NCBI GenBank assembly: GCA_947174015.1
Contig: CAMWHJ010000001.1
Coordinates: 1-64,000, forward strand
Length of the DNA: 64,000 nucleotides
Direction: 5' to 3'
From: an uncultured Lachnospiraceae bacterium
Lineage (GTDB): Bacteria; Bacillota; Clostridia; Lachnospirales; Lachnospiraceae
The position numbers were made by a program, and so were the translations under genes. Numbering within the stretch: position 1 is the first letter of the stretch; each line of letters begins with the position of its first letter. A model generated the notes under the pieces. That model was not told where the DNA came from. It saw only the letters and a program-made list of their open reading frames with translations, and did not search any database. Shown one piece after another: positions 1 through 64,000 of the stretch.

Positions 1-15
1 TCCACTTTTTCTTAC

Positions 16-54
16 GGTCTGTGCAGTAAATGCACAGACCTACTGAACAGTTAC
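16..54. repeat. Dispersed palindromic intergenic repeat, copy 1 (partial, at window edge)
   Basis: GGTCTGTGCA-GTAAA-TGCACAGACC hairpin followed by TACTGAACAGTTAC; nearly identical to 4501-4554. Confidence 0.8.
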
Positions 55-118
55 CCCTAATTTACTTTATTTGTAACTGCACAGCAGGTGTACAGTTCTT
101 TGACAAATAGTTACAGAA

Positions 119-472
119 TTATTCACATATTTCTTAGAATAGTGTGACTATTTTATTTTTCAATTTTTGACGGTTTTTGTCCACAAATCCATATGATTTT
201 TACTTTCTTCACAAAACGTTTGTTTGGTTTCTCACTTATGTAAACAGCCACTTTTCACCACAAAAAATGTGGATAATGTGGATAACTTCGTGTATAACTT
301 AACTTTCGACTTTTTTCCTCATTTTCAAGCTGTGGATAAGTTTATACACCCGATTGTGGATGATGTGATAATGATGGTCTTTTTGTGCAAAAATATGTTT
401 GATTTTACAAAATGTTAATAAATTCGTTTCTAAATAATACTGATTAATTCATAAATTTACAGATAATTCACA
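119..472. promoter_or_regulatory. Cluster of DnaA-box-like motifs in AT-rich intergenic DNA (possible oriC-like region)
   Basis: Three exact TGTGGATAA copies (268-276, 277-285, 331-339), near matches TGTGGATGA (356-364), TTATTCACA (119-127), TTGTCCACA (177-185), TAATTCACA (464-472). Confidence 0.55.
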
Positions 473-511
473 CAATGGATTTCACAACCGTACCGTTTAT
501 CTCTATAGAAA

Positions 512-533
512 AAGGCAGAGAAAACTCTGCCTT
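512..533 (-). terminator. Hairpin terminator of the NlpC/P60 gene
   Basis: AAGGCAGAG-AAAA-CTCTGCCTT just downstream of the minus-strand stop. Confidence 0.7.
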
Positions 534-550
534 AAAAATTCTTATGAAAT

Positions 551-1903
551 TTAGTAAATGTATGTAACTGCCTTACAAGGAGTACGGTAGTTATAAGAAG
601 AAATCTTAATTCCTGTCTTAGCAGTACTTGCGTGCACTACCTGACCATTTCCAATATATAATGCCACATGGTTGATGGCACCGCCATCGGAATAGAATAA
701 TAAATCTCCCGGCTGAATGGCTCCTAACGATACTTCCACACCTCCTGCAGCCTGTGAACGGGAATCTCTTGGAATGGAAATTCCGCAGTCTCTAAAGACA
801 GACTGAACAAATCCGGAACAATCTGCACCGTTGGTCAAACTAGTACCGCCTGCCACATATGGATTTCCCACAAACTGCAATGCATAATTTACAATAGAGG
901 CCCGAGAACCGCCTGCCGGTGCTGATACTGCTGGTGCCGCTGGCTGCTCTGCCGGTGCTGCGCTGGCATTGCTGGTACTTGCACTGCTTTCGCTGGAAGC
1001 GGCTGCTTCACTGCTCTGCTTTTTCTTCTTAGCAGCCTCATCTGCCTGTCTTGCTGCTTCTTCTGCCTCTTTGCGGACTCTTTCTTCCTCCGCCAAACGA
1101 GCCTGTTCTTCTTCAATGGATTCTGCCTGTACAAATTCTGTTTCCAGGTTTACATAATCTGCGGATACATATCCTTCGATATCTGTATCAACGGCAATTT
1201 TAACCCAACCATCCATTTCTTCTACCACATCATAGCTTTCGCCTTCTGGAATCAAAGTCTGTACGGTGGCATCCAAGCCTGCGTCATTGCGAACTTTTAA
1301 GGTTTCCGTATTTACGGTAGCGATTCTGTGACCTACCTCTTTTGCCAACGCTTCTGCCTCTGCTCCACTGACTACAAATTCTGCTTTCACATAACCATCC
1401 ACACTGCCGGACTTAATTTTATACCAGTCACCTTCCGTGGAAATAATGGTGGCAGCGGAATTGTTGTACAACTTTCCTAAAATCTCGCCTTCTTCACTTG
1501 GTTCGCTTCTTAAATTTACATAATTGCTTACCTGAGCGATGGCAATATTGTCATATTCGTTTTTTACTTCCGGTTCTTTTTCAACCGTATCCTGAACCAG
1601 TTCCGTGGTTTCTTTCTGTTCTTCTTTTTGATCCTCTTGTTGTGCTGTATCCTGTGCTTTGTTGTTTTCTGTATCTTCTGCCTTCTCTGCGGCTTTATTC
1701 TCCTGTATCTTTGAATTCGTCTCATTTAACACCACTGAAATTCCTGCTCCCGGCATATCAGACATTACACTGCTCGCCTTAGCTGTTGTGGAATATCCCC
1801 CCGCAACGATAATTGCTGCTAATGTTGCTGCTACTACCTTCATTCCTTTGTTCTGCATAAGTTCCTCCATTGCATAAACCAGATGCCCTCGCATCTTCTT
1901 CAA
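551..1903 (-). CDS. SH3-domain, C40 (NlpC/P60) peptidase, secreted
   Basis: Signal-like N-terminus, two SH3b-like repeats (NLRSEPSEEGEILGKL; KVRNDAGLDATVQTL), Glu/Ala linker, NlpC/P60 motif NGADCSGFVQSVF with downstream INHVALYIG. Confidence 0.93.
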   Translation of the reverse strand: MKKMRGHLVYAMEELMQNKGMKVVAATLAAIIVAGGYSTTAKASSVMSDMPGAGISVVLNETNSKIQENKAAEKAEDTENNKAQDTAQQEDQKEEQKETTELVQDTVEKEPEVKNEYDNIAIAQVSNYVNLRSEPSEEGEILGKLYNNSAATIISTEGDWYKIKSGSVDGYVKAEFVVSGAEAEALAKEVGHRIATVNTETLKVRNDAGLDATVQTLIPEGESYDVVEEMDGWVKIAVDTDIEGYVSADYVNLETEFVQAESIEEEQARLAEEERVRKEAEEAARQADEAAKKKKQSSEAAASSESSASTSNASAAPAEQPAAPAVSAPAGGSRASIVNYALQFVGNPYVAGGTSLTNGADCSGFVQSVFRDCGISIPRDSRSQAAGGVEVSLGAIQPGDLLFYSDGGAINHVALYIGNGQVVHASTAKTGIKISSYNYRTPCKAVTYIY

Positions 1904-1990
1904 AATTTACTGTATCACAACACAAGAAATTTTAACAAATATCTTGCATTTTGTCAACCATTGTAATATTTCAGCAAATTTCAGTAAATT

Positions 1991-2920
1991 TTATACAAAA
2001 TCTCGTAATAAATATTCCTGAACCGCAGTAACTGCATTGGCACCATCCGCCGCTGCTGTAATAATCTGACGCAGGGATTTGGTGCGCACATCTCCGGCAG
2101 CGAAAATTCCCGGCACATTTGTTTTTGTATCCTCCCCTGCCTTGATATAGCCCCCTTCATTGCATTCTAACAGACCTTCAAAGCACTCTGTATGGGGGGT
2201 AATTCCCACTGCCACAAATACACCGTCTAAAACCAAATCTTTTTTTTCGTCTGTTTTCACATTACGAATAGTAACTGCTTCTACCGTATCTTCCCCATGA
2301 ATTTTAGTTACTACCGAATCCCAGACAGGGATAATTTTGTCATCTTGCAGTACCTTTTCCTGCAAAATTTTTGCGGCACGAAGAGTGTCTCTCCGGTGAA
2401 TCAGATAGACTCGTTCACATCCTCTTGCTAAGAAAATAGCATCCTCTGCCGCCACATCTCCACCGCCCACCACAGCTACGGTCTTATTTTTAAAAAAGGC
2501 TCCGTCACAGGTGGCACAGTAAGATACACCGCTTCCGCTTAGCTCTTCCTCCCCCGGTACCTGCAATAATCTGTGTTTTGCACCGGTGGCGATAATGACT
2601 GCTTTGGCTCGATAAAGGTTTTTTGCAGTTTTCACTTCCTTAATGCTGGAATCTGCAACCCGTACCTCTTCCACCTGTTGTGAGACAAATTCCGCTCCCA
2701 GCTCCTCTGCATGGGCCCGAAAAGCCTGAGCCAACTGAAATCCATTGCTTTTTGGCATTCCCGGATAATTATCCACCTCATAAGTGTTGATTACCTGTCC
2801 ACCACTTACATAGTTTTTCTCCATTATAATACAGGACAACCGGGCTCTCTGTGCATAGATTGCTGCACTAAGCCCTGCCGGACCGCTTCCTATTATTATC
2901 AAATCATATATGTTATCCAT
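1991..2920 (-). CDS. trxB: Thioredoxin reductase
   Basis: GSGPAGLSAAIYAQRA FAD motif, CATCDG redox motif, GGGDVAAEDA NADPH motif, GIFAAGDVR. Confidence 0.93.
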   Translation of the reverse strand: MDNIYDLIIIGSGPAGLSAAIYAQRARLSCIIMEKNYVSGGQVINTYEVDNYPGMPKSNGFQLAQAFRAHAEELGAEFVSQQVEEVRVADSSIKEVKTAKNLYRAKAVIIATGAKHRLLQVPGEEELSGSGVSYCATCDGAFFKNKTVAVVGGGDVAAEDAIFLARGCERVYLIHRRDTLRAAKILQEKVLQDDKIIPVWDSVVTKIHGEDTVEAVTIRNVKTDEKKDLVLDGVFVAVGITPHTECFEGLLECNEGGYIKAGEDTKTNVPGIFAAGDVRTKSLRQIITAAADGANAVTAVQEYLLRDFV

Positions 2921-3412
2921 TCTTTTTGTTTTCTCCTTTTCAACACTCTTCTCACCAGATACACTGAAAAATCAAGATATCCGCAAAAGGCTTATCCCTT
3001 TTACTTATCATAATGATAATTGTACAATAAGTGCACAGTCTTATACGGTATCTCTATTAATATAAAACATTTTTTCACAAAAATTTTACCCATACAATAT
3101 TACTATATTTTACCATTTTTTTCAACAATATCCACACGTTCCTATTTCTTTTAAGCCGTAATCTATTTTTTCAAAGTACTTGCATTTTTATACCTGAATT
3201 TCTATACTAATTCTATAAGAAACATCCATCTAAATTCATGAATCTATTCATGATAACAGTATTTGTTTTGTAAAAGGATGTGCACAAAAGTCCAATAAGC
3301 ATTTTTTCACTTGTACGGACAGCACAGCAGAACATGGAGTCTGGAGGGAACATTTACATACTTCTTATAGAAGAAAAGAATTAAATTTGTATACTATATT
3401 GGAGGGTTTGCT

Positions 3413-4147
3413 ATGAATCGAAAAATTACATGTGTCACTGGTTCTTCCCGAGGTATTGGAAAAGCCATTTCCGAAAGCTTTGCCGCTGCCGGCTACGACA
3501 TTGTATTAAATTGCCAAAAAGACGTTGCTGCCATGGAGCAGGTAAGGCAGGAGTTAGAGGAAACTTACTCCATCCGATGTTTTCCTCTGGCAGCAAACGT
3601 TTCTGACAGCCAGGAAGTTCTACTGGGATTTCAAAAAGTTGCAGAGGAATTTGGAGAAATTGACGTACTGATAAACAATGCAGGAATTTCTTATTTTGGT
3701 CTGCTCAGTGATATGACATTCAGCCAATGGCAGCAGGTGTTAAATACAAATTTAAGTTCTGCCTTTTACTGTGCCAAACAAGTAATCCCTGCCATGGTGC
3801 GGAGAAAACATGGAAGAATCATTAATATCTCTTCTATCTGGGGGAACTGCGGTGCCTCCTATGAGACTGCCTATTCCGCTGCCAAGGGGGGACTGAACAC
3901 CTTGACCAAGGCCCTCGCAAAGGAACTGGCTCCCAGTAATATTCCCGTAAATGCCATTTCCTGCGGTGTGATTGACACCGAGATGAATGCCCATTTATCA
4001 GCAGAGGAACGGCAGGCATTGGTGGATGAGATTCCGGCCTGCCGTCTGGGTACCCCGGAGGAAGTGGGACAACTGACCCTTTTACTGGCACAGGCTCCCA
4101 CTTACCTCACCGGACAGATTATCACTATGGATGGAGGATTATTATAA
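3413..4147 (+). CDS. SDR-family oxidoreductase (3-oxoacyl-ACP reductase-like)
   Basis: TGSSRGIGKAI, INNAGIS, YSAAKGG motifs; RBS GGAGGG. Confidence 0.9.
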   Translation: MNRKITCVTGSSRGIGKAISESFAAAGYDIVLNCQKDVAAMEQVRQELEETYSIRCFPLAANVSDSQEVLLGFQKVAEEFGEIDVLINNAGISYFGLLSDMTFSQWQQVLNTNLSSAFYCAKQVIPAMVRRKHGRIINISSIWGNCGASYETAYSAAKGGLNTLTKALAKELAPSNIPVNAISCGVIDTEMNAHLSAEERQALVDEIPACRLGTPEEVGQLTLLLAQAPTYLTGQIITMDGGLL

Positions 4148-4343
4148 GCTTTTTTATAACGGTTTTAGATCTTTACAGCTACATGTAAAATTATCTGCCG
4201 TGATGGATTTTTGCATAATTCCCCTAATTTTTACAGACTGTACCGTTATTATTTTTTCTTCTATATTAATATTATTTATGTTATAATTCTTTTAATCAGA
4301 TAACTTAGCAGATTTCATTGAAATCCTTTGATATTGTCAGAAT

Positions 4344-4554
4344 GTAACTATTCAGTACCTTCATCGTTACAAGCAAAGAACCATGCAAAATTGTTTTTCG
4401 GGTATTGCACCCATGAAAATTGCTACGCAATGGGTGCAAGCAGGCAATCAAACTGATTTACAGTTTGATTACTTTAGGCAATGGTTCTTTGCCTGTTATA
4501 TCCACTTTTTCTTACAGTCTGTACAGTAAATGCACAGACCTACTGAACAGTTAC
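4344..4554. repeat. Dispersed palindromic intergenic repeat, copy 2 (full-length, MITE-like)
   Basis: Terminal inverted repeats GTAACTATTCAGTA / TACTGAACAGTTAC (13/14) enclosing several hairpins (TTGCACCCAT..ATGGGTGCAA; AATCAAACTG..CAGTTTGATT). Confidence 0.8.
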
Positions 4555-4598
4555 GTTAGAATAATGAAATAGAATAACAGAAAAAGGCAGGTAATTTT

Positions 4599-5330
4599 AT
4601 GGCACTAACCGGATTTATTACTCTAACTCTTTCCAATCTTTTTCAGTCCCTTCTATACAGTCCGCAAATTCACTTTCTGCTGGTATCCATTCCCCGGCTT
4701 CTGGTTACCACTTTTCTTTGCGGCATTATCGGTATGGAACGGGAGCATGTGAATCGTCCTGCCGGGGTTCGGACACATGTGTTGGTGGGTGTATCTTCTG
4801 CTTTGATCATGGTAACTTCGGAATATATGGTGACTTATTTTCAGGACTTTTACACCATAGATCCCACTAGAATGGGGGCACAGATTATCAGCGGCATCGG
4901 TTTTCTGGGGGCAGGTACCATTATCAAAGACGGCTTCCATGTGCGAGGACTTACCACTGCTGCCAGCCTGTGGGCAGTAACCTGTATCGGCATCGCCGCC
5001 GGTGCCGGATTTTACAGTGGTGCCTTTTTGGCTACTATTGCCATCTATTTGACTCTGGAGGTACTGAAAAAATATATGCTGGGCAAAACTTACAATAAAA
5101 TTCTGCTGATTCGGACAGTGAATCTGGATCACACCCTAGATCAAATACAGTACCAATTGGAAAGGGCACACATCCACATCAATCAGACGGAGCTGCTCCC
5201 CTCCCAGAACGATGGTTCTCGGGAAATTCGGCTTCAAGTTTCCGTATCCTCCAAAGAAGCCATGGTGCAGTTTGCTTTGGATCAGATTTCCGCCATGGAA
5301 GAAGTGTTGAGCCTGGATATGGAGCAGTGA
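4599..5330 (+). CDS. MgtC/SapB family membrane protein
   Basis: GMEREHVNRPAGVRTHVLVGVSSALIMV, RMGAQIISGIGFLGAGTIIKDG, VRGLTTAASLW. Confidence 0.92.
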   Translation: MALTGFITLTLSNLFQSLLYSPQIHFLLVSIPRLLVTTFLCGIIGMEREHVNRPAGVRTHVLVGVSSALIMVTSEYMVTYFQDFYTIDPTRMGAQIISGIGFLGAGTIIKDGFHVRGLTTAASLWAVTCIGIAAGAGFYSGAFLATIAIYLTLEVLKKYMLGKTYNKILLIRTVNLDHTLDQIQYQLERAHIHINQTELLPSQNDGSREIRLQVSVSSKEAMVQFALDQISAMEEVLSLDMEQ

Positions 5331-5373
5331 AAACAACAGTTTAATGTGTCTTTCAAGAAAGGAGGGAATGCCT

Positions 5374-6660
5374 ATGACCATTCGGTTTTACAATGCAAGA
5401 ATTCTTACCATGGAAGAACCTTTGGAAATTTTTATGGGAGAGCTTTGGGTAAAGGATGGAAAAATCACCTATTGCGGCAGTCCGGTTTCTGCCCCCATCA
5501 CACAACCTTTTGATCGGGAAATGGACTTACAGGGGAATCTGATCCTGCCGGGCTTCAAAAATGCCCACACCCATTCTGCCATGACCTTTTTGCGCTCCTT
5601 TGCCGACGATCTGCCTTTGCAGGATTGGCTTTCTAAACAGGTGTTTCCCATGGAAGCCCTGCTGACGGAGTCGGATATCTATACCTTGTCAAAGCTTGCA
5701 ATTGCCGAGTATCTTACCAGCGGCATTACCGCCAACTTTGATATGTATGTAAATTCCGATGCCATTGCCCAGTCTTCGGTAGATACCGGGTTTCGAACGG
5801 TGATCGTGTCAGGACTGAACAATTTTGTCCACTCACTGAAAGGACTGGCGGACTGTTATGAAACCTATAACCACTTTCATCCCCTGATCCGTTATCAACT
5901 GGGGTTTCATGCAGAATATACCACCAATGAAAGCCTGCTTTTGGGTGTGGCTGAGTTAGCTAAGACTTACCACGCACCAGTCTATACCCACAATTCAGAG
6001 ACCAATGCAGAGGTTGCAGATTGTATCCGGCGCACAGGCAAAACCCCCACAGCTTACCTTGCCTCTTTGGGTGTGTATGACTATGGCGGCGGAGGCTATC
6101 ATTGTGTACACTTTAGTGAGGAAGATATTGCCATATTTAAAGAAAAGCATCTGTCCGTCATTACCAATCCTGCTTCAAATCTAAAACTTGCCAGTGGTAT
6201 TGCCCCCATCCGCCGCTATCTGGCTGAGGGAATCAATGTGGCACTGGGAACGGACGGACCTGCCAGCAACAACTGTCTTGATATGTTTCGGGAAATGTTT
6301 TTGATGACCGGACTTGCCAAAGTGCGGGAAGAAGATGCCTCTGTGGTGGATGCTCTGTCTGTGCTTCGGGCAGCTACGGTGGGCGGTGCCAAAGCCATGG
6401 GGCTTTCCCAATGCCACACCTTGACTGTGGGCAGTTGTGCCGATTTAACCGTATTGGATCTGCACAAGCCAAATATGCAGCCCTTGAATCACATTTTGAA
6501 AAATATTGTATACAGCGGCAGTAAAGACAATGTGTTGCTCACTATGGTAAATGGCAGAGTTTTGTATGAAAAGGGATGCTTTTATCTGGATGAAGATATC
6601 GAAACCATTTACGAAAAATGCAATAAGATTACACAACGCATCAAAGCTGCAAAAAAATAG
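5374..6660 (+). CDS. Amidohydrolase (S-adenosylhomocysteine/MTA deaminase-like)
   Basis: KNAHTHSAMTFLRSFADDLPLQDWL, GTDGPASNNCLDMF; RBS AAAGGAGGG 7 nt before ATG 5374. Confidence 0.9.
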   Translation: MTIRFYNARILTMEEPLEIFMGELWVKDGKITYCGSPVSAPITQPFDREMDLQGNLILPGFKNAHTHSAMTFLRSFADDLPLQDWLSKQVFPMEALLTESDIYTLSKLAIAEYLTSGITANFDMYVNSDAIAQSSVDTGFRTVIVSGLNNFVHSLKGLADCYETYNHFHPLIRYQLGFHAEYTTNESLLLGVAELAKTYHAPVYTHNSETNAEVADCIRRTGKTPTAYLASLGVYDYGGGGYHCVHFSEEDIAIFKEKHLSVITNPASNLKLASGIAPIRRYLAEGINVALGTDGPASNNCLDMFREMFLMTGLAKVREEDASVVDALSVLRAATVGGAKAMGLSQCHTLTVGSCADLTVLDLHKPNMQPLNHILKNIVYSGSKDNVLLTMVNGRVLYEKGCFYLDEDIETIYEKCNKITQRIKAAKK

Positions 6661-6680
6661 GGGAAATTCCCCTATTTTTT
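6652..6680. terminator. Bidirectional terminator between convergent genes
   Basis: AAAAAATAGGGG-aaatt-CCCCTATTTTTT. Confidence 0.85.
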
Positions 6681-7271
6681 GTGAGATTTTATAATATAAC
6701 CTATGGTATCATACAAATGAGGTTTCAGCTCTTGGATTGGCACCGGTTCCTCATAGAGAATGGAATTATATATGGCGGAACCCACCAGTTCAATAATAAG
6801 AAAGAGCATTAACTCCGGCTCCGCAAACTCACATCCGGAAGCTGCTATCAACTGTAAATAACTGTCATAGACATTCGCATCATCACTGGATGAGGGCGAA
6901 ATCAGTGCACTCTTAAACACACCCCAGCCTAAATTTTTTGACAAAAATTTCAGCAGGGACTTGTCCTCTGTCAGTCTGTCCACCACATAATCTGCAATAA
7001 AGATAATCTGGTCATCAATAACTTCTATCTTTTCCTGCTCCAATGCCTGTATGGCAGCAGAAAAAAGCTGGCTTGCCTTGTAAGACACCAATTTATTGCG
7101 GATATCATACTTATCCTTAAAATAAAGATAAAAAGTACCCTTGGCAACGCCTGCCTCCTTGACAATATCTGATATGGTTGTCTTCTGTATCCCATTGGTA
7201 AGAAACAAATGAAATGCCGTATTTAACAACGACTCCCTTTTTTGTTTTTTATTTAAATCTAATTTTCCCAT
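6672..7271 (-). CDS. TetR/AcrR family regulator
   Basis: N-terminal HTH TTISDIVKEAGVAKGTFYLYFKDKYDIRNK. Confidence 0.93.
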   Translation of the reverse strand: MGKLDLNKKQKRESLLNTAFHLFLTNGIQKTTISDIVKEAGVAKGTFYLYFKDKYDIRNKLVSYKASQLFSAAIQALEQEKIEVIDDQIIFIADYVVDRLTEDKSLLKFLSKNLGWGVFKSALISPSSSDDANVYDSYLQLIAASGCEFAEPELMLFLIIELVGSAIYNSILYEEPVPIQELKPHLYDTIGYIIKSHKK

Positions 7272-7367
7272 ACGAAAATCCTTTCTTATGTTCTGTCCTT
7301 ATCTCAAAAACCATGATATTATATGAAATCTTTTCCGATTGGTACTCTGATATTATATATAGAAAAA

Positions 7368-7523
7368 TGACCAAAAGTCAACATTTTTATAAATCTTTTA
7401 TTTTCACAACTATCATAATCTGTTTTTTTGAAAAAAGCAAGGTAAATGTAAAGTTTTTATAAAGTTATTGACTATTAGTCATTTTTGTAGTATAACAGAA
7501 TCAAGAAAAGTGACCATTAGTCA
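7368..7523. promoter_or_regulatory. Three 13-bp operator-like dyads plus a sigma-70-type promoter for the MMPL gene
   Basis: TGACCAAAAGTCA (7368-7380), TGACTATTAGTCA (7469-7481), TGACCATTAGTCA (7511-7523); -35 TTGACT (7468-7473), 17-bp spacer, -10 TATAAC (7491-7496). Confidence 0.8.
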
Positions 7524-7547
7524 TTAGCAAAACGAAGGAGTGATTTT

Positions 7548-9650
7548 ATGATTAAATTTGGCAAAGGTGTGGTAAAACTTCGAGTACCCATCTTTATCTT
7601 AAGCCTGCTGTTGTTGATACCTTCTGCCATCGGCTATCTGAATACCGGTATCAACTACGATTTACTATCTTATCTGCCGGGAGAACTGGAAACCATGAAA
7701 GGTCAGGATATTCTGGTGGATGAATTTGGTACGGGAGCCTTTTCCTTTTATATTGTGGAAAACAAATCCAACAAGGAAATTTCCGAAATAAAAGAAAAAA
7801 TTCTGGCAGTACCTCATGTGGAAAAAGTAATCTGGTACGATTCCTTAGCAGATTTATCCGTACCAATGAGTGCGATACCTGATGATATCTATCAGGTATT
7901 TAATTCGGAAACCTGTACCATGATGGCAATTATTTTTGATGATACCACCTCCTCGGAGGGAACCATGAAAGCCATCACCACCATCCGGGAATTATCTGAT
8001 GAGGACTGTTATCTCAGCGGTATGTCGCCTGTGGTGGCAGATACCAAGATTATTTCTGAGACAGAAACACCAATTTATGTGGCAATCGCAGCTGTCTTGT
8101 CTGCCATTGTATTGAGTCTCACCATGGATTCCTTCTTAGTACCTCTGCTGTTTCTGATGACCATCGGAATGTCCATTATCTACAATCTGGGTACCAATAT
8201 TTTTATGAGGGAAATCTCCTATATTACACAAGCACTTGCAGCGGTATTACAATTGGGTGTTACCATGGATTATGCCATTTTCCTATGGCACAGCTACGAA
8301 GAACAAAAGGAGCGGTTTCAGGGGGATAAGGAACGTGCCATGTCCCATGCCATCAAGGCAACCATCTCCTCTGTGGTGGGCAGTTCCATCACAACCGTAG
8401 CCGGCTTTATTGCCCTGTGCTTTATGAGTTTTACTTTGGGACTTGACCTTGGTATTGTCATGTCCAAGGGTGTTATATTGGGGGTTGTTGCATGTATTAC
8501 CATCCTGCCTTCCATGATTTTGATTTTTGACAAGGCAATTACAAAAACACACCACAAACCGGTAATCCAAAAGCCGGAAAGACTGCCCTCCTTTATTTCA
8601 AAGCATTATTTGGTGTTCGGTCTTATTTTTATCATTGTACTGTCCCCGGCTTACTATGGAAATTCCCATGCACCGGTTTACTACAATATCGCTGATACTT
8701 TACCGGAAACTTTAGACAGCGTGAAAGCCAACAATAAGCTTTCCGAAAATTTTTCCATGAACTCTACCCACATGATACTGTTCAACAGCCAGTTGTCCGG
8801 CAAAGAAAAACGCTCCATGATAAAAGAGATGGAAGATGTGGACGGTGTAGAATGGGTGCTGGGATATGAGACAATTTTAGGTCCCACCATTCCGGAAAGC
8901 TGGATACCTGAAGAAGTAACGGAAGCATTAGAAAATGACACTTATGAGATATATCTTATCAGTTCTCAGTACAAAGTAGCTTCCGATGAGGTAAACAATC
9001 AGTGCACCCAGTTAAATGATATTATAAAAAGCCATGATTCCAATGCCCTACTGGTGGGCGAGGCACCTTGTACCAAAGATTTGATTACCACCACCGATAA
9101 GGACTTTCAGGTGGTAAGTATTATCTCCATCGGAGCCATCGTTGTGATTATTGCCTTGGTATTCCGTTCCATCTCACTGCCGGTAATCCTTGTGGCCGTC
9201 ATTGAGTTTGCCATCTTTATTAATATGGCAGTGCCATATTACACCAACACTTCCATTCCTTTTATCGCCTCTGTGGTAATCGGAACCATACAGTTGGGTG
9301 CAACCGTGGATTATGCCATTTTGATGACCACCAGATATAAGAAAGAACGCAGAAATGGTGCCACCAAAAAGGATGCCACCTACATTGCATTGGACACATC
9401 CATGATGTCTGTGGTGGGAAGTGCATTAAGCTTTTTCTCTGCAACCATTGGTGTGGCATTATATTCTGACATAGATATGATCAGTGCCATCTGTATGATG
9501 CTTTCACGGGGAGCCATCATCAGTATGTTTGTAGTATTGTGTATTCTTCCTTCCATGTACATGATATTTGACAAGGTCATCTGTTACACAAGTATCGGTT
9601 TTCTGCCAAAGAAAACAAAAAACAATAACAACACAGCCATAAATATTTAG
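7548..9650 (+). CDS. MMPL/RND family transporter
   Basis: Two RND halves with repeated TMDYAIFLWHSYEEQ / TVDYAILMTTRYKKE, large extracellular loops. Confidence 0.92.
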   Translation: MIKFGKGVVKLRVPIFILSLLLLIPSAIGYLNTGINYDLLSYLPGELETMKGQDILVDEFGTGAFSFYIVENKSNKEISEIKEKILAVPHVEKVIWYDSLADLSVPMSAIPDDIYQVFNSETCTMMAIIFDDTTSSEGTMKAITTIRELSDEDCYLSGMSPVVADTKIISETETPIYVAIAAVLSAIVLSLTMDSFLVPLLFLMTIGMSIIYNLGTNIFMREISYITQALAAVLQLGVTMDYAIFLWHSYEEQKERFQGDKERAMSHAIKATISSVVGSSITTVAGFIALCFMSFTLGLDLGIVMSKGVILGVVACITILPSMILIFDKAITKTHHKPVIQKPERLPSFISKHYLVFGLIFIIVLSPAYYGNSHAPVYYNIADTLPETLDSVKANNKLSENFSMNSTHMILFNSQLSGKEKRSMIKEMEDVDGVEWVLGYETILGPTIPESWIPEEVTEALENDTYEIYLISSQYKVASDEVNNQCTQLNDIIKSHDSNALLVGEAPCTKDLITTTDKDFQVVSIISIGAIVVIIALVFRSISLPVILVAVIEFAIFINMAVPYYTNTSIPFIASVVIGTIQLGATVDYAILMTTRYKKERRNGATKKDATYIALDTSMMSVVGSALSFFSATIGVALYSDIDMISAICMMLSRGAIISMFVVLCILPSMYMIFDKVICYTSIGFLPKKTKNNNNTAINI

Positions 9651-9662
9651 GAGGTTTTTATT

Positions 9663-12404
9663 ATGAAAAAGAAATTTGTAAATTCAACCATTGCTGTTAC
9701 TGCCCTTTCCTTAGCTGCTGTCAGCGGCTTATCCTCTGTGGGCATTGCCAATGCACAGAACAATAATAATACCGATGAAGATGCACAGGATTCCACCCTC
9801 ACTGATACCATTGATGCGGTGGAAAACAATGATACCGTAAATAAGGTAAAGGAAACCCTTTCATCCCCCTCCAGCGATAATGCAGATAAAGAGGAAACGG
9901 TATATGTCAGTGCCAATGCCGATGGAAGCACCAAAGAAATCATTGTCAGCGACTGGCTGAAAAATAAGGATAATGCTTCCACCTTAAGTGACATCAGTGA
10001 CTTAATGGATATTGAAAATGTAAAAGGCTATGAAGAATTTGTTCAAAACTCTGACGGCACCATCACTTGGAATGCCGATGGCGAAGATATCTACTATCAG
10101 GGAAAAACCTCCAAGGAACTTCCTATCTCCGTAAAAATTACCTACACCGTAGATGGGAAGGAAATTGCTGCCAGTGAGATGGCTGGAAAAAGCGGCAAAG
10201 TAACCATGCGGTTTGACTACACCAATCACTCCAGTCAAACCATAAAGGTAAATGGTGTGGATACCACCATTTACACACCATTTGTTACCGTTACCGGCAT
10301 GATTCTGCCTTCCGATGTATTTCGCAATGTGGAGGTTTCCAATGGCAAGGTGATCTCTGACGGCAGTAATCTGATTGTGGTAGGTTTGGCAATGGCCGGT
10401 TTGTCTGAAAGCCTTGGTTTAGGTGTGGATTCTGATATTGATATTCCGGATTATGTGGAAGTGACTGCCGATGTCACTGACTTTGCACTGGAAACCACTG
10501 CCACCATTGCCACACCAGATTTACTTTCCAACATTGATATCAATGATATGGAATCCTTAGATGACTTGGAATCCTCCTTAAATGAACTTACCGATGCCTC
10601 CAAACAGTTAGTGGATGGTACTGGGAAATTAAAGAGTGGTTCCCAAAAATTAAAGGATGGTTCCCAAGAATTAGCAGATGGTACCACCACTTTAAAAAAT
10701 GGCACCTCTCAGTTAAAATCCGGTGCAGGCACTTTACAGGACGGTACTTCCAAGCTTTGGAACGGTTCTGTCACCTTAAAGGATTGTACTGCTTCCTTAA
10801 AAAAAGGTACTTCGAACCTGCTGGCTGGTGCAGGCTCCTTAAAGAAAGGTACTTCGGATTTGAAAGACGGCACTGTCACTTTAAAGAAGGGTACCAGCGA
10901 TCTACTGACTGGTGCAGGCTCCTTAAAGAAAGGTACCTCGGATTTAAAAGACGGTGCTGCTACCTTAAAGAAAGGTACCAGCGATTTAAAAAACGGTGTA
11001 GATACCTTGAAAACTGGTACTTCCCAGTTAAAAACCGGAGCTGAGAAACTGGCATCCGGTACCACAGACCTGTCTTCTGGTGCAGACAACTTAAAAGCCG
11101 GTACCGCACAATTAGTTTCTGGTTCTGCTACCCTTTATACCGGCATCCAAAGTTTAAATACCGGTTTAGCCTCTGCCAAAACAGGAGCCGATCAACTGGT
11201 TGCCGGCTATGAGGGCGGTGTCGTAACCGGAGCTCAGAATCTGGCAGGGGGATTAAACCAGTTAAACACCACCATATCCGGACTATCGGGTTTGGGTTCA
11301 CAAGTCTCTTCCCTGACCAGTGAACTGGCTGCCAAAAAAGCGGAACTGACTGCTGCACAAACTACCCTTCAGGGTGCCATTGCCGGAATTGACCAACAGG
11401 TGCAGGCAGGCACTCTGACCACAGAAGCTGCTTTGGAACAATACAAAGTTTGCTACACACAGCTTGGTCAGGTACAGGGGTCTCTTTCCGTCATTGAGGA
11501 ACTGACTGTCACTCTTTCACAAGCAGGCTTGGATAAGTTAGACATGACTACCTTGCAGACCTCTGTTGCTGCTTTATCCGAGGGAGCCACAAATCTATCC
11601 AATGGTATCAATCAGCTCTATGCCGGCAGCCAGTCCCTGCAGTCTGGATTAAACGAACTCACTGCAGGGGGTACTTCTTTAGAAGCAGGTGCAAAACAGC
11701 TTTCAGCTGGTATCACACAGGTAGATACCGGTGCCGCTTCCTTACAAAATGGTGCAGCCCAATTAGTAACCGGTGCCGCTCAGTTAAATACTGGTGCATC
11801 CAGCCTGGATTCTGGTGCCGATAACCTGAAAACTGGTGTGAAAAAGCTGGATGATGGTGCCAAAGACTTAAAGGATGGAAGTAAAAAACTGGATGATGGT
11901 GCCAAAGACTTAAAGGATGGTGCCAAGAAACTGGATGACGGTGCCGGTGATCTAAAGGATGGAAGCAAAAAACTGGATGACGGTGCCAAAGATTTAAAGG
12001 ATGGTGTACAGAAGCTGGATGACGGTGCCAAAACCTTAGATTCCGGTGCTGCCTCTTTAAAGGATGGTGCCAATCAGTTGAATCTAGGTGCTGCTGCCCT
12101 GTATACAGGTATTGTAAAGGTAGATGATGGTGCCATCAAACTTCATACCGGAAGCCACACCTTGAATGATGGTATCGCCACACTCTTTGATGGTGTGGTT
12201 ACCTTAGATGATGGTATGAACGAATTTGACCGGGATGGTATTCAAAAACTTTCCAACGTGTACAATGATGACCTGCTTCCCGTGAAAGACCGTTTCAATG
12301 CCATTAAGGATGCCGGAAATAATTACCATGTATTCAGTAATATTGCCGAGGGCAAAAACGGTACTTGTAAGTTTATCATTACCACAGAGAGTATTTCAAA
12401 ATAA
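9663..12404 (+). CDS. Secreted coiled-coil protein with long Leu-x-x-Gly heptad repeats (YhgE/Pip-like)
   Basis: Signal peptide; many tandem (L-x-x-G-x-x-x) heptads such as LKDGSKKLDDGAKDLKDGAKKLDDGA; 13 bp after the MMPL gene. Confidence 0.88.
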   Translation: MKKKFVNSTIAVTALSLAAVSGLSSVGIANAQNNNNTDEDAQDSTLTDTIDAVENNDTVNKVKETLSSPSSDNADKEETVYVSANADGSTKEIIVSDWLKNKDNASTLSDISDLMDIENVKGYEEFVQNSDGTITWNADGEDIYYQGKTSKELPISVKITYTVDGKEIAASEMAGKSGKVTMRFDYTNHSSQTIKVNGVDTTIYTPFVTVTGMILPSDVFRNVEVSNGKVISDGSNLIVVGLAMAGLSESLGLGVDSDIDIPDYVEVTADVTDFALETTATIATPDLLSNIDINDMESLDDLESSLNELTDASKQLVDGTGKLKSGSQKLKDGSQELADGTTTLKNGTSQLKSGAGTLQDGTSKLWNGSVTLKDCTASLKKGTSNLLAGAGSLKKGTSDLKDGTVTLKKGTSDLLTGAGSLKKGTSDLKDGAATLKKGTSDLKNGVDTLKTGTSQLKTGAEKLASGTTDLSSGADNLKAGTAQLVSGSATLYTGIQSLNTGLASAKTGADQLVAGYEGGVVTGAQNLAGGLNQLNTTISGLSGLGSQVSSLTSELAAKKAELTAAQTTLQGAIAGIDQQVQAGTLTTEAALEQYKVCYTQLGQVQGSLSVIEELTVTLSQAGLDKLDMTTLQTSVAALSEGATNLSNGINQLYAGSQSLQSGLNELTAGGTSLEAGAKQLSAGITQVDTGAASLQNGAAQLVTGAAQLNTGASSLDSGADNLKTGVKKLDDGAKDLKDGSKKLDDGAKDLKDGAKKLDDGAGDLKDGSKKLDDGAKDLKDGVQKLDDGAKTLDSGAASLKDGANQLNLGAAALYTGIVKVDDGAIKLHTGSHTLNDGIATLFDGVVTLDDGMNEFDRDGIQKLSNVYNDDLLPVKDRFNAIKDAGNNYHVFSNIAEGKNGTCKFIITTESISK

Positions 12405-12460
12405 AGTTATCTGCCTTGTGCTCATTGTATACTATCAAATACAAAGCTGTACAAGACAAT

Positions 12461-12540
12461 ATAGGACTGTGCATGACTGCACAGTCCTATACTGAATCAT
12501 TACAAAATTTTGTAACTATTCAGTACCTTCATAGTTACAA
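12461..12540. repeat. Dispersed palindromic intergenic repeat, copy 3
   Basis: ATAGGACTGTGCA-tgac-TGCACAGTCCTAT, then ACTGAATCATTAC / GTAACTATTCAGT inverted pair. Confidence 0.75.
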
Positions 12541-12546
12541 AATTTT

Positions 12547-12768
12547 TTACTTCTTCGCCCCATCCTTAGATGCTATCTGGTTGCTGTTTCCATTCTCTTT
12601 ATTGTGAGACCCATTGTTACAGCCATTTTTACTTCCAATCATAATCCCCTTTTTCGCAGGTGCCAGCATAAATCCGATAATAATCCCCACGCATAGGGCT
12701 GTGGCTATCCCTAAAATTTTTTCTAACGGAGTATAATCCTTATTGATAATCTCTTGCATCTTATTCAT
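12547..12768 (-). CDS. Small single-TM protein, last gene of the 12.5-19.2 kb operon
   Basis: One hydrophobic segment (ILGIATALCVGIIIGFMLAP); start overlaps upstream gene stop. Confidence 0.65.
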   Translation of the reverse strand: MNKMQEIINKDYTPLEKILGIATALCVGIIIGFMLAPAKKGIMIGSKNGCNNGSHNKENGNSNQIASKDGAKK

Positions 12769-13672
12769 GTTGTGAAACCTCCCTTTTGGCTTTCATTTTA
12801 GCACTGTAATGGTGAAACATTTTAACACTCCACCAAGTGCTCCTATTATACCATAAGAGAAGAAAAAAAACTACTGCAAAGAAAAATTCATACTTTGCTC
12901 TTCGCATTTTTTCTAACTGCCCCACTTCCAAAGTGCTTTTGGATGTACTTTCTAACATCCTTTTTTTTTCCTGATAGGTTTGAAAGTTCTCCTTCCATCC
13001 TGAAAAATCCGACCATTTCCCCGGAAAAAGCCGGGAAAACGGTGGAAAAAAAACGCTGAATTCATAAGGCACCCGTTCACCTGCCACTTGATATCTCTGC
13101 TGAAATTTTGCATAGGTATCCTCTATATCTTCTTCCTCTTTCCCCTTTACTGTGATATGATCCAAGATGGACGACTGGGTGCGGTCATAGTTGGTCACAA
13201 ATAAATTGCTTTCTTTTAAAATGCCCCGCACCTGATAAGTATCTCCCTGCCAATTCACATACAAACCTACGGTGTTTTCGCTGCCAAAAAGCAGCCAGCT
13301 TGCCTCACTGCCCAAAAGACAGCCCTCCCTGTCATTTTGCGACAAAGACTTTCCCCCAGCAAGCAGTATACTTGAAGAACCCCAGATCGTAAGATGTTGC
13401 ACCTGTGCACTATGATATTTTTCCTGATCCGTAATCTGTTCTTTCCCATGTTCTCCCCAGACAACATACTCCATCCGTTCCTGAGATTCCAGACTTTGGG
13501 CTGCTTTCTTCAAAACTTCCATATCCTCAGCGGAATACCCTGCCGGAACATAAATGGTTACATTCTGCCTTAACATCTGACTGTCATCATAATGGAGAAT
13601 TCCTCCAAGCAGACAGAAAAAACTACATAGGAGACAGGCTGCAAAAATCAGACTGCTCCTTAACCTTCTCAT
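12761..13672 (-). CDS. Membrane-anchored protein with MacB-PCD-like extracytoplasmic domain, no FtsX bundle
   Basis: N- and C-terminal TM segments; ORF extends further but ATG at 13672 overlaps the adaptor stop (ATGA). Confidence 0.65.
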   Translation of the reverse strand: MRRLRSSLIFAACLLCSFFCLLGGILHYDDSQMLRQNVTIYVPAGYSAEDMEVLKKAAQSLESQERMEYVVWGEHGKEQITDQEKYHSAQVQHLTIWGSSSILLAGGKSLSQNDREGCLLGSEASWLLFGSENTVGLYVNWQGDTYQVRGILKESNLFVTNYDRTQSSILDHITVKGKEEEDIEDTYAKFQQRYQVAGERVPYEFSVFFPPFSRLFPGKWSDFSGWKENFQTYQEKKRMLESTSKSTLEVGQLEKMRRAKYEFFFAVVFFLLLWYNRSTWWSVKMFHHYSAKMKAKREVSQHE

Positions 13673-15060
13673 GGATTTTGCAGGCGAATTCTGCTGCCTG
13701 CACTCACGGGACGGTCTGTCTCTGTAATTATTTTCGCATCCGGGCTTAAGGAATCGGATTTTAGGGCTGCAAATCGACTGTTTTGCTCCACCACCTCCAC
13801 TGGCAGTTCCCGCACCACCCACTGCTGTCCCAACACAGTATTTTCCTCTTCTGCAACATACACAAAGGAATTCTCTCCATTTTTGTGAAGTGCCCCCATG
13901 GGAATGGCACAAGAATACAGTTCCGACTGCTTGCTTATCTTCATGGTGGCAGTGTCTCCAATGGAAATATTGTCTGCCGGCACTGATACAATCACCTTAA
14001 GATTATCGCTGGCTTCTTCCTTCTCTATGGCAATTACCCCTGCCTTCTCCACTGTGGTATTATAAGTTTTTATGCTCACCATATCCCCCACTTGAATAAA
14101 TTCCTTGTCTTCCTCCTGAATCACCGCAGCAAACCGCAGCCCCTGACTGATATCTGACATGGAAAAGGCTGCCGTATCTGTGGTTTTCTGACCTACCAGA
14201 AGGTAACACTCCGTAATCACTCCCTGTACCGGTGAAGTAATTTTCCCCTGAGCTTCTTTTAAAAGTTTTAGCTTTTCCAAAGATTTTTCATATTTTTTCT
14301 CCGCAGTGCTGTTGTCCTCCACAGGTGTGGTATCAGCCATATCATTGGCATCTTCCATCTGACGTTTCGCCTGTGTCTCTGCCTGCTGATAAGCAGACAG
14401 CACATCTGCATAATTCTGGGCAGCCTGCTGTTCCTGCTGCTCCAGTGCCTCTATGGAAGAGCCGCTTTCTGACATCTCTTTGGATGAGCCCCCTTCCTGC
14501 TGCTCCCTTGCGGTTTTTAAGGCTTGCTGTGCCGAAAGCCATTGGTCTTTTGCATTTTTTAGGGCACTTTCGTTGTCCTGAATGGTTCTATCATAATCCT
14601 CCTTGGCTCTTTCCCTGGTTTTCTTGGCATTTTGTGCTTCCAGTGCTTTATTCTGCACACTCTGAGCTGTTTGGCGTTTTAGCGTGGTAAGCTCTGCCTG
14701 TAATTCTTGTATTTTCTCTTCCAAGTATTCCATATCAAGCTGTGCCAAAACCTGTCCCTGTTCCACCTTGTCACCCTTCTTTACATACACTGTCTGCACC
14801 AGTAAATCCCCCTCTGTCATGACTGCCTGCTCCAGATTCTGCTCCACCATACCTTCCGCCTCTACTATATGCTCTATTCGCTTGGCGGATATGGTGTCTA
14901 CGGTGACCTTTGCCACAGTAAAGGAATCCGCCGCCTTGGCAGCAATGGTAGCCAGGAGAAAAAATCCCAGCCATGCCAGCAGAAGATTTTTCAGCCATTG
15001 GCTCACCTTTGTTGACTTTTCTTTCACATTATCACCTCGTTTTTCTGTCTGATTTTCCAT
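13669..15060 (-). CDS. HlyD/RND-type periplasmic adaptor subunit
   Basis: Single N-term TM, lipoyl-like halves VEQNLEQAVMTEGDLLVQTVYVKKGDKVEQGQVLAQLD and ITSPVQGVITECYLLVGQ around a coiled coil; ATG at 15060 coupled to permease stop (TAATG). Confidence 0.87.
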   Translation of the reverse strand: MENQTEKRGDNVKEKSTKVSQWLKNLLLAWLGFFLLATIAAKAADSFTVAKVTVDTISAKRIEHIVEAEGMVEQNLEQAVMTEGDLLVQTVYVKKGDKVEQGQVLAQLDMEYLEEKIQELQAELTTLKRQTAQSVQNKALEAQNAKKTRERAKEDYDRTIQDNESALKNAKDQWLSAQQALKTAREQQEGGSSKEMSESGSSIEALEQQEQQAAQNYADVLSAYQQAETQAKRQMEDANDMADTTPVEDNSTAEKKYEKSLEKLKLLKEAQGKITSPVQGVITECYLLVGQKTTDTAAFSMSDISQGLRFAAVIQEEDKEFIQVGDMVSIKTYNTTVEKAGVIAIEKEEASDNLKVIVSVPADNISIGDTATMKISKQSELYSCAIPMGALHKNGENSFVYVAEEENTVLGQQWVVRELPVEVVEQNSRFAALKSDSLSPDAKIITETDRPVSAGSRIRLQNP

Positions 15061-15908
15061 TACTCCTTTTGAACCGTACAGGCGATTCCCTGCTCTAAAT
15101 ACTCCTGCCCAAACAAGAACACCAGCACTGCCGGCAACAGTGCAAACAGAGAGGCACAAAAAGCAAAACCTGCCTGACTGATATCAATTTCCGGCAAATA
15201 CATGGATAAGGGCCACAATTCCTTGTTCTTTAAAAACACCAACGGACGTTCCATCTGGTGAAAACTTTCTAAAAACTGCAATACCATGGCAGAGATGATA
15301 CCTGCCTTGCCCAGCGGGATTCCTATATGAAAAAATATGATAAACTCTCCTGCTCCATCTATTCTGGCTGCCTCGATAACCTCCTTTGGTACACCCCAAA
15401 AGAACCGATACATCAAAAATACAGAAAAAGTGGAAAATACCCCCGGCATGATAATTGCCCAATGACTGTCTAATAACTGTAATCTGTCCAGTGCCAGATA
15501 TTCCGACAGCATAGTAACCTGAAAGGGCAGCATCATCAGTATCACATACAAAAAGTAAAGCTGCTTTCTGCCGGGAAATTCATAGACTGCCAATCCCCAT
15601 GCTGCAGGCATGGCAAAGATAAGCTGTCCCACCAAAGTAAATAATGTAATTTTTAAGGAATTCCAAAAAGTCTGATAAAACTCTAAAGAATCCAGTAGCA
15701 GCTCCACCAAATTCTGCAAGGTGGGAAACTGGGGCAGAAAATGCCAGGCAGCCAATCCCTCTGTATGATTTAATACCGGACCTAAAAGTTCCGTTAATTC
15801 TAACTGATCCATAAAAGCACCTGAGAACAGGCAAAGGACTGGTGTTATCATGATAAGGCATACTGTCCACAAAAGTATGTTTTTCATTAAATTCACCATT
15901 TTTTTCAT
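15060..15908 (-). CDS. Carbohydrate-type ABC transporter permease (MalG-like)
   Basis: Multiple TM segments, EAARIDGAGEFIIFFHIGIPLGKAGI EAA loop. Confidence 0.9.
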   Translation of the reverse strand: MKKMVNLMKNILLWTVCLIMITPVLCLFSGAFMDQLELTELLGPVLNHTEGLAAWHFLPQFPTLQNLVELLLDSLEFYQTFWNSLKITLFTLVGQLIFAMPAAWGLAVYEFPGRKQLYFLYVILMMLPFQVTMLSEYLALDRLQLLDSHWAIIMPGVFSTFSVFLMYRFFWGVPKEVIEAARIDGAGEFIIFFHIGIPLGKAGIISAMVLQFLESFHQMERPLVFLKNKELWPLSMYLPEIDISQAGFAFCASLFALLPAVLVFLFGQEYLEQGIACTVQKE

Positions 15909-16756
15909 ATACTTTCACGCTCCCAGCTTCTTTGCAGTCCTATTACAAGGACTGTAAGTACCAGAAAAAGAACCACCGAAGCCGCAGACATTTTGTCCAT
16001 TGATAACTCCCGAAACCAATTATTAAATAAATGCTGCAGCTGATAAATACTTTCCTGAGGGTAATTTCCACCCACCAGATACGCCTCACGAAATACTTTG
16101 AAAGAATTGATGATACTGATCACTACAATGGTAAAGGCTGACTGCCGCAAATTAGGCAGTGTCAAATAACGAAATCTCTGTATGGTGTTGGCACCATCCA
16201 TTTTCCCTGCTTCGTAAATACTTTCCGAAATTCCCGAAAGTCCTGCACTCCACAGTAAAACCGTATAGCCCAGATTTTTCCACAAATAACTGAACACCAG
16301 TACCCAGAATGCCCAGGAGGTATTCATAAAATCAATGGGGTCTGCTTCAAATAAACTTATCAGTCGATTCATCAATCCATGGCTGTCAAAAAACAGTTTC
16401 CAGATTAATACTACTGCTGCCGTTGGGATTGCCATCGGAAGCAAATAACTGCTTTTCAGCAAGCCGCCCATCTTCCCCATGGTCTGCAGGCTTACGGCTG
16501 CCAATAAGGATACCAAGAGCAGCAAAGGCAGACACACCACGCTAAAGCGCAGTGTGTTGCCGGCAGCCAGCAAAAATGCTTTGTTTCTGAATATCTGTTG
16601 AAAATTATCAAAACCACAAAAGCTCCCATCCAGCCGCAGAAATGCCCGATGCATTACATCCACGAAGGGGATTAGTGTAAAAATTGAAACACCTAGAAAT
16701 TCCGGCAGCACAAAGAAAATTCCGGTCCATTTCTGCTTTTTGCTTTTATATTTCAT
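15905..16756 (-). CDS. Carbohydrate-type ABC transporter permease (MalF-like)
   Basis: TM-rich, YEAGKMDGANTIQRFRYLTLPNLR EAA loop; overlaps next gene by 4 nt. Confidence 0.9.
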   Translation of the reverse strand: MKYKSKKQKWTGIFFVLPEFLGVSIFTLIPFVDVMHRAFLRLDGSFCGFDNFQQIFRNKAFLLAAGNTLRFSVVCLPLLLLVSLLAAVSLQTMGKMGGLLKSSYLLPMAIPTAAVVLIWKLFFDSHGLMNRLISLFEADPIDFMNTSWAFWVLVFSYLWKNLGYTVLLWSAGLSGISESIYEAGKMDGANTIQRFRYLTLPNLRQSAFTIVVISIINSFKVFREAYLVGGNYPQESIYQLQHLFNNWFRELSMDKMSAASVVLFLVLTVLVIGLQRSWERESI

Positions 16757-16767
16757 ATCAGATCCCC

Positions 16768-19209
16768 TTATTCGGAAAGATAAAGATTAACTTTCTGCAA
16801 AATATTTTGTACCGCCTCATCTAAAGACTGACTATCCTTCAAGTACTTTTCTCCCTCTTCTATCACCAAATCTGAAATGGTGGTATCTTCTATCCCTGCC
16901 AATTTTAAGGATTCTATTTCTTTGGTAAATTTATCTTTATGTTCCTCTGTCAGTGGTATCATATCATATGAGATTATAACTCCCTCTTCATTTGACATTG
17001 CAAGACTGCTGTCTGTCGGCTCATCAATTTCCTTTTTCCATAATTCCTCATAAGCACTGCGGTTTATGGGATATCCGCCAGATACCGACTTTGCCAATTC
17101 TTTTCCGTAAAAGGCAAGCATAAATTCCTGCACGGAAGTCTTTTTTTCACTTTCTTTTACAATACCGGCACTCATATATGGCAAAAATGTTTCACCCATC
17201 ATCTGATAACTGCCTCCTATTTCTGCCTCTATGGACAAAAGATCCCTCAAATTATATAAATCTCCCAGGGTACCTATGGCAATTTCATTCTGTTTCATCA
17301 TTCTTCCTATCACAGCTATTCCTGCACTTCCAAATCCCTCTGTATCTGTTGGATTTAAAGAAAGAGAAACAGTTATCTGTTCCATCTTATCCGGCACATC
17401 ACCATCCAAATCATACAATGCCTTCACAGCTTGAAGAAATGTCTTAATCTTCCCTTCATCCAGTCGTCCGTCTTCCTGCATCCACGTTCCGGAATCCGCC
17501 TGATAAAATGTCTCTAAAATAAGTCTTCGGGAATAAAATAATGCTTTTCCCTCCTGTTTTATAGTTGCCGCATATTCTGCCAGCTTTGTCAGGCTCTCTC
17601 CGGCAGCCACCGTATCATCACTGCCTTCAATGACAGACAGCAAAAAGCGGCTTGGCAAAGCATAGACTTTTCCGTCCTTCTCATATACCTGCTTTATATT
17701 TTCAAAGATTCCATCCGAGTCCTCCACCTGCTTTAGAATACCGCTCATATCCGCCAAAATTCCTTTTTCCAGATAGCTGTTGACTGGCATGCCGTCCAAG
17801 ATAAGAATATCAGGACCTTTTCCTGCCAATATATTGGTATTTAATGATTTGATGGCATCTTCTGCTGTGACACCGCTGTTCTCACTGATACCAATTTCAA
17901 TCTTTACATAAACATCAGGGTGTGTACTCTGGAAATTTGCCACTGCCTTTCTTAAGATGGTAGAATCCTTTAGTGTATAAATATTTATCTGCTCCTCCGG
18001 AACTGCCGATGCATTTTCATCATACACATATTTGAAAAGCTTAGAATTCCCAACACTGTCACAGGCCAAAAGCATATAAGTAATTTCATCCCACATAAGA
18101 AGTTGTTTTAAGCCCATGCTGGTATCTCCTAAGGAGGTCAACTCTCCATTGATTACCTGCTCACTGACACTGCCGTTTTCTTTATGATAGAATACTCCTT
18201 GATGATTTCCGTATACAAGGCTGTTTTCTTCCATCCCTTCTGCCATAACCACAGGATAAGCTCCCATAGCACCACTGAGATCCCCCTTTGCTGTCTGGCA
18301 AACTTCATTTAATACCGCATCCTCTGGCATCTGGCTGCCATCCTTGGCGGACAATATCTTCATGCCATTTTCTGTACATGCATAGATTCGCTCCCCTGCA
18401 ATGCCAAAGAAATCCAAACCGTCTTCCTCGCCATTATACAACTCCGTAAGTTCTCCTGTCTGTGTGTCAATCCGACATAATTTGGCATATAAATCCTGTA
18501 TGATTAAATTTCCCTCGCCATCAATATCTGCCTGTACTATCATGTTGTCAATATCTATTTTTTCCTGTTCCGAAGCATCCTTATTTTCTGCTTCTGACGT
18601 CCCCTGCTGTTCATTCAATGTATCGGTTTCTTCCGGCACGTTCTCCTGTTCATTGACCGTATTATCTTTTTCTCCTTCTGTCTCTATGGTAATATCATCG
18701 GTATCCTCATATGTTGTAACACTGCCGCCCTGCTCCCCGGCTCCTTTTGGCAGCCGGAAGGAGGTACTCTTTACCTGTCCGTCTTTGGATATCACCTTTA
18801 ACTCCGAATTATCAGCATATCCTACCACAGCTAAAATCGTGCCATCCTTTAGAATCTCCATCTCGCTTACAGCCTCTGAGAAATCCGGCAGCATATCTAC
18901 CTGCCAGTTCTCTCCCATATCACTGCTGACTGCCTTGCAATAATTTCCTGTGGGATCAAAGCCTGCTATCATAATGCTCCCATCCTCCAGCTTGCCCATG
19001 CTCATTATCTCTGCCAGCTCCGACGGCAGGTTCACTTGGGATTCTAAAAATCTTCCTTTTGCATCCTCTGTTTTTGCCTCATCCTTGGGCTTATCCTCCG
19101 GCTGACCTCCTTCTGGCTGACTGACTGCATTCCCTCCACAGCCTGCCAGACCGGTACATAAACTGGCGGTTACTAAAACTGCCAGAAATTTTTTTAATTT
19201 CTTTCTCAT
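16768..19209 (-). CDS. Extracellular solute-binding lipoprotein with long N-terminal propeller-like region
   Basis: Lipobox GLAGCGG; N-terminal DGSIMIAGFDPTGNY / DGTILAVVGYADN repeats; C-terminal SBP (NSYLEKGILADMSGILKQ). Confidence 0.82.
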   Translation of the reverse strand: MRKKLKKFLAVLVTASLCTGLAGCGGNAVSQPEGGQPEDKPKDEAKTEDAKGRFLESQVNLPSELAEIMSMGKLEDGSIMIAGFDPTGNYCKAVSSDMGENWQVDMLPDFSEAVSEMEILKDGTILAVVGYADNSELKVISKDGQVKSTSFRLPKGAGEQGGSVTTYEDTDDITIETEGEKDNTVNEQENVPEETDTLNEQQGTSEAENKDASEQEKIDIDNMIVQADIDGEGNLIIQDLYAKLCRIDTQTGELTELYNGEEDGLDFFGIAGERIYACTENGMKILSAKDGSQMPEDAVLNEVCQTAKGDLSGAMGAYPVVMAEGMEENSLVYGNHQGVFYHKENGSVSEQVINGELTSLGDTSMGLKQLLMWDEITYMLLACDSVGNSKLFKYVYDENASAVPEEQINIYTLKDSTILRKAVANFQSTHPDVYVKIEIGISENSGVTAEDAIKSLNTNILAGKGPDILILDGMPVNSYLEKGILADMSGILKQVEDSDGIFENIKQVYEKDGKVYALPSRFLLSVIEGSDDTVAAGESLTKLAEYAATIKQEGKALFYSRRLILETFYQADSGTWMQEDGRLDEGKIKTFLQAVKALYDLDGDVPDKMEQITVSLSLNPTDTEGFGSAGIAVIGRMMKQNEIAIGTLGDLYNLRDLLSIEAEIGGSYQMMGETFLPYMSAGIVKESEKKTSVQEFMLAFYGKELAKSVSGGYPINRSAYEELWKKEIDEPTDSSLAMSNEEGVIISYDMIPLTEEHKDKFTKEIESLKLAGIEDTTISDLVIEEGEKYLKDSQSLDEAVQNILQKVNLYLSE

Positions 19210-19429
19210 GTTTTGTCATTCCTTTCCTGTTTTTGAAGTAACTGCACTGTATGTTCACAGGTACTTTGTCGGAAACTGCTGACTAATCAACGTTTTCCTT
19301 TCTCCTACTATAACAGAAGTTTCTTTAAATTTTCTTTAAGCTTCCCTTTAATTTTTTTGCCCCTTTAAAGATTTCTTTAAGATTGCTATGATATAATATA
19401 TTGGAACAAACATGTGAAGGAGAATACCC

Positions 19430-20104
19430 ATGAAAATATTACTGATAGAGGATGACGAAAATTTATGTGAAACTCTGTGCTTTCAACTGGAAAAGGAACA
19501 TCATCAGGTGGATGTCTGCCATGATGGCAGAGATGGACTGGATTTGTTTCTTCAGGATGCCCATGATCTGGTTTTGCTGGATCGGATGCTGCCCACCATG
19601 AACGGTCTGCTGGTGCTTAAGAAAGCTCGTGAAAAAAATATCAATACCCCGGTGATTCTTCTCACTGCCCTTGGAGAATTGTATGATAGAATTGAAGGTT
19701 TAGACAGCGGCGCCGATGACTATATTGTAAAACCCTTTGCCTACGAAGAGCTGTCTGCCAGAATCCGCTCCATTGGCAGACGCAATGGCACCTACAACGA
19801 AAATCAACTGCTGACCTATGCAGATATCAGTTATGACAATGAATTGCGGGAACTGAATGGACCGACAAACAGTTTACAGCTTTCCGGCAGAGAGGGAAGC
19901 TTGTTAGAAGTATTTATACAATCCCCCGGCATCACCCTTCGGCGTATGGCAATTCTTTCCAGAGTCTGGGGCATTGATGCTCCAGTGGAAGAAGGGAATT
20001 TAGATACCTATATCCATTTTTTGAGAAAGCGGTTATCCTATGTGGGCAGCCGTCTGAATATAAAAACCATCCGGGGAATTGGATATATGCTGGAGGAAAC
20101 GTAA
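19430..20104 (+). CDS. OmpR-family response regulator
   Basis: LLIEDDENLCETL, LLDRMLP, GADDYIVKPFAYEEL, winged-helix C-terminus. Confidence 0.93.
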   Translation: MKILLIEDDENLCETLCFQLEKEHHQVDVCHDGRDGLDLFLQDAHDLVLLDRMLPTMNGLLVLKKAREKNINTPVILLTALGELYDRIEGLDSGADDYIVKPFAYEELSARIRSIGRRNGTYNENQLLTYADISYDNELRELNGPTNSLQLSGREGSLLEVFIQSPGITLRRMAILSRVWGIDAPVEEGNLDTYIHFLRKRLSYVGSRLNIKTIRGIGYMLEET

Positions 20105-21409
20105 ATGACCAAAGATTTTCGAAAACTGAGAAAACAAATGACCTTATTTTCTGCCATAATTACAGGAGCCATCCTATTGGCATTGTCTGCTGCCTGTCTG
20201 TTTTTTGCCGAAAGCAGCAATAAGCGAAACAGCTATGCTTCTTTTTTAAAGGAAAGTAACACCGTGATTCTTCAATTACAAAGTGCTTCTGCCATTTCCC
20301 ACCAGTGGCTGAATCAGCTCCATAATAACAGCAGCTTTTTAATTTATCTTTATGATAATGGAAATCCGCTGTATTATCAGGTTTTGCAAAATGTCAATGG
20401 GGAAGATTCTAAAAATTCTCTGACTGATTCTGTAATTTCCTATGTAAAGGATACGTATTATCTGGATATTTTTCAAAACAGCAACAGCCTTTTTCCCATC
20501 CATGAGGAATTTACCTTTCAGGATACTTCCGGTATGTCATACTATGTATCTGCCGGGCTGGTTCCAAAAACTGGCGGAACTTTAAGCTTTCTGATTCTTT
20601 TTCCATTAAGCCATCAACAACAGCAGATTCTATCCCTGCACCTGTTTATTGGCATTGCGGACATACTGTGCCTATTATTGCTAACCGTATTTGCCTGGAT
20701 TTTTTCCGGTAAAATGTTAGTGCCTTTGGTGGAAAATAAAAGAAAGCAGACTCAGTTCGTGGCAGCCGCCTCCCATGAACTGCGCACTCCTTTAACTGTG
20801 ATTCTGTCTGCCCTGGAAGCGGCAGAGAAAACAGACAGCCCGGAAAAACAACAACATTTTTGCAAGCTTATGAAGGAGGAAGGAAAGCGGATGCAGCGCC
20901 TGATTTCCGATATGCTGCTGCTTGCCAACTCGGATTCCAAGCATTTTCAAGTACAGCGAAAGCTCTGCCAGCCGGACGAAATTCTGCTGAATGTATATGA
21001 AAAATATGAAAATCCTGCCAGTGACAAGCAGATAGGATTACAGATTGCCCTTCCTCCCAATGAAGTACCGGACTGTTTTTGTGATATGGAACGGATCATT
21101 CAACTCTTATCCATTTTGCTGGACAACGCTCTCTCTTACACTCCTGCCGGGGGGAAAGTGAAGCTTTCCCTCACTGTTACTGCCCATAAGAAAATACGAT
21201 TTTATGTGGCAGATACGGGAATGGGCATTCCCACCGAAGAAAAAAAACACATATTTGAACGTTTCTATCGGGCAGACAGCTCCCACACCAAAAAGGAGCA
21301 TTTTGGACTGGGATTGTCCATTGCCAAGGAAATTGTGGATGCTCACAAAGGCAGTATTTGGGTGGAGGATAATGTGGGGAGAGGCACTGTGTTTGTGGTA
21401 GAAATATAA
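20105..21409 (+). CDS. Sensor histidine kinase
   Basis: ASHELRTPLTVI, DNALSYTPAGGKV, GMGIPTEEKKHIFERFYR. Confidence 0.93.
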   Translation: MTKDFRKLRKQMTLFSAIITGAILLALSAACLFFAESSNKRNSYASFLKESNTVILQLQSASAISHQWLNQLHNNSSFLIYLYDNGNPLYYQVLQNVNGEDSKNSLTDSVISYVKDTYYLDIFQNSNSLFPIHEEFTFQDTSGMSYYVSAGLVPKTGGTLSFLILFPLSHQQQQILSLHLFIGIADILCLLLLTVFAWIFSGKMLVPLVENKRKQTQFVAAASHELRTPLTVILSALEAAEKTDSPEKQQHFCKLMKEEGKRMQRLISDMLLLANSDSKHFQVQRKLCQPDEILLNVYEKYENPASDKQIGLQIALPPNEVPDCFCDMERIIQLLSILLDNALSYTPAGGKVKLSLTVTAHKKIRFYVADTGMGIPTEEKKHIFERFYRADSSHTKKEHFGLGLSIAKEIVDAHKGSIWVEDNVGRGTVFVVEI

Positions 21410-21420
21410 TTGCTGCAACT

Positions 21421-21461
21421 GTTCCGCAGGTCTGTGCATTTACTGCACAGACCTGCGGAAC
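21421..21461. repeat. Dispersed palindromic intergenic repeat, copy 4 (18-bp arms; may act as terminator)
   Basis: GTTCCGCAGGTCTGTGCA-tttac-TGCACAGACCTGCGGAAC right after HK stop. Confidence 0.8.
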
Positions 21462-21515
21462 AAGTGGATATAACAGGCAATGGTTCTTTACTCGTTACCG
21501 GAACGAAGTGAACAA

Positions 21516-22430
21516 TTACAAAATATTTAGAAATCCGATGATAAATCCAATCAATGCCCCTAAATTTACAATCACATCCAGTTCCTTCTTCATCACAGAA
21601 AGAACCAGTTGCTCCAATTCTCTCACATCCATCTCTTCAATCTTTTGCTGTACAATGGCAACAATATCAAAGTGGGCTAAAAGCTTGTCTATATTTTCGT
21701 TTACCAAGGCATCATAGGCGGATTCCATTCCGCTGCGGATTTTGTCCGCAGCCAATCCCAGCATGGTAAATGCCTCCCCGGTATTCATGGCAAGGACTTC
21801 ATCCATCTGCTGTTTTACCAAAGGCTGAAAGATTTCCTCTCCATGACTGTCAATATACTTCTCCACCTCTCTGCCTATGGGCTCTGCAATGGAGGCAATG
21901 AAATCATCATTGAGCAAAAAGGAAAACATTCCTCCCTGAAATTTTTCCTTTAAAATACTGCTGCCCCCTTCTGCAATCAACGCACCTAAATCCATAGACA
22001 AAATTCCTAATTTAATTTTTACAGTGAGTAAATCGGTAAGGTCTGCTTTTTTCCTGTCTATGCTCTCTTGACTTGCAAATTTTGCAATGACCTCCTCTAT
22101 GGAGGAATCCATTGCCTTTTCTAATTTATCTAAAATACCCTGTATAATGGTATTGCGTATTTTTTCCTCTGAAAAAAGCTTTTGAATATCCTCCTTTGTC
22201 AGCAGATTGTTTCCCACCGCTGCCCCTACGGCTTTGGCAAGGCTGTCCTTACGCTTTGGAATAATTCCCGGTGTGAAGGGGAGTGGAAAGCTGCCGATTT
22301 TTATGGGTTTTAGGGGACGAAACAGCATCTTTACTGCAATGAAATTGGTACAGTAGCCAATAATTCCACCAATCAGCGGACCGGATAGTATTTCTAAATA
22401 ATGCATTATTTTTCCTCCATTTTTTATCAT
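21516..22430 (-). CDS. DUF445 family membrane protein
   Basis: GPLIGGIIGYCTNFIAVKMLFRPLKP N-term, FIIGFLNIL C-term. Confidence 0.85.
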   Translation of the reverse strand: MIKNGGKIMHYLEILSGPLIGGIIGYCTNFIAVKMLFRPLKPIKIGSFPLPFTPGIIPKRKDSLAKAVGAAVGNNLLTKEDIQKLFSEEKIRNTIIQGILDKLEKAMDSSIEEVIAKFASQESIDRKKADLTDLLTVKIKLGILSMDLGALIAEGGSSILKEKFQGGMFSFLLNDDFIASIAEPIGREVEKYIDSHGEEIFQPLVKQQMDEVLAMNTGEAFTMLGLAADKIRSGMESAYDALVNENIDKLLAHFDIVAIVQQKIEEMDVRELEQLVLSVMKKELDVIVNLGALIGFIIGFLNIL

Positions 22431-22469
22431 TTATCTCTGTTTTCATCAAATCTTTTTTGTGTTTCTATA

Positions 22470-22600
22470 TAACTATTCAGAAGGTCTGTGCAATTACTGC
22501 ACAGACCGTGAGAAAATGATTCAATAATGCAAAAATCCTATCACCGAAGGCGATTTTAAATGGATTTTTGCATCGTAACCGTAAAGGTACTGAACAGTTA
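22470..22600. repeat. Dispersed palindromic intergenic repeat, copy 5 (131 bp)
   Basis: TAACTATTCAG / CTGAACAGTTA ends; GGTCTGTGCA-attac-TGCACAGACC; TGCAAAAATCC..GGATTTTTGCA. Confidence 0.8.
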
Positions 22601-22661
22601 CCTTTTTCTTAGTATATCTTACATTTTCAGTCCAATCAATAAATTCTTTGTGAAATTTTTC

Positions 22662-25181
22662 TTATTCCCGATTTTTTAGTACTTCCGCAGGAAGCATTTT
22701 ACTCAGTCTCAGCACTAAAAATTGATTGATGATAAAATACAATACTAGAATTGCCAAATACAAACCTGCATACATCTGCCATGAAAAGGTAAGATTCATA
22801 CCACATGCCACATTGGACACCAGAATAGGATACATTTCATCCATCACCCATTTGGACAAGGGAATGCAAACCGCTGCTCCTGCTGCAACCATGTAAAAAT
22901 TGCCGCTAAGGTACAGCTTGTTGATTTCTTTTTTGCGGTAACCAAATATTTTAATCATGGAAATGCTGAAGGCGGCTCTGTCCAGCATAACTTTCATCAT
23001 AAGATACATGACCACACAGAAAATCAGTATGGATACCCCTGTCATCATATAAATCATTGGCATCATCATATTTACAAAAACATCTGAACTTTTCTCAATT
23101 TGAGCCCTGGTGGTGGTGGAATATAATCTATTGGTATCAATTCCTAAATCCTCAGCAGAAAAAACCACGTTGTAATAATCATCCCCCGCACCAAACAATT
23201 CCCGCATGCTGTCAATCTCCATAAACACATACAGTCCGGGAGAAAACTGGGTAATGTCTTCCACTGTAAAAACATAATCCTGTTCTGCCTCCTCATCAGA
23301 CAATACCACATGATCTCCCTTGGACAGTCCATACTTCTGTGCCATTGCAGAAGAGATTACCACCTGACTTTTGCTTTTTGTGATCTTTGCATCAAAATAC
23401 GGATTCTCTTCTCTGATTCCCAGCAGCGTCACCTCTAAATTATAACCAAACACTTCTTTATTTAGCCCCTTAGCATAGCAGGCTTCGCCGCCCTTGGGAA
23501 CCTTTTGTTCTGGATATTTGTAGGTGTACATATATTCATATTTTGTGTCTGCCTTATTTTCCACACTGAAATTTTTGCACATAACATAACAGTCTATGCC
23601 CAACATCAAGATGAGCATGGAAATAAACATTCCCAAAATAACCGTAAACCCTGCTCGTGCCTCTCGAATCATCTGACGAATACGAAATCTTCCCACAAAG
23701 CCCATACTTCCCAAGTTGATTTTTTGAACTGCCCTGGTTTTCTTTTCGTTTTTCAAAAGAGAAAGTACCGGACGTTTCAAACGTTTTCGTATCACCAGAT
23801 AATTCACAACCACTGCCGCAACCGGGGGCATCACCACACCATACACCAGAAGATACAAAGAATATACTTTTGAAAAGTGTGGAATAGAAAAATAATTGTA
23901 ACAATCCATCATCTGAACCTCTACTCCTATGGTACTATAACCTAAGACTGTTCCTATCACTCCCGCAAAAAAAGTGACTGCTGTCGGCAATATCAAATAA
24001 TGATGCAATAATTCTTTTTCTTTTACCCCCAGTGCATAGAGGGCACCGATGACCATACTCTCTTTATCTATTCCATGAATGATAAAAATAGAAATCACAT
24101 AAGTAAACAGTATCATCACAATAACTCCTGCCGCCAGACCTGCCAGCTTATTGATCACCTGATCCTCGGCTGCTGCCGCCACCCTTGGATTGTCCTCCAC
24201 AGGAAGAAGGCTGGTAAGCTTTGAAAGCTTCACATCAAAATAGGTATCTAAAAGTTCCTCACTTTCTTCCTTAAGTCGGGTAACACCATCCAGAAGTTCT
24301 ATACTCCCCTCATATGCCTCCTGTTCTGCTCCCTTTTGTAAATCCTGATTGCTGGCTGCAAGTTCTTGTAACCCCTCTGACAGTTCTTTTGTTCCATCTT
24401 TGAGTTCTGTGACACCATCCAGAAATTTATCTCTTTGCCCTAAATTTTCCTCATAATACTCTTGAAAATAGGGATCTTCCACCGACTCCATGGAAAGTTC
24501 AAAATTCTCCAGCTTTTCTTTTAATTCTTTCTTGGTTTCTTTTCCGTTTAATAAGTAGGCATAGACATATTCTTCCGACTTTTCACTGCTGCCCTGAGCT
24601 TTTAGACTGTCATATTCCTCTGAACTTACAAAGGCCGTGCCAAACTGGCGGCTGTCCACAGAACTATCTGTGAGATTCCGGAAAGGGGCATCATAATCCG
24701 GTGTTGAGCCTATTCCCACAATGGTGTAAGTCTGCCCCTCTGCACCCAGATGAATTTCATCTCCCACCCGCAAATTATGCTCTGTGCAGTAGCGTTTTTC
24801 CAACACCACCTCTTTGGAATGTTCTGGCAGCTCTCCCACGTCAAGGGCAATCAGATTGATTTGCTGCCGATTCTTAGATACACGAAGGGTACTGCCATCC
24901 TCCTGCCGGTAATCCAGATAAAACATTTTTTCCAGTGTGATGCCCTGTTTTGTAAGGCTTTCCTCCTCTTTTGGGGTCAATGGCACAAACAAAGTAAACT
25001 CTCCGTCTTCTAAATGGTGCTTCTGGGCGGACTTTTCTGTTCCCTGCATAATGGTCTCCGCTGCTCCCACCAGACTTACAATCAGATACATGGCAAGAAT
25101 AATCATCAGACTTAATGCCAAATAGCGAAAGTAGTTTTCCCTAAGATCTCTTTTGATTCTTTTTCCTAATATTTTCTCCAT
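22662..25181 (-). CDS. ABC transporter permease, FtsX family
   Basis: FtsX-like TM blocks, periplasmic domain, internal LKDGTKELSEGLQEL heptads. Confidence 0.9.
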   Translation of the reverse strand: MEKILGKRIKRDLRENYFRYLALSLMIILAMYLIVSLVGAAETIMQGTEKSAQKHHLEDGEFTLFVPLTPKEEESLTKQGITLEKMFYLDYRQEDGSTLRVSKNRQQINLIALDVGELPEHSKEVVLEKRYCTEHNLRVGDEIHLGAEGQTYTIVGIGSTPDYDAPFRNLTDSSVDSRQFGTAFVSSEEYDSLKAQGSSEKSEEYVYAYLLNGKETKKELKEKLENFELSMESVEDPYFQEYYEENLGQRDKFLDGVTELKDGTKELSEGLQELAASNQDLQKGAEQEAYEGSIELLDGVTRLKEESEELLDTYFDVKLSKLTSLLPVEDNPRVAAAAEDQVINKLAGLAAGVIVMILFTYVISIFIIHGIDKESMVIGALYALGVKEKELLHHYLILPTAVTFFAGVIGTVLGYSTIGVEVQMMDCYNYFSIPHFSKVYSLYLLVYGVVMPPVAAVVVNYLVIRKRLKRPVLSLLKNEKKTRAVQKINLGSMGFVGRFRIRQMIREARAGFTVILGMFISMLILMLGIDCYVMCKNFSVENKADTKYEYMYTYKYPEQKVPKGGEACYAKGLNKEVFGYNLEVTLLGIREENPYFDAKITKSKSQVVISSAMAQKYGLSKGDHVVLSDEEAEQDYVFTVEDITQFSPGLYVFMEIDSMRELFGAGDDYYNVVFSAEDLGIDTNRLYSTTTRAQIEKSSDVFVNMMMPMIYMMTGVSILIFCVVMYLMMKVMLDRAAFSISMIKIFGYRKKEINKLYLSGNFYMVAAGAAVCIPLSKWVMDEMYPILVSNVACGMNLTFSWQMYAGLYLAILVLYFIINQFLVLRLSKMLPAEVLKNRE

Positions 25182-25882
25182 TACAAATCCTCCAATTCTG
25201 CTGCTGGTATTCTGTTTTTATTTTGGTATTCTCTGCTGATCTGCCCATCTTTGATTCGGATTACTTTATGTACCATATTTTTGATGGAGTTGTTGTGGGT
25301 TACAATCAACATGGTGGTGCCGTATTTCTGGTTGATTTTCTCCAACAGAATTAAAATGTCCTTGGAGGTTTTGGAGTCCAAAGCTCCTGTGGGTTCATCA
25401 CAGAGCAAAAGCTTTGGGTTCTTGATTAATGCCCTTGCTATGGCACATCTCTGCTGCTGACCCCCGGAAAGCTGGGAGGGAAATTTGTTCTGATGTTCTG
25501 TAAGTCCCAAAGTTTCTAATAACTCATCCATATCCAATGGATGCTCTGACAAATACTCGCAAACCTGAATATTTTCCTTTACGGTTAAATTGGGCACCAG
25601 ATTATAAAATTGAAAGATAAAGCCAAGATTTTCTCTTCGATAATCCGACAGAGCATCCGGCTTTAAACCTGCCACTTCCTTGCCATCTACCTTGATGGAG
25701 CCGGAGTCCAAGGTGTCCAAACCACCGATACAATTTAAAAAGGTTGACTTTCCCGAACCGCTGGTTCCCTGTATCACACACATCTGTCCTTTTTCCACAC
25801 CTGTGGTAATTCCCTTTAACACTTGGATGTAGCTTTCATTTTCACCGTAACTTTTTTTCATATCTTTCACTTCTAAGTACAT
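25181..25882 (-). CDS. ABC transporter ATP-binding protein (MacB/LolD type)
   Basis: GTSGSGKST, LSGGQQQRCAIARAL, LLCDEPTGALD. Confidence 0.95.
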   Translation of the reverse strand: MYLEVKDMKKSYGENESYIQVLKGITTGVEKGQMCVIQGTSGSGKSTFLNCIGGLDTLDSGSIKVDGKEVAGLKPDALSDYRRENLGFIFQFYNLVPNLTVKENIQVCEYLSEHPLDMDELLETLGLTEHQNKFPSQLSGGQQQRCAIARALIKNPKLLLCDEPTGALDSKTSKDILILLEKINQKYGTTMLIVTHNNSIKNMVHKVIRIKDGQISREYQNKNRIPAAELEDL

Positions 25883-25921
25883 ATTGCTTCCTTCTTTCTT
25901 TTATTTCCCGTATTGTTTCCA

Positions 25922-26038
25922 AACTGTTACATGCTAAAACCCATTTAAACTCTGCTTCGCAGATGAGACTTTTGCTGGCTTCCAGCCGGTTTTTGTATTG
26001 TCTGTATGGTAAATGCACAGACCTGCCTAAACCGTTAT
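25922..26038. repeat. Dispersed palindromic intergenic repeat, copy 6 (diverged)
   Basis: GTCTGTatggtaaatgcACAGAC with outer AACTGTTA / AACCGTTA segments. Confidence 0.5.
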
Positions 26039-26108
26039 AAAAAGCTGCATTTTGAATTAACTTTCGATGTTTTCCTTCCTTTTATTATTGATAAATTTTT
26101 TTCATTAG

Positions 26109-26123
26109 CATAACATCGTTATG
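26109..26123. promoter_or_regulatory. Palindromic operator CATAAC-ATC-GTTATG upstream of the ABC exporter
   Basis: Same dyad as the two sites upstream of the TetR gene at 27353-27973. Confidence 0.7.
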
Positions 26124-26286
26124 TTAATGAGATATTTTTACACCTGTGGAAAATCCACAGAAGTTCAGGTAACATATCATATTCTAATCATCTTTTAAGA
26201 TAACTTTTGTATGAAATATCCATTCACATATCCTGTATCTAAGATTTCATTGGGTTTCATCACCTCAACAGCCATTTTTCTGCACT

Positions 26287-26637
26287 TCACAGCCAGATTT
26301 CATCTCCATCAAAGGCAACTGAAATTGCACCTTCACCACATGTTGCCCATGCTATCAATTCTGCCACAATGGCTGGAGTAATGGGGGATTGTATACTGCC
26401 CGGAAAGAGATATCTCTGCCATCCACCCTGTTGCTTTTTTCCTTGAAACATCCTTCCCTGACTAACCACAAAGGATAGAGAATTATCCAGCGGGCAATCT
26501 AAAATGATAGCCTTGTCAGAAGATACAATGTGTAATACCAAACGGTGAAAGGCAGCATCTTCTCCCGGTGTAACACACCACATGTATATCATTTCATTGT
26601 ATATCAATTTACGTTTATACTTTCTTGCCACCGCCAT
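26287..26637 (-). CDS. Hypothetical protein
   Basis: ORF immediately downstream of the flavodoxin-fold gene. Confidence 0.5.
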   Translation of the reverse strand: MAVARKYKRKLIYNEMIYMWCVTPGEDAAFHRLVLHIVSSDKAIILDCPLDNSLSFVVSQGRMFQGKKQQGGWQRYLFPGSIQSPITPAIVAELIAWATCGEGAISVAFDGDEIWL

Positions 26638-26643
26638 AATCTT

Positions 26644-27339
26644 TTACCCTTTCTTCCATGGTCTTTGTTTTCTATCCCATCCTTTTTCTCTCCAATACTT
26701 AACATCTGCCTCATTCCAGCCACTCCTTTGCAGCATACGCATAATATGAAAAAATGCTTTTGTCTTAAACCCTGGTTTTACTTTTCCGTTTCTCTTCCTA
26801 ATCCGTTCTGCCATTTTTGTGAGCTTTTTCTCTATGGCTGCTTTCTTTTTATCACTTACTTTATCATAGGAGATGGCAGCTACGGCAATGCCGTACTGAT
26901 AAATTTTTCCAATGCCCCAAAAGAACATACTGTCTGCCATATCTTTGTTTGTGCTCTTGATACCTGCACCTGCGGCGGTAGATATACACACTGCCTGTTT
27001 GCAAAACATCTTCTCCTCCGGACGGTGCACCATCCAGCGATAACCATAATGATCCAGCAGCCCCTTCATGGCTCCGGTTACATGATACACATATACCGGA
27101 CTTGCCAAAATCAGCACATCCGCTTTATCCATAGCCTCTGTTATTGGCAGCAGCTTTTGATAATGGGGACACAATGTTTCCGATTTCACAAAACAACTGG
27201 CGCACCCCACACAGTGCTCACCAAAATCTCTTGGCAAAAAGAATTCTGTGATTTCTCCACCCAGCTTTTCTGCCAGCATTCTGGCAATATGATAAGTGGA
27301 ACCTTTGTGACTTTGACCATGCAATATTGTAATATTCAT
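26644..27339 (-). CDS. NAD(P)H-dependent flavin oxidoreductase (flavodoxin-fold)
   Basis: ITILHGQSHKGSTYHIARML, DVLILASPVYVYHVTGAMKGLLD. Confidence 0.85.
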   Translation of the reverse strand: MNITILHGQSHKGSTYHIARMLAEKLGGEITEFFLPRDFGEHCVGCASCFVKSETLCPHYQKLLPITEAMDKADVLILASPVYVYHVTGAMKGLLDHYGYRWMVHRPEEKMFCKQAVCISTAAGAGIKSTNKDMADSMFFWGIGKIYQYGIAVAAISYDKVSDKKKAAIEKKLTKMAERIRKRNGKVKPGFKTKAFFHIMRMLQRSGWNEADVKYWREKGWDRKQRPWKKG

Positions 27340-27352
27340 TTTTCCTCCCTCC

Positions 27353-27973
27353 TCAGTTATTGAAAATCATATCTATCCATCCTACAATTAAATACCTGAC
27401 AATCTTTACAATATGTCTTTGTGCCTTTTCCTTATTTGGTTCATGGAGCAATAAATGAGCAAAGGCATCTATCTGCATATGGGCAATCCAGTGAATCATA
27501 TAATCTTCCACTGCCGGTTTTCCAAAAGTCTCACACCACCTGTCCGCCATCATATGATAGTGTTTCTCTGACACTGCCACAAATTCATCCACCACGTTTT
27601 CATATTTGGAACCCTGTGCTCTGTTGAGCAACAATAGAAAGGCATCATAATTTTGATACATATAAGCAATCACCTTGTTGCTAATCTGCAAATCCTCGGA
27701 AAAATCTCTGTTTTTGTAAAAATCCTCTATTTTTTCCGTATCAACCTCTGACTGATAGTGCTCAGACATAAGTGTTATCAATTCCTGCAAAGGATCTGCC
27801 ACCAGTGAAGCAAACAAATCTTCCTTATCCTGAAAAAAGAAATATAATGCCCCAGTGGTAACTCCTGCATTCTTGCAAATATTTCGAAGAGAAGCACCGG
27901 TATATCCCTTTTCCATAAATTCTGCCTTGGCACTTTCTAATAATTTATTGCGGGTTTCCTTTTCATCTTTCAC
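27353..27973 (-). CDS. TetR/AcrR family regulator
   Basis: GASLRNICKNAGVTTGALYFFFQDKEDLFASL. Confidence 0.93.
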   Translation of the reverse strand: MKDEKETRNKLLESAKAEFMEKGYTGASLRNICKNAGVTTGALYFFFQDKEDLFASLVADPLQELITLMSEHYQSEVDTEKIEDFYKNRDFSEDLQISNKVIAYMYQNYDAFLLLLNRAQGSKYENVVDEFVAVSEKHYHMMADRWCETFGKPAVEDYMIHWIAHMQIDAFAHLLLHEPNKEKAQRHIVKIVRYLIVGWIDMIFNN

Positions 27974-27987
27974 TTTTTCCCTCCTTA

Positions 27988-28018
27988 CATAACATTGTTA
28001 CGTCATAACACCGTTATG
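27988..28018. promoter_or_regulatory. Tandem operator dyads upstream of TetR gene
   Basis: CATAAC-ATT-GTTACG (27988-28002) and CATAAC-ACC-GTTATG (28004-28018). Confidence 0.75.
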
Positions 28019-28083
28019 TTACACCCTGCAAAAGTATTTGTCAAGTAAAAAAATCCTTTTCCATAGTATCGTTATCCCTTTCC

Positions 28084-28938
28084 TTATGATTGCTTTTCCG
28101 GTTTCAATGCACCGTAAAAATAACTTGCTGTTGCACCGCCGTCAATCAGGAAATCAGCCCCAGTAATAAAAGCCCCTGCCGGATTCATTAAAAGTTCCGC
28201 CACATTTGCCACCTCATCCGCTGTTCCCGGTCTGCCTGCCGGACACTTGGCAAACATATTTTTATAAAAATCCCCACGTGGTCCGTTAAACTCGTCAATG
28301 GCAAGCGGTGTTACAATAATTCCCGGAGAAATGGAATTGAGCCTTGCACCCCGTTCTCCCCATTTTACGGATTCTGCCATGACACGCTTTTCATTACAGC
28401 GTTTTGCCATTTGGTAGGCATGAAGTGTATCGTTGATGTTTTCCGGCTGCAAAATTTCAAGGTTCAGCAATTCCTCCGTTGGCGTTATAGCAAGCTGCTC
28501 ATCTTCCTCTGGTGTAAGCTGTTTCATCCGATGTCCCGATTGGCTTGAAATCGTTACTCCGACACCGCCCTCCACAATTACTTTACCAACTTCTTCTAAT
28601 AATACCGCTGTGCCATATAAGTCCACTTTGAGAATTGCTTCAATGGGTGCTTGGCTTGGGGATACTCCCGCTGCATTCACAAGCATTTTAATCTCTCCAT
28701 AACCCAAAGCCTTATCAATCAGTTTCAGAATGGATTCCCTTGATGATAAGTCCATTTCCACAGGTTCTACATCAAATCCCGCATTGTTCATAATTTCAGC
28801 AATCGCTTTCGCATTTTCAAAATTCTTGTCACCCACGACAATCTTTTTTCCATACCCCATTCGCCTTGCAATCGCCATACCTATCTGTCCTGCACCTGTC
28901 AAAATCATAACTTCACATTTCTTTGAAATGTTTTTCAT
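28084..28938 (-). CDS. SDR-family oxidoreductase
   Basis: LTGAGQIGMAIARRMG, VNAAGVSPS, FLIDGGATASY; likely start MKNISKK at 28938. Confidence 0.85.
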   Translation of the reverse strand: MKNISKKCEVMILTGAGQIGMAIARRMGYGKKIVVGDKNFENAKAIAEIMNNAGFDVEPVEMDLSSRESILKLIDKALGYGEIKMLVNAAGVSPSQAPIEAILKVDLYGTAVLLEEVGKVIVEGGVGVTISSQSGHRMKQLTPEEDEQLAITPTEELLNLEILQPENINDTLHAYQMAKRCNEKRVMAESVKWGERGARLNSISPGIIVTPLAIDEFNGPRGDFYKNMFAKCPAGRPGTADEVANVAELLMNPAGAFITGADFLIDGGATASYFYGALKPEKQS

Positions 28939-29127
28939 TAATACCACATCCCTTCTTTTATCAGTTCCTTTATTGTTCCAGCAACTTCCTTCTACAGATT
29001 TTCGGATTGTTTCCGGATTGCTGTCCATAATCAGACTGTCCCCACCATGTGTAACACCAGATTTAGTGGCTATTACCACATGATTACGGACGGGGTTTCA
29101 TGCCTCGTCAACTATTTCCTCATTCCG

Positions 29128-29637
29128 CTACGCTTCCAGCCATTTTTTTAAAGCAGCATCACATCTGCCCACACTGCTTCCCTGAATAGCCAACCCCTTC
29201 TTGATGACCGCACCCTGACAGCATTTCTTCAAATCTGCTTCGCTCCTGCCCATTCCGCTGCCTTCATGGGTACATACCGGACGGACTGTTTTCCCTTCAA
29301 AGTTAATCTGTTCAAGGACGGTAAACATATGCATCGGCATTGTCCCCCAATAGTTCGGGTACATGACTGTCACTAAATCATATTGTGACATATTTTCCGG
29401 CATTGCCACTACTTCTGGTCGCACACCACTTTGCATATCCTTTTTTGCCTGTTCAATACAGGTATTGTAATCTGTGGAATATGGCTTTACAGGCTCAACC
29501 TTAAACAAATCTGCACCTGTCATGGCGGCTGCTTTTTCTGCCACAACTTCGGTGTTTCCTTTGTCAATGTATTTCAGGCTCCCACCAAAATAATTTTCAT
29601 CTGCCCTTGAAAAATATAAAATAAGTTCTTTCATCAT
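29128..29637 (-). CDS. Flavodoxin
   Basis: LILYFSRADENYFGG, NTEVVAEKAAAMTGADLFKVEP, TVMYPNYWGTMPMHMFTVLE. Confidence 0.88.
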   Translation of the reverse strand: MMKELILYFSRADENYFGGSLKYIDKGNTEVVAEKAAAMTGADLFKVEPVKPYSTDYNTCIEQAKKDMQSGVRPEVVAMPENMSQYDLVTVMYPNYWGTMPMHMFTVLEQINFEGKTVRPVCTHEGSGMGRSEADLKKCCQGAVIKKGLAIQGSSVGRCDAALKKWLEA

Positions 29638-29809
29638 GTTCCTCCAATCAAATATGTTTTTTTGCTAAGGTGCCATTTTTTGTACCTTAGCTACATTTTA
29701 GCTGAACATTCCTTATCAATCAATTCGATTTTCAAAGATATATAATAAGTTTTTCTTATGCAAAATAAAACCGTCTTAAACAAATAGCTTAAAACGGTTT
29801 TGGGGTGTG

Positions 29810-30697
29810 TTAGAATTTATATCGCAAAATTTCTGCAAATTCCTCTGAAACTTTTTTCGTATTTTCTTTCTTCCAAAATGCACAATAATTTCGTCTGATT
29901 GGCTCATTCCCCCGGTACAGCGGAATCCTCACGATATTTGTCCCAAGACTTCCTTCTATGGGCGTTCCCTCACTTGGCATGAATCCTTTTCCGCTGATTA
30001 CAAGCATCCTTGCTTCCTCCATATTATCGGCAAACAGCTTTTCTCCCTGTAATCCGACAATCATGCGGTAATATTCAGCTTCTGTTTCTTTTTCCGCTTC
30101 TGATGATACAAGGATACAGGGAATATTTTTTAATTCCTGCACCGTCACTTTATCCAAAGAGGACATCGGATTCCTTCCCGCAATCTCTATGTGCATTACG
30201 GAAGAAGTGAGCAGCATATTCATAAATTCATCTGAAAATGCCCTGCGCTGGTCATTAAAAGCAAGGTCTATTTTGTCCTCTAAAAGCATATGAGACAGTT
30301 CATCATGGTTGCCATAGAAAACCTCCACCGGAATATCAGGATGCCTGCCAGCAAACTCCTCCAATGCAATATGAAATTCCTGACCACTGTAACAGCGTAA
30401 AAATCCCACTTTCAGACATTCCTGTTCCCCACCTGCAAGTCTGCCTGCCTCTCTGACAATCTGCTCATAATCGGCAACCAGCACAAGGCTTTTTTTATAG
30501 AAAAATTCCCCTGCGGTTGTCAGTTTAAATTTACGCTTTTGTCGTTCCAGCAGCGGAAAGCCTAACTCTCTTTCTAATGCCTGTATCTGCTGTGATATGG
30601 CAGATTGTGATATATTACACTCATAAGCTGCCTCCGAAAAGCTGTTATTTCTCACAACAGCTTGAAAATATTTTATCTGTCTTAGCAAAACATTCAC
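29810..30697 (-). CDS. LysR family transcriptional regulator
   Basis: FQAVVRNNSFSEAAYECNISQSAISQQIQALERELG. Confidence 0.93.
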   Translation of the reverse strand: MNVLLRQIKYFQAVVRNNSFSEAAYECNISQSAISQQIQALERELGFPLLERQKRKFKLTTAGEFFYKKSLVLVADYEQIVREAGRLAGGEQECLKVGFLRCYSGQEFHIALEEFAGRHPDIPVEVFYGNHDELSHMLLEDKIDLAFNDQRRAFSDEFMNMLLTSSVMHIEIAGRNPMSSLDKVTVQELKNIPCILVSSEAEKETEAEYYRMIVGLQGEKLFADNMEEARMLVISGKGFMPSEGTPIEGSLGTNIVRIPLYRGNEPIRRNYCAFWKKENTKKVSEEFAEILRYKF

Positions 30698-30886
30698 CTC
30701 TGTTCAACGCTTGTATTGATTTTTATTATATTCAATCCGGTGAATGCTTTCAACTACTCATTTTTTATGATATTCTCCAAATTAACTTTTTGTCTTTACG
30801 CATTTTCTCAAGGTTTTCTCTTTGTGCCTGGGATAATTCCCTCGGCTTTCCAATACGCACTAACTTCTCAGGCAGCATCTGTCACT

Positions 30887-32104
30887 TTACGCCATTTTTA
30901 CAACAAGCGTTATATAGAAGCATTCATCACGAATATCAGCATATACCTCTCCATTCATGAGCCCCATCAGCCTGCGGCATATGAAAAGCCCAAGCCCGTT
31001 ACCCTGCACCTTGTCCGCATTATTTCCACGATGAAAGCTCTCGAATATCTGCGGCAGTTCTTTCGCTTCAAGGGTACAGCCTGTATTTGATACCGTGATA
31101 AGCTCACAGCCATCCATTTTATCAAAGCTAATCTCAATTTGTCTGCCGTCGCCGTATTTGATCGCATTTTCCATCAGATTTTGCAGGCACTCTGCAAGGC
31201 GGTCGGGGTCGCAGGAAAGAATGCAGTCATCATATTTCTGAATCGCAAACTCCGTTCCCCACATGGCAAGCTGGGGAGCATATCTCGCATCTATCCTTGT
31301 GATGATATCGCTTAAGAAAGCCTCCCCCTGTGTGACCTCAAAGCTCATAAAGTCCTCGCTTGCCGCCTTTGTGATCTCGCTGACAAAATGCTCTATCTCA
31401 TCTGCACGGGTATTGATGCTCTCAGCGGCAGCACGTCGTTTTTCCTCGTCCTTGTATAATCCCCTGGCAAGTGCCTTGGCACCCAGCTTGATTGCCGACA
31501 AAGGTGTTTTGATGTCATGGGAAAGGGAGAGCAGCAAGAGTTTTTTGTCCCTTTGCATCGCGATTTCTTTTTTACGGCTCTCCTCAATACTTTCACGCAG
31601 GAGATTCACCCCCCATGTAAATTTACCGAAGAAACGGCTTTTTTCCTCCGGTATCGGGACAGCAAGATTGCCCCTTGCAAGCTCTTTCGGAACATCGTTC
31701 AGTCTGTCGAATGGCATGATGATATGCCCCCAGATATAATGCAAAAGACCAATCATCAGCAGGAACAGCGCACCTAATACACAGTTTATTGCCGCAATGC
31801 TGTACTGTCCGTTTCCGACAATATACTCCACACGATACAGCATACCGCCTGCTTTTATGATCAGATAATGCTCATCGGAGATGTATAGTTGGTCGCCATC
31901 AGCCTTGAACACCCCCGTAATGTGGGGATATTTTTCAAGGTCATAATTGCCCGTTTCCGCTATCTCATCTGCAAGCCGCTTGGCTTCCACACGATAAATG
32001 CCTTCATTTCTGTCTTTCACTCCCACAAGAAATAGATTCAATACCACCGTCAGCAAAAGAAATACCGTTATCACTGCAATACACAGTCTTCTGAAAGCCC
32101 TCAT
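30887..32104 (-). CDS. Sensor histidine kinase
   Basis: LSHDIKTPLSAIKLGAKAL, NAIKYGDGRQIEI, GNGLGLFICRRL. Confidence 0.93.
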   Translation of the reverse strand: MRAFRRLCIAVITVFLLLTVVLNLFLVGVKDRNEGIYRVEAKRLADEIAETGNYDLEKYPHITGVFKADGDQLYISDEHYLIIKAGGMLYRVEYIVGNGQYSIAAINCVLGALFLLMIGLLHYIWGHIIMPFDRLNDVPKELARGNLAVPIPEEKSRFFGKFTWGVNLLRESIEESRKKEIAMQRDKKLLLLSLSHDIKTPLSAIKLGAKALARGLYKDEEKRRAAAESINTRADEIEHFVSEITKAASEDFMSFEVTQGEAFLSDIITRIDARYAPQLAMWGTEFAIQKYDDCILSCDPDRLAECLQNLMENAIKYGDGRQIEISFDKMDGCELITVSNTGCTLEAKELPQIFESFHRGNNADKVQGNGLGLFICRRLMGLMNGEVYADIRDECFYITLVVKMA

Positions 32105-32763
32105 ACAAACTTATACCCCACACCCCAGACAGTAAGCAAACGCTTTGCATTTTTAGGATCATCACCAAGCTTTTGGCGAAGGCGGTTGATATGCACATGA
32201 AGCGTTTGCAGTTCCGAATCGCTGTCGCTGCCCCAGACAGTGTTGAACAGATACTCTTTTTTCAGAGCTTTGCCCCGATTCTCAATCAAAAGCGCCAACA
32301 GGTCAAATTCCTTTGCAGGCAGTTCTACGGGCTTTTCGTCGATGACTGCTGTTTTATCTACAAGATTGAGTGTCACACCGTCCTCCGACAGTGTATCACG
32401 CTGATACCGCCGTTTGAATATCCCCTTGATCTTAGCGATAAGAATATCAATGTCATAGGGCTTTTCAATATAATCATCAGCACCAAGGTCAAAGCCGTTC
32501 AGCTTATCCTCCTTGCCCGTCCTTGAACTTACGAGCAGTATAGGAGTATCCGCATTTTCTCGTAACTTAGAGCAGACCGCAAAGCCGTTCACATCGGGGA
32601 GATTGATGTCAAGCACCACAAGCCTTGCACCATATCGTTCAAAGAGCTGCACGGCACGCTCTCCGTTGTCCACGCTTGACACAGTATAGCCCTCATCACG
32701 CAGGAAGTCAGTCAGCAAGCCTGCCAGTTCCTTATCGTCTTCTACTATCAGAATATCGGTCAT
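32101..32763 (-). CDS. OmpR-family response regulator
   Basis: DILIVEDDKELAGLL, LDINLPDVNGF, GADDYIEKPYDI; overlaps HK start. Confidence 0.94.
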   Translation of the reverse strand: MTDILIVEDDKELAGLLTDFLRDEGYTVSSVDNGERAVQLFERYGARLVVLDINLPDVNGFAVCSKLRENADTPILLVSSRTGKEDKLNGFDLGADDYIEKPYDIDILIAKIKGIFKRRYQRDTLSEDGVTLNLVDKTAVIDEKPVELPAKEFDLLALLIENRGKALKKEYLFNTVWGSDSDSELQTLHVHINRLRQKLGDDPKNAKRLLTVWGVGYKFV

Positions 32764-32814
32764 AAAATCACCTCCTACAAGTCTTGTACCATATTAGCGG
32801 AGATATTGCAAGTA

Positions 32815-33585
32815 TCACCAGCCCTGTTCCATAAGCCAGTTGTTCAATTCTCTTTCACGGTCACGAAGCTCCTTGTCACCGCCGTCAAAATGCCCCATTT
32901 CTTTTTCACCGACAATACCGCCGTCCACAATATAAAGCACCCTGCTGCACTTGGCAGCAACCTTCGGGTCGTGGGTCACGCACATGATCGTCGTACCATC
33001 ACGGTTGAGGGAAAGCAGCTCATTCATGACCTCATCGGAGCTTGCACGGTTGAGAGCACCTGTGGGCTCATCGGCAAAGATCATCTTGGGATTGTTTATC
33101 ATACTGCGGCAAATACAAGCCCTCTGAAGCTGTCCGCCCGACACCTCGTTAATATCATTGCCGCACACATCGTCAATGCCGAGCCTGTGCATGAGCGCTC
33201 TGCCGCGCTCCTCGGTCTGCCTGCGGCTCTCTGAATTCTTTTTCGACTTTACCGCAGGAAAAATGATATTATCAAGCACCGAAAGATTTTTCATCATATA
33301 CATCTGCTGAAAGATAAAGCCCATTTCATCAAGTCTGAGCTTTGCAAGCTCCCTATCACCGAGCTTTGCCGTTTCCCTGCCGTTAAAGAATACTTCGCCG
33401 GCGGTCACTTTGTCCATTCCCGAAACGCAGTAGAGCAGCGTGCTTTTGCCTGAGCCGGAGGGTCCCATGACCGCCACCATTTCGCCTTCGTTGATCGTCA
33501 GATCGACGTTTTTCAGCACATTGTTCTGATGTTTGTTCACGATATATGTCTTGCAAAGTCCCTTTGTCTGTAAAATCGTATTCAT
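32815..33585 (-). CDS. ABC transporter ATP-binding protein
   Basis: GPSGSGKSTLLYC, VSGGQLQRACICRSM, IFADEPTGALN. Confidence 0.95.
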   Translation of the reverse strand: MNTILQTKGLCKTYIVNKHQNNVLKNVDLTINEGEMVAVMGPSGSGKSTLLYCVSGMDKVTAGEVFFNGRETAKLGDRELAKLRLDEMGFIFQQMYMMKNLSVLDNIIFPAVKSKKNSESRRQTEERGRALMHRLGIDDVCGNDINEVSGGQLQRACICRSMINNPKMIFADEPTGALNRASSDEVMNELLSLNRDGTTIMCVTHDPKVAAKCSRVLYIVDGGIVGEKEMGHFDGGDKELRDRERELNNWLMEQGW

Positions 33586-33598
33586 TATATTGTCCTCC

Positions 33599-35953
33599 TT
33601 ATTCTATGCTTGCCGTATCGGAAGCCTTGATCGTTTTTGTGTAAAGCGCTGTCAGGAATGAGCCGATGACGGTCACGCCGATGAGAATTGCCGGACAGAT
33701 CACAAAAATTTCCAGCGGGTCAAAATCGCATTTCAAACCTGCTATATCACCAATCATATTACATATCCAATTCATCATTGCGTCGCTGATGGGCATAAGC
33801 ACCGTCGAAGAAACGATGCAGGCAATGACCGATACGATTACAAATCTGAGCGAATGCTGCAGGATGATACTGCCGTTCCCAATGCCCACCGCCTTCATCA
33901 GTGCAATCTCGCTTTTTTCCTTAGAGATGAATGAACGCTCCATGAGTATGACGATCAATGCTGTTACGATCACAGTAATGATCATCATCATCTGTTTGAT
34001 TGCATTCAACGTATCGGATATTCCCGTAAAATTTTTGATGAAGTCCGAGGTCGAATATACCTTGTCGGTGTCCAGCAGGTCTCTCAGCTTTTCAATGTTT
34101 TGATTTATCTGTGCCTTGTCGGGATTGCCGTCAAAGTGTATCTGCACTCCCCACATATTGTTTGCCGGCAGCTTTCCAAGGTCAAAATCTTTATACAAAA
34201 AAGCGGCGTGGCTGGTGAACGAGGAGTATGTTCCCGTGATGATAAACTCATGCTTTTTCTCATTCATTACTACCGTTACCCTGTCGCCAATCTCTGCGTC
34301 GAGGTCCTCGAGGGTGCTTACCGTTACAGCAATCTCGTCCGTCTTCTGTGGAGCGCTGCCCTTGTCTACATAGAGCGTGTCATTTGCCTCGCCTTTCATG
34401 ACGGAGAAAGTGATCTTTGCCGTTTTGTCTTCATGCGACGTTTCAAACTGCGTGGCCATCGTTATTGTGCATTTGCCGGGCATTCCGTTATCGGCAAGGA
34501 GCTTTTCGGTATCTGCGATGATCTGCTTATACGTACTCTGATCTACAAAGACCTCTCCAAATATTTCGCTATCCATGATATGCGCTTCACTTGAGGGTAC
34601 ATCGAAGAAGCGTAGCATCTTTTCACTTTTGAGTGTCAATGCAAAATTTGACATAATTGTCATCAGCAGGATACAGAGTGTGAACACAACGATCATGATA
34701 GAAAACTGCTTCGGCGAACTGATCACATCATTGACCGAGAGAAATGCAGCCTGTGGCAGCTTAGAACGACCTAAGTGCAAAAAGCTCTTTTTTCGGAAGC
34801 GCTCGCCCGTCTGACCGTTTCTTACTGCGTCAATCGGTGAGAGTTTATTTACGCTGCGTGTGCAGTTGTAGCAGAACAGCAGTATCATGATAACGACCAA
34901 CCCAGAGCTTAAAAGCCCCATAAGAGTACCGCTCTCGCTGCCGAGAATGATATTTTCCGATATGGTTTTCATCATCATATCCCCGAGCGGAACAGAACAG
35001 AAATATCCTATCAGTGTACCGGCCACGGCAATGGCAAGATACTTGACGATATACAGGCTTCTTATACTGCCGTTGTCGATACCCACCGCCTTCATTACAC
35101 CGATCTCACGAAATTCCTCGCTGACCGTAAAACCTATCGTGAAACGCAGCACCACAAAAGCGGTGAGCATCAGTACGATACTGATTATCATTAAAACATA
35201 AGCCGGAATCATATCATAGAGATAAATACCCTTGCTTTCTTCCCGTGTGTAGACATATACGCCGCCATAGTTCTTTGCAAGTTCCCTTATTTCATCAACC
35301 GATGATGTATTTACACAAAGCTGCTTGCAATTCAAGATATGAGTGGCTTCGTCCCTGTCAAGATAGTCATAGTCAGCAGAGTTCATGATAAGATACGGAG
35401 AATACGAGCTTCCCGAATTGAACAGCGCACCTTTGAACCGCCCCATAAATTTAAGTGTGAGACGACTGTTACCGACAGTAAGCTCCACCTCGTCGCCCTC
35501 TTTTATCGTAAGGTCTCGTAAAAAAGGAGCGTTGGCATAAAAGCAGCCCTTGTCCACGCTTTCGATGATGTTATTGTTCTCATCGAAATAGTTGATAGCC
35601 ATTTCACGATCAGAAAGCAAAAAGGCAACATTCGCAAAATTATCAAGTTCCTTTCCGTTATGCCTGAAATACTTTGAGTTGGATACACACAGCCAATGCT
35701 CGGTCCTTATCTCCTTGACACAGGCAAGCTCCCCAATCTTTTCCCCGAGATCGTTTTCCTCGCTGATCAGCATATTGACAGTGACATCGGGGACATCCGC
35801 CACATCAAAATAATGCTCGATACCGCCTGTAACGGCTATAATGTTGTTCACCGCCGCTGCTGCAAACATTGAGCATAAAATGACAAACAGCAGCAGAATG
35901 ATGTTCATGGTCTTTTTGCGTTTCAGGTCTTTTTTCAATATCCTCCAAAACAT
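33599..35953 (-). CDS. ABC transporter permease, FtsX/BceB-like
   Basis: Two FtsX-like blocks (EIGVMKAVGIDNGSIRSLY; EIALMKAVGIGNGSIILQH). Confidence 0.92.
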   Translation of the reverse strand: MFWRILKKDLKRKKTMNIILLLFVILCSMFAAAAVNNIIAVTGGIEHYFDVADVPDVTVNMLISEENDLGEKIGELACVKEIRTEHWLCVSNSKYFRHNGKELDNFANVAFLLSDREMAINYFDENNNIIESVDKGCFYANAPFLRDLTIKEGDEVELTVGNSRLTLKFMGRFKGALFNSGSSYSPYLIMNSADYDYLDRDEATHILNCKQLCVNTSSVDEIRELAKNYGGVYVYTREESKGIYLYDMIPAYVLMIISIVLMLTAFVVLRFTIGFTVSEEFREIGVMKAVGIDNGSIRSLYIVKYLAIAVAGTLIGYFCSVPLGDMMMKTISENIILGSESGTLMGLLSSGLVVIMILLFCYNCTRSVNKLSPIDAVRNGQTGERFRKKSFLHLGRSKLPQAAFLSVNDVISSPKQFSIMIVVFTLCILLMTIMSNFALTLKSEKMLRFFDVPSSEAHIMDSEIFGEVFVDQSTYKQIIADTEKLLADNGMPGKCTITMATQFETSHEDKTAKITFSVMKGEANDTLYVDKGSAPQKTDEIAVTVSTLEDLDAEIGDRVTVVMNEKKHEFIITGTYSSFTSHAAFLYKDFDLGKLPANNMWGVQIHFDGNPDKAQINQNIEKLRDLLDTDKVYSTSDFIKNFTGISDTLNAIKQMMMIITVIVTALIVILMERSFISKEKSEIALMKAVGIGNGSIILQHSLRFVIVSVIACIVSSTVLMPISDAMMNWICNMIGDIAGLKCDFDPLEIFVICPAILIGVTVIGSFLTALYTKTIKASDTASIE

Positions 35954-36039
35954 AGTGTATACCTCTTTTCCCTCGTTTTATTTTCTTCATGTTCTGAATC
36001 ATAGCATAGAAATTCTTAACAAGTCTTTAACTTTTGACA

Positions 36040-36158
36040 GAACATGAAAAAAGCATAAAGAGCTTCTTCTGTGTCATAAGAATGAAGATCTATTAACTCA
36101 TTTTTTAATGTGTTAAAATACTTCTCAATTGGGGCATTATCGTATGGATGTCCTGCTC
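36040..36158 (-). pseudogene. IS3/IS150-type transposase C-terminal remnant
   Basis: Minus-strand translation AGHPYDNAPIEKYFNTLKNELIDLHSYDTEEALYAFFM, preceded by in-frame TGA. Confidence 0.75.
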
Positions 36159-36185
36159 AAGGATATTCGGGAATTTCTCATGGTA

Positions 36186-37419
36186 CTATATTCTCCTTAC
36201 AATAAGTGATAAGCTTAAAACTTCAGCTATGACAATGCAGAGCAAAACCCATATACTTACAGACCACATACCAATAAGCCCTGCAATAAAAAGCATAATA
36301 AGTGGTACAATATATTTTCGGGGGTGGTGCCATAGATCATTTTCAATCTTCCAGTTGCGGATAGGGCAAAGCCACTCCAATAGGACGGACAAAATAGCAC
36401 TTTGTAGCGCAATCAGAAACGCTGTAATGATTTCTGTACTACCTATGCAGCCATGCCATATTTGCCAGCTAATTAGATATACGCTGTTTACTGTCATGTT
36501 GACAGAGAAGATAAAAAAGCAATAGTGTGTGCAAAAGCGTTTTGCCTGTCCCGGTAATATTCGGACTGCTTGCTCTAAGCTGGGGTCACAAGATAGCAAT
36601 ATGCAGATCGGGGTATTTAAGCATAGGGCGGCAAACCCCATCGGTATAACGTTCAATCCCTCAAATTGCCCTAATATCAGCGGCATAACACCAGCGATCA
36701 CGCACAAACCAGCAGTATTCAAGAGATAGTTTTTATTTGTTATCAGATAGCGTAACATATATAGAAATATGCTTCCTGTCCCTTTCGTGTGTTTGATTAA
36801 AAGTTTTGCTGATGCCGGGTGATAAAAAACATATGCGTCTGCTTTCAGTAACCTCAAAAATGAAATGAGCATACTTGTAAACACAATGAAACAAAAAATC
36901 TTCATTTCCTGCACAATGAATATAGATGCAAAAATTGCTCCACACCATAAAACTACAAGAGGCACAAACTTCTTTTTCCAATGAAACAGGGCTTCATTTG
37001 TCATAGAGTACCATGCAGCAGCAGTAAAACAACCATTACAGGCACAGAGCAAAGATACGACAATTTGCAACACACTCCATTCATGTACGGCAAAGAACAA
37101 AGCCAGCACAAGGAATGTTTTTGTAATTAACGTATAGCTGGTAAATGCCAGTACAATAGAAAATGTCATTTCCCTGTTCCGAAATGGCAGCATAAACAGC
37201 CCGGTCAGACGGTCTGCATTTTCCGAAGAATTAAGAGTTTGCCACATAATCCCCATTGAAAAAGCCGTAACTGTCAAAAAGAGAATAGACGCTGCAACCC
37301 TATTTCAATTCCTGCGGTATGAGTAGCAAGAAACAGAATAATGCAAGCAATAAGGCTTTTTGCGGCACGCTCATACTTTGCACCAAAAAATTTCTTTGAG
37401 AAGACTTGTAAGATATTCA
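36186..37419 (-). pseudogene. ABC-2-type membrane protein, apparently frameshifted near its N-terminus
   Basis: N-terminal MNILQVFSKKFFGAKYERAAKSLIACIILFLATHTAGIEIGLQRLFSF* from 37419 and the 363-aa ORF join if one base is added to the A5 run at 37276-37280. Confidence 0.65.
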
Positions 37420-38115
37420 TTCTTTCAGCACCTCCCGTATTTTTTCCGTTTCAATTTCCTGTCCAGCAAAACACCTTTTAATCTGCCCCTGTTCCAATAG
37501 CACTACCCGGTCAGACATAAGGCAGATACTTTCAAGAATATGAGATGAAAAGAGGATTGTTCCGTGCTTCCGATAGCTGCCTATCTGTTGGTACAGGTAT
37601 TCGGTACTCTGAAAATCAAGTCCATTCATGGGCTCGTCCAGTATAAGAAGTTTTGGCTTCAAGGCAAAAGCTGTAATTAAGTAAGCCTTTTTCAGATTTC
37701 CCGTTGACAATTCTTTCAGCAAAATATCGGTGTATTCCCCAAAACGAAAGCCATGTACCAATTCATCAATATTAGATAACTTCTTGCCGTAAGACGCTTC
37801 CACATAGAACGCATACTCACGAAATGTAAAAAATTGAAAGGAATGATCTTCGGCAAAAACAGTATACCTTTCTTTCTTAAATTCCAGATCACGGAACAAA
37901 AGCGTTTTACCCTGCCACCAGGCAGCTTTAACTTGAAAAGTATTAAGCAGCCCGGAAAGCGTTTTGATAAAAGTGGTCTTGCCTGCTCCATTCAAACCGA
38001 TCAGCCCAATAACTTCATTTGTCCCCAGTTCCATAGATAATTTTTCAAGAACAGGTTTCTCCGGCGTGTACCACACACTCAAGTCGTTAAGAACAAGCAT
38101 TTTTTCGTTGCTCAT
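37417..38115 (-). CDS. ABC transporter ATP-binding protein
   Basis: GLNGAGKTTFIKTLSG, LSTGNLKKAYLITAFALKPKLLILDEPMNGLD. Confidence 0.93.
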   Translation of the reverse strand: MSNEKMLVLNDLSVWYTPEKPVLEKLSMELGTNEVIGLIGLNGAGKTTFIKTLSGLLNTFQVKAAWWQGKTLLFRDLEFKKERYTVFAEDHSFQFFTFREYAFYVEASYGKKLSNIDELVHGFRFGEYTDILLKELSTGNLKKAYLITAFALKPKLLILDEPMNGLDFQSTEYLYQQIGSYRKHGTILFSSHILESICLMSDRVVLLEQGQIKRCFAGQEIETEKIREVLKE

Positions 38116-38297
38116 TGTGTTACCCCCTGTTTATCTTTGTCCTTTTCCTTTTTCCAAATTGAATACGCAGACCATAGGAATACGATACCCAACACGACAT
38201 ACAGAGCGGCAAATGAAATATTTGCTTTCAAGGCACTAACAGCCGCCGCAACCAGCCAAACAATACCCAAAATCAAACGAAAATAAAAATGACGCAT
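38112..38297 (-). CDS. Small two-TM membrane protein
   Basis: MRHFYFRLILGIVWLVAAAVSAL...; 4-nt overlap with ATPase gene. Confidence 0.65.
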   Translation of the reverse strand: MRHFYFRLILGIVWLVAAAVSALKANISFAALYVVLGIVFLWSAYSIWKKEKDKDKQGVTQ

Positions 38298-38405
38298 AAA
38301 ATAACCTCCATTTAGTTTAGTGTGTAAGTTTCTGTTACGGTCATAGCATATCACTAAAACTACGTTCATGCTATTTTGTCCATAATCGGTAGTTTTTTGT
38401 CCATG

Positions 38406-38441
38406 AAAAAGCAGACCGCCAAAATGAACGGTCTGCTTTTT
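38406..38441. terminator. Hairpin terminator
   Basis: AAAAAGCAGACCG-N10-CGGTCTGCTTTTT downstream of the AgrC-like HK gene. Confidence 0.8.
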
Positions 38442-38450
38442 CCTTGATAT

Positions 38451-39701
38451 TTATTGTACTTTTATTGCTTCAAAAGATAATGTGACAACAGTGCAGAATG
38501 TATGATTGCTATACTCTGTTTCGACAGTCCCATCGTAGCGTTCAGCAGCGGTACGGACACTTTGAAGTCCCCAGCCGTGAAGTTCTTTATCTGCTTTAGA
38601 AGTTTGCAAATCTCCGTCAGTAACAATAGGGGCAATAGCACACCCATTTTCAACCTTAATAACCAACATATCGTTGATACGGCGGATTGTTAAATTGATA
38701 AAGCGCAAACCGTCGTCCTCTATGCCCTCTACCGCTTCAAAGGAATTATCTAAAAGATTGCCTAAAATTGCCACTAAATCAACGTTTCGTATATTGGTGT
38801 GGCGTGGAAATTCAATATTAGCATTTACCTGCATATTTTGGGAAAGCGCAAGAGTAATTTTACTGTTAATCAAATAATCTACTGCTTCATCACCTATCCA
38901 GGCAGTTTGTGTAGAAATCTGCATTGGAGAACGTAGATTTTCAATGTAGTTAATGGCTTCTGTGGTTCTGCTCTGTAACAGGTAGTGATATAATACATCA
39001 ATATGATTGTAAATGTCATGGAACAATTTAGCATTAATAGCATAAGTATTTCTTAATGTCTGATAGTCACGCTCTAACAAAATATTTCTTTCTTTTTCAA
39101 GCTGTGCAATCGTTTTCTCCATTTCATATTGACGATTAAGGTTAAAGAACAGAATTGCCATAAGAATTAGCATAGAAAAAATAATCCATGTTGTCAGAAT
39201 ATCATCACTTATAGTTATGATATTCTGACCGGACAAAAGGATAACTCCAAACAAGCCGATAACTGCAATACCTGTTATTATTCGTGACAATTTTCTATTC
39301 TTGTTTTTCTGTTCTTTTATAGCAACAAAAGCAATCCCTAACATAAATAGCCGGACAATCCAAACTGCCACTATATATTCAAGTGACTTTGCATTGAGAA
39401 ATCTCTCTGATTGAAACACGATACCAAGTCCAGCCGATATGACAAATTCCCAAAGTGCAACGGCTATTTCATAAAAGAATATAAGAAAGACGCACATTCG
39501 CAGTTCAGCTATAAACAGATAGCGGGCAATCAATATTAAAACAACTATCTCTGCACCTGTTAGATAGAATTGCCTGATAGGGAAGTAGGAAAGCACAGTG
39601 ACAAAAAATGTCGCACAACCCAAAAGAATACCCGCTTTTCTTATGTTCCCATTTAATTTTAGTAATCTTATGACAAGATATAAACCAAGAAATATGCGCA
39701 A
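38451..39701 (-). CDS. AgrC/NatK-like sensor histidine kinase
   Basis: Multi-TM N-terminus, LFHDIYNHIDVLYHYL, NLLDNSFEAVEGI, ATPase HGWGLQSVRTAAERYDG. Confidence 0.88.
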   Translation of the reverse strand: MRIFLGLYLVIRLLKLNGNIRKAGILLGCATFFVTVLSYFPIRQFYLTGAEIVVLILIARYLFIAELRMCVFLIFFYEIAVALWEFVISAGLGIVFQSERFLNAKSLEYIVAVWIVRLFMLGIAFVAIKEQKNKNRKLSRIITGIAVIGLFGVILLSGQNIITISDDILTTWIIFSMLILMAILFFNLNRQYEMEKTIAQLEKERNILLERDYQTLRNTYAINAKLFHDIYNHIDVLYHYLLQSRTTEAINYIENLRSPMQISTQTAWIGDEAVDYLINSKITLALSQNMQVNANIEFPRHTNIRNVDLVAILGNLLDNSFEAVEGIEDDGLRFINLTIRRINDMLVIKVENGCAIAPIVTDGDLQTSKADKELHGWGLQSVRTAAERYDGTVETEYSNHTFCTVVTLSFEAIKVQ

Positions 39702-39741
39702 GCCATTTGTAAAAAAAATGAAAGTACCTGATACCAGGTCA

Positions 39742-40464
39742 TCATATATGTGCCCCCCAAAACCTGTTTATTTGTTTCTTTACTTCTTGTAAATGTGAAC
39801 GGCTGATTGGTAGCGTTTCACCATTTTTGAGATAAGCCATGCTGTTGCTAATTTTCATAATCTGTATGATATTCACGATATAACCCCGGTCAATAAAAAT
39901 AAATTCTTGTGTTTGCAGTTCATCAAAAACCCGCTGCAAACTTTTTCTAACTTTCGATATTCCTAAACGTGAACAAATCATAGAATTTTTTCCACCATCG
40001 CGCTGGATATAGAAAATATCCTTATATGGTATTTTTTCCATGCGTCCGGCTGCTTGAATGATATACTCCCTGCCAGCTTCTAACTCAATCAGTTTAGCAG
40101 CGTCCACCACAGCAGACACCAGACGATTGGTTAGGTCACTTTTTGGCACATAACGAAAAATAGAAAGCTCGAAAGCATCAATCGCATATTCTATATGCGA
40201 TGTGATAAAAATAATTTTCACATTTGGTAAATGAGGTTTAATCTTTTCAGATAATTCCATGCCTGTCATTCCAGGCATTTCTATATCAAGCAAAATCAAA
40301 TCATAGAAAAAGCTGTCGTCTGTAATATCATAAAGAAGATTACTACTTTGTGTGTAGGTTGTAATCTCATAGCCAATTCCACAAGAGTGCAGACAGTTTC
40401 TTACAACATTCTCATGCTGCGTGACAGCTTCTTTTTCATCATCACATATTGCTATTTGTACCAA
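39742..40464 (-). CDS. LytTR-family response regulator
   Basis: VQIAICDDEKEAV, LLDIEMPGMTGMEL, LytTR DNA-binding C-terminus; start within ORF near 40464. Confidence 0.88.
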   Translation of the reverse strand: MVQIAICDDEKEAVTQHENVVRNCLHSCGIGYEITTYTQSSNLLYDITDDSFFYDLILLDIEMPGMTGMELSEKIKPHLPNVKIIFITSHIEYAIDAFELSIFRYVPKSDLTNRLVSAVVDAAKLIELEAGREYIIQAAGRMEKIPYKDIFYIQRDGGKNSMICSRLGISKVRKSLQRVFDELQTQEFIFIDRGYIVNIIQIMKISNSMAYLKNGETLPISRSHLQEVKKQINRFWGAHI

Positions 40465-40651
40465 TACGATCACCCCGTTTCTTAAGTCTCCCGTCAGCGG
40501 GTTTCTCTGCATCCTTTGGTATCAGCCACATACGGCTGAACTTTGCCACACCGGGTATGCGGTTCTCTTCACATAGCTTCTGTACCCGTCTTTCCGAAAT
40601 TCCCCATTTCTTCGCTACTTCCGGGGCAGAAATATATTCTAACATCTTCAT
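40442..40651 (-). CDS. Excisionase/MerR-like helix-turn-helix protein
   Basis: EYISAPEVAKKWGISERRVQKLCEENRIPGVAKFSRMWLIPKDAEKP. Confidence 0.75.
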   Translation of the reverse strand: MKMLEYISAPEVAKKWGISERRVQKLCEENRIPGVAKFSRMWLIPKDAEKPADGRLKKRGDRIGTNSNM

Positions 40652-40860
40652 TCACCCCTTTCTTTAATCTCTGGCATATAATTATATACGGTTGGACGAA
40701 TAATTTCAAGTATTTAAGACAAGCATCATGGAAATGTGCATAACTGGCTATTCCGCTATGGATAACTCTATAAGACAGCCAGTTATACGACATTTCCACA
40801 ATGCCGGTGACAGCGGAGTCCCTCTCATTCATTCTATCTTTTTATCTAAAAGCACAAATA

Positions 40861-40894
40861 AGAAAAGCTCTGCATCATACAGAGCTTTTCTTTT
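40861..40894. terminator. Hairpin with T-tract
   Basis: AGAAAAGCTCTG-catcata-CAGAGCTTTTCT followed by TTTT. Confidence 0.7.
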
Positions 40895-40905
40895 TGCCCT
40901 CTAAT

Positions 40906-42197
40906 TAGTGTCTGCTCATTAAGCAACCGTTTTTTTGGTTCCATAAGACAACATCAGCCGAAAATGTTCCAACCGACTTATGTAACATCATCTATAATGA
41001 TATAATTCTCCTTATTTTCGCTTGATATGTTGTCTGGAAATAAAGCAAAAAAATACCGCTAAGATCTACCGCTAAGAGATTCGTTACCAGTATTGACATT
41101 GCAATGGATGACAAAATGGTCTCCTCGAGCTTTGTCATGATCAGACCTGCTCCATTACAACGTTTTCCGCTACTGAAGAATCTTTCAACTTCTATTCTGT
41201 CAACGTTATCCTGGTATTCCTCTTTGGTGCTTTTCTTATTCTTGGAAGGGCGGCCAAGTTTGGGACCTGACATTGTAATATTATGATCTCTGTAGAAATT
41301 TCGGTTATCCTCGGTCCGGTAGATCTGATTTACTCCAAATTCTACAGGTGTCTTGGTTTTTCCTCTGACAATCGGCCATAAATAAGGCTGACTGATGCTG
41401 ACAATACGGTTCTCAACACTATGGGTTCTATTGTCTTACATGTATTTCTGCTGTTCGTAGAGTTTTTGGATGGTAAGGTAGTAACCTATGTACTTTGGCG
41501 GGAGTGCATAGCCTTCTTCCATATAGTTTTCAAGATACTCTAAATCACGCCTGACATAACCAAGCTGCTTCCGGATTGTTGCATGTATCTTTTTTTCTGT
41601 ACGCTTTTTGGATTTTGCAAGTACAAGATACTCTTTTCTGGCTACTCTGCGGTAGGTATGGGGCTTATCCCATGGATGGAAATTCTTATGGAAATAATCA
41701 ACCATATCCTCAAGCTTTTCATGTGCTTCATTGAGAAGCGAAAAATTCTGGGGATACCTTATGTTAGACGGAGAGCATGTGGCATCAAGAATCTCTGTGC
41801 CGAGATTTTCCTGAATTTCTTTTATGACAGCTCTGTCAGAGAGCTTCCTGCGTTTTTGAATAATCAAAACACCAAGAGCCATTCTGAATGGAGTTGCCGG
41901 ACGACCTGTTTTGGAAGGAAACATTGCCGCATATTTTGTTTCCATTCTGCTCCAGGGAAGTGCATGAGCAAGCTTGATTCACTCATTATCAGGATCAAGC
42001 TCCATACCACACGACTGGTTGAAGTCAAACAGTGTAATTTGACGGTTTTTACGTTTTTCAGGAATATACATGAGCTTTTATGCCTCCAAAATGCAAAGTA
42101 TTTTAGCTGAATGCTAATTTATCTATGCATTTATCATACCTCAAAATTAGCACAATGTCTATTATTTACAACCCTTATAGTTAATGAGCAGTCACTA
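40906..42197 (-). mobile_element. Decayed IS1182/IS5-like insertion sequence
   Basis: Terminal inverted repeats TAGTGTCTGCTCATTAA / TTAATGAGCAGTCACTA flank the transposase remnant. Confidence 0.75.
40992..42072 (-). pseudogene. IS1182-like transposase pseudogene
   Basis: MYIPEKRKNRQITLFDFNQSCGMELDPDNE*IKLAHALPWSRMETKYAAMFPSKTGRP...QQKYM*DNRTHSVENRIVSIS...EFGVNQIYRTEDNRNF...SGPKLGRPSKN: two in-frame stops and an apparent internal deletion. Confidence 0.8.
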
Positions 42198-42269
42198 TTT
42201 ATATCTGTAAGATTTTGTTGATTTATTTTTATAATTTCCATATTAAGGCTCTCCATAAAATTCCGATTT

Positions 42270-42824
42270 TTAATTCTGATGTTCATCCCTCAATATTGAA
42301 TACCAAACTTCATCTATCACTCCCTGATTACAAAATCCCGCCTTTCGTAATGTACCTTCATACGTCATTCCGATTTTCTGCATGACTCTTCCTGATTTTG
42401 GGTTATTCTTATCATGCGTGGCAGCAATTCTATTAAATCCTATTTCCTCAAACAAGTATCTGACAACTGCTTTCCCAGCTTCAGGCATAATTCCTGATCC
42501 CCACCAGTTAGTTCCCATACAATAACCAAGCTCGGCACACTCTATATTTTCCTTAACATGTACAACTGAAATATTGCCGATAACTTCATCAATTTCCTTT
42601 AGTTCAATAGCCCAATTATAAAAATCACCTTTATTATAATCGGCTATCCAGTTGCTTAATAAAGTCCTTGTAACTTCAACATCAGAATGTGTTGGCCATG
42701 TGAGAAACTCTGTAACTTCATCTTCAGATGCCCAATTATTATACATAGCCTCAGAATCTTCAATCACAAATTTGCGTAAAATCAATCGGTTCGTTTCAAG
42801 TAAAATTGTTCCTTTATGATTCAT
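42270..42824 (-). CDS. GNAT family N-acetyltransferase (RimJ/RimL-like)
   Basis: TNRLILRKFVIEDSEAMYNNWASEDEVTEFLTWPTH, MQKIGMTYEGTLRKAGF. Confidence 0.92.
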   Translation of the reverse strand: MNHKGTILLETNRLILRKFVIEDSEAMYNNWASEDEVTEFLTWPTHSDVEVTRTLLSNWIADYNKGDFYNWAIELKEIDEVIGNISVVHVKENIECAELGYCMGTNWWGSGIMPEAGKAVVRYLFEEIGFNRIAATHDKNNPKSGRVMQKIGMTYEGTLRKAGFCNQGVIDEVWYSILRDEHQN

Positions 42825-42882
42825 TTTCTTTTCCTCCCAAATCGCGATTTTTCTTTCTGTTCAGATTCCGCCAAACTGGAAT

Positions 42883-43236
42883 CTATCGCCTTATCAGTAT
42901 ACCTTTCATCCACTGTGTTTCATTATGGGTTTGATAGACCAGTTGTTTTTCTTCTTCTGTACATCCAATCAAAATTTTAATTTCAGAATCACGTTTCATT
43001 AAATCAACAATACACATTATAGCATCTATTTGTTTTTCCCCTGATCCAACCCACACATCAATGCCTGCACCATCCATTGAAGAAGTTTTCTTCAAATATC
43101 CATAATCGACTTTATAAATAAAATTTGAATACTTTGGATGTGTTGTTCCTTTTGGTCTGTCTATAACTATTTCTGAATCATTAACTAAGGAATCTAATAT
43201 TTTCCAAAAATCATCGTCAAAATCATTCATATACAT
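42883..43236 (-). CDS. Small inorganic-pyrophosphatase-like protein
   Basis: IVIDRPKGTTHPKYSNFIYKVDYGYLKKTSSMDGAGIDVWVG. Confidence 0.65.
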   Translation of the reverse strand: MYMNDFDDDFWKILDSLVNDSEIVIDRPKGTTHPKYSNFIYKVDYGYLKKTSSMDGAGIDVWVGSGEKQIDAIMCIVDLMKRDSEIKILIGCTEEEKQLVYQTHNETQWMKGILIRR

Positions 43237-43384
43237 CCTCCATAAATACCGATTTTCCCAGTTCTACAAACTGGAATTCTGATAAGACACTTTTTATAGC
43301 ATTTATTAACTGTTATATCTTATCTTCAAAATGTCCGCAAACCCTTGAAAATGCTAAATTTATAGCAAGTGAGTTTGCCCTTAG

Positions 43385-43451
43385 TATTTCCCTTGTGTTA
43401 TATCCTTTTCCCTCGTGTTACGAACCCTCATAAGGGCAAAAATAAGGGAAA
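43385..43451. repeat. att-like inverted-repeat module A
   Basis: TTTTCCCT (43406-43413) ... ATAAGGGCAAAAATAAGGGAAA (to 43451); related to modules at 51056 and 57737. Confidence 0.6.
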
Positions 43452-43562
43452 GAAAGACTTGTAACAAATTATAACACAATATAAATCGGGCAGGAAGAAC
43501 TGATTGAAATGCTTTCTTAATTTCTCCAAAAATTCATATAGCAAAGAAAGGACAGATAAGAT

Positions 43563-43808
43563 ATGAGATTCATATATGCAGAATATAATATGTACCACAA
43601 CAGTGTTGATATAACTACCTTTGACGGATATATTCTACGGATTGACTGTAATATGGCGGAAGATGGATTACGAACCACGCCCTGTTCCCAATGTGCTTTA
43701 GATTCATTAGCAATAGATAACCCGTTTGAATATGCCCGATTAGCACTTGATGGCAATCTGAATTCAGACTACCTTTTTCGTTATTCCTGTCCTTTTATCA
43801 ATCCTTGA
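43563..43808 (+). CDS. Small conserved protein (DUF6061-like), paralog of 57858-58103
   Basis: MRFIYAEYNMYHNSVDITTFDGYILRIDCNMAEDGLRTTP. Confidence 0.7.
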   Translation: MRFIYAEYNMYHNSVDITTFDGYILRIDCNMAEDGLRTTPCSQCALDSLAIDNPFEYARLALDGNLNSDYLFRYSCPFINP

Positions 43809-44125
43809 TACATTGTTCCCCACTCAAACATAGAGTTAATAATTGGTCGCATTGTATTACCTAATTCACTTAAAGAATACTCTACCCGTACAGGAACTTC
43901 AGGATAAACAGTACGGGTAATGATACCGTTTTCTTCCATGGAACGAAGATTATCTGTTAAAACCCGCTGGCTGATGCCGGGAATATCCTTTTGCAGTTCA
44001 TTAAACCGCCAAGGACGGTCTAGCAGTCTTTGCACAATAAATATCTTCCACTTATTTCCAATCAGCATTAGCGTCGTGGCAACAGGACAAGCTGGCAACT
44101 CGTCTTTTGTCAGCATAATAGGCAC
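43781..44125 (-). CDS. HxlR family transcriptional regulator
   Basis: CPVATTLMLIGNKWKIFIVQRLLDRPWRFNELQKDIPGISQRVLTDNLRSMEENGII. Confidence 0.93.
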   Translation of the reverse strand: MPIMLTKDELPACPVATTLMLIGNKWKIFIVQRLLDRPWRFNELQKDIPGISQRVLTDNLRSMEENGIITRTVYPEVPVRVEYSLSELGNTMRPIINSMFEWGTMYQGLIKGQE

Positions 44126-44152
44126 CTCCTATTGATTATAACATTCATTTTT

Positions 44153-44235
44153 GCACTAACTAAGAAAAAGCTCACTACATAATAAAATAGTGCGTACTTT
44201 TATTTTTGATTGTTGCAATTTATACTAAGTATAGA
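44153..44235. promoter_or_regulatory. HxlR-peptide divergent control region
   Basis: GCACTA (44153-44158)/TAGTGC (44188-44193) dyad and perfect palindrome TATACT-A-AGTATA (44221-44233) between divergent genes. Confidence 0.55.
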
Positions 44236-44282
44236 CCAAGGAGGTCAGAAAATCAAGCAAACAATTTAAGGAGGTAACTATC

Positions 44283-44474
44283 ATGAGTAATCTTGAAAAT
44301 GTCGCTGCATTTGCAGCATCGTCCTGTGGTTCAGCTTGCGGAGCAGCAGATCCAAAGCCGGAGGAAAAACCTGCATCTGCCTGTGGTTCAGCTTGTGGAG
44401 CAGCAGATCCAAAGCCGGAAGAAAAACCTGCATCCGCCTGTGGTTCAGCTTGTGGAGCAGGCGATCCGAAATAG
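44283..44474 (+). CDS. Cys-rich tandem-repeat RiPP precursor candidate (ACGX-repeat peptide)
   Basis: 63 aa MSNLENVAAFAASSCGSACGAADPKPEEKPASACGSACGAADPKPEEKPASACGSACGAGDPK; 57-bp DNA unit from 44316; RBS AAGGAGGTA at 44269-44277. Confidence 0.88.
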   Translation: MSNLENVAAFAASSCGSACGAADPKPEEKPASACGSACGAADPKPEEKPASACGSACGAGDPK

Positions 44475-44585
44475 ACTTCAATTTGCAAGATACATAATGT
44501 CAATGCAGTCATGGACGCACAGCTTTTTAGTGTGTCCATGATTACACTAAGAGCAAAAGTTAGAACTTTAGGAGGAATACCCGAA

Positions 44586-45617
44586 ATGAAACCATACTTT
44601 GCGTTCCAATGGCACATTACAGATGAATGTGACCAGAGATGTAAGCACTGTTACATTTTTTCTGAGGATAACCATATCTGCTTGAAGCAGATGAAATATG
44701 AGGAAATGGAAACGGTAGTTTCAAGCTGTATGGATATGTGTGAAAGAATAGGACGCACGCCATATTTTTATATTACGGGTGGTGATCCGATTTTACATAA
44801 AGATTTTTGGAAACTCTGTGCACTGCTTAAAAAGAATAATATTATTTTTGGTATTTTGGGCAATCCGTTCCACTTGACAGATAAGGTATGCACAAGGCTT
44901 TATGAGTATCGATGCAGAAAGTACCAACTTTCGCTGGACGGGATGAGGGAAACACATGACAAATTCAGAAAGCCCGGCTCTTTTGATATTACGGTAGAAA
45001 AGATTGGCTGTATCAAAAAAGCAGGAATGTACTGTGCGGTCATGTCTACGGTATCATGTGCCAATAAGGATGAGTTTCCTGATATGATTGATTTGGTGGT
45101 GGATAGAGATGTTGATGTATTTGCATTTGGAAGATACTGCCCTACAAGTGGGCAGAAAGCAGAAGAATACCATATACCGCCTCTTGAATATAAAGCATTT
45201 TTGGAGAAATGCTGGGCGAAATACGAACAATATAAAGACAGACACACCACATTTCAGTTAAAAGATCATTTATGGACTTTGCTCCTGTATGAAAAGGGGA
45301 TTTTCAAAATACCGGAAAATGCAGATAAAAAAATGATATATGACGGCTGTCATTGTGCAATCAGCCACATGACAATTCTTCCAACAGGTGATGTATATGC
45401 CTGTCGGCGGATGGAAAGCAAAATAGGAAATGTATTCGATACCTCCATGTATGACCTCTTTATGGGTGCAGATATGGAGAAGTATCGTGATTTTGATAAA
45501 TTTGAAAAATGCAATAAGTGTGAACTTCGTGGGTTTTGCAGGGGGTGTCCGGCTGTGACCTACGGCTATACTGGAAATATGTATGCACCCGATCCGCAGT
45601 GCTGGAAGGAGGTTTAG
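44586..45617 (+). CDS. Radical SAM/SPASM domain peptide maturase (ACGX-type)
   Basis: CDQRCKHCYIF CX3CX2C motif; C-terminal SPASM-like CHCAISHMTILPTGDVYACRR...CNKCELRGFCRGCPA...CW. Confidence 0.92.
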   Translation: MKPYFAFQWHITDECDQRCKHCYIFSEDNHICLKQMKYEEMETVVSSCMDMCERIGRTPYFYITGGDPILHKDFWKLCALLKKNNIIFGILGNPFHLTDKVCTRLYEYRCRKYQLSLDGMRETHDKFRKPGSFDITVEKIGCIKKAGMYCAVMSTVSCANKDEFPDMIDLVVDRDVDVFAFGRYCPTSGQKAEEYHIPPLEYKAFLEKCWAKYEQYKDRHTTFQLKDHLWTLLLYEKGIFKIPENADKKMIYDGCHCAISHMTILPTGDVYACRRMESKIGNVFDTSMYDLFMGADMEKYRDFDKFEKCNKCELRGFCRGCPAVTYGYTGNMYAPDPQCWKEV

Positions 45618-45618
45618 T

Positions 45619-46197
45619 ATGGATATTTTAAGCTTAATGAAAGAACGCAGGTCTATCCGTAAATATCAGGATAAGCAGATTGACAGGGAAGATTTAGAAA
45701 AAATCATTGAGGCAGGATTGTACGCACCAAACGCAGGAGGTGGGCAGAGGGCAAGGATTGTTGCTGTCCATAACAAAGAATTAGTTGAGAAAATCGGCAG
45801 ACTTAACATTACACGTTTTGACCGTAGCAAACTTGTAGGTGGGTATGTTTCCTCTGAACAGCCAAGTGTTATTGATAATCCTGATATAAAAAGTGGATTT
45901 TATGGTGCGCCTACGGTGTGTATTATTTTTGGAGCAAGGAACTTTTTGTACAGTATTCCCGATGCGTTCTGCTGTGCTGAAAATATGGTGCTTGAAGCTA
46001 CAAATATAGGCATTGCATCGTGCATCATTGCAAGAGGGGAGGAAACCTTTGACAATGAAGTTGGAAGGGCACTATTGAAAGAGTGGGACATTCCCGATAC
46101 AGATACAGCCCATTGTTTTGTGATATTGGGGCATTGTAATGGTGATTATCCAAAAGTTAAGCCGAGAAAAGAAAATCGTTTTTTGATTATAGATTAA
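45619..46197 (+). CDS. Nitroreductase family protein
   Basis: LMKERRSIRKYQDKQIDREDLEKIIEAGLYAPNAGGGQ; ATG 45619 directly after rSAM stop. Confidence 0.92.
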   Translation: MDILSLMKERRSIRKYQDKQIDREDLEKIIEAGLYAPNAGGGQRARIVAVHNKELVEKIGRLNITRFDRSKLVGGYVSSEQPSVIDNPDIKSGFYGAPTVCIIFGARNFLYSIPDAFCCAENMVLEATNIGIASCIIARGEETFDNEVGRALLKEWDIPDTDTAHCFVILGHCNGDYPKVKPRKENRFLIID

Positions 46198-46214
46198 ATT
46201 TGGAGGTGTAAGTT

Positions 46215-46847
46215 ATGGATGCGCAGACTTGCATAAAAAAACTGCAATATGTTGGAGTGTTAAATTTTGCGACAGTCGACAAACACGGAAAACCGCAGAT
46301 AAGGAACATCAGTGCAATTCATTATGAGCAGCAGTCAATGTATTTTTTTACTGCAAGAGGCAAGGCTTTTTGTGAGGAATTGCTGTCAGACGGCAATGTT
46401 CAGATATTGGGCTATACAAAATATAAAGAGATGATACGGCTCTCTGCAAAGGTCGAAAAAGTATCTGATAATGAGCAGAAAAAATGGATTGACATAATCT
46501 TTGAAGAACAGCCTTATTTATCAAATGTTTATCCGGATAATACAAGGGAAATCGGCATTGTGTTCTGTATTAAAAATGCGGAAATTGAATATTTTAATCT
46601 TGGGGTAAATCCAATCTTCCGTGAAAGTTATATCATAGGAAATGCTGACATAGTTGAAAAAGGCTATTATATCTCACAGGATTGTATCAGTTGTGGCAAT
46701 TGCATGAAAAACTGTCCACAAAGATGCATCATATCCGGCAAGCCATATCAAATCGTGCAGGAGCATTGTCTGCATTGTGGGAATTGTTTGGAAAAATGTC
46801 CTGTTGGAGCAGTAAGAAGGCGGGGAATGCCAAATGAAACCGAATGA
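46215..46847 (+). CDS. PNPOx-like flavin-binding protein fused to 2x[4Fe-4S] ferredoxin domain
   Basis: N-terminal VGVLNFATVDKHGKPQIRNISAIHYEQQSMYFFTARGK; C-terminal CISCGNCMKNCPQRC and CLHCGNCLEKCP. Confidence 0.9.
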   Translation: MDAQTCIKKLQYVGVLNFATVDKHGKPQIRNISAIHYEQQSMYFFTARGKAFCEELLSDGNVQILGYTKYKEMIRLSAKVEKVSDNEQKKWIDIIFEEQPYLSNVYPDNTREIGIVFCIKNAEIEYFNLGVNPIFRESYIIGNADIVEKGYYISQDCISCGNCMKNCPQRCIISGKPYQIVQEHCLHCGNCLEKCPVGAVRRRGMPNETE

Positions 46848-46873
46848 ATGCAGTAAAATGGAGGTGGTATTTC

Positions 46874-47749
46874 ATGTCTTTAGGGATAATGGCTATGAGA
46901 GCTACAAAAACCTATTCAGAGAAAATTGAACAGTTAAGAGAAAAAATAGAAAATGCGGATGCAGTCCTCATCGGTGCAGGAGCAGGGCTTTCCACTTCTG
47001 CTGGATTTACTTACAGTGGTGACCGCTTTAAGAGGTATTTTAGTGACTTCATTGAAAAATACCACTTCCACAATATGTATGAGGGAGGTTTTTACCCTTT
47101 TGACAGTCTGGAAGAACATTGGGCATATTGGAGCCGATATATTTATATCAACCGCTATATGGATGCACCAAAACCTGTTTATGAAAACCTGTTTGAACTG
47201 GTAAAGGACAGGGATTATTTTGTATTGACAACAAATGTAGACCATTGTTTTCAGAAAGCGGGCTTTGCAAAAGAACGGTTATTTTATACGCAGGGGGATT
47301 ATGGACTTTTCCAATGCCAAACTCCATGTAAGCCATACACATACGACAATGAAACTCAGGTTAAACGTATGGCAGAAGAACAAAAGAATATGCGCATCCC
47401 AACAGAACTGATACCCAAATGTCCGATTTGCGGGAAACCAATGACGATGAACTTACGGGCAGATGCTACTTTTGTGCAGGATGAGGGATGGGATATTCAT
47501 GCAGGCTATTATGAGAAGTTTATTGATACACATAAGAAAAGCAGAATCTTATTTTTGGAATTAGGCGTTGGCTATAATACTCCCGGAATTATCAAATATC
47601 CTTTTTGGCAGATGACCGCAGGGAACAAAAATGCCGAATATATTTGTATCAATAAGGGAGAAGTAACTGTGCCAAATGAAATAAGAGCCCAATCCATAGA
47701 AATAGATGCTGATATATATGATGTATTAAATGACATATTAAATATCTGA
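46874..47749 (+). CDS. Sir2-family protein, class M-like
   Basis: LIGAGAGLSTSAGFTY, LTTNVDHCFQKAGF, YTQGDYGLFQC (no ELHG-type catalytic His), Zn motif CX2C..CPICGKP, ELGVGYNTPGIIKYPFW. Confidence 0.88.
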   Translation: MSLGIMAMRATKTYSEKIEQLREKIENADAVLIGAGAGLSTSAGFTYSGDRFKRYFSDFIEKYHFHNMYEGGFYPFDSLEEHWAYWSRYIYINRYMDAPKPVYENLFELVKDRDYFVLTTNVDHCFQKAGFAKERLFYTQGDYGLFQCQTPCKPYTYDNETQVKRMAEEQKNMRIPTELIPKCPICGKPMTMNLRADATFVQDEGWDIHAGYYEKFIDTHKKSRILFLELGVGYNTPGIIKYPFWQMTAGNKNAEYICINKGEVTVPNEIRAQSIEIDADIYDVLNDILNI

Positions 47750-47752
47750 CTG

Positions 47753-47787
47753 AAAGACTGAAGGGCAATCATCTTGCCCCTCGGTCT
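47753..47787. terminator. Terminator hairpin between convergent genes
   Basis: AAGACTGAAGGGCAA-tcatc-TTGCCCCTCGGTCTT. Confidence 0.75.
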
Positions 47788-49319
47788 TTGCCTTTAAGCG
47801 TTCTTTGTTGCTGGTAATCTGCGGTTCTCTTTGGCGGATTTTTTAACCGTCCAAGAACACTTTTATTATTCTGCTTTTGATTATCATCTCCACAAGTTTG
47901 CTCCCATTCAGCCGCTTGTTCCTTATAAGCGATATAGGCACTGTGTGATTTATGGTAAGTACAGTAAAATTCTTGCACATTCTGATAGCCGTATTTTTTT
48001 GCAATACCGGATAATCTAATTTTTAAGATGTCAATTTCCTCATTCTTGCTGTCAATTTTGCTTTGCAGTTCGCCTTTCTTGGTAAATCTTGCAAGCCCTT
48101 TCAGGTCGTCACGCTCAAATTCCAAAGCATTGCGTTCCTTTTCTGCCTCAAAAATGATCTCATTCTGTCGTTTCAGTTCCTTGTAAATCTTAAATAGCTT
48201 CGGATAGGCGGCTGCTTCTGCTGGCATGACAGGCTTGGGCGGTATCTTTGGCTTGGTCTGTGTTTCCTTTTCGGCTGGTTGGCAGACAGGTCCTTGCACT
48301 GGCATCTGCGGTTGTATTTGCTCTGTATCATAGAGTTTTGCAGACATTTCCCTTGCCTTTTGCAGCACCTTTGAAATCAGCATTGCCAACACCGCAACAG
48401 CACTCATAAGTATAGTTCCTAACCGTTCCAGCTGGTTGCCAAATACATCAACGGATTCCCTGATACGGTCGGAAATATACTCTTTTTTTATCTGTTGTAT
48501 CTCTGTTTCCGCCATGCCGCTGACAATTGCCCTGTCAACCTCACGATTCCAACGCATACGGTATTCGTTATCTGTCTGTATCTGTTCCGCTTTTGGGTTA
48601 TTCTTCCCTATCTTCTTGGTTGCAAGGTATAGACCGTTTTCGTCAAAAACGTGCAATTTCTCTTTGCCGTCCTTTACCAAAGTATTGATAAGGTCTGTAT
48701 AAAAATGCTTTACCTCGTCTATAAATTCGTCCTGCTTGAACAGCTTATTCTTGGCGGTAAAGAGGTTGTGCTCATATACCTCTCCTTTCTTCACAATCTT
48801 ACAGCCTTTGCGGACATCTCCGTTTTCGTCAAGTATCTCTTTCTTGGTGCGGACGTGTTTCCCCTGCTCGTCATAGAACATATTCCTTGTTGCAGTCTTT
48901 TCTATGGATTCCGGTAACAGTTTCCTCTCCGAAAAAATAAGGTGGATATGGTAGTTTGTCTTTCGTTTGTTATGATGCAGAGCCGATACGCACTCCACAC
49001 CATACTTTTCCTTAAAGCGGTCTGTGAACAACTGTAACAGCTTGTCCGGCTCATAGAGATTTGGAAAGGATTCTGGCAGGGCAATGATAAATTCCCTCGC
49101 TTCGATACTTTTCCCCTCTGTGCCGCTTTTTTGAAATTCCTGCTGGCTGCATTTTGCAAGCTCTGTCCAATAATGGCGGTCTGTTGTTTCATAGACCGCA
49201 TACAGGTTTTCCTGCTTCGCATGGCTGGATATATAAGTAACCCTGCCCCTGACATCGGGCAGTTTGCTCATGCGGATAAATGAATGTTTTTGTATTGTGC
49301 TTTGTCCTCCCTCCTGCAA
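47769..49319 (-). CDS. MobA/MobL family relaxase
   Basis: HSFIRMSKLPDVRGRVTYISSHAKQENLYAVYETTD, HHNKRKTNYHIHLIFSERK. Confidence 0.9.
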   Translation of the reverse strand: MQEGGQSTIQKHSFIRMSKLPDVRGRVTYISSHAKQENLYAVYETTDRHYWTELAKCSQQEFQKSGTEGKSIEAREFIIALPESFPNLYEPDKLLQLFTDRFKEKYGVECVSALHHNKRKTNYHIHLIFSERKLLPESIEKTATRNMFYDEQGKHVRTKKEILDENGDVRKGCKIVKKGEVYEHNLFTAKNKLFKQDEFIDEVKHFYTDLINTLVKDGKEKLHVFDENGLYLATKKIGKNNPKAEQIQTDNEYRMRWNREVDRAIVSGMAETEIQQIKKEYISDRIRESVDVFGNQLERLGTILMSAVAVLAMLISKVLQKAREMSAKLYDTEQIQPQMPVQGPVCQPAEKETQTKPKIPPKPVMPAEAAAYPKLFKIYKELKRQNEIIFEAEKERNALEFERDDLKGLARFTKKGELQSKIDSKNEEIDILKIRLSGIAKKYGYQNVQEFYCTYHKSHSAYIAYKEQAAEWEQTCGDDNQKQNNKSVLGRLKNPPKRTADYQQQRTLKGKDRGAR

Positions 49320-49444
49320 ATGGCAGTGACCGATTTTGAAAAGAAGTGGTGCTGGTATGGCAGGCTGTGAGTGGGCAGCATAGGCGGCACGTTTACGAAC
49401 ATATCCACCTGTTGGCGGTTATCACAAATGCGTCAGCATTTGCT

Positions 49445-49528
49445 AAGTCACGCTAGCGTGACTTGTGCTCTCTGCAAGGGCGAAATCCCCATTGCACAAA
49501 CAAAGTTTGTGCAATGGGTGTATTTCGC
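49445..49528. other. Candidate oriT/nic region: two strong hairpins upstream of relaxase gene
   Basis: 20-bp perfect palindrome AAGTCACGCTAGCGTGACTT (49445-49464) and CCCATTGCACAAA-caaag-TTTGTGCAATGGG (49488-49518) extended by GCGAAAT/ATTTCGC. Confidence 0.6.
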
Positions 49529-49846
49529 TCTCAAACACCGAGGGCTTAAAAGAGAAGTGTAGCCCACTCCCATATACCTGAATTGTGCCTGTAAAAATAA
49601 GGTTATGATAGTAAAAAGTGATGTCACTCATCTTAAAATGGTGGCAAAAAGTGATGCCACATATGATAGTGAAAACTGCCACCATGAGCGCAAAAAATGC
49701 CACAAAATGCAGCCACATTTCAAAAACCGGTTGCATATCAGGCAAAGCACATGATATAATCTATTTGCGTGTAGGTATATCATGGCTTCGGTCTGATACA
49801 TACCATTGGGCGGTTTCCTTAGAAGCCGCCTTTTATACTGCTGCTG

Positions 49847-50125
49847 ATGTTAAGAGAGTATGAATTGTTCGTGGATTCTTTTCAGTTTGCCTGCAGGAAT
49901 TTCAAGGACAATGCGGAAAATGCCGCACTCGCCCAGACAATGGGGTTTGAATCAAATAAGGAATATAACGAGATTATGTTCCTTAGGGAAATCACCCACA
50001 CTGTAAATATGTTTAACGATATGGGCGATATTGTGAGGCTCTATTCCAAAAATCCCGAAACAGCCACCACAAGGCTTGCAAATCTTCTTTCTATGGTATC
50101 GGGGGAAGAATCCGAATCGGTATAA
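49847..50125 (+). CDS. Hypothetical mobile-element-associated protein
   Basis: ORF between oriT-like region and integrase; TTG/ATG start ambiguous. Confidence 0.5.
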   Translation: MLREYELFVDSFQFACRNFKDNAENAALAQTMGFESNKEYNEIMFLREITHTVNMFNDMGDIVRLYSKNPETATTRLANLLSMVSGEESESV

Positions 50126-50209
50126 TAGAACAATCGGAGTTATGATATACTTACACGCAGAAAGCATTTCATCAGTTCCGATTGCCCGTTACTGAAAGGA
50201 GAACAGATT

Positions 50210-51031
50210 ATGGCAAAAGGTTCTGTAAGGAAAAAAGGAAAGAAATGGTACTACCGCTTTTATGTGGAAGATGTAAGCTGGAACCTGGTACAGAAAGAAT
50301 GTGCAGGAACAGAAAGCAAGAGCGAAACGGAAAAGCTGTTAAGACAGGCAATGGAGGATTATGAAAGCAAGAAATTCATTGCAAAGGCGGACAATATCAC
50401 TCTCGGACAGCTGCTTGACACATGGGCGGAGGAAGAATTTTGGCAGGACATCAACCTTGAGGAACAATGCCTGACAGTCCGCAGAAGCGTCCGTTACAAC
50501 GGGGCTACCCATAAGCACGAAATCGGCTCGACAAAAAGGAAGAAAGTCCGGAGCGTTGATTTTGGCAATGCCCTCGCTGACATCTTGAAGAAAGCAAGGA
50601 TACAACAGCTTAAAAACCGTATGCAATATGGCGAACTCTATCACAGGAATTTCTACAAGGAAGTTACAGCGAAAAATCAGGTACATTATGAGTATTACAA
50701 CTTGGGAATGACAGAAGATGTGCCGGAGGATTATACGGAAATCTCTTTTGTGTGTTTGAGGGAAGATGGCTGTCTTGAACTTCCAGCCACCGTAGAAACA
50801 GCCTGCCGGACAGCAACAAGGAAAGTACCGGAGTTAGAGGGGTTCCACTTCCACACATTAAGGCACATCTACACAACAAACCTGTTATCAAACGGGGCGC
50901 AGCCAAAAGATGTGCAGGAACTTTTAGGACACTCGGACGTAAGCACTACCATGAATGTCTATGCACACGCTACAAGGGAGGCAAAGCGGGAATCTGCAAA
51001 ACTCTTGGATAAGGTTGTGGGAATGAATTAG
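50210..51031 (+). pseudogene. Tyrosine integrase with internal in-frame deletion
   Basis: Tn916-like N-term MAKGSVRKKGKKWYYRF and C-term FHFHTLRHIYTTNLLSNGAQPKDVQELLGHSDVSTTMNVYAH are present; joined at LDTWAEEE|FWQDINLEEQ with no Arg-I (GLRxGE) box. Confidence 0.8.
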
Positions 51032-51055
51032 GAACAAAAACTGAATAAGAAAAAC

Positions 51056-51096
51056 TTTCCCTTGTAACCTGCCCATGAGGGCAAAAACAAGGGAAA
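51056..51096. repeat. att-like inverted-repeat module B
   Basis: TTTCCCTTGT (51056-51065) / ACAAGGGAAA (51087-51096), 25 bp after integrase stop. Confidence 0.65.
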
Positions 51097-51187
51097 AGGA
51101 TACATATTTTGAGGCTGGCATAGCGCAAAGCCTTGAAAAATAGGGGAAACTTATGGAAAAAGCTTACAAATCAGAAGTTGTGCATTT

Positions 51188-51558
51188 TTACACACAAATA
51201 CTACTAATAAAATCTATTATTCCATCGTCATTTTGCTTAAATGTGCCAAAACATCGTCTTCCATCAAATCCAATCATGTCTTCAACTGCTTTTTTTATAT
51301 AAGGGTCTGTTATTTTTTCTTTTGCTTCATGTAATGAAAACCAATTCACTTCTATGCTTTCATCTGAAATCGTCTCCTTTCCACCCTCGTATTTACAAAC
51401 AAAAGTTAAATTAACTGTTGGTGGTAATAGCATTCCTTCAAGAGGTCCATATCCTGCTTTTGGTGATAATCTTTGATCGATTCCAACAATATTCTCTGGT
51501 TTAGCAATAATACCACATACAGAACTTTGCCAATACGGTTTGTTCCATTCCCTTTCAT
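51188..51558 (-). pseudogene. NUDIX hydrolase C-terminal fragment
   Basis: Frame open from a TAA upstream: TDEREWNKPYWQSSVCGIIAKPENIVGIDQRLSPKAGYGPLEGMLLPPTVNLTFVCKYEGGKETISDESIEVNWFSLHEAKE...; no full Nudix box. Confidence 0.5.
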
Positions 51559-51620
51559 CTGTTTACCTCCATAAAAGGGCGGAACACACCACCCACATTA
51601 TAGCATGACCGCCCGCAGAA

Positions 51621-51785
51621 TTAAACCGTTTTCCCCACGATTTCCTCAATATTTTTCCTGACCGTTTCCTCGTTGATTTTGCGGAAAGCATCTTCCATGC
51701 TCTGACCGCCAAGGTAGATACGTTCCACGACAATCCGTGTCGGAGTTTTCCTGTTTTCGTTCCTGCTCTTTTTCTTATTCCTCAT
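51621..51785 (-). CDS. Small mobile-element-type basic protein (54 aa), absent from ORF track
   Basis: MRNKKKSRNENRKTPTRIVVERIYLGGQSMEDAFRKINEETVRKNIEEIVGKTV*. Confidence 0.6.
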   Translation of the reverse strand: MRNKKKSRNENRKTPTRIVVERIYLGGQSMEDAFRKINEETVRKNIEEIVGKTV

Positions 51786-52136
51786 TCAGTTTCCTCCCTT
51801 CAGACGAAAAAAAGGCAGTTACAAACTGTTACGTTCATAACTGACCTTATGCTGTTTTTTACAATCCAAAAAAATTACAAATCCTCTCTCTTTTGCCTTT
51901 GCTTTGTAATCCAATAAACTCACACACAAGTGGCAGGTCATTACGCTGCCCACATCGGAATTGCACCGTCATTTTATGACTGAATTTTTTATAAAATTTC
52001 AGAAGTATCATTATCACGGATATGCTTCATCGCCCCGCAGTACACCTCTCGTGGTATAAAATTCATTATACTCTTTAAATCAAATCTTATCGTTTCCCTT
52101 ATTTTGCAAATAAACAAGAATCACAATCATCTTATT

Positions 52137-52865
52137 TCAATCAATCCCAATTTCTCCAATCCAATTTGCAATGCTCTCTTTTGAAGCTCCACCTTCAATT
52201 CTTTTTCCATCTACCCACTCTACTGATTCAGAACAGAGGGTATGAAGATTACTTGCGCTGGAACCAACCCCACTGCTATGAGAGGTACAAAAAGGAATAA
52301 TTGTCTTTCCCGAAAAATCATAACTCTCTAAAAATGTACTGATTATACGAGGGGCTTGCCCATGCCAAATCGGGTAACCGAGAATTATGGTTTCATATTC
52401 GTCCATATTCTCCACACCACCAGAAATTGCAGGGCGCACATTAGGGTCATTTTGTTCCTGATCCGCCCGACCATTCGTATAATAAGCTAAGTCTGCCTCT
52501 GTGTATGGATTTTCAGGTACTATCTCATAAATATCAGCTCCTAAAATCTCTGTAATACACTCCGCTACAAGTTCCGTAGTCCCTGTACACGAAAAATATA
52601 CAACCAATATTTTTGTATTCACATCTGCCTCCTGTTCCTCTGTCAAAATGGATTCAGACAGCTCGGTTTCCCTTTCTGTATTTAGCGATTCTTCTGTTTC
52701 CTGTTTTTCTGTCTCCGCCCCATTCTGAGATGTTTCAGACTGTTCTTCTGTTTTTTGTGTAGCAGCTTGTATTTCCTCCTGATTTTCAGATATAGCAGAC
52801 TGACCACAGGCTGTCAGAACAAAAATCATAGAAAAAGAAAGTAATAAACTGATTATTTTTCTCAT
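52137..52865 (-). CDS. Flavodoxin-domain lipoprotein
   Basis: Signal peptide plus lipobox LTACGQ, acidic linker, flavodoxin ILVVYFSCTGTTELVAECI. Confidence 0.85.
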   Translation of the reverse strand: MRKIISLLLSFSMIFVLTACGQSAISENQEEIQAATQKTEEQSETSQNGAETEKQETEESLNTERETELSESILTEEQEADVNTKILVVYFSCTGTTELVAECITEILGADIYEIVPENPYTEADLAYYTNGRADQEQNDPNVRPAISGGVENMDEYETIILGYPIWHGQAPRIISTFLESYDFSGKTIIPFCTSHSSGVGSSASNLHTLCSESVEWVDGKRIEGGASKESIANWIGEIGID

Positions 52866-53452
52866 TAACCGTTCCGCCTTTCTTCCAGTGCTTTCAACAA
52901 ATATGCCATATTCTGACCGAGATTTCTCATTGTTTCAAGACCTTCCTCGTCTTTTTGGACATCCCCCGGCATTTGTCCATACGCCATTGCCCAATAGGAA
53001 GAACCAACCACAAACATATTTTGCAGCATAAAAAAATGGTACATTGCATCAAGTGTAGTAAGTGCGCCGCCCCTGCGTGCCGCTGTGACAGCCGCGCCAA
53101 CTTTGTGCTGGAACAGGTTTTCACTCCGGTTCATATCTGTTACTACCGATGCACGTTCTAAAAATGCCTGCATATTCGCAGAAATATTTGCCGTATAAAC
53201 TGGCGAACCGAGAATAATCCCATCTGCCTGCGTCATCTTTTCAAAGATTTCCTGAAACATATCCTTTTGATGCACACAGTTTTTTCTCCCACCACAAGCC
53301 CAACAAGCCTTGCAGGGCTCAATTATTTTTCCGGAAAGCTGCATCATCTCCGTTTCAATCCCTGCCTTATGCAATTCCTCAAACACAATATTGATAAGGA
53401 TTGCTGTGTTTCCGTCTTTTCTTGCACTGCCATTAATCGCTAAAACTTTCAT
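52865..53452 (-). CDS. NADPH-dependent FMN reductase-like flavodoxin-fold protein
   Basis: MKVLAINGSARKDGNTAILINIVFEEL, CKACWACGGRKNCVHQKD; likely start MKVLAING near 53452. Confidence 0.88.
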   Translation of the reverse strand: MKVLAINGSARKDGNTAILINIVFEELHKAGIETEMMQLSGKIIEPCKACWACGGRKNCVHQKDMFQEIFEKMTQADGIILGSPVYTANISANMQAFLERASVVTDMNRSENLFQHKVGAAVTAARRGGALTTLDAMYHFFMLQNMFVVGSSYWAMAYGQMPGDVQKDEEGLETMRNLGQNMAYLLKALEERRNG

Positions 53453-53477
53453 ATTCTTCCTCCTACTACAATTATTT

Positions 53478-54551
53478 TTAATACCAATCATGCTTCTCTC
53501 CGCGGTCAAGAGCATTTATCTGTGCCATTTCATCCTCTGTCAATTCAAAATCAAACAATTCCGTGTTTTCCTGAATATGTTCGGGATTGCTGGAGCCGGG
53601 AATTACTACCACACCTTTTTGCAGATTCCACCGCAGAATAACCTGCGCCACTGATTTTCCATGCGCTACTGCAATTTGCGAAATCACTTCATCACTAAGC
53701 AGTTCTGCCGTATAGCCTCTGCCTCCAAGCGGATACCAGCCCTGCACCACGATCCCAAGATTATGAATGTATGGGATTACATCGTTTTCCTGATAATACG
53801 GGTGTATTTCATTCTGAACCAAAGCGGGCGTAATATTTATCTGAGGTAAAAATTTCTCCAATTCTTCGACATACCAGTTTGATAAACCAAGCGAACGGAT
53901 TTTACCGTCCGCAACCGCTTTTTCCATTGCATGATATGCCTCCACATCACCTGCTCCGGGGTGGTGAAGCAGCATCATATCAATATAATCAATATCTAAT
54001 TTTGCAAGTGCTTCCTCTATCGCTGCTTCCGGATTAGAAAACTGATTTGGGTACAGCTTTGTGATTACAAAAATTTCTTCCCTCGGTATACCGGAGTTCC
54101 TGACAGCTTCCCCCACGCTTTCCTCATTATGATACATATAAGCGGTATCAATTAGATGTACACCACTGTTTAATGCTGTCGTGACGGACTCTACACAGGT
54201 ACCTCCAGTCAGGCTATATGTGCCAATCCCGTATATGGGCATTTCATACCCACTATTTAATAAAACCGTTTTTGTTTCAAAGTTGAAAGAGATATCTCCT
54301 GTCACTGTATTATCACCTTCCTCTGTTTGTTTTTCCTCACTATTGGTCAGATTATTTTCTGTCTGCATCTCAGTTTGCGTAACTGCCAACGTTGCCGGCT
54401 GCTCCTGTTTAATCTGCCCTGTTGTTTCGGTGCCTTCTGCCTGTCCGTACTGTTCTGCAGCCTCATCCGTAGAATACCCTTCCTGTTTCCCACAGGCTGA
54501 TAACGCAACCATAAGCAGAACAGCCAACATAAGATTAAACAGCCGTTTCAT
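53478..54551 (-). CDS. Aldo/keto reductase with lipoprotein signal peptide
   Basis: [23 protein letters not shown], linker, [42 protein letters not shown]. Confidence 0.88.
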
Positions 54552-55146
54552 AGCGCTCCTCCTTTTCTTCCCGAATGATCTTTAACACCTTTGCAGGAGC
54601 GCCTCCCACAACTGTCATGGCAGGAACATCCCGTGTCACCACGGCTCCCGCCGCAACCACCGCCCAATCGCCAATCGTTACCCCCGGTAATATCGTTGCG
54701 TTAGAGCCAATCCATACATGAGCACCAATCTTTATCTTTGCATAATGATTTTTTCTGTTTTTCGCTGGATTCAGGTCATGGTTGATTGTTGCCAATACAA
54801 CATTATGACCAATCAGAGCACCGTCCCCGATTTCAATTCCACCCTGATCCTGAAAATGGCATCCTGAATTGATAAAGACATCTTTCCCAATTGTGATATT
54901 TTTTCCAAAGTCTGTATAGAACGGAGGAAACAGCCGGAAGGTATCATCAATTTTTTTCCCCGTCAGCCGTCCCATAATCTCCCGGAGTTCCTCCGGGGTA
55001 TGATACTGATTATTCAGTTCCATGCCAATTCTGATTGCTTCCTGACAAAGAGTATCAAAAAATTCCCTCCACTCTGGATTCTGTGCAGCGTTTCCTTCCT
55101 CTCCCTGAAACGCTTCCAATATATTTTCTAAAGTCAAAGCAAACAT
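54535..55146 (-). CDS. Maltose/galactoside O-acetyltransferase-like (LbH)
   Basis: [68 protein letters not shown]. Confidence 0.92.
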
Positions 55147-55191
55147 CCCTTTCCATAACCTGTTTTCTGTTATTTCTTACTTCAGCGACTG

Positions 55192-55965
55192 TCAAAAATT
55201 CCTTAGTTGATCCCGCTTTTCCTTTGAACCGTTTTCACCGCCAAGCTTTTCCAAGCGGCTGATTTCGTCAGCAGTCAATTCAATCTGTGCCGCCTTTGCA
55301 GCTTCCTCAACCTGATGCACTTTTGTCACCCCGATAATCGGAAGTGTACCTTTTGCAATCGCCCATGCCGTCGCAACCTGTGCAGGGCTGGCATCAAAAC
55401 GTGTCCCTATCATTTTCAGCTCATCAATCAATGCTGTCAGTTCTTTCAGATGCGGGTTATACGCCTCTCCCCTCCCTGTTCCCTCCGGGAATGGATTTTC
55501 CTCATTGTACCGTCCGGTAAGTGCCCACTTTTCAACATCCATTGGATTATGAATCCAATAAACATCAATCACATCAGTATGCAGGCACTCTTTGCTGCCG
55601 TTAATCATTTCCTGCATGGCGTCCGGTGAACTGCCGGCTATCTGCGGCGTGAATTTCGTGGAAAGGATAACGCTCTTTTGGCATACATCTTTCACGAAAT
55701 TACCAAGGATACGCTCAGAAGTTCCGTCTCCATAAACCGCCGCTGTATCCCACAGGTTCAGTCCACACTCCGTTGCTTTCTCAAATACGGGCTTCAGTTC
55801 TTTCTCAAACAAATGATTTCCAAATACCTGATCCCCTCCGGCTGCATATCCGTAAACCGACCTTCTTTTGCAAAGACCATACACTGCTCTGCTGTCTGCT
55901 GGTCACATCCTGCGTCAATTAAATTTTGGTAAATGCTCCCATATACATCATTTTCTTCAGCCATC
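55192..55965 (-). pseudogene. Aldo/keto reductase remnant (5' junction and internal in-frame deletion)
   Basis: MAEENDVYGSIYQNLIDAGCDQQTAEQCMVFAKE... runs in another frame into AGGDQVFGNHLFEKEL...; AKR jumps from NPMDVEKW to ALTGRYNEENPF. Confidence 0.7.
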
Positions 55966-56039
55966 TCCCACCCTTCTGACTATATTGTAATTTACCATGA
56001 GCATAATATCAAATACATATAAAATATCCGTTTCCATAC

Positions 56040-56554
56040 CTAAAAAGTATTTATATTCAATGCTGGGCATTTCATCAGAACAGAGTGCCTGATGTCAGAA
56101 AAAACGGCATAACCATCAGCACCATATAAGAAGCCAAACGGAACCATTTTTTTACACTCCTTACAGCCGCTGCACTTTTTCTGCTTTTTCAGCTCCAAAA
56201 ACCAGCGGATTGCTAAAACCATTCCGATCACACTCATAGCCGCCTGTGAAAACAGCCGCAGATTAAAAGAACCGATATAACCGCTGTCACTGATAAACTG
56301 TCTTCTGACCATTGCTGCAACCATACACAGTAGGGAAACACTGACCATTTTTCCAAAAAAGAAACTTACAAATGACAAAACCCCTTTTTCACACCTCCTG
56401 AATGGGACACCACATAAGTAGAAAGAAACATACTAATAATCGGACTGCAGCAGGTTCCGCATCCAAGTCCAACGGTAACAACGGTTATAAGTGCTGGAAA
56501 TTTCTTTTTTATATGTACTTAGATTTACCTTATTTTCCATATCAAACATAACAA
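56040..56554 (-). pseudogene. UreH/DsbD-like membrane protein disrupted by two homopolymer frameshifts
   Basis: Composite MENKVNLSTYKK|KFPALITVVTVGLGCGTCCSPIISMFLSTYVVSHSGGVKK|GVLSFVSFFFGKMVSVSL across three frames. Confidence 0.7.
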
Positions 56555-56687
56555 TCCACCTCCTGCTACTATCATAAGAGTTTTAATATATAATATCAAA
56601 TACATATATAGAATGGTTTTCCATACTTGAAAAGTATTGGGTTTTCTGTTATTGTTTAGACCAAGACATTATCAAGGAGGTTTTCGT

Positions 56688-57563
56688 TTGGATATTCGGG
56701 TTTTACAATATTTCCTTGCGGTCGCAAGGGAAGAAAGCATAACAAAAGCAGCGGAAACTCTGCACATGACACAGCCCCCGCTTTCCAGACAGTTAAAAGA
56801 TTTGGAAGATGAATTAGGGAAGCAGCTACTCATTCGTGGAAGTAAAAAGGTTACGCTGACAGAGGACGGAATGCTGCTTCGCAAACGTGCGGAAGAATTA
56901 GTTGATTTAATGGAAAAGACAAAGGCAGAACTCACATCTTCCAATGAGAATATCAATGGAGATATTTATATTGGCTGCGGAGAAACGGAAAGTATTTCCT
57001 TTTTAGCACAAGCAGCTCAAGATTTGCAGAAAAAACACCCCTTCATTCACTACCATATTTACAGTGGTGATGCAGAACGCGTTATGGAAAGGCTTGATAA
57101 GGGCTTGATTGACTTCGGGCTATTAGTAGGAGAAGCAGATATAAGCAAATATGATTATATCAAACTTCCACAAAAAGACGTGTGGGGCGTGTTGATGCGC
57201 AAAGAAAGCCTTTTAGCGGAAAAAGATGCAGTTTTTGCAGAAGATTTATGGGATAAACCCTTGATTGTATCGCACCAAACCTCAATCAATACGGAAATGT
57301 TTCGTTGGTTAAAGACAGATATTTCCAAACTCAACATTGTTGCGACTTACGATTTGATTTACAACGCTGCACAATTTGTCAAAAAGGGATTTGGATACGT
57401 GATTGCATTAGACAAGCTGATTAACACAGCAGGAGACAGCAATCTATGTTTTAGACCGCTTTCTCCTACATTAGAGGCAGAACTGTATATTGTATGGAAA
57501 AAATATCAGGTTCTTTCAAGAGCCTCCAGTGTATTTCTCCAACAGTTGAAAACAGAAACATAA
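56688..57563 (+). CDS. LysR family transcriptional regulator
   Basis: (TTG start) DIRVLQYFLAVAREESITKAAETLHMTQPPLSRQLKDLEDELG; RBS AAGGAGG. Confidence 0.93.
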   Translation: MDIRVLQYFLAVAREESITKAAETLHMTQPPLSRQLKDLEDELGKQLLIRGSKKVTLTEDGMLLRKRAEELVDLMEKTKAELTSSNENINGDIYIGCGETESISFLAQAAQDLQKKHPFIHYHIYSGDAERVMERLDKGLIDFGLLVGEADISKYDYIKLPQKDVWGVLMRKESLLAEKDAVFAEDLWDKPLIVSHQTSINTEMFRWLKTDISKLNIVATYDLIYNAAQFVKKGFGYVIALDKLINTAGDSNLCFRPLSPTLEAELYIVWKKYQVLSRASSVFLQQLKTET

Positions 57564-57736
57564 GAATGTCTATACTACAATATTTTTATTGTATTCTGAA
57601 AATAAGAATTTGATTTTCTGACTTTTCAAGGCATTTAATAACTGTTATATTTAGTTATCAAAAGCTCAGCCACACCGCATAAACACTGAATTTATGACAG
57701 TTTTCTCACCTTTGCCTTTTATATTAGTTTATAAGA

Positions 57737-57782
57737 TTTCCCTTGCAATTACAAGTGCTAATAAGGGCAAAATTAAGGCAAA
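57737..57782. repeat. att-like inverted-repeat module C
   Basis: TTTCCCTTG...ATAAGGGCAAAATTAAGGCAAA, parallel to module A. Confidence 0.55.
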
Positions 57783-57830
57783 CAAAAAACAGTAAAAAAT
57801 ATAACAAATTATATAGTCGGACTGTTTGAA

Positions 57831-58103
57831 ATGCTTGTGACAATAAAAGTGAAAGGATTGATGAAAATGAGATTGATATATGCTTGGTACAATATGCAGA
57901 ACAACAGTATAGAAATTAATACTTATGATGGATACATATTACAGTTTGATTGTAACATACTTGAAAAAGGACTAAAGACTACACCTTGGTCACAACACTG
58001 TTTAGACTGTTTAGCACTCGACAAGCCACTGGAATATGTCTGGCTTATTCTATCTGGTGAAATGCAAGCATGGCTGGATGCAGAAGATAGTTTATGCGTG
58101 TAA
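57831..58103 (+). CDS. Small conserved protein (DUF6061-like), paralog of 43563-43808
   Basis: MRLIYAWYNMQNNSIEINTYDGYILQFDCNILEKGLKTTPWSQHCLDCLALDKPLEY. Confidence 0.7.
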   Translation: MLVTIKVKGLMKMRLIYAWYNMQNNSIEINTYDGYILQFDCNILEKGLKTTPWSQHCLDCLALDKPLEYVWLILSGEMQAWLDAEDSLCV

Positions 58104-58129
58104 TGCTTATAATCTAGAAATAAAAAGTA

Positions 58130-58156
58130 GAGGAACTGTCACAATATCAGTTCCTC
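58130..58156. terminator. Hairpin terminator
   Basis: GAGGAACTG-tcacaatat-CAGTTCCTC then CATTTTTTATTT. Confidence 0.75.
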
Positions 58157-58162
58157 CATTTT

Positions 58163-58540
58163 TTATTTCATCAATTCATCTGTCAGCCGGATAATCTCTG
58201 GTGCCAGCTTCTCCCTGTGTTTTTTCGTGATGTGAGCATAAATCGGGTAGGCAGCAATCATTCCGGCAATACCGAAAATGCCGATGATGATGCCTGGTAT
58301 CATAAGTCCTTCCCATACCATTGTGCAGCACATTCCTACACCGAAAATCAATGATCCGATAATGCCTGCAATTAGAGAAACGATTGTACCAGGTTTCATG
58401 ACACTCTGATCCAGACGTCGGAGCCGTTCCATTTTATCTTCTTCCTGCGTGGGAGGTACGTATTTTTCCCGAATATTTTTAATTTCCTCCTGCTGTGTGG
58501 AAGAATAAGTATAATTGAAAGTTTCATTGTTTCCGTCCAT
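58163..58540 (-). CDS. Small two-TM protein with GVGMCxxMVWEGLMI motif
   Basis: LIFGVGMCCTMVWEGLMIPGIIIGIFGIAGMIAAYPIY; paralogous motif in 61986-62360. Confidence 0.75.
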   Translation of the reverse strand: MDGNNETFNYTYSSTQQEEIKNIREKYVPPTQEEDKMERLRRLDQSVMKPGTIVSLIAGIIGSLIFGVGMCCTMVWEGLMIPGIIIGIFGIAGMIAAYPIYAHITKKHREKLAPEIIRLTDELMK

Positions 58541-58603
58541 GATAATCAGCTCCTTCCATATATATGCTTATTATAAACAGAATTTATTTCAGAATTGCTT
58601 GTG

Positions 58604-59530
58604 TTATGTTTCAGAATTGTTAATCAGCAGCTTTTTTAGCTGTTTTGTCGATTTCCAAATCATAAAGATTGCCATAGCAAGGACAATTGTACAAATGCCG
58701 CCTCCGGTAGCTCCGGTCATAATCTGGCGGAATGCAGTATCACCATCACCAAATTGTGAAACCATCGCTGTTTCCAAAGAAAGAATAGAAACCATTGCTG
58801 CCACAAGATTGATTGCCTTTGCTGCTGACAAAACCGGACTTCCATGCCTGCGGAATTTCACCACATTGATAATGGCAATAATAACGGCATAAAATGAATA
58901 TACTGCCATTGCATAAATCAGAAGTCCCGAATATTCATATCCACGATTTTGATGTACCATAAAAATAACAATCCCGGCTAAAGCCTGATTCATCAGCAAA
59001 AGCATAATCCCACAAAGGTGATACTTGCGTAATTCGGCTTCCATTGTATGCCTGCCCGCTTTTTTCTTTCCCCTGTACAAAAGCATAAACCGCATAATTG
59101 CAAGTAATATGTAGTAAACAGCAATCGAGATAAACCACATGGAATGATAATAGATACCGGATACCAATTTCATCACGATATACAGGAGATTGATAAAAAA
59201 GCCCTGATAGAGTGCGATTTCCGTCCGAAATCGCACATCTCTTAACAAGCGCCTTCCCAGCGGAATGCTAAGTATCTTTTCCATCATTGGATGATCTTCC
59301 ATGCGTTTCCAAACAGATTTTGTAAAACCCTTCATACGGTATATTCCAGTGATGGAAATAATCAAAGCATAGCTGGATAACATATAAGAAACATAGGCAG
59401 CAATACTGTCTGTTTCAGTAACCAGCACAAAGGTTACGAATGCAAAAGAGGGTATGGCAACCAAAACCGTAGGAAACGGTGGAAGAAAAAATATTTTTTT
59501 AAGAGTCTGTTTGAATTTCTCCATCCGCAT
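58604..59530 (-). CDS. Multi-TM membrane protein
   Basis: Hydrophobic profile, immediately downstream of HK gene. Confidence 0.7.
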   Translation of the reverse strand: MRMEKFKQTLKKIFFLPPFPTVLVAIPSFAFVTFVLVTETDSIAAYVSYMLSSYALIISITGIYRMKGFTKSVWKRMEDHPMMEKILSIPLGRRLLRDVRFRTEIALYQGFFINLLYIVMKLVSGIYYHSMWFISIAVYYILLAIMRFMLLYRGKKKAGRHTMEAELRKYHLCGIMLLLMNQALAGIVIFMVHQNRGYEYSGLLIYAMAVYSFYAVIIAIINVVKFRRHGSPVLSAAKAINLVAAMVSILSLETAMVSQFGDGDTAFRQIMTGATGGGICTIVLAMAIFMIWKSTKQLKKLLINNSET

Positions 59531-60605
59531 TTCTCCTAATCTTCACAGTAAAGGTACTGCCCTCTCCAATCCCACTGCGAACAGCAATATCCCCATGTTC
59601 AATATCCACTACCCGTTTTACAAGGGCAAGCCCTAAACCATTTCCCTGTGTAGCATGGGAAGTATCGCCTTGATAAAATTTCTCAAAAATGTGCCTGCCG
59701 ACTTCAGGACTAATTCCGCATCCTGTGTCGCTTACCTCCACAATGGCAAAGTCCTTGTCTGTCTTCATTTTCAAAGAAACCCGTCCACCCGGTTCAGTAA
59801 ATTTTAAGGCATTGGAAAACAAATTGTTCCATACAAGTGTCAAAAGTTCGGCATCCGACTTAACGAATACTTCTTCCGCTATATCCGTTTCTATTTCAAT
59901 GTCTTTTTGTTCCCATGTACTTTCAAAATTCAAAAGACATTCGCAAAGCTGCTCACCAAGATTATACGTTTTCCGTTCCGGGTAAATCTGTTGATTTTCC
60001 AATCTGTTCAATTTCAGTATATTCGTAATCAAATCCGCCTGCCTTCGGGATGATTCTGTGATTGCTTTTGCATATTCAAGCCTTTTTTCTTCCGAAAGCC
60101 CCGGCTGCTGCAGCATTGTACCGTAATTTTGCATAACTGCCAGTGGTGTTTTCAGTTCATGTGACACATTGGCAATAAAATCAGTACGCAGCGTTTCCGT
60201 TCCGGAAAGTTCCTCAGCCATCTTGTTAAAATATTGAATGATGGTATTAAACCCATCCGCATCGTAAATGCTGCCAAATGGCTCGATTCTTGTGGAAAAC
60301 TCACCGTTCATGATTTTCTCAGCGGCACCTATAATTCTTTTTACCGGACGTTCCACCATGTATCGGCGACGCAAACCATCAATCAAAGTGCATATCAAGC
60401 TCAGCAATACTACATTGCCAAAAGTTAAAATGGCTGCCTGTCGGATATTATGCGCTGTGAAAGACACCTCTAAGTTTCGTTCCAGTAATCTTAAAAAAAG
60501 ATTCATGCAACAGGTAATAATAAAAGCCATGAGCATGAAAAAACTAACATACCGCCTAACTCCTACAAGTAAGCGTTTTTCTCTTTCTTTTTTACTCATT
60601 ACCAT
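59499..60605 (-). CDS. Sensor histidine kinase
   Basis: NVSHELKTPLAVMQNYGTML, NLFSNALKFTEPGGRV, GNGLGLALVKRVVDIEHG. Confidence 0.94.
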   Translation of the reverse strand: MVMSKKEREKRLLVGVRRYVSFFMLMAFIITCCMNLFLRLLERNLEVSFTAHNIRQAAILTFGNVVLLSLICTLIDGLRRRYMVERPVKRIIGAAEKIMNGEFSTRIEPFGSIYDADGFNTIIQYFNKMAEELSGTETLRTDFIANVSHELKTPLAVMQNYGTMLQQPGLSEEKRLEYAKAITESSRRQADLITNILKLNRLENQQIYPERKTYNLGEQLCECLLNFESTWEQKDIEIETDIAEEVFVKSDAELLTLVWNNLFSNALKFTEPGGRVSLKMKTDKDFAIVEVSDTGCGISPEVGRHIFEKFYQGDTSHATQGNGLGLALVKRVVDIEHGDIAVRSGIGEGSTFTVKIRRNADGEIQTDS

Positions 60606-61276
60606 TATTTTGTCACCGCCTTATAACCGAGTCCGTGGACAGTAACGATTTCAAAATCATTACACTCAGAGAATTTATCCCGCAGTTTCGTCATATAAAC
60701 ATCGACTGCTCTTGTTGTCGTATTGGAATCAGTGTCCCAGAATTCATCCATGAGCTGTGTGCGGGTAAAGGTTTTTTTGGGATAAGACAACAGTTTGTAC
60801 AGGATATTGAATTCACGCACAGTCAGTGATATTTCTTCCCCTCCAACTGTGGCACTCCGTTCATCTGCGTCCAAAACAAGACCACCGATTTCCAGACGAT
60901 GGCTGTTTGCAATTTTTGCACGTCGCAACAGGGCACCAATCCGCAGGAATAATTCATCCAAATCAATCGGTTTTACCATGTAATCGTCAATTCCGACACG
61001 ATAGCCTTTCTGCTTGGATGCAAAATCATCTCTCGCTGTCATAAACAGGATTGGGATATTTTCGTCCAGTCCCCGTACTGTTTTTGCAAATTCAAAACCA
61101 TCAATCTCTGGCATCATAATGTCGGATACGATTAAATCAAATGTGTTGTTATACATTGTATTATAGGCATCGTTAGCGTTCAGACAGCCTTCCGCCTCAT
61201 ATCCGCTTTGGTTTAAGAAAGAGCATACCGTATAATTTAATTCTTTGTCATCCTCTACCACTAATATCCGGAACAT
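60605..61276 (-). CDS. OmpR-family response regulator
   Basis: MFRILVVEDDKELNYTV, SDIMMPEIDGFEF, GIDDYMVKPIDLDEL. Confidence 0.94.
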   Translation of the reverse strand: MFRILVVEDDKELNYTVCSFLNQSGYEAEGCLNANDAYNTMYNNTFDLIVSDIMMPEIDGFEFAKTVRGLDENIPILFMTARDDFASKQKGYRVGIDDYMVKPIDLDELFLRIGALLRRAKIANSHRLEIGGLVLDADERSATVGGEEISLTVREFNILYKLLSYPKKTFTRTQLMDEFWDTDSNTTTRAVDVYMTKLRDKFSECNDFEIVTVHGLGYKAVTK

Positions 61277-61469
61277 AGAACCTACCTCCATGAAAGCATT
61301 TTTTTCATCATAACATGGAAATGTTAAAGTTTTGTTTCTGTTTTTGTAAATTTCAAAGTTTTTTTGAGCGTGCTCCGTATATCTTTACAGATTTTCATGA
61401 TCTTTATACGAAACACAGTCAGCCCACACAGTCTATTTCTGTGTAGGCTGACTTTTTACCAGTGAACAA

Positions 61470-61850
61470 TTAATGTTTTCCGGCGTTTCTGCTGGCTTCC
61501 ACGCTGGCTTTGGCAATTTCTCTGCTTGCCTCTACGCTCGCCCTGCCAATATCAGTGCCTGCACCCATGTTTACCTGTCCGGCAGCTACACGCTTTTCAG
61601 CAGCTTCTTTGCCGGCTTCCTCACGGGCAGCCTGTTCCTCTGCAAGACGTTTCTTCGCATCTTCAACAGTTTCTCCTTCATGGGTTAAAAATTTATCCAC
61701 AAACTTGTCAGACATCTTGTTAAATCCATCCACAACTCCCTCTTCAATTTTTTTGTACCCTCCGACAACACCGTCCTCAATTTTCTTGTAGCTGTCAGTA
61801 ACACCCTCGGCAATCTTTTCATTTGCTTTCTTTAATTTAGATTCAGACAT
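61470..61850 (-). CDS. Repeat-containing amphipathic helical protein
   Basis: KKIEDGVVGGYKKIEEGVVDGFNKM repeats; Ala/Glu-rich C-terminus. Confidence 0.7.
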   Translation of the reverse strand: MSESKLKKANEKIAEGVTDSYKKIEDGVVGGYKKIEEGVVDGFNKMSDKFVDKFLTHEGETVEDAKKRLAEEQAAREEAGKEAAEKRVAAGQVNMGAGTDIGRASVEASREIAKASVEASRNAGKH

Positions 61851-61985
61851 TTTCTTATCCTCCTTAATAAATATGTTTTTTGTTTCTATGAATTACAACA
61901 ATAACAACTGCACCAATTGTGGCAGTAATAGTAACCAGAATTGAAATAATAATTGAAATGATAGATCTTTTCATTGCAACACCCC

Positions 61986-62360
61986 CTATTTTAATCCCTT
62001 GCAAAGCGGTATCAGGCAGAGCAGAAGGATAATGCCGACAACACCAACGATAATCCCCCATATCATCAAGCCTTCCCATACCATAACCATGCACATACCA
62101 ACACCCAGCGTCAGTGTACCTACAATACCAAGAAGGATTCCTCCGATTGTCTTGCCGGAGAGTTTTACAACAACAGGTTTCCCTTCCATTTTACGGCGTA
62201 TAATGACCATAGCAACCAATACCACAGCACCGATCACTGCTACAAAAACTCCCTGTGTAAATGCGTTCCACTCCGGCACCAAACACATACACATTCCTAT
62301 TGCGAACAGAATACCTCCGATGGTGCTGAGAATTAAAGTAATAAAATTTTTCTTTGTCAT
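61986..62360 (-). CDS. Small four-TM protein with internal duplication
   Basis: TIGGILFAIGMCMCLVPEWNAF and TIGGILLGIVGTLTLGVGMCMVMVWEGLMI halves. Confidence 0.75.
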   Translation of the reverse strand: MTKKNFITLILSTIGGILFAIGMCMCLVPEWNAFTQGVFVAVIGAVVLVAMVIIRRKMEGKPVVVKLSGKTIGGILLGIVGTLTLGVGMCMVMVWEGLMIWGIIVGVVGIILLLCLIPLCKGLK

Positions 62361-62593
62361 AGTGAGCTACCCCCTTCTACAATACTCTCCTCATTTGGCT
62401 GTCCGTCAGTTGAGGTATCGTTTTCCGTTTCATCTGAAAGCAGCTTTTTCATGGTGTCACTTGCTGTCTTAAATCCCTCAACGACAGCCCCCACTGCTGC
62501 ACCACTTGCTACCAAAGCACTAAGCGCAACAATACTTGTTGCTGCACAAGCTGCTCCTGCCACCTTTGTTACATTTTTAGCACTCATTTTCAT
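62357..62593 (-). CDS. Small Ala/Gly-rich membrane protein
   Basis: 4-nt overlap with 61986-62360; VAGAACAATSIVALSALVASGAAVGAVVEGF. Confidence 0.6.
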   Translation of the reverse strand: MKMSAKNVTKVAGAACAATSIVALSALVASGAAVGAVVEGFKTASDTMKKLLSDETENDTSTDGQPNEESIVEGGSSL

Positions 62594-62730
62594 CTTGTTA
62601 TCCTCCTTACATTTTATTTATTTTAGCAATATCTTATATGATGTCTGTATTCTACCGCCAAAATGTTTTCAAAATGATTAAATTATGTTTTTGAATTGTT
62701 AATTTTGCAAAAACTTGACTTTTGAACCTC

Positions 62731-63486
62731 CTATATTTTATAGGTTTGCTCATGGTCATATCTATGTGAGTTCTGTTTTTCCTTATACTGCTGTTTAACA
62801 AACTTCATGCTATACTTATCCGCCCATGCCTTTAACCGCTTGGTATAATCAGCATAATCTGCTTTCGCATGATGATATACCCTCATAAAATCATCAATAC
62901 TGGAATAGCCATAACCTCTAACGACATCACCCAAACATTGTTTCATATTCGCTATCCTATACTCTTTATCCGCAATTTGTCCCTCCAGTTTCTTTCTGCG
63001 TTTTCCTTGAAATACACCCTTGCAAAGCAACAATTCCTGCTGTAAGTGTTCTATTTCTTTTTCACAGGTAAGGACAGCATTTTCCTGTTTTACCAACTGC
63101 CTGTAAATCTCTTGAAGTTTATCATATTCCTCCATACCAATATTAAACTCTGGTCTTGGTGGGATAACTTCCTTTTGTTCCATAAGTTTAGTAACTGTCC
63201 TCTGTTGTGCTTTCACCTCCGGTACTTTAGTAGAAGCAGAAAAAAGTATTTCCTCTGGCTCTGGTGTCTGTGGTACGTTTACGACATCTTTCTTTGCTTG
63301 TACAAATGCACTTTCCGTTTCTTTTGTAGAAGATTCAACTACTGGAACACTTTTTATATTCTCAGCAGATTCAGCATTATCTTTCTTATTCAGTAATGTA
63401 GCGATCCGCTTAAACTGCTCCCTTATCTTCTTAATCAGGGCAGTTAAAACATCAATTGCGTGGGTAACGATAGAATAAAAAAACAT
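62731..63486 (-). pseudogene. C-terminal portion of a MobA/MobL-type relaxase
   Basis: Same C-terminal architecture as 47769-49319 (IPPRPEFN..YDKLQEIYRQLVKQENAVLTCEKEIEHLQQEL vs IPPKPVMP..YPKLFKIYKELKRQNEIIFEAEKERNALEFE; GYGYSSIDDFMRVYHHAKADYADY vs KYGYQNVQEFYCTYHKSHSAYIAY); catalytic N-terminus absent. Confidence 0.65.
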
Positions 63487-64000
63487 GGTCGGTTTCCCCG
63501 CTTATGAATAGATTCCTGCACCTTTTCTGTGATTTCTTCCCTTTTTACCTGTAAAATCTCCTCCCTCTGATACCCTCTACCAATGCCCTGTCTGCCATGT
63601 GGGAACGGATAATCCATTTGTTACCTTTTGGCACTACTTTGAATTTAATTTCAAGAAAAGTTGTGTAATTTTTTCTAAGGTTGGTAATCCCAGATTTTTC
63701 ATCGCTCGTCTGTAAATGCAGATTTTCTTCCAACCATAGCTTTGTGGCACACATTACCTTATAGACATGAAAGAAAATTTAGTATCGGCTTGTGGCTATC
63801 CCTCCACCGCTTATTATCACGGCTTCATCGATACTGTGCCACTACTCTCACAACCACAAATGCACTTATTGTAGAAAGGATTTTTTCAGTTCCTTTCCTT
63901 TTCGTTACAACTACGGTACTTTGCCGCTGATACAGTCAGCTCGTACCTGTCTGGTACACTGGCATTTCTGCCAACCATTCGTTTAGAGCCGTACATTTGG

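Follow-up and report, generated by a model that had tools for sequence, protein, structure and literature searches.

The window analysed here is a stretch of 64,000 nt from an uncultured, gut-type Lachnospiraceae bacterium (GCA_947174015.1, CAMWHJ010000001.1 positions 1-64,000, forward strand). Positions 12547-21409 hold a cassette of six minus-strand genes and a divergent response regulator (RR) and histidine kinase (HK) pair:

12547..12768, minus strand: 73-aa one-TM protein at the operon end, lineage-specific by tblastn
12761..13672, minus strand: MacB-PCD-like membrane protein (PCD; MacB_PCD 4.1e-5), studied through an alignment, a relative's model and the placement of its hairpin on a tree
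13669..15060, minus strand: HlyD/MacA-type membrane-anchored adaptor (RND_mfp 1.1e-14, under the family cutoff; family-profile match to MacA structures)
15060..15908, minus strand: MalG-type permease, UgpE-like (BPD_transp_1 3.6e-10; coupling loop EAARIDGA)
15905..16756, minus strand: MalF-type permease, UgpA-like (BPD_transp_1 2.5e-17; coupling loop EAGKMDGA)
16768..19209, minus strand: solute-binding lipoprotein (SBP), studied by Pfam, AlphaFold2, Foldseek and lipobox/Asp-box counts
19323..19380, minus strand: putative RR operator of five TTAAAG hexamers, from 11-bp repeat statistics, motif and genome scan
19430..20104, plus strand: OmpR/PhoB-type response regulator (Response_reg 7.4e-25, Trans_reg_C 2.9e-16)
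20105..21409, plus strand: sensor histidine kinase with two TM helices and a ~145-residue extracytoplasmic loop (HisKA 3.9e-19, HATPase_c 2.8e-27)

In the window, 11 bp separate SBP from MalF, after which MalF and MalG overlap by 4 bp, MalG and HlyD by 1 bp (TAATG, with the HlyD start codon an ATG at 15060), HlyD and PCD by 4 bp (ATGA), and PCD and the one-TM gene by 8 bp. This layout confirms the original prediction of six minus-strand genes coupled by overlaps beside a divergent OmpR-type RR/HK pair. Within the gap that separates the operon from the convergent gene, two inverted repeats, AAAATTTTGTAACTAT...ATAGTTACAAAATTTT and GGACTGTGCAGTCATGCACAGTCC, lie at positions 12460-12545 and are perhaps terminators. 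The cassette flanks (window 7548-12404 and 22662-25882) encode an MMPL protein, a 913-aa repeat protein, and an FtsX permease with its ATPase; the 913-aa protein has long LKDGTxxLxxG-type repeats, and the flanking FtsX permease has a shorter stretch of the same type.

Import-type permeases, solute-binding protein and ATPase

The two BPD_transp_1 permeases of the window, with their EAA-type coupling loops, are those of a CUT1 (type I) importer. Both permeases largely retain the E(A/S)A-DGA loop, as do the MalG proteins of relatives. The SBP comprises a signal with a lipobox (C24), a predicted beta-propeller at residues ~51-401 and a CUT1-type solute-binding domain at ~406-813. Its SBP_bac_1 match (2.8e-5) is just under the Pfam cutoff in the window and over it in three of the four relatives scanned, and the best Foldseek match of the domain was CbpC (7x0o, E 4.9e-16), followed by other oligosaccharide-binding proteins. 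Pfam and Foldseek thus both give the MalE-like fold of CUT1 importers, and the substrate may be oligosaccharide-like. The ~350-residue propeller-like N-terminal domain was missing from the original prediction. Its Pfam matches are weak only, and its prediction as a propeller comes from the strand count of the AlphaFold2 model (~23 strands in residues 51-401; pLDDT 85.5, pTM 0.83) and the Asp-box, which is found in 43 of 49 loci (one copy in the window, SSDMGENW). The lipobox is present in 46 of the 49.

The window operon contains no ATPase gene. That absence had been predicted and stands, and it is explained by MalK/MsmX-type ATPases in the operons of distant relatives and by one elsewhere in the genome. 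The window genome encodes a single MalK/MsmX-type (OB_MalK) ATPase, on another contig; since 272 of the 299 family genomes have one, its presence alone is weak evidence. An ATPase lies inside the operon in six loci from five genomes outside the family. The order is MalF-MalG-HlyD-PCD-ATPase-SBP in four loci outside the family and SBP-MalF-MalG-HlyD-PCD-ATPase in L187, and L184 has no called HlyD. All five in-operon ATPases scanned, of the six, matched ABC_tran, OB_MalK and TOBE_2. The SBPs of four of these loci are ~460-500 aa long, too short for the propeller domain. Given the MalK-type ATPases in relatives' operons and the kept coupling loops, the missing ATPase is no sign of a function other than transport, and an MsmX-type ATPase encoded elsewhere may serve MalFG. 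The multitask ATPase MsmX of B. subtilis has the residues D77, R104, E110 and K154 (PMC7658222); by position count without alignment to MsmX, the window-genome ATPase has D77, R104 and K154 but Q110. The L186 in-operon ATPase has N77 and E154 at the MsmX multitask positions.

Among known systems, the cassette resembles the CUT1 / type I importers that use MsmX (B. subtilis, PMC7658222) in its MalF/MalG pair with coupling loops, its lipoprotein SBP and an ATPase that presumably comes from elsewhere, with the MalK-type gene in distant relatives' operons. Unlike them, it includes a MacA-type adaptor and, as a further extra part, a MacB-PCD-like protein, its SBP has an N-terminal propeller-like domain, and it comes with an OmpR-type two-component system (TCS) with its own operator-like repeats.

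The adaptor and the MacB-PCD-like protein

The HlyD adaptor has one TM helix, a lipoyl/barrel-sandwich domain with HlyD-like barrel-sandwich matches in Pfam, a coiled coil and a beta-barrel. Its family profile matched MacA structures at 1e-13 to 1e-11, as a MacA-type adaptor should. The PCD protein of the window, whose MacB_PCD match is just under the Pfam cutoff, consists of TM1, a periplasmic-core-like domain, a PGKWSDFSGW motif and a C-terminal TM helix; the TM2-TM3 hairpin is missing, so the window copy departs from a MacB-type permease, which has the PCD and four TM helices including that hairpin. In the alignment, a conserved IPxKWSDFxFW motif precedes the last helix of the PCD proteins. 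MacB_PCD matched 33 of 61 PCD members, FtsX in Pfam matched none of the 61, and no NCBIfam model fitted. A model of the Murimonas PCD (L087; pLDDT 90.2, pTM 0.85) runs from the first helix through the core domain, two helices and an amphipathic helix to the last helix, and Foldseek matched it to MacB 5lil (1.3e-9), YknZ 5f9q, the S. pneumoniae MacB-like 5xu1 and LolCDE.

The original prediction had described the protein as MacB-PCD-like without FtsX helices. This is correct for the window copy and fails as a general trait, as many relatives outside the window clade have a PCD with MacB-like four-helix topology. On the MalF+MalG tree, 16 of the 17 hairpin-less PCD rows, the window's included, form one starred clade, the remaining one being L137, and hairpin presence requires two changes in all versus 13.6 in shuffles. 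Read from this tree, the absence of the TM2-TM3 hairpin is a derived loss in the window clade. In a sister clade, PCD proteins are predicted to have two helices and match MacB_PCD more clearly (e.g. L154, 4.9e-11). Because the major coupling helix of MacB sits between TM2 and TM3 (PMC5985334), a PCD that has lost this site probably works without an ATPase of its own, and it is unlikely that the window copy is driven by one.

MacAB and the Gram-positive MacAB-like systems (YknWXYZ, S. pneumoniae 5xu1; PMC4887032, PMC5985334) likewise combine a HlyD/MacA-type adaptor with a MacB-PCD-fold protein, the latter systems in monoderms. The cassette differs from them in lacking the LolD/MacB-type ATPase that a MacAB pump would have, in having no recognisable FtsX domain, in a PCD that is two helices shorter in the window clade, and in its linkage to MalFG and an SBP. 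An adaptor that bridges to an outer membrane seems to be ruled out: Omp85 was found in none of ten hosts, the window's among them, and there is thus no sign of an outer membrane in these hosts. TolC-like OEP matches were seen in seven hosts.

Conservation of the cassette across Lachnospiraceae

The SBP query had matches in 102 of 299 family genomes, and most loci around 40 of those matches contained SBP-MalF-MalG-HlyD-PCD with the divergent RR/HK. Scanning genome contigs with a MalF signature, the C-terminal part of MalF, gave at least 549 loci, of which 80 were examined. MalF-MalG-HlyD-PCD was uninterrupted and in order in 65 of these 80, and RR and HK were both present in 66; many of the loci without the full block or the TCS stop at contig ends. 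Hosts include Blautia, Roseburia, Murimonas, Diplocloster, Lactonifactor and Sporofaciens, and most loci examined are from Lachnospiraceae, across which the grouping is real and recurring. In a sister clade of ~19 loci, whose MalF signature is more distant, MalF-MalG-HlyD-PCD is kept, mostly without an adjacent TCS, and an SBP is often present on either side of the block. For the 49 loci that have the full set of seven genes, correlations between the distance matrices are 0.75-0.93, values to which shared organism history also contributes.

Adaptor and PCD genes occurring independently of MalFG and SBP would have counted against the predicted composite machine, and this is not what we found. 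Among strong PCD-profile matches in the family genomes, 41 of 43 lie within 8 kb of a signature MalF on the same strand. Of the two exceptions, one is a contig break (L172) and the other a split operon, in which MalG-HlyD-PCD stand together (L215) and the same genome has SBP-MalF and the TCS at a separate place (L053). The prediction of a composite machine is well supported by the conserved block, by the PCD genes beside MalF and by this joint move of MalG-HlyD-PCD in one genome. We found no description of the MalF/HlyD/PCD importer-adaptor combination in the open-licence literature, and the cassette appears to be a genuine composite machine that has not been described so far.

These data bear on whether the importer is an ordinary CUT1 oligosaccharide transporter and HlyD/PCD an independent efflux pair that happens to share its operon. 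Taken singly, every part has a known family or fold, and a canonical ATPase-HlyD-FtsX operon adjoins the TCS in seven loci, mostly of Blautia. Nonetheless, the family genomes yielded no HlyD/PCD of the cassette type away from MalF and MalG, the cassette has no LolD-type ATPase and the in-operon ATPases scanned are all MalK-type, so that we give such a chance association little probability. The seven loci with the MacAB-like operon, near the kinase gene, are L077, L098, L101, L111, L120, L131 and L139, and in most of them an SBP gene lies between HK and RR. In L217 (G188:C44), a long SBP gene of the cassette's family (736 aa) is directly 3' of a MacAB-like operon of HlyD, a 230-aa ATPase and an FtsX-size protein.

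Not every locus has the complete set. In the family genomes, 40 of 56 strong signature-MalF matches have a strong PCD match nearby, and the clade members L042, L044, L051, L060 and L067 keep HlyD and have no PCD, which makes HlyD the more constant accessory and means that PCD is not essential everywhere. Among 94 flanking genes, no family recurred beyond local synteny such as DegV; no catabolic neighbours recurred, and the neighbourhood therefore lends no support to sugar uptake. The 73-aa one-TM gene, which the original prediction had placed within the combined operon unit, falls outside the conserved unit. Its protein matched no Pfam family, tblastn over all fetched loci matched only L073, downstream of PCD, and we rejected this lineage-specific gene as a component of the machine.

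A different use of the same parts would be mechanotransmission, in which ATP hydrolysis at MalFG is relayed through PCD and HlyD to extracellular work, such as acting on cell-wall enzymes or expelling compounds, with little or no import. In fold, PCD belongs with the mechanotransmission (type VII) ABC proteins, the cassette has no catabolic neighbours, and Gram-positive MacAB adaptors are linked to export (PMC5985334). We nevertheless consider this function unlikely, as the hairpin at the site of the major coupling helix is lost in the window clade, the permeases and SBP, like the MalK-type ATPase, belong to import systems, and PCD is dispensable in some members.

Probable regulation by the two-component system and a proposed machine

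Operator-like repeats between SBP and RR, missing from the original prediction, probably link the TCS to the operon. Of 57 RR-SBP spacers, 47 contain the same 6-mer repeated precisely 11 bp apart, where 40 shuffles gave a mean of ~4 such spacers and at most 9; other spacings in the 57 spacers are mostly near expectation, with a smaller excess at 12, 22 and 23 bp. The repeat motif is TTTA(A/G)AG. In the window, TTAAAG hexamers start at 19323, 19334, 19346, 19363 and 19375 (CTTTAA on the plus strand), spaced 11-12 bp apart with one 17-bp gap. Direct repeats at ~11 bp are expected in the target promoters of OmpR-type regulators, and their conservation in this promoter region fits an OmpR-type TCS; most likely the RR regulates the operon, probably by activating rather than repressing it. 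Across the genome the motif pattern had 13 matches versus 11 for a reversed control, for which reason we rejected a genome-wide regulon drawn from the motif; only the RR-SBP spacer has a cluster (three matches).

Transporter operons beside a dedicated OmpR-type TCS are also known from BceAB-BceRS modules, where BceAB serves as the sensor for BceS. The cassette differs from these in its import-type permeases and SBP, in having no FtsX-type permease and in a kinase with a large extracytoplasmic loop. By analogy with BceAB-BceS, the SBP, permease and adaptor could chiefly be a ligand sensor for the adjacent kinase. RR and HK accompany the cassette in 66 of 80 loci, HK and SBP distances correlate at r=0.91 (49 loci with all seven genes), and the operator repeats are compatible with feedback wiring. 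Against this, the sister-clade cassette is mostly without an adjacent TCS and the kinase has an extracytoplasmic loop of its own, and we judge a chiefly sensory complex very improbable. As an interpretation, then, the composite machine of the original prediction held up, while the sensing complex was unsupported as the main function, the repeats being most likely those of an RR that regulates the operon.

The best reading, which we hold with moderate confidence, is a monoderm CUT1-type importer whose extracytoplasmic module derives from MacA/MacB and which its own TCS induces. Gene content and order, co-occurrence, MalK in relatives, the operator-like repeats and the hairpin loss are what sequence alone supplies to it. 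The operon would encode a single envelope machine of a monoderm bacterium, its parts physically assembled and working in the import direction. MalF-MalG would be the CUT1-type (type I) ABC importer, powered by a MalK/MsmX-type ATPase from elsewhere in the genome and bearing a module derived from MacA/MacB efflux systems, that is, the HlyD/MacA-type adaptor and the ATPase-less MacB-PCD-like protein. The lipid-anchored SBP would capture its ligand outside the membrane and pass it to MalFG. Adaptor and PCD may form a scaffold or funnel round the permease that extends into the cell-wall zone and organises the SBP or guides the substrate. The divergent kinase and regulator would turn the operon on through the 11-bp-spaced TTTA(A/G)AG repeats.

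HlyD/MacA-type adaptor proteins are known from export. If the conserved tie between adaptor and import permeases holds, the cassette would constitute a new ABC importer architecture and, if true, would suggest a further role for adaptors in bacteria that lack an outer membrane. We also put forward, tentatively and as a rather doubtful extension, a class of trans-cell-wall ABC importers with a MalFGK2 core and a MacA/PCD funnel, which would take up large ligands from the propeller-fused SBP and so turn an efflux architecture to import. With the cassette present at several hundred loci (at least 549), its operator, kinase and SBP allow direct tests.

Two further observations concern the variety of the loci. 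Two to four SBP paralogues stand in tandem 5' of MalF in L074, L084, L112, L126 and L146. The cassette of L151 is on a record whose title names a Sporofaciens musculi plasmid.
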